47,739 nucleotides of DNA from Nitrospiraceae bacterium (GTDB lineage Bacteria; Nitrospirota; Nitrospiria; Nitrospirales; Nitrospiraceae). The stretch lies in NCBI GenBank assembly GCA_900299245.1, contig OMJA01000058.1, forward strand, positions 1 through 47,739, in the 5' to 3' direction. Below, piece after piece: positions 1-47,739 of this stretch. Made by a program: the position numbers and the translations under genes. The stretch's first letter is position 1. Every line of letters begins with the position of its first letter. Below the pieces are notes generated by a model. That model was given only the letters and a program-made list of their open reading frames with translations. It had not been told where the DNA came from and made no database searches.

Positions 1-1128
1 CAGTTTGGCGCGATACCGGCGGATTTGCGGCACCGTACAGACACAGGGCCGCGACCGGTCGCCATAATATCCGCAGGGACAGGGATTCATGGCGGCGATC
101 AACATGAAGCGGGCCGGATAGCGTATGGTTCCGCTGGCTCTCGTCAGCGTCACATGCCCGTCTTCCAGCGGTTGGCGAAGCCCCTCCAGCACGGGCCGTT
201 TGAACTCGGGCGATTCATCCAGAAACAATACGCCGTTATGCGCCAGCGAGACCTCGCCCGGTTTCGGAACGGCTCCGCCTCCGACTAAACCGGCATCGGA
301 GATACTGTGATGCGGAGCCCGGAAGGGCCGCACCATCAGCAAGGGACGATCCGGCGCCAGCAGTCCCGCGACACTATGCACGCGCGTCGTCTCAATGGCT
401 TCCTCCAGTTCCATGATCGGGAGAATCGACGGGAGCCGGCGCGCCAGCATTGTTTTTCCGGATCCCGGCGGCCCCACCATCAACAGATTGTGCCCACCGG
501 CTGCGGCCACTTCCAGCGCCCGCTTCGCGTGATCCTGTCCCCGCACATCGGCATAATCGTCATCATCCGCCGGCCGGAATGATTCAAGATGGTTGAGACT
601 CGACAGACAGGGAGTGAGTGCCAGGCTTCCTTTCAGGAATTCGACGGCTTCAGGCAACGTGTGGAGCGGATAGGCATGCACTCCATCCACCAGCGCCGCT
701 TCGGTTCCATTGGCGGCGGGCAAGAGCAAGTCGTAGCCTTTGCGACAGGCTAACCCGAACGATAAAGCGCCGGTGATGGACTTGATCCGGCCGTCCAGCG
801 ACAGTTCTCCCAACAGCACCCGCCGGTCCAGTGCCTCCTGCGGAATGACTTCTTCAGCAACGAGGATCCCGATAGCAATGGCCAGGTCGAGTCCGGAACC
901 TTCTTTCTTGATCCCGGCGGGAGCGAGATTGACGGTAATGCGTTTGGCGGGAAAATGAAAACCCGTGTTCTTCAGTGCGGCACGGACGCGATCGCGGCTT
1001 TCGCGGACGGTCGCATCCGGCAACCCCACCACGGAGAATTGCGGAAGCCCGCCGGAAATATCGACTTCAACGTCGACAAGATGCGCATCCAGCCCCACGA
1101 GCGCGGCGCTCGCGACCTTGGCCAGCAT
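1..1128 (-). CDS. comM: Mg chelatase-like / YifB-ComM family AAA ATPase, C-terminus truncated by window edge
   Basis: Hand translation of the minus strand from ATG at 1128: [57 protein letters not shown]...; Walker [37 protein letters not shown]. Absent from ORF track because it runs off the edge. Confidence 0.93.
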
Positions 1129-1219
1129 GGAACGTCATACCTTTCTGTGCCCGACGGACGCGGATTATAGAAATTCCACAATAGTGTTGCAAGCGAAGGA
1201 TCAGGCATGCGTCACACCG

Positions 1220-1249
1220 TTGGTTGCCTGTTATGAATCACTGTATAAT
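1220..1249 (+). promoter_or_regulatory. Putative sigma70-type promoter (TTGGTT-18 bp-TATAAT)
   Basis: TTGGTT at 1220-1225 and perfect TATAAT at 1244-1249. Confidence 0.45.
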
Positions 1250-1256
1250 GCCCCGC

Positions 1257-1907
1257 ATGCTTCGCTCACTTTGCCGTCCCCTTTCGTCGGTAGAACTCCG
1301 CGGATGCACCGGTGCTATGGTTCGTTCCGGAGCGGGTGCGCTCCTGTTCGGCCTGTGTGTCGAAACGGTTCTTGCCGGGCACGCTTGGGCCCACGCGACG
1401 CCCGGACCATTTTCGGTTCAAGTTCAACGATCCGCCAGAACCGCCTCGCCGTTCATCGGTTCGGCGATGGCCGTCCTGGCCACGTTGCAGGATGCAGGCG
1501 TGCTGCCGCCGGAAGGCACTCCGGAAGCGAATCACATCATCCGATTTGTCATTCAGTTTCAGTCGGTCTTCACGAAAAGCGAGAATGAGGAGGTCCGGAA
1601 CTTTGTCCGACGGGCATTGGCGCCCGAAGCCGGCGGCCGTGATGCAGAGGTCGCCGGAACATTCCGCACAACCGGCTGGACCGCAGACCTGTTGGAGCGG
1701 CTCTCCGATGAAGAATCGCGATACACACCGGAGCGTCTGCATCTGCTCGCGCCGGGTTTCGCGCCGTTCAATCTGTCGGTCGAGGAGTTTCACCGGTTCA
1801 TGCAGCTGGTGCGGGATGCCCGTCAGGCCTTTCGAGACCGCGGGCTTCAGTTTCGAGATATATTTTCATCACGAAGAAAGGAGATGCCCGGAGCCGGATC
1901 CAGTTAG
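1257..1907 (+). CDS. Hypothetical exported protein; start uncertain (1257 or 1317)
   Basis: ORF with hydrophobic N-terminal segment MVRSGAGALLFGLCVETVLAGHAWA; promoter-like sequence just upstream. Confidence 0.6.
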   Translation: MLRSLCRPLSSVELRGCTGAMVRSGAGALLFGLCVETVLAGHAWAHATPGPFSVQVQRSARTASPFIGSAMAVLATLQDAGVLPPEGTPEANHIIRFVIQFQSVFTKSENEEVRNFVRRALAPEAGGRDAEVAGTFRTTGWTADLLERLSDEESRYTPERLHLLAPGFAPFNLSVEEFHRFMQLVRDARQAFRDRGLQFRDIFSSRRKEMPGAGSS

Positions 1908-1959
1908 TGTCCGATGAGGTATTTCAGATGCGTCAATGCAACACACGAAGGAGGCAGTC

Positions 1960-2196
1960 ATGGCAACACGCGCGTACATCCTGATTAAGGTCAAAGCGGG
2001 CAAGACCAAGGACGTCGTTCAGGCGCTCAAGAAGATTACCGGTGTCGAGCAAGCCCATTCCTGTTTCGGTCGGCCGGATATTTTCGTCTTCATCAGCGTA
2101 CAGGATGAGCGCATGCTCTCCGACGTCGTGATTACGAAAGTGCATGCCATCGAAGGGGTCGAGGAAACCGACACCCATATCGTCGCGGATGCCTAA
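1960..2196 (+). CDS. Lrp/AsnC ligand-binding (RAM) domain protein
   Basis: MATRAYILIKVKAGKTKDVVQALKKITGVEQAHSCFGRPDIFVFI...; AAGGAGG Shine-Dalgarno upstream of 1960. Confidence 0.85.
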   Translation: MATRAYILIKVKAGKTKDVVQALKKITGVEQAHSCFGRPDIFVFISVQDERMLSDVVITKVHAIEGVEETDTHIVADA

Positions 2197-2257
2197 ACCC
2201 GGGCCTGAAACATCGGGAAGACGGGAGAGATTGCGGCGGCAGTACCAGACAGACGGC

Positions 2258-3250
2258 TTATATCTCCATCGGGAGTGTCACGGTCCTGCCGCCGTTCTCG
2301 GCTGAACGGTAACAGGCTTCGGCGATTTCCACAGCCCGGCAGCCGTCCTCCCCGGTAATCGGCATGGGACTGTTCTGCTGCAACGCATGGAGAAACTCCT
2401 GCAACGTGGTCAGCACGGTCAGGCTCTGCGGCATCGACTGTTCTTCGATGCGTGAGGCGCTGTCTGTCATGAGCAGATACCGGTTTGTCCAATCCGCTGT
2501 GAGTGTTCCGTTTGACCCGATCCATTCCGCCCGCCCTACCCGTGCAGCTTCCACCCGCGCCACCTCGATCTTGCAGTCGATTCCACTCATCGTCCGGAGA
2601 TGGATCGTCGCGGATGTCTCCGGATGCTCCGGCGGCAGTCGATCCAGGAGGCATTCCACGGTGTGAATGTCCTCTCCGGAGAGCACGCGGACAAGATCCA
2701 GCAGATGCACGCCGAACTCCAGAAGCGCGCCCCGCCGCCCGTACCCGTCGGCATGGTCCGCGCTCCGTCCCTTCGTCTCGATCCGGCTTGTCAGCTCCAG
2801 CCGCCGAACCTCGCCGATTCGTGGACGGGATGCCTGCAGGGCTCGGATCGTTTCGTCGTACCGGAGAGTGTGGGCCGTCATCAGCGGCACGCCTGCCCGT
2901 GCCGCTGCGTCGACCATCATGCGCGCGTCGCGATAATTCGTCGCCAGGGGCTTTTCAATGAGCAACGGCTTCCGCGCCTCGACCGCTGCGAAGCACAGAT
3001 CTTTATGGAGTACCGGCGGGACGACCAGAATGATGGCATCCACACGGGGATCCGCGATCAGTTGCTCAGGCCGGCCGTACAGCTCGACGCCCTCACTTCC
3101 GGGAATATCCAGTTCACGATCCGGATGCTGCCGGCAGACCGCGCGTAATCGGGCATTCGCAATGTCCTGAATCACGTGGCGGGCATAGCGGATGCCGTGA
3201 CGCCCGGCTCCGATGAGGCCCAACCCGATCTCAGACGATGCCATACACAC
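2258..3250 (-). CDS. Gfo/Idh/MocA family oxidoreductase
   Basis: N-terminal GLIGAGRHG dinucleotide-binding motif and EKPLATN motif. Confidence 0.88.
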   Translation of the reverse strand: MCMASSEIGLGLIGAGRHGIRYARHVIQDIANARLRAVCRQHPDRELDIPGSEGVELYGRPEQLIADPRVDAIILVVPPVLHKDLCFAAVEARKPLLIEKPLATNYRDARMMVDAAARAGVPLMTAHTLRYDETIRALQASRPRIGEVRRLELTSRIETKGRSADHADGYGRRGALLEFGVHLLDLVRVLSGEDIHTVECLLDRLPPEHPETSATIHLRTMSGIDCKIEVARVEAARVGRAEWIGSNGTLTADWTNRYLLMTDSASRIEEQSMPQSLTVLTTLQEFLHALQQNSPMPITGEDGCRAVEIAEACYRSAENGGRTVTLPMEI

Positions 3251-3398
3251 TCCTCTTGCACGGCACTGTAGACAGGAAGTCCCCGCGGGTCAATGAGACG
3301 GGGCCCGCCGCTCCGTTGACATTCCCGCAAACGGTTCCCTATAGTCTGGTCACCGGTCGTTTTGAGACCGGCTGTCTGAAATACGCGCCGGGAAAGGG

Positions 3399-4217
3399 TT
3401 GAGCAGCATGACCACGACAACCGCCACGCATAAGGCCCCGTTTTCCTTGGATCAGATCGGGACAGGAATCGCCCGGTTCCCGAGCGGTGTGCCCATTCCG
3501 ACCCATAGCGATGCCATGGTCGATCCCTATATCAAGACACGCCAGCCGAAAGAAGTGCAGGTCGAGACTATTCTGTTCTGGCCTCAGACAAAGGCCCTCT
3601 ACCCGAGTCTCGTTCTGCTGCACGATCGCTGGGGCCTGACCGGGCAAATCAAAGACCTCGGTGCCCGTCTGGCCTGTGAAGGGTATGTCGTCATTATTCC
3701 CAACCTGTATGGACGGATTGGCGGCATGGTCACCGCCAACGATGAAGTCGGCGCCGCGTTGATGGCCAAAATCGACGACTCGCTGGCGATTCGGGACATC
3801 AACTCCTGTTGCGAATATCTCAATACAAAAGATTTCACCAAACGGAATATTCACGGCGTCGTCGGGTATGGCATGGGAGCCTCGCTGGCGCTCCGGTTTG
3901 CCGCTCAGCGGAAGCGGTTGCGCGCGACCGTGGCCTACTACGGGAAGATGTTTCAGCCCCGGGAACTGATGAAAGACGTGATGGCCCCGATTCTCTATCA
4001 TCAAGCCGGACGGGATACCTGGGCGACCGCAGACGATGCCGAGCAGTTGCGCGCCGCCGCCGCTGAATACGGCAAGAAGGTCGAAGTGGTCACCTATCCC
4101 GATGCGCCGCATGCTTTCTGCAACGACATGAAAACCGACTCCTATCGCCCGGATCTCACCGCCCAGGCTTGGGAGCGATCGGCGGTGTTTCTTAAATCCT
4201 GCTTTCAAGGAACCTGA
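3399..4217 (+). CDS. Dienelactone hydrolase family protein
   Basis: alpha/beta hydrolase pattern: LHDRWGLTGQIKDLGARLACEGY, AGRDTWATADDAEQL, YPDAPHAF; nucleophile elbow reads GYGMG. Confidence 0.85.
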   Translation: MSSMTTTTATHKAPFSLDQIGTGIARFPSGVPIPTHSDAMVDPYIKTRQPKEVQVETILFWPQTKALYPSLVLLHDRWGLTGQIKDLGARLACEGYVVIIPNLYGRIGGMVTANDEVGAALMAKIDDSLAIRDINSCCEYLNTKDFTKRNIHGVVGYGMGASLALRFAAQRKRLRATVAYYGKMFQPRELMKDVMAPILYHQAGRDTWATADDAEQLRAAAAEYGKKVEVVTYPDAPHAFCNDMKTDSYRPDLTAQAWERSAVFLKSCFQGT

Positions 4218-4260
4218 TTTGTATCACCGCCGGCAGATTCTCCACCCATTTTTCTGAACT

Positions 4261-5193
4261 ATGCGCTTTTCAACACGTCTGACTGTCGCCGTCATTGCTC
4301 TCCTGAATGTGATTCCGGTTTCCGGCCATTCTGCGGGCCTTTCATCCGCCGGCGCAGCGGAGTCCCAGACGGGACCTGTTGATTTCGCCCCTGTATTACA
4401 GAAACACGGGGAGCAACTCGGCGCAGTGGCCGGCGATGCCCAGGCCGTGGGGTTGTTCGTCGCCCATATCGGTCCCGCGCTGGGATTGCACGACGTCGCC
4501 AGCACGCTGGCAGCCAAAAACATTCCCGCAAAAGTCTCCAAAGAACTGGGCATCCAGGAACTGACGGTATCGGCCCAGCGGCTGGTGGCTGCATTGTCCG
4601 CGTGGCAGGCGGCCGATCGTGTTCTCCATTCCCTGAGCGAGCCGGGGAGTCCGGTCGCCGCTCCTCCGGCAACATCGGTGACCTGGATCCAGACATCGGT
4701 GCCGCTCCCTGCTCTCGCTCACATGACGAAAGAGCTGACGCAACCGGCTGAGTCAAAGCCTGATGCCGCCGTAATCGATCGCGTGCCGCTTGCCCTGTCC
4801 GCCGGACGTCTTGCGCTCGACGCCCAACAGCGGGCAATCGCGGAATGGTGGCAACTCAAGAGCTGGAGAGACCGGGTACGCACGGTGCGCGGACGCAACA
4901 AGGTCTGCGGAACTTGGCAATGGATCATCCACAATCATCAGCAACACCATCAGGAACAGAAGCTCTCGTTACTTTTCCCTCCGCCTGGGCCTGAGTATCC
5001 CCTGCCCCCCGGTCTGGTCGAAACTGTTGTGCTTGGAGAAAACGTGTATCTCCGATGGGAAAGCAACGGCCAGGTCCAGGAAGACAGCCTGCAATTCACC
5101 AAGGAAGGGAGAGGCCTGGAAGGCACCTTCGTGAACTCTCAAGGCGGATGGGGATCGATCAGCGGCAAACGGACCAGCGACTGCAAGCCGTAA
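4261..5193 (+). CDS. Hypothetical protein with signal-peptide-like N-terminus
   Basis: 310-aa ORF, MRFSTRLTVAVIALLNVIPVSGHSAG. Confidence 0.65.
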   Translation: MRFSTRLTVAVIALLNVIPVSGHSAGLSSAGAAESQTGPVDFAPVLQKHGEQLGAVAGDAQAVGLFVAHIGPALGLHDVASTLAAKNIPAKVSKELGIQELTVSAQRLVAALSAWQAADRVLHSLSEPGSPVAAPPATSVTWIQTSVPLPALAHMTKELTQPAESKPDAAVIDRVPLALSAGRLALDAQQRAIAEWWQLKSWRDRVRTVRGRNKVCGTWQWIIHNHQQHHQEQKLSLLFPPPGPEYPLPPGLVETVVLGENVYLRWESNGQVQEDSLQFTKEGRGLEGTFVNSQGGWGSISGKRTSDCKP

Positions 5194-5209
5194 TCAGCCG
5201 GCCGGGTAT

Positions 5210-5614
5210 TTATTCGACTCCACGTGAGACCGTCTCCCGCCAGATCGACCAGCCGAACAGAATCCAGCCTGCGATAAACGCCAGGCCTCCGACCGGCGTG
5301 ACAGCCCCGAGCCAGCGGATTCCGAGCAGCGAAACCCCATAAAGACTCCCGCAAAACAAGAGCACCCCGGCGGCGAAACACCAGCCGGCCCGCGCCGTTT
5401 GGGGACGGTCGAAAATCCGGCCGGCCAATCCCGCCGCGATGATCCCCAATGCGTGATACATCTGATACCGGGCGGCGGTCTCAAAGACCGTCAGCATCGG
5501 TGGGTCCAATACGGACTTCAGCATATGAGCGCCGAACGCGCCCGCTGCCACGGCCAGCGAAGCCAACAGGCATCCGATTCCGATGAGCATTTGGCAGGAT
5601 CTGCGTGACTGCAT
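5210..5614 (-). CDS. DUF423 (YgdD-like) small membrane protein
   Basis: From Met at 5614: MQSRRSCQMLIGIGCLLASLAVAAGAFGAHMLKSVLDPPMLTVFETAARYQMYHALGIIAAGL; AFGAH and A-RYQMYHALG are family hallmarks. Confidence 0.88.
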   Translation of the reverse strand: MQSRRSCQMLIGIGCLLASLAVAAGAFGAHMLKSVLDPPMLTVFETAARYQMYHALGIIAAGLAGRIFDRPQTARAGWCFAAGVLLFCGSLYGVSLLGIRWLGAVTPVGGLAFIAGWILFGWSIWRETVSRGVE

Positions 5615-5689
5615 TGAGGTCTCGCGGTATGGTGTGTGGCAGACAGACGCCGTTCGAGCCCATTCTAGCAGACTCCCAGGTGTTGCAAC

Positions 5690-6250
5690 ATGCCGATTGA
5701 ATGTCCGCGTTGCCTCCAGATGAACGCCGATTCGTCGTTGTCGTGTGATTGCGGGCACGACCTCACGACCATCGTTCGCCGCCGTTTGACTCAGCGCCCT
5801 GACGCGCCGAAAACCAGGCCGGTCGGAAATCATGCGCTCGAAAAACCGTTGACCTACTGGCAGTTTTCGATCGGTGTGGCGATTGTGGGGTTGCTGCTCA
5901 TGACGGGCGAGGGACTGAGGCTCAAGCTGGACCTGGGATCCCGCGCGACCTCCCGTCTGATCGTCGATAGTATGCTGATCGGGCTCACCGATTTGGCCGG
6001 GGCTTTGGCAGTGGGAGCGTTGGCGTGGATGATCGTCTGGGTAGCGCTCTCGTATGATGAAGGCCGTTTTCGGCCCTGTCCGAAGCGCACGACTCTGGGC
6101 GCCACTATCAGCGCAGCGTTACTCATCTTCCTCGGCCGTTTGACACCGCCGGACGTCATCGGCCACTATTTTGTTCAGGGCCTCCTGTTTCTCGCCGTCG
6201 GCATTCCGGCATACCTGGCCGGGTCACGCCATTGGCTGGGAAAGTGGTAA
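5690..6250 (+). CDS. Hypothetical membrane protein with N-terminal zinc-ribbon
   Basis: CPRCLQMN...CDCGHDL followed by four hydrophobic segments. Confidence 0.7.
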   Translation: MPIECPRCLQMNADSSLSCDCGHDLTTIVRRRLTQRPDAPKTRPVGNHALEKPLTYWQFSIGVAIVGLLLMTGEGLRLKLDLGSRATSRLIVDSMLIGLTDLAGALAVGALAWMIVWVALSYDEGRFRPCPKRTTLGATISAALLIFLGRLTPPDVIGHYFVQGLLFLAVGIPAYLAGSRHWLGKW

Positions 6251-6311
6251 CCGCGTTCTATAGAATGTTCTCCGGCTGCCGCCTGATCCCGTCTTCCGGT
6301 TTCGCAATCGC

Positions 6312-6692
6312 CTAGTCACAAACTCCATCGAGCATTGGATCGCAGACGAGCGCCCCGATTGTCGGCGGACGCATGTAGGCGGACGAAGGATCTTGCGAAC
6401 CGAGCACACCCTTGATAGGCGGGCCTCCCGGCATTCCCGGCAAGCCCCGTCCGGCAGAACCTAATGTGCCGGGTTTAGAGGAGCTGGGTATGGTTCCGGT
6501 CCCTTGCACCAGTGAAGGCGAGGAAACAGGCGCCGCAGATACGGTTCCGGTTCCACCGGCAGGATCAAGCCCGCTTTGCAGACTGGACGAAGAGGGATTC
6601 TGCGGATTTGCCGGTGTCGGGTTGGTTTGCGCCGGCGCAAAAGAGACGCAGACAGTCGAGATGAGCAGGGTCAACAGAACGACTCGGGGCAT
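6312..6692 (-). CDS. Hypothetical secreted Pro/Gly/Ser-rich protein
   Basis: MPRVVLLTLLISTVCVSFAPAQTNPTPANPQNP signal peptide, low-complexity body. Confidence 0.6.
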   Translation of the reverse strand: MPRVVLLTLLISTVCVSFAPAQTNPTPANPQNPSSSSLQSGLDPAGGTGTVSAAPVSSPSLVQGTGTIPSSSKPGTLGSAGRGLPGMPGGPPIKGVLGSQDPSSAYMRPPTIGALVCDPMLDGVCD

Positions 6693-6754
6693 CGAATCAT
6701 CCTTATCCAGTGCAGTTTCGCGGAATAGTCGTGCACGCGGAACTGCGGAACACA

Positions 6755-6841
6755 TGGTGCGCGAGGCGGGAATTGAACCCGCACGCCATCGCTGACCCAG
6801 GATTTTAAGTCCTGTGCGTCTGCCGATTCCGCCACTCGCGC
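6755..6841 (-). tRNA. tRNA-Leu (anticodon UAA), CCA encoded
   Basis: Minus strand GCGCGAGTGGCGGAATCGGCAGACGCACAGGACTTAAAATCCTGGGTCAGCGATGGCGTGCGGGTTCAATTCCCGCCTCGCGCACCA; 7-bp acceptor stem GCGCGAG/CTCGCGC, T-loop GTTCAATTC, long variable arm. Confidence 0.97.
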
Positions 6842-7014
6842 ATGCGGCGCAGTGTAGCGGGAAAGTCGATCGACCCGCAACACTTTCCGCTGCTCAGGAT
6901 CTCGCCGCGATCCGCTGGATGGCGTGAAGTCATGAGAACGTGCGGGCGGGGCTGAGTGGGAGTCCGAAACTCCCGCTCACCCCCGCTTCAACGGCAACTG
7001 TGTCACGAACAACG

Positions 7015-7275
7015 TTACGCCGCCTCAATCGAAGGCCGTGTCTCACGGGGCTGCGCCAACTGTTTGCCGCGATTCATTACTTCCTGGACGCCGGATTGAA
7101 TGCTGCGACCCAGCCGCGTTGCCTGCACCTGAGCCTTTTTCGCATAACGTCCGATATCCCGACGCGTTTCCGCTCCGGCTTTCGGCGCAAACAGAATTCC
7201 CAGTCCGGCTCCGATCACGGCTCCACCCGCGATCATCGCGGCCACCTTGGCTGCCTGCTTTCCCTGTTCCGACAT
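7015..7275 (-). CDS. YtxH domain-containing protein
   Basis: MSEQGKQAAKVAAMIAGGAVIGAGLGILFAPKAGAETRRDI. Confidence 0.85.
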   Translation of the reverse strand: MSEQGKQAAKVAAMIAGGAVIGAGLGILFAPKAGAETRRDIGRYAKKAQVQATRLGRSIQSGVQEVMNRGKQLAQPRETRPSIEAA

Positions 7276-7623
7276 CGCATGCCTCCCGGTTATGGTGACG
7301 ATTTGCGGAGGGTCTGTTGTCTGCCCTCCTGGAGACGGAGTACAGCAGATACTGTGCCAGGTCATTTTCCGGTGAATTTCGCATGAATCTCTTCTCACGG
7401 CTCTACGATGCTTAGGACCGTCTCATGAACGGTGCCGTTTTCTCTACAGTCGGTCACACACTCGTTTCACAAATCTCACACATTCGGAACGAATCCTGAA
7501 ACGCGGCACCAGGAGTGGTTTTGCAACTGTGATGCGCAGTCCAGCCATGGTGTGATCGGCTTGCTTTGATGAGGCGGCTTCCCTATGATCCCGATCATCA
7601 GATCATTAGGTCTTGGAGGTTCC

Positions 7624-8451
7624 ATGGGTTCGTTCGCGTCGCTCCCCTATCCCCACATCAATCCGGTCTTTCTTGAAATCGGTCCGCTTCAGTTCCGTTG
7701 GTATGGCCTGATGTATCTGATTGGCCTGACGGCTGCCTATTTCTTGATCCGCCGCAGGGTCGCCGAGCAGCACATTCCGCTCACACCCGATCAAATTTAC
7801 GACATGGTCGTGTTCGCGGCATTCGGCGTTTTTCTGGGCGGCCGCATCGGCTATACGCTGTTCTATAACTTTTCGTATTACGCGCAGAATCCTCTGAAGA
7901 TTTTCGCCGTCTGGGAAGGCGGCATGTCCTTCCATGGCGGTCTCATCGGCACGATCGTCGCGCTGGTCTGGTTCAGTAAGCGGCAGGGATTGCCTGTCTA
8001 CACCATCGCGGATCTGGCTGCCGCAGTGACGCCGATCGGACTGGGGTTCGGCCGGCTCGGCAACTTCATCAACGGGGAGCTGTATGGACGCGCCACCGAT
8101 GTAGAGTGGTGCATGGTCTTCCCGGCGGGAGGGTCGGCGTGCCGCCATCCCTCCCAACTCTATGAAGCCGGGCTCGAAGGTATTCTGCTTTTCACGATTC
8201 TCTGGGTGCTCGCGCGCACCTCCCCGCCGCCGGGGTCGCTCTGCTGGACGTTTAGCGCCGGATACGGCATCAGCCGGATGATCGTGGAATTGGTGCGGGA
8301 GCCCGATCAACACATCGGCTTTGTGCTCGGCCCGATCACGATGGGGCAACTGCTGTCCGCTCCGATGGTGATGTTAGGCCTGTTTATGCTGGTCTGGGGG
8401 TATCACAAGCGGGCTCTCGACCGGTCCCGTTCGACGATGCCTCTTCAGTAA
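7624..8451 (+). CDS. lgt: Prolipoprotein diacylglyceryl transferase
   Basis: IGPLQFRWYGLMYLIGL; GGMSFHGGLIG; GRLGNFINGELYGR; HPSQLYEAGLEG; GGAGG SD before 7624. Confidence 0.96.
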   Translation: MGSFASLPYPHINPVFLEIGPLQFRWYGLMYLIGLTAAYFLIRRRVAEQHIPLTPDQIYDMVVFAAFGVFLGGRIGYTLFYNFSYYAQNPLKIFAVWEGGMSFHGGLIGTIVALVWFSKRQGLPVYTIADLAAAVTPIGLGFGRLGNFINGELYGRATDVEWCMVFPAGGSACRHPSQLYEAGLEGILLFTILWVLARTSPPPGSLCWTFSAGYGISRMIVELVREPDQHIGFVLGPITMGQLLSAPMVMLGLFMLVWGYHKRALDRSRSTMPLQ

Positions 8452-8825
8452 GGCATTTCGTCGTCGTCCAGCCCGACATGGTGCCCCAGCTCATGCACTA
8501 ATGTGTCGGCAATTTCACGGCACATCTCCGCCTCTGTGTCGCATTGCCGGAGAATCGGTCCGCGGTAGAGGGAAATCTGCGCCGGTGCCTGGCCGCCTGT
8601 GCGGAAGAACGACTCGTCGTTCAGGGAGAGCCCCTGGTACAGACCAAGCAATTCCTCCCCTTCCTCGATGTCCAGCTCTTGCAGCACCGACGGAGGCGGC
8701 TCATCTTCTACGACCACCGCCACGACATCGAGGAGCCGGGCGTACTCGGGAGGCAGGTCCGCCATCGCCTGTTGGACGATCCTGGCAAAAGACTCCGCCG
8801 ACAGTCGGTAATGAGACTGTGTCAT
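8445..8825 (-). CDS. Metallopeptidase family protein (zincin-like, HExxH)
   Basis: FARIVQQAMADLPPEYARLLDVVAVVVEDEP...ADTLVHELGHHVGLDDDEMPY. Confidence 0.85.
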   Translation of the reverse strand: MTQSHYRLSAESFARIVQQAMADLPPEYARLLDVVAVVVEDEPPPSVLQELDIEEGEELLGLYQGLSLNDESFFRTGGQAPAQISLYRGPILRQCDTEAEMCREIADTLVHELGHHVGLDDDEMPY

Positions 8826-8966
8826 GCTTAGAATCGCCGGCCGGACGTAGGATTCAGCTCGGGGTTCTGCCGAAGATTGTGACCGGGGCAGAGTTCTCTC
8901 GGCGACAATAAATCCCGGATGGCCTGGTTCCCGCGCGCAGGGAGAAGTCGCATGATGAGTTTCCGG

Positions 8967-11900
8967 TTACAGTTCTACGGCTATCCCGCAACGGAGAAAC
9001 AATACCTGCGCGGAAATTGTCGGAAGCTGTAAGCTCTTTTGAGCCGCCGTCTTATAGAGCGTCATCTGGATTCGGTATCGCTCGGCCCGTTCCTGCGCAT
9101 CCTTCGCCGTCACAGTGTCGGACTTATAGTCCCCAATCCAAATTCGATCGTCAAGCCGGTAGATGACATCCATGACTCCGTGCACAATCTGCCCGTCTGC
9201 ACCCGACATGGTGAATGGAACCTCGCGGCCGAGAATGGTCGAGGCAGCGAGCCGGCGGTAGGGCTCGGATTGAATGAAGTGACCGAGAATCTCCCGCAGA
9301 GAGTCCGAGAGCGCGGAAACCGGCTCCGTGTCATCGGGAACAAATCGTTGAACCGTCGCTTCAACACGATCGAGTAATGCTTGCGGGGGCAAGCGAAAGT
9401 CCCACTGTTCGAGCAAACGATGGGCCAGCACGCCGACCAACTTCCCTGCCTCACGATCCGCTCCGCCTATCGCGGGCGGATAATTGCCGGAGAGGAATTC
9501 CGCTCCCATGAGGCTGGGAGTGAGATGGACAGGTGTCCGGCGGGCACTGGCCCAGCGCTCTTCCCGTTCTCTCCATAATTGCGCAATCGTGCCGGGATCC
9601 TCCGCCCTTGGCGATGAGGCCGGTCCGGAGGACCGGCTCGACCGCTTACGGAGCGGTGCGCTGGTCGTTTGGTGCGGTATGACCGATGCGCCGACCGTCA
9701 GCGCGACCGTCTCAGGGGCGCCGACCGTCCCCTCTCCGATGTCCTGCAACATGCCCAGGACGGTTTCCCCTGATGCGCGACCGGTGACTCCACCGGACAA
9801 CACCAGCACATCCTTCGCTCTCGTCATGCCGACATAGAGCACCCGTCTTCGCTCGGCTTCCTCGCGGATCTTTCGCTTCTCATGCACGAGTACCGCACCG
9901 AAATTGTGCGCGCCGCTGAGGGACAGCCCGTAAGTTCCGCTGGACCAATCGAAGGTGACGACGGGCAGTTCCCGCTCCCGCCCGCTTCCCTGATGAAGCC
10001 CTGGCAGGACGACGATAGGAAACTCCAAGCCTTTGGCCTTGTGGATCGTCAACACCTGAATGGCATTGGACGATTCCTCGGACAAGGGACTCTCGGCTTC
10101 ATCCGGCTGCTCATCGAGCCTGGCGACCATCAGATCGACAAATCCGCTCAATGTCAGATGCGGACGATCGGATAATGCCGCCGCAGTCTGCTTGACCTTC
10201 ATCAGATTTGCCACGGCTTGCTCCCCGTGCAGTGATGCCGCGGCGATTTCCAGAATCGGAAGACGGCTGAAAATCAGTTCCAGCGCTTCAGCCAGCGGGA
10301 GGGCCGCAACCTGCCGATGAAGCCAGGCCAAATGTCCGTACAGCCGTCGTACCGCGGCAGCGTCCGGACGGTCCCATCCTTCCAGCGCGTCGCTTCGAAG
10401 AAAGTCGAAGCCGTTGATCCGGCGGAGTTCATAGAGCGCACGATCCGGCAGGCCGCCCAGTGGACTGCGGAGCACTCCGGCAAGCGCCACATGGTCATGG
10501 GGATGATCGAGCACCCGCAGCACATTCATAAGGTCGATGACTTCCTGACGGCGGTAAAAATGTTTTTCCCCCTCGATGACGTAGGGAAGTCCGTAGCGGC
10601 GCAAGGCGTCGACATAGGTGTCCGCCTGGGTCAGTTTTCGAAACAGCAAGGCAATCTGCCCGGGTTTGACCTGTGGGCGACTCAGCACGTCCTCGGCAAG
10701 CCAGCGGGCCAGGGTTTCCCCTTCCGCCCTCGTTGCACCGGCGGCATCGAATGCCCGATCGTCCTGTGCCGGAAGCGTTACCTGGAGACGCACGCCCGCA
10801 TCGAATGTCGAGAGGCGCCGCTGCGGCTGCACTTCCAGCCTGACGTTGGCCGGCTGTACCAGGGGACGGCGTTCAAACAGTCGGTCAAAGACATCGTTGA
10901 CCGGTTCCAGGACCGCTGCATCACTCCGGAAATTCGTCGTCAGCGTCTGGACCGTTCCTCCGTCCTGCTCAATCTTCTGGACGACGCGGTCGAAGGCTTC
11001 GATGTCGGCACGGCGAAAGGCATAAATCGATTGCTTGGGATCACCCACAATAAAGAGCTTGCCCGGCTCCAGGGCCATCGCTTGCCAGGTTACGGCCTGC
11101 TTCCCGAGACATTCTGAGATTGCGAGTATAAGTTCGTATTGGACCGGGTCGGTATCTTGAAACTCATCCACCAATACCGCTCGATAGTCCCGTTTGATCC
11201 GTTCGCGGATCAGCCGGTGATCCCGCAACAAGGTGCGGGCTCTGGCCAGCAGACCGTCGAAAGAGACCCATCCGTTCAGTCTGAACGAGAGGCGGATTTC
11301 AGCAACTAACGGCCCAACAAGTCTTAACGCATACTTGAAGAAAGAACCATTAACTGCCTGTAATTTAGAAGCTGTCTTAATGATTGATTCGGCCTCTGCA
11401 AATTCCTCTTTTTCCCATCCGGCGACAGAACTACCCAGATCCTTCTCCAGCCATTCACGATCGGCAGAGGGTAGAGCCTGAATTGCTACAGGCCCCTGCC
11501 CCACGATCGACATCATGAGACTCACCGCTGCCGCCAGCATATGCTCGACCTTCCGGCGCTTCGGCCGGTCATGTGCCTCGAGCAAAGCCCGGCCGCGTTC
11601 GCCGGTGTGCCGCACCCACTCCACAATCGCCGGGCTCAGCGTCTCATCCTTGAGCTGCGTCTCAACGGTCTCCAGATCGACCAGCTCACTGCAGAGTGCC
11701 CGGGTCAGACCTCGCAGATCTTCCAGCGTGGTGACCCTCAGCACCTCGCGCCAGAGATCATGACGGGTGCCCAGCCGGCTCAACTCCCGATCGACCCAGA
11801 CATCCCAGCACGCCGCAAAATGTTCATCAAAGCGAAGACCGTCGTCCTCCTGAAAAGCGGGATCGACACCGCCCTCCAGCGGGTATAGCCGCAGGAGATG

Positions 11901-12305
11901 GGCCGCAAAGCTGTGCAACGTGCCGATCTGGCTTTTCTCAAGATCGCGCAACGCCGCTGCCGCTCTGGACGCGACCTCTTCCGTCGAGAGGCCGTACCGT
12001 GTGCAGAGGTCAGCCGCAGACACGGCGCCGCCGTCCTTGGCCCGTGTCGTGTCAATCTCCGGTTGGGCCAGGAGCGTCAACCGCTCACGAAGACGAACCT
12101 TCATTTCCGTGGCGGCCTTGTTCGTGAAGGTCAAGGCCACGATCTCGGTCACCATGACAGGATCAGGATGTTTGACGAGCAGATGCACCAGTCGATTCAC
12201 GAGCAGCGTCGTCTTGCCGGTGCCGGCGCCGGCCACGACCACGACATTCCGGTCGAACGTTGTTTCAGCCAGCTCGCGCGCCAGGCGGTCAGGAATCAGT
12301 TCCAC
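8967..12305 (-). CDS. addA: UvrD/AddA-type helicase-exonuclease
   Basis: Walker A VAGAGTGKTTLLVNRL; LVDEFQDTDPVQYE; GDPKQSIYAFRRAD; C-terminal nuclease motif WIGDYKSDTV. Confidence 0.88.
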   Translation of the reverse strand: MELIPDRLARELAETTFDRNVVVVAGAGTGKTTLLVNRLVHLLVKHPDPVMVTEIVALTFTNKAATEMKVRLRERLTLLAQPEIDTTRAKDGGAVSAADLCTRYGLSTEEVASRAAAALRDLEKSQIGTLHSFAAHLLRLYPLEGGVDPAFQEDDGLRFDEHFAACWDVWVDRELSRLGTRHDLWREVLRVTTLEDLRGLTRALCSELVDLETVETQLKDETLSPAIVEWVRHTGERGRALLEAHDRPKRRKVEHMLAAAVSLMMSIVGQGPVAIQALPSADREWLEKDLGSSVAGWEKEEFAEAESIIKTASKLQAVNGSFFKYALRLVGPLVAEIRLSFRLNGWVSFDGLLARARTLLRDHRLIRERIKRDYRAVLVDEFQDTDPVQYELILAISECLGKQAVTWQAMALEPGKLFIVGDPKQSIYAFRRADIEAFDRVVQKIEQDGGTVQTLTTNFRSDAAVLEPVNDVFDRLFERRPLVQPANVRLEVQPQRRLSTFDAGVRLQVTLPAQDDRAFDAAGATRAEGETLARWLAEDVLSRPQVKPGQIALLFRKLTQADTYVDALRRYGLPYVIEGEKHFYRRQEVIDLMNVLRVLDHPHDHVALAGVLRSPLGGLPDRALYELRRINGFDFLRSDALEGWDRPDAAAVRRLYGHLAWLHRQVAALPLAEALELIFSRLPILEIAAASLHGEQAVANLMKVKQTAAALSDRPHLTLSGFVDLMVARLDEQPDEAESPLSEESSNAIQVLTIHKAKGLEFPIVVLPGLHQGSGRERELPVVTFDWSSGTYGLSLSGAHNFGAVLVHEKRKIREEAERRRVLYVGMTRAKDVLVLSGGVTGRASGETVLGMLQDIGEGTVGAPETVALTVGASVIPHQTTSAPLRKRSSRSSGPASSPRAEDPGTIAQLWREREERWASARRTPVHLTPSLMGAEFLSGNYPPAIGGADREAGKLVGVLAHRLLEQWDFRLPPQALLDRVEATVQRFVPDDTEPVSALSDSLREILGHFIQSEPYRRLAASTILGREVPFTMSGADGQIVHGVMDVIYRLDDRIWIGDYKSDTVTAKDAQERAERYRIQMTLYKTAAQKSLQLPTISAQVLFLRCGIAVEL

Positions 12306-15300
12306 GCAGTTCCTCCGTCAGGCGTTGCAGGCGCAGGCTTTTGAGTGATTTGACTTCTTCCGCGCGATAGGATCGCCACCAGGACGGCTGGTGTTCGCGC
12401 CGGCAAATGACCCGGAACTCACAGTGATCGCAGTAGGTATCGGGCAGAATGAAAAACCGTCCGGTCTGCAGTCCGCCGATCAGGAGCCGCAACGTCTGCT
12501 GAATCCGCCTGTCCGGCTCGCCGGAGAGCGCGGCGACATCGAACATCGAGCGCGCGACGGGCGGTTCCCACTGCGGGGCCAGAAAAATGAACTGCACCTG
12601 ACTTGTCGGTGGCATGCCGGGCATGAGGAGCCGGGCGTACAGAGGAGGTTGCAGACGATAGCCGCGGAGGGCGGATTGCGGCAAGTTACGGTCTTCAGGC
12701 TTGATGGCTGATCCGGTTTTGAATTTGTAGTCGACGACACGAACTGCTCCGGTGTCGCGATGGCGGTCGATCCGGTCCACCCGTCCGCGAATCTTGAGCG
12801 CGGTCGAGCTATCGGGCAGGACATCCGTGACCGAACCAGCGGCATCCATCTCGAATGAAACCGGGGCATAGGGCTCTTCGCGATAGGCCTCGGCATCCGC
12901 CGCAACCGCCGCCGCGATGAGCGACATAACCTGTTCCTTGGCCAGTTCCCACAATAAATAATAGCCGGTACGATGCCGGGCTTCGCAGTCTTGCGAAGCC
13001 CGGTTGATGGCCGACTGAATGCACGCACGTATTGTATCGTCCCCGACCGGCGTTGCCGGCCAGTCGATTGCCAGTAGCTGCTCGTAACAGCACTTCAGCG
13101 CCGCATGACAGAGCGTGCCCAGCAATGCGGCATCCGGCTCCTGGGCGACGGTCCATCGCACCGGTTCCAGCCGCAACACATCGGCGGCAAAGTATTGAAA
13201 CGGGCAGCGGGCATACCGTTCCAGCGGCGTCGGGGCCACACCGCGTTCCTGTACCGCGGACCAGTGGGCGTCCAGCGGACCCGTCAATCCGTCATAGCCG
13301 TTCAACAGAGATGCGTCGTCCTCGATTCCGGACAACGCATTCAGGGCATGCCTGAATCCGGCGGACTCGCGCCCGACCGCCTCGAGCAATGCCGCCGCGT
13401 CCTGCCCGCTCATCGCCATCCATTGTGCAAGCTCAGCCGGCGGAAGTAATCGCTGGAGCACGGGACGCTGGGCAAGCCGGTCGGTCAGCCGGCGCGGCAC
13501 CTCCTCAATCGACCGCCCGTCGAGACCGAACCGCTTGTTTACGTCGCCGAGAAACGGGGAAACCGCCAGCACGCGGCCGGCCTCATCGGCCCGCTGATAG
13601 GAAAGGTACAGCCGGTTGACGGCTCCTTGAACGAGCAGTTCAAACAAGAGCGCTTCTTCCTCGTAGCCGCCGAGCTTTTCATCAATCTTGAACCCGAGCG
13701 TCGCGTCGAGCACACGCCGATGCCGGTCTCGAAGAAAGGCATCCTCCCGGATGTATCGGGGAAACAGCTTCTCGTTCAGGCCCAGCACACACACCGCCTT
13801 GAAGGTCAGTCCGCGAGCAGCCATCGCATCAACGACCGTCACCCCTCGATGCGCGGCTTCCTCCAGCGGAATCGTCGTCCGTTCACACGTTTGAGTCAGA
13901 AGTTCAACAAACTCCGCCCAGGACATCTCCTCGCCGAGAAGATCCAGCTCTTCAAGCCGGGCCCAGACGCCGTCAATCGCCGTCCACGTCGCACGCAACC
14001 GCGTGTCGAGCGGATCGGAACCGGCCAGGTCCATCTCGCCGGAGCTGGCGAGATGGCGGCGGGCCAGATCCCGGCAGGCGGCGATCAGTTGACCGGCCGT
14101 GCCCTGTTGCGGCAACGCCAGGCAATCGGTCAGCAGCTGCGAGACGGTCTGCCACAAGAGTGCGATCACCTCCGGCGCGATATCCAACTCATCGAGCACC
14201 CGGTCCTGCTCATCGCCGTCCGCCGGGTTCAGCGTCACGCGCGCGGCCCGCTCCAACCGCCTCCACTCCTCGGCACCCCGGGTGATCTGGAGGCCCGGCA
14301 CCGCCAGTTTCCATTGCTCCGGCCGGTAGCCCTGATGACGGTGATCCAGATGATCGGGAGCGTAGAGAGGCGATGTCACGACATCCAATACCGGCGTGCG
14401 ATAAAAATCGTTCAACGGTAATGTGACCAACTGCAGCAGGACCTTGCACAGCGGCTCGTGCATCAACGGCCGTCCGGCCGTCGTCGAAAACGGGACGCGA
14501 TATCGATCGAAGACACCCGACAGGAGCGTTCGATACGGATCCAGCGTGCGGGCGACGACTCCGATGTCGTCGAACTGATATCCGTTGGTCTCGACGAGAT
14601 CGATGACTGTCCGGCAAAGTGCCGCCAACTCCTCCTCTGCTCCGATGACGCTGTGCACGGTGACCGTGATGCGTGCTTCCGCCGCCGGTTCCGGCAATCT
14701 GGTGATCATGTCGGGATGGGTCGCGCGCGGCTGGATACACCGGTCGAAAAAACGCTGTGCAAATCCCCAGGCCTTCCCGCGCTCCAGAGGAAAAAACAGG
14801 GTGGTGGGAATGCTGCTGCTGACCGCTTCAAAGAGCGACAGCTGCACCTGCGTGAGATCGTAGAACCCGTAATAGAACGCCTGCTGTACCGTGGACAGGA
14901 AGGGCGAGTGCGGCACTTCAGCGATCAGCGATTCGGCCAGATCGTCTGCGGTGCCGGCCTGCAATGTGTGCCCGACGTCCCGCACGGCGGCATGCAATGA
15001 AAACAGCGCCGTCAGCCAGGCGAGATCCTCCTCTTCAAAACACCCCTCTGCAAGACCGCGGACGGCGACCGCCGGATCGACACCGGCATCTTTCAGGTCC
15101 CGAATCGTCGACCAGAGGGCGCCCCACATACCGGAGGATTGCCCGATCTGCTGTAACGGGGCCAGATTGGACAGGCGGCTCTTCACAATCTGTTTGATCA
15201 ACTGCTGGAAGAAGACCTCGTCGACCACACGCAGCGGCGGCCGGCCAAGGCGGAGGCGCCGTTCATCCGAGAGCCGAAGCACCAACTGATGAAAGGTCAG

Positions 15301-15489
15301 GAAATGGATATTGAGGAGCGCCTGTCCGTCCAGGGTGAGGATCTTGCGGATCCTGGCAAGCAACGGGGCGGACGGCACGAGAACGAGAAGCGGTGCAAAC
15401 GGATCCGCCGCCTTTGCGCGACGAAACTGTTCGATCAGTGCGGTTTCAAGGGACGGGTGAAAGCGCCCGGCGATGACGCGAAGCATCAC
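12289..15489 (-). CDS. AddB-like PD-(D/E)XK nuclease with probable Fe-S cysteine motif
   Basis: VVDYKFKTGS nuclease motif; YARCPFQYFA plus CDHCEFRVIC (CxxCx5C) near C-terminus; overlaps the downstream helicase gene by 17 nt. Confidence 0.82.
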   Translation of the reverse strand: MMLRVIAGRFHPSLETALIEQFRRAKAADPFAPLLVLVPSAPLLARIRKILTLDGQALLNIHFLTFHQLVLRLSDERRLRLGRPPLRVVDEVFFQQLIKQIVKSRLSNLAPLQQIGQSSGMWGALWSTIRDLKDAGVDPAVAVRGLAEGCFEEEDLAWLTALFSLHAAVRDVGHTLQAGTADDLAESLIAEVPHSPFLSTVQQAFYYGFYDLTQVQLSLFEAVSSSIPTTLFFPLERGKAWGFAQRFFDRCIQPRATHPDMITRLPEPAAEARITVTVHSVIGAEEELAALCRTVIDLVETNGYQFDDIGVVARTLDPYRTLLSGVFDRYRVPFSTTAGRPLMHEPLCKVLLQLVTLPLNDFYRTPVLDVVTSPLYAPDHLDHRHQGYRPEQWKLAVPGLQITRGAEEWRRLERAARVTLNPADGDEQDRVLDELDIAPEVIALLWQTVSQLLTDCLALPQQGTAGQLIAACRDLARRHLASSGEMDLAGSDPLDTRLRATWTAIDGVWARLEELDLLGEEMSWAEFVELLTQTCERTTIPLEEAAHRGVTVVDAMAARGLTFKAVCVLGLNEKLFPRYIREDAFLRDRHRRVLDATLGFKIDEKLGGYEEEALLFELLVQGAVNRLYLSYQRADEAGRVLAVSPFLGDVNKRFGLDGRSIEEVPRRLTDRLAQRPVLQRLLPPAELAQWMAMSGQDAAALLEAVGRESAGFRHALNALSGIEDDASLLNGYDGLTGPLDAHWSAVQERGVAPTPLERYARCPFQYFAADVLRLEPVRWTVAQEPDAALLGTLCHAALKCCYEQLLAIDWPATPVGDDTIRACIQSAINRASQDCEARHRTGYYLLWELAKEQVMSLIAAAVAADAEAYREEPYAPVSFEMDAAGSVTDVLPDSSTALKIRGRVDRIDRHRDTGAVRVVDYKFKTGSAIKPEDRNLPQSALRGYRLQPPLYARLLMPGMPPTSQVQFIFLAPQWEPPVARSMFDVAALSGEPDRRIQQTLRLLIGGLQTGRFFILPDTYCDHCEFRVICRREHQPSWWRSYRAEEVKSLKSLRLQRLTEELRGTDS

Positions 15490-15593
15490 AATCCATAACG
15501 GATCGCCGCTAGTGTGTGGCGAGAGATTGCCGGATAGAGGACCAGATTGCTCACATGCATATTCCGCGGACGGCCCGACACCGTCCGGATGAA

Positions 15594-15755
15594 CTAGCCT
15601 GTCTCAGGTCCCAGCAACTCGCCGTTGCAGTCGACACAGGCCCAGTCTCCGTCGATAAATTTCATCGGGTCGCCGCAGATCGGACAATCCGGGGGCGGCC
15701 CTTTATCGTAGATCGGCAAATCCGGCAATTCAAAGTTGTCATCGTCAGCAACCAT
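15594..15755 (-). CDS. 53-aa zinc-ribbon microprotein
   Basis: Hand translation: MVADDDNFELPDLPIYDKGPPPDCPICGDPMKFIDGDWACVDCNGELLGPETG*; CxxC...CxxC. Confidence 0.7.
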   Translation of the reverse strand: MVADDDNFELPDLPIYDKGPPPDCPICGDPMKFIDGDWACVDCNGELLGPETG

Positions 15756-15779
15756 TGAGCGAGATATCCTTTTCGCGCC

Positions 15780-16043
15780 CTACTCGCGCGGTTTCATTTT
15801 CAATAACAACGCCTTTTCAGCGCTTTCCCGGCTTGGCACCCCGACGAACGTCAACCGCCCGTCGATAATCGTCGCGGGCACGGCCCGAACGGAATGACGA
15901 TTCGCTAATTCCTGACCGTCCGGAGTCGTGATATCGACTTCGCGATAGGAAAAACTATATTTCACTCGCAGTTGCTTCCACAGACTCTTGGCCGACGGGC
16001 AGGCCCCGCAGCTCGGCGACACCAACAACATGATGCTCGGCAT
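15780..16043 (-). CDS. Glutaredoxin/thioredoxin-fold small protein
   Basis: LLVSPSCGACPSAKSLWKQL (CxxC) ... SVRAVPATIIDGRLTFVGVPS. Confidence 0.85.
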   Translation of the reverse strand: MPSIMLLVSPSCGACPSAKSLWKQLRVKYSFSYREVDITTPDGQELANRHSVRAVPATIIDGRLTFVGVPSRESAEKALLLKMKPRE

Positions 16044-16282
16044 AGCGTGTCTCCAGAGAAAAATCGATGGCGGATCTTAACACCCGGCAGAATGAGGGGG
16101 CAAGTTGCGCCTCCGTGAATCAGGCCGAATCAGCGCCCCTCTGAGGGCGCCCTTTCCCGTCCGGTTTGACTTCACCTGACGGAAAGCGCAGCATGGCAGA
16201 AACTGCTCGACAAAGAGGTGTTCTGTGAATCCTTGCTAACATCGACTGGTCTTTTCATCATGCACCACTTCCGTCCTTCACG

Positions 16283-16315
16283 ACGCCCTCTTGGTTTCCG
16301 TTGCCATGAGGGCGT
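16283..16315 (+). other. Intergenic stem-loop (12 positions, one mismatch, 9-nt loop)
   Basis: ACGCCCTCTTGG-tttccgttg-CCATGAGGGCGT followed by TGTTGT. Confidence 0.5.
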
Positions 16316-16387
16316 TGTTGTCTCGGCAGCCACACCCCTTCCCATTCTATTCCCCGTGCCCTCACCATCCCTTGAAAGGAGATGTCG

Positions 16388-16612
16388 ATGAAACGTCTAG
16401 CCACCATCACAGCAACTGGGATCCTGGCATCACCGAACCTGGCGCTTGCGGTCGAACATAATGCGAGTTACCAGGGTATTGCCCAAATCTATTTTGTGTT
16501 TATCGCCGCCGTCCTGATCTACGGTGTGTACGACTCATTCGGAAAGACCGCGATGTATGTGGCAACGCCCGTTATTCTTGCCTGGTGCTATTGGATGCTG
16601 CCACCGGCCTAG
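16388..16612 (+). CDS. Small hypothetical membrane protein
   Basis: MKRLATITATGILASPNLALAVEHNASYQGIAQIYFVFIAAVLIYGVYDSFG; AAAGGAG upstream fits ATG at 16388 better than 16382. Confidence 0.65.
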   Translation: MKRLATITATGILASPNLALAVEHNASYQGIAQIYFVFIAAVLIYGVYDSFGKTAMYVATPVILAWCYWMLPPA

Positions 16613-16683
16613 AGCCCTGGCCCAGTCCGCTGCCGGCGGCATCGGAGCCTCGTAGTTCTGATGCCGTCAGCAACACCGTCGCC

Positions 16684-18246
16684 TTATCGCTTGCCGTCAT
16701 AGCCCTTTTCCTGCCACCGCTCCAGCAGTTGAATGCGTTTCTGCAGCTGCTCGGTCGTCGCTTGATCCACGCGGCCTCCGGTCCGCGCGATCAGCTCGGC
16801 GTTGAGCCGCCGATGGTCCACCCCGGTTTTCCTCGCGACCGACGCCACCAGCAGGCGATGCGTATCGCGAAGATCCTGTTTTTGTTCATGCAATGAGACG
16901 GCGATATCCCCTGCGTCGGTGCCGCCGCCCTCCCCTCGCGGATCTTCTTCTCCGATGAGCGAGTCCAGCTTCGCCACCGCATTGAGCGGCATATATTCTT
17001 TTGTGCCGGAAACGGTGACACGCCCGAACAAATCCCGCTGCCCGGCCGGCATGATGTCTTCTAGAACATGATCGCGCTCGGCTTTGATCTGCCTGGCGTA
17101 GTGCACCAGAATCGGATCTTTCGGAAGATAGAGCCAGGCGCGTTGCGGTTTGGGCATACCATCCTGCATGCGCACGAACCGCCCGACCACCTGCCGGAAA
17201 TACATCTCGGTCAGCACGTTCGTCCCGTAGACGCCGACCCGTAGCCGGGGAATGTCCACGCCTTCGCTCACCATGTTCACCGCGACCAGCCAGGCTTGCG
17301 TTTTATGACTTGAGTAGGACGCGATGGTCCGTGAAGCTCCCGGATCGTCCGATACGGCCACGACCGCCTTCGTGCCGGTGATCTTCCCGATCAACTCGGA
17401 CACCCAACGGGCATGATCCTGATCCATGGCGACGATCAGTCCCCCGGCATCGGCCTGCTCTTCCTTCCGCAACCTGGTCAATTGCTTGTGCGCATCCGTG
17501 ATGACGGGCCCCAGCCAGGTTTCCTGCAACAGCGCCGTTTTCAACCGCTCACGTTGGAGATCGAACTTCAATCCGTCTTCGAACGTGGCCGTATGCTCAC
17601 GCCCCTCGGATAGCCAGGTCAATTCGCCTTCGTAGCTGGGAAACACGATCGGCCGGCAGACGCTGTCCTTGATCGCCTCGGTATAGCCGTAGGCAAAGTC
17701 CGCGCGGCTCTCGCCCTGCTCGTAGCGAATAAATGGGATCGGATTATTGTCGGAACGGAACGGCGTGCCGGACAGAATCAGGCGAAACACGGCCGGTTCG
17801 AACGCCGTGCGCAGCGCCTTGCCCCAGTGTTTGCCGTCCCCCGCATGGTGCAACTCATCCAGAATCAGGAGTGTCGGTTTGGCCTTGCATGCCCGCTGAA
17901 AGATCGTTGGAGCAAGGCTGACCTGCTGATAGGTCACGACAGCGCCGTGATAATCGGAGGCTTCGCCTGGTTGATCGTTCGTCAGCGCCGGATCCAGCTG
18001 CAGACCGATTTTTCCGGCCGCCTCGGACCATTGGGTGCGCAGATGGTTGGTCGGGCATACGACCAGGATACGCCGCGCGGCGCCTTTTGCGAGAAAGTCA
18101 TGCGCGACGCGCAGGGCAAAACGCGTTTTTCCGGCCGCCGGCGTGGCCATGGCGAGAAAGTCCGCGGCCTGATGGCTGTGGACCGCGCTGAGGGCTCGCC
18201 GCTGCCAGTCGCGGAGCGGAGCGGTCCAAGGAGGTAACGTCTTCAT
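16684..18246 (-). CDS. DEAD/DEAH superfamily 2 helicase
   Basis: RDWQRRAL; TPAAGKTRFALR; LLILDELHHAGD; LSGTPFRSD; NMVSEGVDIPRL; RQVVGRFVRM. Confidence 0.88.
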   Translation of the reverse strand: MKTLPPWTAPLRDWQRRALSAVHSHQAADFLAMATPAAGKTRFALRVAHDFLAKGAARRILVVCPTNHLRTQWSEAAGKIGLQLDPALTNDQPGEASDYHGAVVTYQQVSLAPTIFQRACKAKPTLLILDELHHAGDGKHWGKALRTAFEPAVFRLILSGTPFRSDNNPIPFIRYEQGESRADFAYGYTEAIKDSVCRPIVFPSYEGELTWLSEGREHTATFEDGLKFDLQRERLKTALLQETWLGPVITDAHKQLTRLRKEEQADAGGLIVAMDQDHARWVSELIGKITGTKAVVAVSDDPGASRTIASYSSHKTQAWLVAVNMVSEGVDIPRLRVGVYGTNVLTEMYFRQVVGRFVRMQDGMPKPQRAWLYLPKDPILVHYARQIKAERDHVLEDIMPAGQRDLFGRVTVSGTKEYMPLNAVAKLDSLIGEEDPRGEGGGTDAGDIAVSLHEQKQDLRDTHRLLVASVARKTGVDHRRLNAELIARTGGRVDQATTEQLQKRIQLLERWQEKGYDGKR

Positions 18247-18356
18247 GGTGTCTGTAAACAGTCTACGCCGCGCGCCGCGCGGGACCGGCGTGATCGGCCG
18301 GACGAGGCTGATTGGAACAACTCATTCTGCCCAGTGCGCCTCTCCCGCCCGCACCA

Positions 18357-19460
18357 CTAATCGATCCAATCTTTTTCTTTGAGCTTCCTCGGCAGATACT
18401 TTTTGGTTAGATACTGAAAGTCCTTGTTCGCCAGCGAGTCGAGCTCGTATTTCAGTCCGCTGCTCAGCATGCGCTTGATCTCCGCCTGCCAGGCCGGCTT
18501 CTGGAACCACTGGTAGTTCATCAGCTCTTTCGCCCGCGCAATATCTTTCTCGTTCAACTTGATCCCGACGTTCCTCGGCAGTTCGTACCGCTCGGGGTCC
18601 GCGCTTGAGAGGCCGATAAACTTGGCTTTGGGAATGGCCATGCGCTGGCTCTCGAAGGCCAGATTGATGGAGCCCTGCTTGATCACGGAATAAATGTAGT
18701 ACCCCCAGGGATCGTTGTCGACCAGCACATACACCGGTAGTTTGTGCTCTTCGTGAAGCCGTCGCGCCAGGCGGCGGACTCCGCGCGGCGGCTGGCCGTT
18801 TCCGGTCAGCAGGACGCAGTTATACCGCCGCCAGAATTTATCCTCAGACAACCGGTTCCACTGGGTACCTTTTTCGACCAGCAGCACGAAGTCGGCGGTG
18901 CAGCGGCGGATCTCCAGATACTCCGGCTCGACAATGGACGGTACCGAATAGCCGCCTTTCCCGAGCTTGGCGCAATCCACCCGGTCCCCGTCATCGCCGA
19001 ACACGACCGGTCCGACGATGCTTCCGCTGTTCTCCGCCCGTACATGCAGCTCCTCGCGCAGGGCCGCCAGCGACACTTCCAGATCCTCGATGACGGGATC
19101 GGACTCATCCTGCGTGTCGAACGTATTTTCGTGTGAGTCGGCGATCGTATGCTTGGTGCGGTAATAGATTTCTCGAAGCGAGGTGGTGAGGTCCGCGCGC
19201 TGCAATTCGGAGAGGGCATCGGCGACCAGGACGGTCTGCATAAACTTCTTGGCCATGCCGACGTTGAAGAAGGAGCGCGCCTGCTTCTTGCTCCCCATTT
19301 CAATGAGCCCCTTGCGCTCATTGAACGAGACGTTTGAGAGTGCCCGAATGGGAATCGCAAATGTCGGGTCTTTCGACCGGTCCGCCGCCGCAATGACGAT
19401 GTCGGCCAGGCCGATCAACTTTTTCTCAACCGACGTCGTCTTTTTCTGTTTGCTCGCCAT
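18357..19460 (-). CDS. top6A: DNA topoisomerase VI subunit A (Spo11-like)
   Basis: Catalytic Tyr motif TSLREIYYRTKHT; Toprim motifs LLVEKGTQW and VLVDNDPWGYYIYSVIKQGS. Confidence 0.93.
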   Translation of the reverse strand: MASKQKKTTSVEKKLIGLADIVIAAADRSKDPTFAIPIRALSNVSFNERKGLIEMGSKKQARSFFNVGMAKKFMQTVLVADALSELQRADLTTSLREIYYRTKHTIADSHENTFDTQDESDPVIEDLEVSLAALREELHVRAENSGSIVGPVVFGDDGDRVDCAKLGKGGYSVPSIVEPEYLEIRRCTADFVLLVEKGTQWNRLSEDKFWRRYNCVLLTGNGQPPRGVRRLARRLHEEHKLPVYVLVDNDPWGYYIYSVIKQGSINLAFESQRMAIPKAKFIGLSSADPERYELPRNVGIKLNEKDIARAKELMNYQWFQKPAWQAEIKRMLSSGLKYELDSLANKDFQYLTKKYLPRKLKEKDWID

Positions 19461-19465
19461 AGCGA

Positions 19466-21496
19466 TTATTTCTTTCCCCGGGGTGCGGCTTTCTTCACCG
19501 GTTTCGCGGGTGCTCCCTTGGGCTGCGTTCCCCTGCGTTCTCTATCGGCAGCCACCGGCTTCTGCGCCGTCCTGCCCTTTTTGCCTGTCGGAGCAACGGG
19601 CTCGGTCTCACGCTGAATGACAGAAGCCGCCTGTTCGGCCGGCGCGACGGACGCCTGAACCTGCGTGGCCAGTTCAACCTCGCCTTCCACTCCGTCGGTG
19701 GTCACGATAATCGAATGGGGCAAGCCTTCCGGCCCTGCGCCGGTTTTACCCAGCGCCTCATCGGTCTTCAGACCGCCAGTGCGGGAGGTGGCGATTTTCT
19801 GCAGCTGGGCTTTCAATTTCTCTGTCTGCAGCGTGCCCCCCTTGAGGTGATTGCAGGCTTCCACGACTTCTTCGATATAGAGCTCGAAAATGTTACGCCG
19901 CCGGAATTCGCTGGCCGCGCGTTCCCGCCGCCGCAAAAACAACCCCAGTCGACGGCCGCACTCTCGCAGCGCCAGCGTGATTTCCTTCTGAATCTCATCG
20001 TAGTCCGCGATGGCTTCCTTGGATTCGCTCGTAAACGGCACCCAGACGGACGCCATATGCACGAAGATGACCATCGGTCCGCCCGGCAAAGCGCCGCGGG
20101 ACTGCGTGACGCCGTAATTCTTCCATGAGGTGCCGAGCACTGCTTTGAACGTCGAGCAGGCGGATTGCTGATAGAGCAACGGCACCCGGTTTGCGTAGCG
20201 GATGACGCGCGCGAGTTCGGAGTCCGTCTCCTCCTCCTCGCCTTCCGCTTTCGGCATGGCGGGCTGTTTGGGCTTAGTCTGATCTTCCGGCCGATGCCCG
20301 TACGCGAGTCCGACTTCAATGATAAACGGGTTGCCCCGATAGACTGCCGGCGGCCGGCTTACTGCCGTATAAAACTCGCCTTTAATCTGCTTATACAGCC
20401 CCGAGAGAATGGCTCGTTCTCCGATCGGCGAGATGCAGTTCGTCGGCGGCGCCATGATTTTGGTGTTTTGAACGGTCCGATAGAGTACTTCGGCGGCCGG
20501 CCCTTTCAGATCCCGCGGTTTCATGCCGGGAGAGATCTTGGCCGCCTTGCACATCTCGTCCGCCAGTTGAGGCGACACGCGGCAGAAGTCCCCGGCAAGA
20601 AATCCGGAGACCGTCTGGCTCTTCGTGTCCTGCAGCATCTTCAGCAACATGCCGAATTCAATTCCGTAGGGATGCGGCTTGATCTCGCGCGGAGAGGGCG
20701 GCAGTTCGTGATACGTCCGGGGATACTCTTTCGCCTCGCCTTCCGGAGGATAGTAGATCAGGCGCACATGCGGATTGGCGATGGAGGTCTGCTCCAGCCA
20801 TTCGTCGACGGAGGCGCGGCCCTTTTGATATTTCCCCTCGACCTCGATCGAAACTTGCGTGCCTTGCGGCTGGTTCCATTCGATCTGCTTGTTTTCATGC
20901 ACCAGCGGCTCGTTCTTCTTCGTGTCGATCTGCACTTCGAAGTAATGGGCGGCCGCCTTCGGGCCGGTGCGGGAAATAATCTTGACCGGCTTCCCGGTCG
21001 TCAGCTGCCCGTACATGCCTGCCGCCGAAATGCCAATGCCCTGCTGTCCCCGGCTCATCCGCATGCGATGAAACTTCGAGCCGTAGAGCAACTTCGCAAA
21101 GATCCGCGGGATATGCTGGCGGACGATACCGGGGCCGTTATCCGTGACGGTGATGCGAAATCTGGAGGCCTGACTGGGAGCGACCGGCTCCCCGTTCGAG
21201 ACGACCTCAAGACGGACGGTGACTTCCGGAAGAATCCCGGCTTCCTCACTGGCGTCGAGCGCGTTGTCGACGGCTTCCTTCACGCAGGTCAACAAGGCTT
21301 TTCGAGGATTGTCGAATCCGAGCAGATGCCGGTTTTTCGTAAAGAACTCGGAAACGGAAATTTCCCGCTGACGCGCACCCATCTCCGCGGCTGTCACCTG
21401 TTGCACGGGTTTGGCGACCGTCTTCTTCGGATCGGCTGATTCGGGAGCGGGCTGAGCCGCAGAAACGGACTTCGAAACGGAACGCGCGATGGCCAT
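19466..21496 (-). CDS. top6B: DNA topoisomerase VI subunit B (GHKL ATPase)
   Basis: EFFTKNRHLLGFDNPRKALLTCVKEAVDNALDASEEAG; VTDNGPGI; SRGQQGIGISAAGMYGQLTTGKP; 5-nt gap to top6A; Lys/Arg-rich C-terminal tail. Confidence 0.95.
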   Translation of the reverse strand: MAIARSVSKSVSAAQPAPESADPKKTVAKPVQQVTAAEMGARQREISVSEFFTKNRHLLGFDNPRKALLTCVKEAVDNALDASEEAGILPEVTVRLEVVSNGEPVAPSQASRFRITVTDNGPGIVRQHIPRIFAKLLYGSKFHRMRMSRGQQGIGISAAGMYGQLTTGKPVKIISRTGPKAAAHYFEVQIDTKKNEPLVHENKQIEWNQPQGTQVSIEVEGKYQKGRASVDEWLEQTSIANPHVRLIYYPPEGEAKEYPRTYHELPPSPREIKPHPYGIEFGMLLKMLQDTKSQTVSGFLAGDFCRVSPQLADEMCKAAKISPGMKPRDLKGPAAEVLYRTVQNTKIMAPPTNCISPIGERAILSGLYKQIKGEFYTAVSRPPAVYRGNPFIIEVGLAYGHRPEDQTKPKQPAMPKAEGEEEETDSELARVIRYANRVPLLYQQSACSTFKAVLGTSWKNYGVTQSRGALPGGPMVIFVHMASVWVPFTSESKEAIADYDEIQKEITLALRECGRRLGLFLRRRERAASEFRRRNIFELYIEEVVEACNHLKGGTLQTEKLKAQLQKIATSRTGGLKTDEALGKTGAGPEGLPHSIIVTTDGVEGEVELATQVQASVAPAEQAASVIQRETEPVAPTGKKGRTAQKPVAADRERRGTQPKGAPAKPVKKAAPRGKK

Positions 21497-21639
21497 TCAC
21501 CCTCTCATAGCAGCATGTTCACAAAACGGGCGGCATTCTACACAGATTGCCCAGCCGAGAAAACCCTCTCACAGGTTCGCAAGCGACCTGATGGCAAGGA
21601 GGAGATTCGCAGGGAGGGCGGCGATCCGCCGATACGGTT

Positions 21640-21797
21640 TAGGGTGGGAGGAGCACGCACCTACCGAGGAGTCAGTAGGTACGACGGAGATCTCGGGAGA
21701 ACTTTAGGCTTCCCAGTACAAGCTGGTCCTGCACACCGTTCTCACACTCAACCCCCTTATGAACCATATTCCCTCGGGGCGTTAACTCCCCCCACCC
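21640..21797 (-). ncRNA. ssrS: 6S RNA
   Basis: Minus-strand RNA GGGUGGGGGGAGUUAACGCCCCGAGGGAAUAUGG...GAGAACGGUGUGCAGGACCAGCUUGUACUGGGAAGCCUAAAGUUCUC...CUCCUCGGUAGGUGCGUGCUCCUCCCACCC. 12-bp closing helix (one G-U), inner helices ACGC/GCGU and CCGAGG/CCUCGG, large central bubble, terminal stem GAGAAC/GUUCUC; GGUGxGCA...GAAGCCUxAAA resembles the conserved 6S apical region. Confidence 0.85.
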
Positions 21798-21801
21798 GTT
21801 T

Positions 21802-21830
21802 AGAGTAGGCCCGCGCTCCGGGTGAGTCAA
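21802..21830 (-). promoter_or_regulatory. Sigma70-type promoter of the 6S RNA gene
   Basis: Minus strand TTGACT-17 bp-TACTCT, placing the start about 5-7 nt downstream, at the first G of the closing helix (21797). Confidence 0.8.
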
Positions 21831-22000
21831 GGGTTCTCTTTCGAGCCCGGGAAACCGTTCTGATCTGCAGTAGAAATATCGCCGCAGGCTCCCGATTCAT
21901 TTGAATCGCGTGACACCGAGCCTCTCATGCCAATCCGCGTAGTTGGTGTCAGGATATCTCGCCGAAACCTCATTTCATGCCAAACACGAGTCGAATCAGC

Positions 22001-22460
22001 CACGAATGATTATTTTGTCTGAGGGTGCAATTTTTCTCACGGGTAGAAAGAAAAAATATTTCACAACAGTCGTATTTCCCTTCATTTTTTTTACACGAGT
22101 CTGAATTTGCCGGACCCCTTCAAAAACCAACCACTTCCGCTGCGGACACTGTGATTTATGATGAGGCCACACCAGACTCCCCAACTTCTGTGGATAACTC
22201 TGTGCATGAGTATGATCCTGTCGTTGAAATGGCTGATTTCAACAGTCCCATGAGCAGACTGCCTAATAAATAGGCATTGTGCCGTCGTCGGCCGACCCCC
22301 CATATTTTGCGGCTTGACGGATGATTCTTTTTCTTTTCCACAATCCCTGGGTAGAGATGGATTCAAGAGGGATCGGCTGACCGAACCCATTTTGTCTAGA
22401 GCCGAATAGCCTCAAGCTACCAGGACTTATGCACAGCGATCAGCTCTCACTGTGGAGAAA
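22001..22460. other. Candidate replication origin / DnaA-box cluster with AT-rich segment
   Basis: Exact TTWTNCACA: 22189-22197 (minus, TTATCCACA), 22334-22342 (plus, TTTTCCACA), 22427-22435 (plus, TTATGCACA). One mismatch: 22057-22065 (plus, TATTTCACA), 22201-22209 (minus, TCATGCACA), 22451-22459 (minus, TTCTCCACA). 22001-22100 is about 34% GC by hand count. Confidence 0.65.
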
Positions 22461-22543
22461 CCCTTCGAATTTCCCATTGAATCGGAGCATTCAGGAAGCG
22501 ACAGCCTTGGCGCGCGCTGGTTCCCGTCCTCCCCGGCTCCACG

Positions 22544-22720
22544 CTATTTTTTACGATAGATGTTCAATCCGACTTTCTCTTCCCGGCCTGGAATCGTCAC
22601 ATTGCCTTCAGTGGAGGCAATGATCGTGGTTTTTCCTGATGCGGATGGACCGAACTCCTTGGACAAATCCACCTTGATCGTCAGCGTGGTTCCCTCGACG
22701 GTCAACTCAACATTTTTCAT
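22544..22720 (-). CDS. 58-aa conserved-looking small protein
   Basis: Hand translation: MKNVELTVEGTTLTIKVDLSKEFGPSASGKTTIIASTEGNVTIPGREEKVGLNIYRKK*; SD GGAGGAA upstream. Confidence 0.8.
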   Translation of the reverse strand: MKNVELTVEGTTLTIKVDLSKEFGPSASGKTTIIASTEGNVTIPGREEKVGLNIYRKK

Positions 22721-22941
22721 GATTTGTTCCTCCGGTGAAGGATCGAGGACGTAACTCTACTTGTTGCTCTACCCCGTGCGTGAACGCATGTCAATCGACA
22801 AGGGAACGAATCATGCCATGCCGCGCACGGACTTTCTTGTGGCGCACGAAGCCTCTTACGACACGAGTCGTCAAGGGTTGGCGGCCTGGTACCGATAGAG
22901 TTACTATCAGGCACGATATTGCTTGCTGGGATTGGACACGG

Positions 22942-23448
22942 ATGATGACGGAGTCAATGACGAACGAAGCGATCCGTGAAGCATGGATGGTTCTGGCGCG
23001 GGAAGTGCGCACCGGCGTGCTTCTCACGATGCGCAACGGCAAACCTTTCGGCTCGCATGTGCCGTATGTGCTTGGGGAGAATTGGACGAGAGCATATGTC
23101 CATCTCAGCCGCCTTGCTCTGCACACGCAGCATCTGCTTCAGGATCCGCAGGTCTCGCTCTTTCTGTCCGAATCCGATTCCCCCGAGAAGAACCCGCTGG
23201 CGTTGCGCAGAATGAATCTGCAGGGCACCGCCGCCATCCTGGGGACCGACATGCCCGCGTATGCGGGAGTCAAAGAGCGCTATCTCGCGCGATTCCCCAA
23301 GTCCGCCATGATGTTCGGGTTTGCCGATTTCTCGCTGTGGGAACTTCAGCTGCAGGACGCCCATCTGGTATTGGGGTTCGGCCAGGCGTATCAAGCGACA
23401 GCCGCCTCTCCCGAAACCTGGACCCACCAACAGCCCGAACGGAAATAA
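22942..23448 (+). CDS. Pyridoxamine 5'-phosphate oxidase-fold (HugZ-like) protein
   Basis: REVRTGVLLTMRNGKPFGSHVPYVLGENW...YVHLSRLALHTQHLLQDPQVSLFLSE; start chosen at 22942. Confidence 0.82.
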   Translation: MMTESMTNEAIREAWMVLAREVRTGVLLTMRNGKPFGSHVPYVLGENWTRAYVHLSRLALHTQHLLQDPQVSLFLSESDSPEKNPLALRRMNLQGTAAILGTDMPAYAGVKERYLARFPKSAMMFGFADFSLWELQLQDAHLVLGFGQAYQATAASPETWTHQQPERK

Positions 23449-23469
23449 CATACAAAACAGGGGAAGGTA

Positions 23470-23718
23470 CTAGCGGGAGTACTTGCGGAAGAAGGAGCCA
23501 GCAACGGCTCCCAGCGCAACGCCGCCGAAAAAGGTGAGACCGAGCATCATCAGCGCGGAACCGGGCCGGCTGCGCTCGCGCTGCCGGATATGGCGTCCGG
23601 CCTGAGTCCCGACCGAGGCCTCCCCGCCCACCCACAAATCCGAGTTATCCGGCAGTGCGGCGGCAGTCCGTGAGAACGGTGTAATCCGTATCCTGCGGTT
23701 CTGTTTGACGTCGTCCAT
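23470..23718 (-). CDS. Small hypothetical membrane protein
   Basis: 82-aa ORF with C-terminal segment ALMMLGLTFFGGVALGAVAGSFFRKYSR. Confidence 0.6.
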   Translation of the reverse strand: MDDVKQNRRIRITPFSRTAAALPDNSDLWVGGEASVGTQAGRHIRQRERSRPGSALMMLGLTFFGGVALGAVAGSFFRKYSR

Positions 23719-23745
23719 ATGTCTCCCAATCCTACTGATGGTTGT

Positions 23746-24162
23746 TTACTTGCTGACTGCCGGCTTTTCATCGGCCGGATCATCGGATTCCCAGGCATAG
23801 ACCGGCGTCAACATCGGTTTATAGGTCGGCAATGGAACAGGAAACGTCGCCATTTCAACCGCCCCGGCCACCGTCCGTGCGAAGAACATGCCGATCCCGT
23901 CGAACGGACCGCGTAAAACACCTCTCACCCAGCCTTCATTGGTCCCGACTTCATAAATCTGCCGCGGGACTTCAACCCATCCGGTCGAGAGATTGACCAC
24001 CCCTCGAATGAATTTTTCTGAAACCTGATAGCCGAGGTCCTGCGTGACAACTGCCTGCGCCCGCGCGTATCCCGGCAGACCGGCAACGAGCAAGAGCGCC
24101 GTCAGCAGAGTCCACGCGCAGATCCGACCGAAGCGGCCGCGCCCGCCGCCGTTCCCTTGCAA
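23746..24162 (-). CDS. TIGR04073-like (exosortase-associated type) exported protein; start uncertain (TTG at 24162 suggested)
   Basis: Signal-like CAWTLLTALLLVAGLPGYARAQA, then EKFIRGVVNLSTGWVEVPRQIYEVG...PFDGIGMFFARTVAGAVEMATFPVPLP. Confidence 0.65.
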   Translation of the reverse strand: MQGNGGGRGRFGRICAWTLLTALLLVAGLPGYARAQAVVTQDLGYQVSEKFIRGVVNLSTGWVEVPRQIYEVGTNEGWVRGVLRGPFDGIGMFFARTVAGAVEMATFPVPLPTYKPMLTPVYAWESDDPADEKPAVSK

Positions 24163-24193
24163 GTCGAAATCGCTTTCGTTATGGTACCGTACG

Positions 24194-25822
24194 ATGGATC
24201 GTACTCGTGCGCGCCAGCTCGTTCTCGCCTGTATCAGCGGACTCCTGCTTCCCTTTTGTTTCCCGAAATTCGATCTGGGCCTGCTTGCGTGGGTCGCCAT
24301 GATTCCCCTCCATTTTGCTCTGGACTCGTCTACGAGACGACGCGCCTTTTGGATTGGATGCCTGTCCGGCACAATCGGATTCACCGGAATTATGGCCTGG
24401 GTCGTGACCGCCATGACGACGTATGGCAAAGTCCCGCTCCCCGTCAGCTATGCCATCCTGCTCTTGCTCACAGCCTATCTCGGACTGTATGTCGGAATCT
24501 ACAGTTGGAGCGTCGTCTGGTTGCGGGAATTTTTACCACGGTACGGGATCTTTTTCTCTCCCTGCGTCTGGGTCGCGCTGGAACTCCTCCGGACCTACGC
24601 GTTTTCCGGATTCCCGTGGAGTCTGTTGGGGTATTCCCAATATCGCGAACTGGAACTGATTCAGGTCGCCGATCATCTGGGTGTCTACGGCGTGTCGTTT
24701 CTGATCATCCTGGTGAATCTGACCCTGGCGGAGTTGCTTCTCTGGCTCATGCCGTTCTTTCACGGATTTCACCCGAAGAAGCTTCCCTGGGAACTGGCTA
24801 CCATTACGACGCTGCTCATGGTGCTGACGTACGGATATGGAAATTCCCTCCTCGCGGGTGCCACCCATCAGCCGCCTAAAGGCACGATCACCGTCGGCTT
24901 GGTCCAGCCCAACGTCGATCAGGCGGTGAAGTGGGACATCGCCTTTCGCGATGAGACCATGGAGCGATTCGACCGTCTGACCGGCCGGTTCGGCAGCACC
25001 GCCGACCTCATCATCTGGCCGGAAGCCGCCACACCGTTTATTTTTGAGCGGGAGAAAGACTACCAGCTGCAATTGATGGCTCTGGCCGATCGGGCCAAAG
25101 CTCCAATCCTATTCGGGAGTCCGGCATTGCGTTATTATCCCGATCGCCGCCCGTACTTACTGAACAGCGCCTATCTTCTGGCGGCTGATGGAACCATCCT
25201 CGGGCGGTACGACAAGCATCATTTGGTCCCATTCGGGGAATATATTCCGTTGAAATCATCCCTGTTGTTTTTTCTCGATAAACTCGTGGAGGGCATCGGC
25301 GACTTTGAGGCCGGCCCCGGCGGAACGACCTTATCGCTGATTCCAAAGACCGCGGTCCGCGACGATGGCGCCGCCTTGGCGGCGCGCCCGCTCAAGTTCG
25401 GCGTGGCCATCTGTTATGAAGTGATCTTTCCCGACCTGGTCAGACAACTGGCCGTCAATGGCGCGGATTTCCTGGTGACGATCACCAACGACGGGTGGTT
25501 CGGCAATTCATCGGCGCCCGCCCAGCACTTTGCCATGGTGGTGTTCCGTTCCGTTGAAAATCACCTGGCCTTTGCCCGCTCCGCCAACACCGGCATCACC
25601 GGCGCCATCGATCCCTACGGGCGCATTCTCCACGCCACCGGGCTCTTCACTGAAGAAGCGGTTCAGGCGACGATCCCTGTCTGGCAGCCGCGCACGTTCT
25701 ACAGCCGCTACGGGGATGTGTTTGCCTACGCCTGTGTGGTAATCTGCGCGCTGTTGTGCCTGATCAGCCTGCTCCGCCCAAAAGAGCCGGTGCACGGCAC
25801 GACCGCCATCAACCCAGTGTAA
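24194..25822 (+). CDS. lnt: Apolipoprotein N-acyltransferase
   Basis: FSGFPWSLLGYSQY; LIIWPEAATPF; HLVPFGEYIPL; GVAICYEVIFPDLVR; ITNDGWFGNSSAPAQHFAMVVFRSVEN. Confidence 0.95.
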   Translation: MDRTRARQLVLACISGLLLPFCFPKFDLGLLAWVAMIPLHFALDSSTRRRAFWIGCLSGTIGFTGIMAWVVTAMTTYGKVPLPVSYAILLLLTAYLGLYVGIYSWSVVWLREFLPRYGIFFSPCVWVALELLRTYAFSGFPWSLLGYSQYRELELIQVADHLGVYGVSFLIILVNLTLAELLLWLMPFFHGFHPKKLPWELATITTLLMVLTYGYGNSLLAGATHQPPKGTITVGLVQPNVDQAVKWDIAFRDETMERFDRLTGRFGSTADLIIWPEAATPFIFEREKDYQLQLMALADRAKAPILFGSPALRYYPDRRPYLLNSAYLLAADGTILGRYDKHHLVPFGEYIPLKSSLLFFLDKLVEGIGDFEAGPGGTTLSLIPKTAVRDDGAALAARPLKFGVAICYEVIFPDLVRQLAVNGADFLVTITNDGWFGNSSAPAQHFAMVVFRSVENHLAFARSANTGITGAIDPYGRILHATGLFTEEAVQATIPVWQPRTFYSRYGDVFAYACVVICALLCLISLLRPKEPVHGTTAINPV

Positions 25823-25840
25823 GTCGAAAGGATGCCCGTG

Positions 25841-26981
25841 ATGTTAGACGAGGTGCGGAGCCGCGTGCAGACAGTCGGAGAGCAGGTTTCGGAACTACGG
25901 GGGCATCTTTGACCTCGCCCGCATGACCGCCGAGCTGGAAGAGCTCGAAGCCAAGATGGGGATTCCGACATTCTGGAACGATACCAAAGCGGCCGCCTCG
26001 ACCAGCCGGAAGAAAGTGACGCTCGAACGGGAATTGATCCAATGGCGCGAGATCGAGACGAAGCTCGGCGATCTTAAGGCGATGCTGGAGCTGGCTGAGG
26101 AAAGCCAGGATGCCTCCCTCGAGCAGGAATTGACGACGGATTTGCAGCGTCTTGAAACGACGCTGGCCGCGCTCCGTGTCGAGATGCTCCTCTCAGGCGA
26201 ACTCGATCCGAACAATGCGATCATGGCCATTCATCCCGGCGCCGGCGGCACGGAATCGCAGGACTGGGCGCAGATGCTGCTGCGCATGTACGTCCGGTGG
26301 GCTGAAACGAAGAAATTCAAAGTTGAAACTCTGGATATGCTCCATGGCGACGAAGCCGGCATCAAGAGCGTGACCATCTCGGTGACCGGTCCTTATGCCT
26401 ACGGCTATTTGAAGGCGGAAGCCGGCGTGCACCGCCTCGTGCGGATCTCCCCGTTCGATGCCAACAAGCGCCGTCATACCTCTTTTGCCTCGGTCTTCGT
26501 TTACCCGGAGCTCAATGAAGACATCGATGTCGTGATCGACGACAAGGATCTGCGCATCGACACGTTTCGCGCCGGCGGCGCCGGCGGCCAGAACGTGAAC
26601 AAAGTGGAAACGGCGATCCGGATTACGCACCTTCCCACCAACATCGTCGTGCAGTGCCAGAACGAACGGTCGCAGCTCCAGAACCGCAACGGGGCGATGA
26701 AGATTTTGAAAGCCCGACTCTACGAACTGGAAGAGAAAAAGAAGGAAGCGGTATTCAACGCCATCGTCGGCGAGAAAAAAGAGATCAGCTGGGGCAGTCA
26801 GATCCGTTCCTATGTCTTCCAGCCGTATCAGATGGTGAAAGATCACCGGACCGCCCATGAAAGCGGCAACGTCGCGGGCGTCATGGACGGCGATCTCGAC
26901 GCGTTCATCGAAGCGTATTTGAAGAAGAAGATGGCCGGCGCGCTCCTCGCACCGGCCAAGGCCGGAGCAGACGAGGTTTAA
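25841..26981 (+). CDS. prfB: Peptide chain release factor 2 with programmed +1 frameshift at the in-frame TGA 25910-25912
   Basis: [23 protein letters not shown] then CTT TGA C; after the shift [19 protein letters not shown]...; [13 protein letters not shown] and [16 protein letters not shown] motifs. Confidence 0.95.
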
Positions 26982-26998
26982 CAGAAGACAGGACGATC

Positions 26999-28480
26999 AT
27001 GGATGAATTGAACGAACAGCGACAGCAACGTATCAAGAAGCTCGACCAGCTGCGCGCCGGCGGCGTGGCTCCCTACGGCACTCGATTCGAAATCAAAGAC
27101 CGCGCCGGACAGCTCATCAAACTGCATGCGGAAAAGACCAAGGAAGTTCTGGAAGCGGAAAAGATCGGCTGTACCTTCGCCGGCCGCGTGGTCGCCTTGC
27201 GCCGGTTCGGGAAAGCCGGGTTTGCGGTCTTGCAGGACGGCGCGGACCGCTTGCAGGTGTATCTCAAGAAAGATCTCCTCACCGAGCAGGCCTATATGGT
27301 GACGGAGCAGCTCGATCTGGGCGACTGGATCGGCGTGACCGGCACACTGTTCCGCACCAAGACCAATGAATTTACCGTGGAAGTCCGGGAGCTCACATTC
27401 TTAAGCAAGGCGCTGCGGCCGCTGCCTGAAAAATGGCACGGACTGACCGACGTGGAAACGCGTTACCGGCAACGGTATGTCGATTTGATCGCGAACCCGG
27501 ACGTCCACAGCATCTTCGCCATCCGGAGCCGGATCATCGCCGGCATCCGGTCCTATTTGATCGAGCGCGGGTTCCTGGAAGTCGAAACCCCGATGATGCA
27601 CCCCATCCCCGGCGGCGCGGCGGCGAAACCCTTCGTGACCCATCACAACGCGCTCGGCATCGATCTCTATTTGCGCATCGCGCCGGAGCTGTACCTCAAG
27701 CGCCTCATCGTCGGCGGATTTCCCCGCGTCTTCGAAATCAACCGCAACTTCCGCAACGAGGGCATCTCCACGATCCACAACCCAGAATTTACGATGCTGG
27801 AGTTCTATGTGTCCTATGCGGACTATCAGGACCTGATCATCCTGACCGAGGACATGGTCTCCAATCTCGCTCAACAGCTGCTCGGCAAAACAGTGATCGA
27901 GTATCAGGGCAAAGAGATCACCCTCACCCCGCCATGGCGGCGCTGGTCCTATCATCAGTCGATTCTGGAAGTGAACAAGCTCGACCCGTCGGTGCTGCAG
28001 GACCGCGACAAAGCAGCCGCTGCCGCGAAGTCGCTCGGCATCCAGATCGATCCCAAAGCGACGCTGTTCAATATTGTGAATGAGATTTTCGAGGAAACCG
28101 TCGAGCCGAATCTGATTCAGCCGACCTTCATCACCGACTACCCGATTGAGATCTCTCCCCTCGCCAGGCGGAAAGATTCCAATCCCGCGCTCACCGACCG
28201 GTTCGAGCTCTATATCGCCGGACGGGAAATCGCAAACGCGTTCTCCGAGTTGAACGACCCGCTGGATCAGCGCGAACGGTTCGAAGGCCAGGCCGCACAG
28301 CGCGAAGCCGGCGACGAAGAGGCGCATCTGGTGGATGAAGATTTCCTGCGCGCGCTGGAATACGGCATGCCGCCGACCGCCGGCGAAGGCATCGGCATCG
28401 ATCGTCTGATCATGCTGTTCACGAATCAGGCCTCGATCCGGGATGTGGTCCTATTCCCCCAACTCCGGCCGGAGAAGTAA
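26999..28480 (+). CDS. lysS: Lysyl-tRNA synthetase (class II)
   Basis: RYRQRYVDLI; FLEVETPMMHPIPGGAAAKPF; RVFEINRNFRNEGISTIHNPEFTMLEFY; GIDRLIMLFTN. Confidence 0.97.
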   Translation: MDELNEQRQQRIKKLDQLRAGGVAPYGTRFEIKDRAGQLIKLHAEKTKEVLEAEKIGCTFAGRVVALRRFGKAGFAVLQDGADRLQVYLKKDLLTEQAYMVTEQLDLGDWIGVTGTLFRTKTNEFTVEVRELTFLSKALRPLPEKWHGLTDVETRYRQRYVDLIANPDVHSIFAIRSRIIAGIRSYLIERGFLEVETPMMHPIPGGAAAKPFVTHHNALGIDLYLRIAPELYLKRLIVGGFPRVFEINRNFRNEGISTIHNPEFTMLEFYVSYADYQDLIILTEDMVSNLAQQLLGKTVIEYQGKEITLTPPWRRWSYHQSILEVNKLDPSVLQDRDKAAAAAKSLGIQIDPKATLFNIVNEIFEETVEPNLIQPTFITDYPIEISPLARRKDSNPALTDRFELYIAGREIANAFSELNDPLDQRERFEGQAAQREAGDEEAHLVDEDFLRALEYGMPPTAGEGIGIDRLIMLFTNQASIRDVVLFPQLRPEK

Positions 28481-28486
28481 TCGCCC

Positions 28487-29764
28487 ATGTCGATGCCCTA
28501 CGAAATCTTCGTCGGCCTCCGCTATCTGCGCGCCAAACGGCGGAATCGCACGATTTCGCTGAATACGTTCGTCTCGATCGCCGGTATTACCCTCGGGGTC
28601 GCGGCTCTGATCGGCACCGTCGGCATCATGACCGGCTTCAAAGAAGATATTCAGGCCAAGATCCTCGGCACGACCGCCCACATCATCGTGCAGGACCGGA
28701 TGAAAGACGGCATGTCCGATTATGAACCGACCACGAAGCAGATCGAAGAAGTCCAGGATGTCGTGGCCGCTACCCCGTTTGTTCTGAAGCAGGTGCTGCT
28801 GACGACCCCCAACGGCGTGCAGGGCATTGTGTTGCGCGGGATTGATCCGCAACGCGAAGGCCATGTCACCGAGCTCGCCAAAAATCTTGGAACAGGCGAA
28901 CTCTCAGACCTCAGCAAGCCGGTGAAAGTGAAACAGCCGCCGGCCGACGACCCCACCGGACCGGCCGTCGAGACGGAGAAGCCGGGCATTATTCTGGGGA
29001 AGGAACTGGCGATGCGCCTCGGCGTGTTCGTGGGCGACACCGTCAACGTCGTGTCCCCGGTCGGCCCGATCAGCGCGATGGGCATGGTGCCGAAAATTCG
29101 CACCTTCGCCGTCGTCGGGCTCTTTCACTCCGGCATGTACGAGTACGATTCCTCGCTGGCCTATATCGATCTCGCCGAAGCCCAGAAATTCTTCAATATG
29201 GGGGCGACCGTGTCAGGGATCGAAGTCAAAGTCACCGATGTCTTCCGCGCCAACGACATTGCGCACAACATCGAAGGCTCGCTGGGGTTCGTGTACGGCG
29301 CCCGCGACTGGATGCAGATGAACCGCAATCTTTTTTCAGCCCTCAAGCTGGAAAAGACCATGATGTTTCTCCTGCTCGTCCTGATTACCATCGTCGCGTC
29401 GTTCAATATCGTCAGCACGCTCACGATGATCGTAACGGAAAAGCAGAAAGAGATCGCGATCCTGAAAGCCATGGGCGCCACGCGGAAGAGCATCCGGCGC
29501 ATCTTTATGCTCAACGGCCTCATCATCGGATTCAGCGGCACGGCCATCGGCATTCCCCTGGGCTACGCCTTCCTCTGGCTCATCCAGACCTTCTGGACGT
29601 TTGATCCGACCGTCTATTACATCTCCAGAATTCCGGTTCACGTCCAGGCACTCGATGTCCTGCTCGTGGCCGGTTCCGCAATCCTCATCAGCTTTGCCGC
29701 TACCGTCTATCCGTCGCTCCAGGCGGCCAAGCTCGAACCGGTGGCGGCCCTGCGTTACGAATGA
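28487..29764 (+). CDS. LolC/LolE-family lipoprotein-releasing ABC permease
   Basis: YEIFVGLRYLRAKRRNRTISLNTFVSIAGITLGVAALI; VTEKQKEIAILKAMGATRKSIRRIFMLNGLIIG. Confidence 0.93.
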   Translation: MSMPYEIFVGLRYLRAKRRNRTISLNTFVSIAGITLGVAALIGTVGIMTGFKEDIQAKILGTTAHIIVQDRMKDGMSDYEPTTKQIEEVQDVVAATPFVLKQVLLTTPNGVQGIVLRGIDPQREGHVTELAKNLGTGELSDLSKPVKVKQPPADDPTGPAVETEKPGIILGKELAMRLGVFVGDTVNVVSPVGPISAMGMVPKIRTFAVVGLFHSGMYEYDSSLAYIDLAEAQKFFNMGATVSGIEVKVTDVFRANDIAHNIEGSLGFVYGARDWMQMNRNLFSALKLEKTMMFLLLVLITIVASFNIVSTLTMIVTEKQKEIAILKAMGATRKSIRRIFMLNGLIIGFSGTAIGIPLGYAFLWLIQTFWTFDPTVYYISRIPVHVQALDVLLVAGSAILISFAATVYPSLQAAKLEPVAALRYE

Positions 29765-29802
29765 GCACCGCACTCACATCAAGAACCGGCGAGCGCTGAC
29801 CA

Positions 29803-30465
29803 ATGATCAAAATCACGAATCTCCACAAATCCTTCACCATGGGCTCGCAGGAACTCACCGTGCTCAAGGGGATCGACCTGGAAATTCCGAGAGGACAGAT
29901 GGTCGCCGTCGTCGGCGCTTCGGGCGCCGGCAAGAGCACCATGCTCCATATCATGGGCATGCTCGACCGGCCGACGAAAGGTACGGTCTACTTCGACAAT
30001 CAGGATCTCTTTCAAATGTCAGAAGCGCAGCAGGCTGAATTCCGCAACCGCCGGATCGGATTTGTCTTTCAGTTCCATCATCTGTTGCCGGAATTTACCG
30101 CGCTGGAAAATGCCTGCATGCCGGCGCTCATCCAGCGGCGTGCGCTCGAGGAAGTGGAACAGGAAGCCGTGACGCTGCTGCAGGAAGTCGGATTGGGACA
30201 GCGGCTTCACCATAAGCCGGGCGAATTGTCCGGCGGCGAACAACAGCGGGTCGCCGTCGCCAGAGCCTTGCTGCAGAAACCCGATCTTGTGCTGGCCGAT
30301 GAGCCGACCGGCAATCTGGATACCCACACGGGCGAATCCCTGTTCGGACTCCTGCGGGATCTGAACCGGACCCGCAACACCACCTTCGTGATTGTTACCC
30401 ACAACGACAAGCTCTCCGCCCAGTCAGACCGTATCGTTTACATGCAGGACGGGATGATCGTCTAA
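29803..30465 (+). CDS. lolD: LolD-type ABC transporter ATPase
   Basis: GASGAGKSTMLHIMGMLDRPTKG; LSGGEQQRVAVARALLQKPDLVLADEPTGNLD. Confidence 0.92.
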   Translation: MIKITNLHKSFTMGSQELTVLKGIDLEIPRGQMVAVVGASGAGKSTMLHIMGMLDRPTKGTVYFDNQDLFQMSEAQQAEFRNRRIGFVFQFHHLLPEFTALENACMPALIQRRALEEVEQEAVTLLQEVGLGQRLHHKPGELSGGEQQRVAVARALLQKPDLVLADEPTGNLDTHTGESLFGLLRDLNRTRNTTFVIVTHNDKLSAQSDRIVYMQDGMIV

Positions 30466-30468
30466 CTC

Positions 30469-30497
30469 TTGACGGGGCCGGACGAGATCCCTAGACT
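30469..30497 (+). promoter_or_regulatory. Putative sigma70-type promoter for the TraF-like gene
   Basis: TTGACG-17 bp-TAGACT. Confidence 0.5.
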
Positions 30498-30545
30498 GCC
30501 GGTCATGAGGAGGTCCTTCCAGTCATTACTTTGCGGAGTAGAACA

Positions 30546-31652
30546 ATGAAACACCTCATTATCCGATCACTTGCGATCGCACTCCTCGGATTCATTCCGA
30601 CCCAAGTCCTGGCAGTTGAATTTGCCGTTGTCGGCCCCCGCGCCGCCGGCATGGGCGGCGCCGGAGTCGCCGTGACGACGGATGCCTTGGCCACCTATTG
30701 GAATCCGGCCGGCCTGGCCATGACGCAGACTGTAGATATCCGGATTCAGGCGACGGGCCAGGGCGTCGATCGCCTGGGCGTCCGTCAGACCCTCGATGAC
30801 ATTAAAAATTTCACTCCCGGCAATGCGACTGCGGCGCAAGGTTTGGCTGACCGTATTAATGGTGGAACCGTTTCTGCCGCTGCGGCCGGCGGTCTCTACT
30901 TCAAAGGCCATTTTGGCGAGCATGCATTTGGATTTAATGTCTCCGATGTTGCAACTGGCGGAGCATTCGTCGATCCCAATAATCGATTTAGACAGGTCGG
31001 TGGAAACGTTCAGGGAGCCTTTCTCTTACGTGGGCTGGAGGCTCGCCAGGCTGCGTTTTCGTATGCATACGCTTTCGCGGATAAGACCTTTGCGATCGGC
31101 GTGACAGCCAAAGCCATTCAGGGAGCGGCCTATGCCGGATCGGCGACGGTCACCGGCGGACAGGATGTCACCCTCACCGACAATCTGGGCAAAGCCAAAC
31201 TTTCCTCAGCCTTCAGCGTCGATGTCGGGGCGATCTACCGCCCTACTTCCTGGTTGCGATTCGGTGTGGTGGCGAAAGACCTGACTCAGCCAGAATTCGA
31301 TGCGCCTGACGGCACGAAACTCAAGATGCTGCCGCAAGTGCGCGGCGGCGTCGCCGTCAACCCCTATTCATCTCTGACGATAACCGCCGATATGGACGCG
31401 ACCTCGAACAAGACGTTTGTTCCAGGGATCAAGAGTCAAGTGCTGAGCGTTGGGGCGGAGCAAACGATTCTGAATGAATTCCTCTCCCTGCGTGCCGGCG
31501 CCTTCAAGAATGTCCAGGATGCGGCCTCAACCATCACCCCCACGGCAGGGATTGGCTTGCGGATCTTCGCGCTCCGGGTCGATGTCGGAGGCGGCTATGA
31601 CTTCCGTGAGCGCGGTGCATTGGCATCAGGCTCTGTCTCTTTGACATTCTAA
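30546..31652 (+). CDS. TraF-like / outer membrane beta-barrel protein
   Basis: Signal peptide, then VEFAVVGPRAAGMGGAGVAVTTDALATYWNPAGLA; C-terminal aromatic residue (VSLTF). Confidence 0.8.
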   Translation: MKHLIIRSLAIALLGFIPTQVLAVEFAVVGPRAAGMGGAGVAVTTDALATYWNPAGLAMTQTVDIRIQATGQGVDRLGVRQTLDDIKNFTPGNATAAQGLADRINGGTVSAAAAGGLYFKGHFGEHAFGFNVSDVATGGAFVDPNNRFRQVGGNVQGAFLLRGLEARQAAFSYAYAFADKTFAIGVTAKAIQGAAYAGSATVTGGQDVTLTDNLGKAKLSSAFSVDVGAIYRPTSWLRFGVVAKDLTQPEFDAPDGTKLKMLPQVRGGVAVNPYSSLTITADMDATSNKTFVPGIKSQVLSVGAEQTILNEFLSLRAGAFKNVQDAASTITPTAGIGLRIFALRVDVGGGYDFRERGALASGSVSLTF

Positions 31653-31668
31653 TGGTATACTGAGACTT

Positions 31669-32289
31669 ATGATGTTGCAGACTCAATCAATTCGACAGGC
31701 CCTGCTGGCCGGTGTATATGTGCTGACCCTCGCCGGTTGCGGCGGACTTCAGGAAATGTGGGAGGGGCCAGGCGCCAAGGTGTTTCGCCCTCAATCGGTG
31801 GCGGTGCTGCCACCGATGGCCAGCCAATACGACAGTGCGCGAGAGGATATTCAGGAAGTCCTCGCCGGCTCGCTCAGCAAGATGGGCCGGATCGAACGGG
31901 TCGTCCCGGCTGAGCAGGTCACGGATATCTTCCAGGGGTCCAAAGAAGCCTTCGATTCGCTGGTCTTCTATTTTTCCCGGCTTGAAATGACCGGCCAGTC
32001 CGACAAGGATTCCGCCATCAAGTTGGGCAAATCGCTGAACGTCGAGTCGTTCCTGGTCATCCGGATCAATGCCTGGGAGTATTCACGGAAGGAAGGGGAC
32101 AATGTCGGCCGTGTGGGATTGAGTATGCGGCTGATCGATGCCACGACCGGCGCCACGATCTGGAAGGCCCGCCACGAGAAATCCAGCAGCTATATGTTTT
32201 TTAAGCCGAACTTGAAAGATGTGGCGGCTGAACTGACCGATGAAATGATCAAGTATATGCCGCCGGTCACAACGTCGGGCAAGCGATAA
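31669..32289 (+). CDS. Lipoprotein (GNA1162/DUF799- or CsgG-like)
   Basis: Lipobox LAGC; SVAVLPPMASQYDSAREDIQEVLAGSL; MRLIDATTGATIWKARHEKS. Confidence 0.7.
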   Translation: MMLQTQSIRQALLAGVYVLTLAGCGGLQEMWEGPGAKVFRPQSVAVLPPMASQYDSAREDIQEVLAGSLSKMGRIERVVPAEQVTDIFQGSKEAFDSLVFYFSRLEMTGQSDKDSAIKLGKSLNVESFLVIRINAWEYSRKEGDNVGRVGLSMRLIDATTGATIWKARHEKSSSYMFFKPNLKDVAAELTDEMIKYMPPVTTSGKR

Positions 32290-32355
32290 CGCTGCGCACT
32301 GCTCTCCCGCGTCTCGATTCACAACCACATTGAGCTAAAACAACAGGCGGGATGA

Positions 32356-33177
32356 CTATCCGGCTGACGCATGGGCAGCCCGATCCATCGCCGCCTTTAG
32401 CGTGCCGACGAAACGGCCGACCTGTTTCGGCATATCGGAAGATTGCTGATGTGCCGCGATCTGCTTCACGATCGCACTTCCAACAATAACCCCGTCCGCC
32501 ATCGCCGATACCTGCGCCGCGTCATCCGGTGTGGACACACCGAATCCGACCGCCACCGGTGTCGTTGTCACTTTCTTGATCTTGCCGACATTCTTGCCGA
32601 CTTCCGCCATGTTTTGAATCTTGGCGCCGGTTATGCCGGTGAGGGAAACGTAATAGAGAAAGCCCTGCGACTCTTTGGCAACATAGCTTCGCCGTTCTGC
32701 CGTACTGGTGGGCGCCAGGAGGAAAATCAGCCGTAACCCCGCTGCCGCCGCCGGACCTTTCAATGGCCCTGCTTCATCGGGAGGCATATCCGGGACAATC
32801 AATCCATCGACTCCCGCCTCCCCCGCCGTGCGACAAAAGGTCTCGATTCCCATGGCATGAATCGAATTGTAGTACACCATCAACACGATCGGCACCTGCG
32901 TGCGTGACCGCAACGTCTTCATCATGGCCAGGATCTTCCTGAGCGACGTGCCGCTTCGCAGGCCACGCTCGGCCGCCAGCTGGATGACCGGACCGTCCGC
33001 GATCGGATCAGAGAACGGTACCCCGAGCTCTATGATGTCGGCACCGGCCTGCTCAATCTCTAACACCAGCCGCTCGGTCTCCGCCAGACTGGGGTCTCCG
33101 GCCATGAGATAGGCGATCAAGGCTTTTTTATTTGCCTGGCGTAAGCGCTGGAACGTCGATTCAATTCGTCCGGTCAT
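32356..33177 (-). CDS. trpA: Tryptophan synthase alpha chain
   Basis: [37 protein letters not shown]. Confidence 0.97.
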
Positions 33178-34367
33178 AGCGTCACTCCCCGCATCCGCGC
33201 CACCTGCTGCACATCTTTGTCTCCTCGACCGGATAGATTGGCAATGATGACGCTCGACTTTTTGAGCTTCGGCGCCAGCTTTACGACTTCAGCGATCGCA
33301 TGGGAGCTTTCCAATGCCGGCACAATCCCCTCCACGGTTGCGAGCAGATCGAAGGCCGCCAGCGCTTCATCGTCCGTCGCATAGGAATATTGAATGCGCT
33401 TCAAGTCATGATAAAGGCTGTGTTCCGGCCCCACGGCCGCATAGTCCAAGCCCGCCGACACCGAATGGGTCAAATTGATCTGCCCGTCGTCGTCCTGCAG
33501 GAGATACGTCATCGTGCCCTGAAGTACACCGGGTTTCCCCCCGAAAAACCGCGCCGCATGTTTCCCGCTTTCGATGCCGGTGCCTCCCGCCTCGACCCCG
33601 ATCATTTTCACTTTCTTATCGCCGAGAAACGCGTGGAACAAGCCAATGGAGTTGCTGCCGCCGCCGACGCAAGCCACCAAATAATCGGGCAGTTTGCCCT
33701 CCGCGGCAAGAATCTGCTTGCGGGCCTCCTGTCCGATGATCGCTTGAAAGTCGCGGATCATCATGGGGTATGGATGCGCGCCCAGCACCGAGCCGAGAAT
33801 GTAATGCGTCGTGCGCACGTTCGTCGTCCAGTCCCGCATGGCTTCGCTGATCGCGTCTTTGAGCGTCCGGCTGCCGGCATCGACCCCCGTGACCTTCGCC
33901 CCGAGCAGGCGCATCCGGAAGACGTTCAGCGCCTGGCGGTGCATGTCCTCCGTGCCCATATAAATTTCACATTCGAGCCCGAACATTGCCGCCGCCGTGG
34001 CCGTTGCGACCCCATGTTGTCCCGCGCCGGTTTCAGCGATGATCCGGGGTTTTTTCATGCGCCTGGCCAGAAGCACCTGGCCGATAGCGTTGTTAATTTT
34101 ATGTGCGCCGGTATGGCAGAGGTCTTCACGTTTCAGATAAATCCTGGCCCCGCCCAGCTTCTTGGTCAGCCGGGAGGCATGATAGAGCGACGTCGGTCGT
34201 CCGACATATTGCTTGAGGTAGTAGGCCAGCTCCTGCCTGAACACGCGATCTTTTCTGGCTGCGGCATATTCCTGCTCCAGCTCGAGCAGCGCCGGCATCA
34301 GCGTTTCCGGCACATACCGGCCGCCGTAGGGGCCGAATCGTCCATGGCTGTCGGGGACCTTCTTCAT
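33174..34367 (-). CDS. trpB: Tryptophan synthase beta chain
   Basis: [50 protein letters not shown]; start refined to 34367. Confidence 0.97.
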
Positions 34368-34414
34368 GGTGGCGATCAATCCTTTCCGATGATGGCGGAG
34401 TATAATCGGGCGCC

Positions 34415-35041
34415 TCAGGCCGAGACAAGCCTCGCCGCCTGAACAAAAGCCCGGACTTTGGCATGATCCTTCTGCCCGGGCCGCATCTCGACCCCGCTGC
34501 TGACATCGACGCCGTAGGGCCGCACCTGTCGAATCGCTTCCGCGACATTGTCCGGCGTAAGCCCTCCGGCAAGGAGGACACGGGAAGCGCGGGCCGCTTC
34601 GGCGGCCAGCGTCCAATCGACCGTCTGTCCGGTTCCCCCGTACGCCTGATCGGAAAAGGCATCGAGCACGAAGGCGCGGACGTTCGCGCGTCCCTGAAAT
34701 TCAGCCAGAGCCAGAAACGTTCCACGGTCTTTGAGTCGCAACGCTTTCATGGAAGGACGCCCCAACCCTTCACAGTAGGCTGCGGATTCGTCGCCGTGTA
34801 ACTGAGCCAGTGTGAGACCGCACTCGTCCATGATCCGGCGCACGGCTGCGGCATCCTCGTTGACGAACACGCCGACCGCCGCCACGAACGGCGGCAACCC
34901 GTCGATAATCCGTTTGACCATCGCGGCTTCGACGAACCGCGGACTTTTGCGGTACAGGATGAACCCGAGCGCATCGGCCCCCGCCTCAACGGCCACTCGG
35001 GCGTCTTCCTCGTTGGTGATTCCGCAGATTTTGATTCGCAC
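34415..35041 (-). CDS. trpF: Phosphoribosylanthranilate isomerase; start at or upstream of GTG 35041
   Basis: [55 protein letters not shown]. Confidence 0.95.
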
Positions 35042-35061
35042 GATTATAGATCCGGAATTAT

Positions 35062-35373
35062 TTATGGGCACTGAATCTGGCCTCGACGATCTCCGAAACT
35101 ATCTCTATACGTCCAGTGACAGAGCAAGCCCTTTTGGTCGAATTGCAATGTCATCGTGCCATTTGCATCTGGAGACCAACGTACTGGCCACTCACAAGCT
35201 TCTCCTCCCTTACTAAACGCGTGGCAACGGGTAGGAATTCCCAGGTCTTTCACTCGCTCGTCCTTGCTCGATCCAATCCAGCTATCCCAGGAACGAAATG
35301 CCTTTTCGTAAGACGACATGCATCCCAGTGTCGTAAATATTCCAATCACCAGCATGAAAGATATTGCACGCAT
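35062..35373 (-). CDS. Small putative lipoprotein inserted between trpC and trpF
   Basis: MRAISFMLVIGIFTTLGCMSSYEKAFRSWDSWIGSSKDERVKDLGIPTRC; lipobox TLGC. Confidence 0.75.
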   Translation of the reverse strand: MRAISFMLVIGIFTTLGCMSSYEKAFRSWDSWIGSSKDERVKDLGIPTRCHAFSKGGEACEWPVRWSPDANGTMTLQFDQKGLLCHWTYRDSFGDRRGQIQCP

Positions 35374-35398
35374 AAGAATCCTCCTAAAAGCCAAGCAC

Positions 35399-36208
35399 TC
35401 AGTCGGAAGTTCCTCTAAGATATCTAATTTGTTTATCGATGCTATCCGCCTTGATCAGCGATTCCCCGACCAGCATCGCATGCACGCCGGCGTCGACCAG
35501 CTTCTGCACATCTTCGCGCTTATGGATACCGCTCTCGCTGACGATCAGCTTGTCCGGCGGAATGCGTTTGGCCAGCCGGAACGTCACGCCCAGATCCGTC
35601 GTGAAGGTTTTCAAATCTCGATTGTTGATGCCGATCATGCGGGCCGTCGGAATCCACTCCAGCACCGTATCCAATTCCCGTTCATGATGGGTTTCAAACA
35701 GGGTATCCATCTTCAACTCGGTAGCCAGCGCGTGGAAGTCGATCAACTGTCGCTTTTCCAGCGCGGCCACGATCAGGAGCACCGCGTCGGCGCCGTGCGC
35801 ACGGGCTTCATAGAACTGGATGTCGCCCACCATGAATTCCTTGTCCAAGGCCGGCATGGGGAGCGCCTTCTTGATCTCAGCCAGATAGCGCAGATCGCCC
35901 TGGAAGAAATCCTTGTCGGTCAATACGGACAGGGCGGAGGCTCCGTGTTCATGATACGAACGGGCAATACGAAGATAGTCGAAATTCTCGGAAAACTCTG
36001 GCCGTAACAAACCGAGACTCGGCGACGCTTTTTTTACCTCCGCAATCAGCGCCGGGCTTGTGGCCGTCCGCGTCGCATCGAGCGTCACGGCAAAGCCGAG
36101 CGGCGGCGGCGCATCCCGAATGGCGGATTTCAAATCCGCCAGATAGCCGCGGCTTTGTTTGTGCCGGAGTTCCGCCTTTTTATGTTCGAGAATCTGATCC
36201 AGAATCAT
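35399..36208 (-). CDS. trpC: Indole-3-glycerol phosphate synthase
   Basis: ALIAEVKKASPSLGLLR; GADAVLLIVAAL; IGINNRDLKTFTTDL; VSESGIHKREDV. Confidence 0.96.
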   Translation of the reverse strand: MILDQILEHKKAELRHKQSRGYLADLKSAIRDAPPPLGFAVTLDATRTATSPALIAEVKKASPSLGLLRPEFSENFDYLRIARSYHEHGASALSVLTDKDFFQGDLRYLAEIKKALPMPALDKEFMVGDIQFYEARAHGADAVLLIVAALEKRQLIDFHALATELKMDTLFETHHERELDTVLEWIPTARMIGINNRDLKTFTTDLGVTFRLAKRIPPDKLIVSESGIHKREDVQKLVDAGVHAMLVGESLIKADSIDKQIRYLRGTSD

Positions 36209-36211
36209 GCG

Positions 36212-37228
36212 TCACGACACCTTGTTCGTCCATGCCACGAGCCGGTCGAGTTTTTCCGCTGCGGCGCCTGTATCGAGCACCTGACGGGCGATCCGGAGTC
36301 CGTCTTTTAACGTCTTGGCCTGCTGCCCGGCGACGATCGCGGCCGCGGCGTTCAGGCAGACAATGTCGCGTTTCGGCCCCTTCTTTCCGTGGAGAATCTC
36401 TTTCGCCACCCGTGCATTCTCCTCCGGAGTTCCGCCCGCGATTTCCTTCTTGTGCACACGCGGCAGATCAAATTCCTCGGGGGCCACAAAGTAGTTCGAC
36501 ACGACCCCGCCCTTGCCTTCGGAGACTTTCGTCCGGTCACAGACCGTCAGCTCGTCGAGCCCGTCCATCCCGTGCAGGACAAAGCAATGTTGGGACCCCA
36601 ACTGCACCAGGACTTTGGCCATCACCTCGGTCAGCCTCGCATCGTACACACCGAGAACCTGGTGCGTGGCTCCGGCCGGATTGGCCAGGGGGCCGAGAAT
36701 ATTGAAGAGCGTTCGAATCCCCATTTCCTGCCGAGGGCCGGCGCAATGTTTCATGGCCCCGTGAAACAGCGGAGCGTACAGAAAACCGATACCCACTTCA
36801 TTGATGCAATCCGCCACTCGTTCGGGCTGAAGATCAATCTTCACGCCCAATGCGCTGAGCACATCTGCACTCCCCGACCGGGACGAGACCGACCGGTTGC
36901 CGTGCTTTGCCACAGTGAGCCCGGCGCCGGCCGCCACAAACGCCGCCGTCGTCGAAATATTGAACGTGTGTCCGCCGTCCCCGCCTGTTCCGCAGGTATC
37001 CAGCACGATCGAACTGCCCACCTGGATGCGAATGGCGCGGGCGCGCATCGCGCGGGCGGAACCGGCGATCTCATCCACCGTTTCGCCTTTCTGGCGCAGC
37101 CCCATCAGATAGGCGGCGATCTGCGCCGGCGTAGCCGCGCCATCCATGATCTCCGCAAGCACGTCCTCCGCTTCCTTTTCAGAAAGGTCGATACGGTCGG
37201 CCAATTTCGCGATGGCGTCTTTGATCAT
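36212..37228 (-). CDS. trpD: Anthranilate phosphoribosyltransferase
   Basis: DTCGTGGDGGHTFNISTTAAFVAAGAGLTVAKHGNRSVSSRSGSADVLSALG. Confidence 0.97.
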   Translation of the reverse strand: MIKDAIAKLADRIDLSEKEAEDVLAEIMDGAATPAQIAAYLMGLRQKGETVDEIAGSARAMRARAIRIQVGSSIVLDTCGTGGDGGHTFNISTTAAFVAAGAGLTVAKHGNRSVSSRSGSADVLSALGVKIDLQPERVADCINEVGIGFLYAPLFHGAMKHCAGPRQEMGIRTLFNILGPLANPAGATHQVLGVYDARLTEVMAKVLVQLGSQHCFVLHGMDGLDELTVCDRTKVSEGKGGVVSNYFVAPEEFDLPRVHKKEIAGGTPEENARVAKEILHGKKGPKRDIVCLNAAAAIVAGQQAKTLKDGLRIARQVLDTGAAAEKLDRLVAWTNKVS

Positions 37229-37253
37229 GATGGAGACGGACAATCCGGTGAGA

Positions 37254-37817
37254 CTAGAGTTTTAAGAAATTTCTGAGCAGGTCTTTCCCCGACTTCGTCA
37301 AAATCGATTCCGGATGGAATTGCACACCTTCGACGCCCAGCGTCCGGTGCCGCAGTCCCATAATTTCTCCTTCCGCCGTCTTGGCCGAAACTTCCAGGCA
37401 GTCCGGAAGATTCTTGGGATTCACCAGCAGGGAGTGGTACCGTGTCGCCTCGAAGGGATTCGGTAATCCGTGGAAGATCGTTTTGCCGTCATGGGAAATC
37501 ATCGAGGTCTTGCCGTGCATCAGCCGCTGCGCGCGAATCACTTCCCCGCCGAACGCGACGCCCAGCGATTGATGGCCGAGACAGACGCCGAGGATCGGCA
37601 TACGTCCGGCGAACTGGCGGATCGTCTCGACGGACACGCCGGCTTCTTTCGGCGTGCAGGGGCCCGGCGAAATGACAATCCGGTCGGGCCGGAGATCTTC
37701 GATCTGCTGCAGGGTAATCTTATCGTTCCGATAGACGCGGACGTCCTCGCCCAACTCCCCGAGATACTGGACCAGGTTATAGGTAAAGGAGTCGTAGTTG
37801 TCGATCATCAAGAGCAT
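37254..37817 (-). CDS. trpG: Anthranilate synthase glutaminase component (TrpG/PabA)
   Basis: [59 protein letters not shown]. Confidence 0.95.
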
Positions 37818-37821
37818 GACG

Positions 37822-39318
37822 CTACTCCAGCCCCTGCTCGGCCAGCTCAATGGCCTTCATCATGGCGCGGGCTTTATTGCAGGTCTCTTCGTATTCATGT
37901 TCGGGATTCGAGTCCGCGACGATACCGGCGCCGGCCTGGATGAAGGCCCGCCGTTTGGACACCACGACCGTGCGGATATTGATGCACATGTCCATGTTTC
38001 CGGAAAAGCTGAAGTAGCCCACGGCGCCGGCATAGGGGCCCCGCCTGGTCGGCTCCAGCTCTTCAATGATTTCCATCGCGCGGATCTTCGGAGCGCCCGA
38101 CACCGTCCCGGCCGGGAAACAGGCCTGCAGCACATCGTAGATGGTCTTCCCCGTGGCCAGGCGACCGCTCACGTTGGACACAATATGCATGACATGCGAG
38201 TAGCGCTCGACGTTCATCAGCGATTCGACTTTGACCGAGCCGCTCTCGGCCACCCGCCCGACGTCGTTCCGACCCAGGTCCACGAGCATAATGTGCTCGG
38301 CCCGTTCCTTCTGATCGGCCAGCAGGCGCCGCTCCAGCTGCTCATCCTCCTCGGCGGTGGCGCCGCGGCGGCGCGTGCCGGCAATCGGACGAACAGAGAC
38401 GAGTCCGTCTTCGCACCGCACCAGAATTTCCGGAGACGACCCCACCAATTCAACCCCTGCAATCCTCAGATAGTACATATACGGAGACGGATTGACGACG
38501 CGGAGCGCGCGGTACAGCTGGAACGGAGTCGCATGGAGCTTGGTTTCCCAGCGCTGCGAGAGCACACACTGAAAAATATCTCCCGCTTTGATGTATTCCT
38601 GCGTCTGGCTGACCATCTTTTCAAAGTCGGCCTTGCTCATATTCGAGGTGAAGGTAATCGGTGTCCGCCGGCGCTTGGACGCCGTGCGCCGTAGCGGACG
38701 GCGAAGCCGGGCGATCATCCGTTCAATCCGCGCCGTTGCCTGACGATAGGCCTGGCGGATTGCCCGCTCGGATTGCGAGGCCACGTGGGCATTGGCGACC
38801 ACCTTAATCTTCTGCGCGACATTGTCGAAGATGAGCAGCGTATCGGTCAGAAGAAACGCAAACTCGGGGAGGTTCAGACTCTCTTTCCGGCGAAACGAGA
38901 TGTTCTCGAACGTGCTGACCATGTCGTATCCGAGATAGCCGACGGCTCCGCCGACGAAACGGGGCAGGCCGGGCACGGTGACCGGACGATAGGTTTCCAT
39001 GAACTCCCGGAGACGGTCGAGCGGCGCGCCTTTGCACGCGATACGGCGCGTCCGTTTCCCCTGCTTGATCAGCAGATCGCCGCGATCCTCCACCATGAGA
39101 ATCGGCGATCCGCTGCCGAGGAACGAGTACCTCGCCCACTTTTCTCCGCCCTGCACGCTTTCCAGCAGATACGCGGACGGACCATGATCGATCTTTGCGA
39201 AGGCCGAAACCGGCGTCTCATAGTCGGCCAGAATTTCCCGGTATAACGGAATGAGGTTGCCCTCTTTTGCGTACCGGCGGAACTCGTCCAGACTGAGTGA
39301 ATAGGTTGGCGTTGCCAT
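37822..39318 (-). CDS. trpE: Anthranilate synthase component I
   Basis: [69 protein letters not shown]. Confidence 0.96.
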
Positions 39319-39328
39319 GCCTGCGGCA

Positions 39329-39964
39329 CTACTCCATTCCGACAATCAGTTTCTGGCCCACTTCGATAATATCGTCCGGCAGCGTATTCCACTTTTTCAA
39401 CTTATCGATCGGAACGCCGTACAGTCGGCTGACTCGAAAAAGGGTTTCGCCTGGTTTGACCACATGAATAGTGTTGCCGGCTTTGGCGATCGGCTTGGTC
39501 GGCTCCGCCGGAGCGGACAGGCCGGCCATTTCTTTCGCCGAATCCTGCAAGAGCGCATCCGTCTCACGCGAAAGCAACGCCAGCTCATCGACCTTTTTGG
39601 GTTTGGGTGCTGCGGGCGGGGCCATTTTCCGCATGTCCAGCATCGCCTTCCGCTCCAGCATGGCCGACTCTTTCACCGCTTCGGTTTCTTCCTGGAGCCG
39701 TCCCATCTGCTCGCGCGCCGCCTGCACCTGGGCCGCCAGTTCCCGGTTTCTCGCCTCGAATTCAGCCAGCTCTTTTTTCGTCCGCTTGGCTTCGCTGTCG
39801 AGCTCAGCCGTCCGCTTTTCTTCCTGAGCCAGCAACCGCTGGAAATTCAAGCTCCGGGCCTTTTCCGCATTATATTTTTCCTCCAGTACCACACAGCCGC
39901 TGAGCAACATCGTGCCGCACAGCACGAGGACACCGGATCCCACCACTCTGCCAGTCTGATTCAT
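39329..39964 (-). CDS. LysM-domain lipoprotein with coiled coil
   Basis: Lipobox LLSGC; coiled-coil body; C-terminal IHVVKPGETLFRVSRLYGVPIDKLKKWNTLPDDIIEVGQKLIV. Confidence 0.88.
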   Translation of the reverse strand: MNQTGRVVGSGVLVLCGTMLLSGCVVLEEKYNAEKARSLNFQRLLAQEEKRTAELDSEAKRTKKELAEFEARNRELAAQVQAAREQMGRLQEETEAVKESAMLERKAMLDMRKMAPPAAPKPKKVDELALLSRETDALLQDSAKEMAGLSAPAEPTKPIAKAGNTIHVVKPGETLFRVSRLYGVPIDKLKKWNTLPDDIIEVGQKLIVGME

Positions 39965-40198
39965 CACTCGACGATCCTCCATCTTCATTGTCCACCCCGA
40001 CGCCGGAGCCTGCTGCATGTTGAGTCGGCCGCCCCGACCCTCTCGCCATCCGCTCCCTGTCTGAACGACGGGTCACTAAGAATACGGTTCAACGCTGTGA
40101 AAGTCAAAGCGAATTGGGGCGAGGCGGGGGTTTGCTTCACTCCCGGTGCTGTGCTACCGTCCGTGCCATGAGGAAGTGCGTTCAGCACACCGGCCACC

Positions 40199-41152
40199 AT
40201 GGATAACCGCTCACGTACCGCTGCAGCCAGGACCATCTCTGTGCAGGGCATTACACTGCACCTGGCACAACCGATCACGACCTTGCAGGAATGGATCGGC
40301 AGCCGGGAGCCCCTGCAACAACTCCTTGCCTGCTGGCTCAAAGTCGATCCGCGCGACCTCCCGCTTTCTCCCCGAATCACCGGTCCTCCAGGCATCGGAA
40401 AAACGACCCTGGCGATGTCGGGCGCGAAGGACCGCAAGCAGGATCTGTATGTCTTCCAGTGCACCGCCGATACCAGGCCTGAAGATCTCCTTATCACTCC
40501 GGTGCTGGCCGAATCGGGAGCGATCGCCTATCACGCCTCGCCGCTGGTCACCGCCGTGCTGACCGGAAGCATCTGCGTGCTGGATGAAGGCAACCGGATG
40601 AACGAAAAGAGCTGGGCCTCTCTGGCCTCCCTGCTCGATCATCGCCGCTGTGTCGAGTCGATCATCGCCGGCATTCTGATCGAAGCGCACGAGGATTTCC
40701 GTTGCTGCGTCACCATGAACGAGGATGCCTCCACCTATGAAGTTCCGGACTACATGCTTTCCCGGCTACAACCGACCCTCGGCCTGGGATTTCCCTCGCG
40801 GCAGGATGAAATGGCGATCCTCCGCTATCATCTCCCCTTTGCCAAAGAGGAGATCCTGAACATCGCCGTGGGCTTTCTGCAGGAGGCCCATCAGCTCAAT
40901 CTGGAATATTCGCTTCGCGACGGCTTGCATCTCATTCAATACGCCGTCAAACGGCTCGCTCAGGACCCTTCCCATCCCGTCGCGCTCGACCGGATCTGGC
41001 AGGAAGCCCTGCTGAAAGTGCTCGGCCCCGAGTCGCTGGATCTGGAGGAACAGTCGAAGCGGAGACAACGGGCGATGGGTGACCACTCGCTCCCCAAAGG
41101 ATTCGGCGATTTCTTTTTCGAGGAAGACGACCCTCTACACCCGGGACGCTGA
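40199..41152 (+). CDS. MoxR-like AAA ATPase
   Basis: [67 protein letters not shown]. Confidence 0.85.
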
Positions 41153-46395
<5,243 letters not shown>

Positions 46396-46685
46396 GAGAG
46401 TTCTGTTTAGGGACGACTAGCCACGAAGGCTAGCCTGAATGGACGAACAGCGTAGATTCCGTGGCAGAGGGAGAACTGACCACTCCCTGTCGCAACAGAT
46501 TCATGAATCGATTGAACAGACCATGTGGAAGTCATGATGACCATCGGATGATAGATCTATCACACCCTCTCATGGCGGGCAAGTTATTCAAAGAAACTGA
46601 CAGGAATATCAATCAGTTCCAAAATGCGGCTCGGATAAATGCCATCCTACTCATCGGACATGAGCTACGCTTCACTACGTAGATT

Positions 46686-47369
46686 CTACCCATCATCCCT
46701 CACAACGAATGATTGAAGCCGATACTGAGTGTCCAGCCGTGAGGCAGCCGCCTGGGCATCGGCCTCCGTGGAAAACTGCCCTACCTGCACTCGATATCTC
46801 CGGCCTTCCCGCAGGTCCACCTGCACGACCCGACCGCCTGGATACTGAGCTCCGACCTGCTCGAACAGCCCTCGCGCATTTAACGGGTCGGCAAAGGCAC
46901 CTATCTGCACACGCAACACGCCCATGCCCTCCGGTCGAGCCTGATAGCCGACCACCTGGAGTTCAATCTGATCGGTCCCGTTCCCGATCATCCCTAGCGC
47001 TTCAGCTCCGGCCAGCGAGAGATCAAGGACCCGGCCCCTGGCAAACGGACCACGATCATTGATACGAACCGTCACTTTCCGCCCGGTTGAGACCGACCGC
47101 ACCACTGCAATGGAGCCCAGCGGCAGAGTCCGGTGAGCCGCCGTCAATTTATGCATATCGTACCGCTCTCCGTTGGCCGTCTTATTACCGTGAAAACCCG
47201 GGCCGTACCAGGACGCCATCCCTCGTTCCAGGAACCCGATCGGATATCCTGGGAAACGGTGAACAGGAGGAGGCTGGGATTGGCAGGAGACAAGCAGAAT
47301 GCAGAAGAAGACAGTCGCGGCGAATGAGAGGAACGGAGATGCGGAAACGGGCCTGGCGCCCTTCATCAC
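46686..47369 (-). CDS. rlpA: RlpA-like septal ring lytic transglycosylase with SPOR domain
   Basis: GMASWYGPGFHGNKTANGERYDMHKLTAAHRTLPLGS; VRINDRGPFARGRVLDLS; C-terminal SPOR-like repeat. Confidence 0.92.
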   Translation of the reverse strand: MMKGARPVSASPFLSFAATVFFCILLVSCQSQPPPVHRFPGYPIGFLERGMASWYGPGFHGNKTANGERYDMHKLTAAHRTLPLGSIAVVRSVSTGRKVTVRINDRGPFARGRVLDLSLAGAEALGMIGNGTDQIELQVVGYQARPEGMGVLRVQIGAFADPLNARGLFEQVGAQYPGGRVVQVDLREGRRYRVQVGQFSTEADAQAAASRLDTQYRLQSFVVRDDG

Positions 47370-47739
47370 CTAGAACTCATCAAGCGATTGATCTTGAAGC
47401 AGCGTCAATGCTTTATTCGTGTTCGAAACGGTTAACACTACAATGGCGCGCTTGCCCTCCCGCGAAGGCGTGCAGTAACCGCATTTAATGTTGATACGGT
47501 TCTGGGTCAATAAATCAGCCACGTCCATCAGCGCGCCCGGTTGGTTTTTCAGACTCAAGAGCAGCGCGGTCTCTTCTGTAAACTTGATCTTCGCCGCCTT
47601 CAATGCCGCCCGTGCACCATCGAGGTCCGCCACCAGAAGCCGAAGTTTTCCGGTCCCCGTCACCTCGGGCGCGGAGAACGCTTTGATATTGACCCCGGCC
47701 TCGCCCAAAACAGAAGCCACCTGAGCAATCACACCGGGC
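47370..47739 (-). CDS. Tandem ACT-domain protein, N-terminus possibly cut by window edge
   Basis: PGVIAQVASVLGEAGVNIKAFSAPE and LLLSLKNQPGALMDVADLLTQNRINIKCGYC. Confidence 0.88.
   Translation of the reverse strand, partial: PGVIAQVASVLGEAGVNIKAFSAPEVTGTGKLRLLVADLDGARAALKAAKIKFTEETALLLSLKNQPGALMDVADLLTQNRINIKCGYCTPSREGKRAIVVLTVSNTNKALTLLQDQSLDEF

Follow-up and report, generated by a model that had tools for sequence, protein, structure and literature searches.

A multi-copy intergenic element of Nitrospirales with the core geometry of DnaA-reactivating sequences

A conserved DnaA-box cluster next to top6B

The stretch of DNA analysed here (47,739 nucleotides, hereafter the window) is contig 58 of a 3.0-Mb Nitrospiraceae genome assembled in 351 contigs. 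Between top6B and the gene for a conserved protein of 58 amino acids, it contains a cluster of DnaA boxes (Table 1), which over 20 relatives retain at the same locus. The three exact matches to TTWTNCACA lie where the original prediction had placed them, at 22189(-), 22334(+) and 22427(+), and are the only ones in the whole window, for which 1.2 matches are expected from dinucleotide shuffles. Genome-wide, this 9-mer barely exceeds its reversed control (80 versus 65 occurrences), so that the signal resides in the clustering and not in the count. The cluster is thus real and non-random. Among the one-mismatch sites also listed in that prediction, those at 22201 and 22451 belong to the conserved element, the former with 7/9 identity to TTATCCACA, whereas the site at 22057 falls outside its conserved part.

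Table 1. Features of the DnaA-box element and its flanking genes. Coordinates refer to the window; offsets are counted from box II.
Feature	Coordinates	Strand	Remarks
top6B (DNA topoisomerase VI subunit B)	19466..21496	-	Flanking gene; PF09239, E 1.7e-54
Whole DARS-like element	22175..22459		Profile R1 match at 22177-22316, 83.7 bits, E 1.2e-23
Degenerate DnaA box I, GACTCCCCA	22175..22183	+	5/9; 14 bp before box II
DnaA box II, TTATCCACA	22189..22197	-	9/9; exact consensus match
DnaA box III, TCATGCACA	22201..22209	-	7/9 to TTATCCACA; 12 bp past box II
Palindrome CTGCCTAATAAATAGGCAT	22259..22277		Consensus TTGCCTANTTTTTAGGCAT; about +72
CCCCCCATATTTTGCGG, degenerate copy of the CCACNA...TAGTGG palindrome	22296..22312		+107; slot of the IHF site in E. 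coli DARS2
DnaA box TTTTCCACA	22334..22342	+	+145; same motif in close relatives, TTTTCCACAATC
Right-hand DnaA box TTATGCACA	22427..22435	+	+238
DnaA-like box TTCTCCACA	22451..22459	-	Faces the right-hand box
Gene for conserved 58-aa protein	22544..22720	-	Flanking gene; no Pfam match

The element adjoins a minus-strand block (8967-21496) that encodes an AddB-like nuclease, a helicase and both topoisomerase VI subunits. In addition, the long gap upstream of top6B likely harbours a 6S RNA (ssrS) gene at 21686-21756 on the minus strand; the Rfam match is below threshold (31.3 bits, E 1e-4), its apical half is conserved, and members of the 6S RNA family occupy the equivalent place in two other genomes, G069 (L181:5352-5426, 40.4 bits) and G022 (L182:5758-5831).

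Position relative to the replication origin

The cluster had been put forward as a candidate chromosomal replication origin, with the AT-rich tract adjoining it as a possible unwinding element. This tract is real, since 22001-22100 has 34% GC and only 0.03% of 100-bp windows are as low or lower; however, the matching stretch in 22 relatives has 40-62% GC, and therefore the tract does not represent a conserved unwinding element. As had been stated, dnaA is missing from the window; a fragment of it is found on contig C126.

No GC-skew switch was detected across the 47.7-kb window. Because the genome itself is fragmented, skew was sampled in closed relatives, of which G075 (4,125,728 bp, dnaA at position 334) was preferred over G022, whose skew is less clean and shows several switches (rearranged or misassembled). 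In G075, the sampled skew keeps a positive sign over the first 1.85 Mb or so and is negative between 2.05 Mb and a point close to the end of the chromosome, as is usual when replication starts at dnaA. The elements of this chromosome are found in five places, at 0.569, 1.033, 1.424 (a weak copy), 2.094 and 3.134 Mb, that is, 0.57-2.09 Mb away from the skew switch at dnaA. Likewise, the locus in G022 lies 1.11 Mb from dnaA and skew is negative on both of its sides, with no switch there. Skew, distance to dnaA, the presence of several copies per chromosome and the unconserved AT tract together refute the proposed origin, whose likelihood we regard as negligible.

A family of dispersed copies across the order

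BLAST searches with the locus retrieved matches in relatives and, at other positions of those genomes, further short copies. When aligned, the copies show near-identical islands separated by freely diverging background, in the order TCCCCAnCTTCTGTGGATAAnnnTGTGnAtAAG, TTGCCTAnTTTTTAGGCAT, CCACnA...TAGTGG, a T-rich motif and TTATnCACAG. A sequence-only profile of 144 positions built exclusively from Nitrospira copies (R1) matched 77 of 79 genomes of the genus, including all 49 good ones, and 188 of 197 genomes of the order (146 of the 150 good genomes, 30 of 35 genera). In the sampled phylum outside the order, which served as negative control, just 17 weak matches appeared in about 197 genomes. 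Chromosomes carry from one to nine copies, distributed over both arms, and the genome of the window has two strong copies (the window locus and one on contig 118) plus weaker ones.

The copies of seven genomes can be grouped into recurring, orthologous and mostly convergent intergenic locus types. The element lies between top6B or an OmpA-type gene and the 58-aa gene, between modC and a gene for an HTH-S24 (LexA-like) repressor, between a redoxin gene and a small ORF that both point towards it, between an SNase gene and an OmpA-type gene in the same convergent arrangement, downstream of a CBS gene, or facing radC in a convergent intergenic region (ModC, OmpA and CBS were assigned by eye from sequence). 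Measured from dnaA, the copy beside the 58-aa gene lies at a distance equal to 10-16% of the genome in G018, G019, G040, G073 and G075, which is not the case in G022 and G069. One copy (G073:C2:25702-25836) sits apart on a contig of 273 kb, possibly a plasmid.

These arrangements bear on the possibility that the element is a transcriptional control region through which DnaA regulates a neighbour (top6B, the 58-aa gene, the LexA-like S24 repressor gene, radC or others). Although several neighbours act in DNA metabolism and one locus type lies upstream of the HTH-S24 repressor gene with its own promoter, the neighbours change while the element stays and most locus types are convergent, which makes a promoter role unlikely and led us to discard it; regulation of neighbouring genes is, overall, quite improbable. 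A small MITE-like mobile repeat or a non-coding RNA gene would account for the multiple copies, the length of about 285 bp and the converging ends. Nevertheless, the copies of diverged species occupy orthologous positions, the closed genomes show recurring locus types and not variable insertion sites, only motifs resembling protein sites are kept, and the element has no match in Rfam, so that this explanation appears extremely improbable. A phage link was also discarded, as the 22 pattern matches in viral contigs that were inspected were mostly TTATCCACA repeats or clusters without the palindromes.

The core has the spacing and orientation of DARS

DARS are defined by three DnaA boxes with identical spacing in DARS1 and DARS2 and with box I reversed (PMC5742627). 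In the window, box I(+) is followed by box II(-) at 14 bp and by box III(-) at a further 12 bp, exactly the spacing of E. coli DARS1, TTATCCACT(+) -14- TTATCCACA(-) -12- TAATACACA(-); DARS2 (TTATCCCAG -14- TTATCCACA) has the same offsets as DARS1. This 14/12 spacing, with box I in the reverse orientation to the other two boxes, is found in the window and in the family: among 86 Nitrospirales elements, the top offset for a plus-strand box upstream of box II is -14 (5.6/9 versus a background of 2.4). No core of the quality seen in the window arose by chance in 200 windows simulated with a first-order model. Box I is the degenerate member of the trio, and its half-site TCCCCA is nearly invariant in copies of the genus, with TCCACA, CCCACA or GTCACA in a few copies of other genera. 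Given the 5/9 match in the window and TCCCCA in nearly all genus copies, DnaA may bind box I weakly.

A pattern taken from boxes II and III of Nitrospira, with box I left out of the search, gave at least 119 matches in the genome collection, where about one was expected by calculation, and many of them were beta- or gammaproteobacterial. In these proteobacterial matches, box I (TTATCCACA) emerges at -14 even though it had not been searched for, and across 104 proteobacterial stretches -14 is again the unique best offset (6.5/9 versus about 2.4). Their neighbours include priA and hemE, xseA and exbB, and, in Shewanella olleyana, rppH and mutH, the last pair being the DARS2 locus. Run on 343 kb, the Nitrospira-only profile detected DARS1 and the DARS2 core of E. 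coli with E-values of 0.0065 and 0.0073, respectively; the scores on these E. coli loci are modest and depend mostly on boxes II and III.

Several observations concern these proteobacterial sites themselves. The rppH-mutH gap of E. coli K-12 (L347:4136-4170) contains a second I-14-II-12-III core (7/9, 8/9 and 7/9) about 316 bp to the left of the DARS2 core; this second core is possibly equivalent to the dispensable boxes IV-VI of DARS2. In Undibacterium, Herbaspirillum and Janthinobacterium (Oxalobacteraceae), the interval from exbB-type genes to xseA carries DARS-like cores in tandem, up to about nine per array (L213, L215, L216, L223 and L239). Besides, in L299 and similar Pseudomonas-like matches, boxes II-III lie directly upstream of TATAATGCGCC, which resembles an rRNA promoter, suggesting a possible DnaA contact at rrn promoters.

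Two palindromes and a right-hand box at fixed distances

Beyond the core, a TGCCTA-N5-TAGGCA palindrome starts at +71 to +73 in 82 of the 86 Nitrospirales elements. Since its arms vary without strict compensation, it is read as a putative DNA site and not as an RNA hairpin, and an RNA reading was rejected on these grounds together with the lack of any Rfam match in the element. A second palindrome, CCAC...GTGG, starts at +107 to +109 and occupies the slot in which E. coli DARS2 has its IHF site. A DnaA box of at least 8/9 is present between +200 and +250 in 86% of the elements, compared with 2% in shuffles, and is positioned at about +229 to +238.

The slot at about +105 separates the Nitrospirales elements from the DARS2 subtype, which is characterised by an IHF site at a fixed distance from the core and also by the Fis sites FBS2-3, for which the consensus is very loose. 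Whereas an IHF consensus is found at +104 to +107 in 41 of the 104 proteobacterial matches, and at +105 in E. coli DARS2, the consensus WATCARNNNNTTR was found at +104 to +107 in none of the 86 Nitrospirales elements. Since genes for IHF proteins of both the alpha and the beta type are present, IHF could still operate at sites that deviate from the consensus.

The element resembles DARS1 (bioD-uvrB) in its core arrangement, in box II (TTATCCACA), in its intergenic location and in having no IHF consensus at +105, but box I reaches 8/9 in DARS1 and is degenerate (TCCCCA) in Nitrospira, neither the two palindromes nor the conserved right-hand box had a visible counterpart in DARS1, and DARS1 is present in one copy versus several in Nitrospira. 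With DARS2 (rppH-mutH) it has in common the distances within the core, a site of architectural type roughly 105 bp from box II and additional boxes to the right; the slot itself holds the IHF consensus AATCAGAGAATTG in E. coli and the CCAC...GTGG palindrome in Nitrospirales. The beta- and gammaproteobacterial elements (priA-hemE, xseA-exbB, mutH) have the same core geometry and, in 14 of 105 cases, a GCCTA...TAGGC palindrome at +71/72, but differ in their intact box I, in the IHF site at +104 to +107 (about 40%) and, in Oxalobacteraceae, in the tandem arrangement at xseA.

DnaA, its regulators and the proposed function

DnaA is otherwise canonical, with a normal box-reading motif (GGKDHTTIIHA), and its gene is followed by dnaN. 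Only one strong PF00308 gene was found per genome tested; weak extra matches in a few genomes look like transposon ATPases. About 17 ORFs of 269 aa with equal weak PF00308 scores on contigs C1-C7 of G018 probably encode an IstB-type transposon ATPase. Hda, a protein that would match PF00308, therefore seems to be missing, and with it an E. coli-type RIDA that makes ADP-DnaA, a point that counts against a DARS-like role.

Titration-type sites have been proposed for B. subtilis DnaA-box clusters and for E. coli chromosomal boxes, and this is the main rival explanation: a DnaA-titration or general box-cluster site would bind DnaA and lower the free protein, with no nucleotide exchange. The several strong boxes per copy, the one to nine copies on both arms and the apparent lack of Hda are in line with titration, which is supported in E. 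coli (PMC12371093). However, titration needs box number only, whereas these elements preserve orientation, the 14/12 spacing and the fixed distances of two palindromes from one genus to another; we consider it unlikely, though it deserves more weight than the other rivals. The original prediction had offered a DnaA-titration or DnaA-regulated locus as its fallback, which comes near to what is strongly supported, namely a conserved control element with DARS-core geometry and putative DnaA binding.

Both datA and the B. subtilis clusters are dispersed, intergenic groups of DnaA boxes that tune initiation. The elements share this arrangement, and differ in that neither datA nor those clusters are known to have the I-II-III core spacing, a distinction drawn from their general descriptions. 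A datA-like site would stimulate hydrolysis of DnaA-bound ATP and restrain initiation, and could make up for the missing Hda; the intergenic position of the boxes and the putative sites for bending or partner proteins would suit such a role. Nonetheless, the core fits DARS geometry, in a comparison confined to DARS, and datA requires an IHF site, of which the element has no consensus-type example. A datA-like function is accordingly improbable, if slightly less so than control of neighbouring genes.

With a probability of roughly 0.6, the locus is a DARS-like (DnaA-reactivating-sequence-like) chromosomal control site. We use DARS-like rather than DARS because activity is predicted from geometry, no IHF site of the DARS2 type is present and box I has degenerated. 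On this reading, DnaA, probably in its ADP form, would assemble on boxes I-II-III, with box I facing II and III; proteins at the two palindromes may bend or loop the DNA, and there may be contact with the converging right-hand boxes. The complex would then alter DnaA and promote nucleotide exchange with release of ADP, or otherwise set DnaA activity, thereby helping to time initiation at the distant oriC beside dnaA. A bolder version, which we hold only tentatively, is a multi-copy DARS system of up to nine sites per chromosome that operates without Hda and in which a dedicated palindrome-binding protein, recognising CCACTA...TAGTGG and/or TGCCTA-N5-TAGGCA, would replace IHF as activator.

Implications

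The DARS2 core has been stated to be conserved specifically in E. coli and its gammaproteobacterial relatives, and Fis has been described as gammaproteobacterial (PMC4245941); none of the literature consulted links DARS with Nitrospira. DARS having so far been described mainly in gammaproteobacteria, the best reading of the sequence is that Nitrospirales carry a new, putatively DARS-like form free of IHF sites, which suggests that DARS-type replication timing is far commoner than current descriptions indicate. A version present in multiple copies throughout an order of Nitrospirota, along with the betaproteobacterial sites, would make DnaA reactivation a widespread process, would help to establish by comparison which parts of DARS are important, and would indicate a protein in the role of IHF. 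Should the replacement of IHF prove true, these bacteria would have a differently wired DnaA cycle, and DARS would be an ancient regulatory element shared across phyla. For very slow-growing nitrifiers, the element provides a concrete handle on replication timing.
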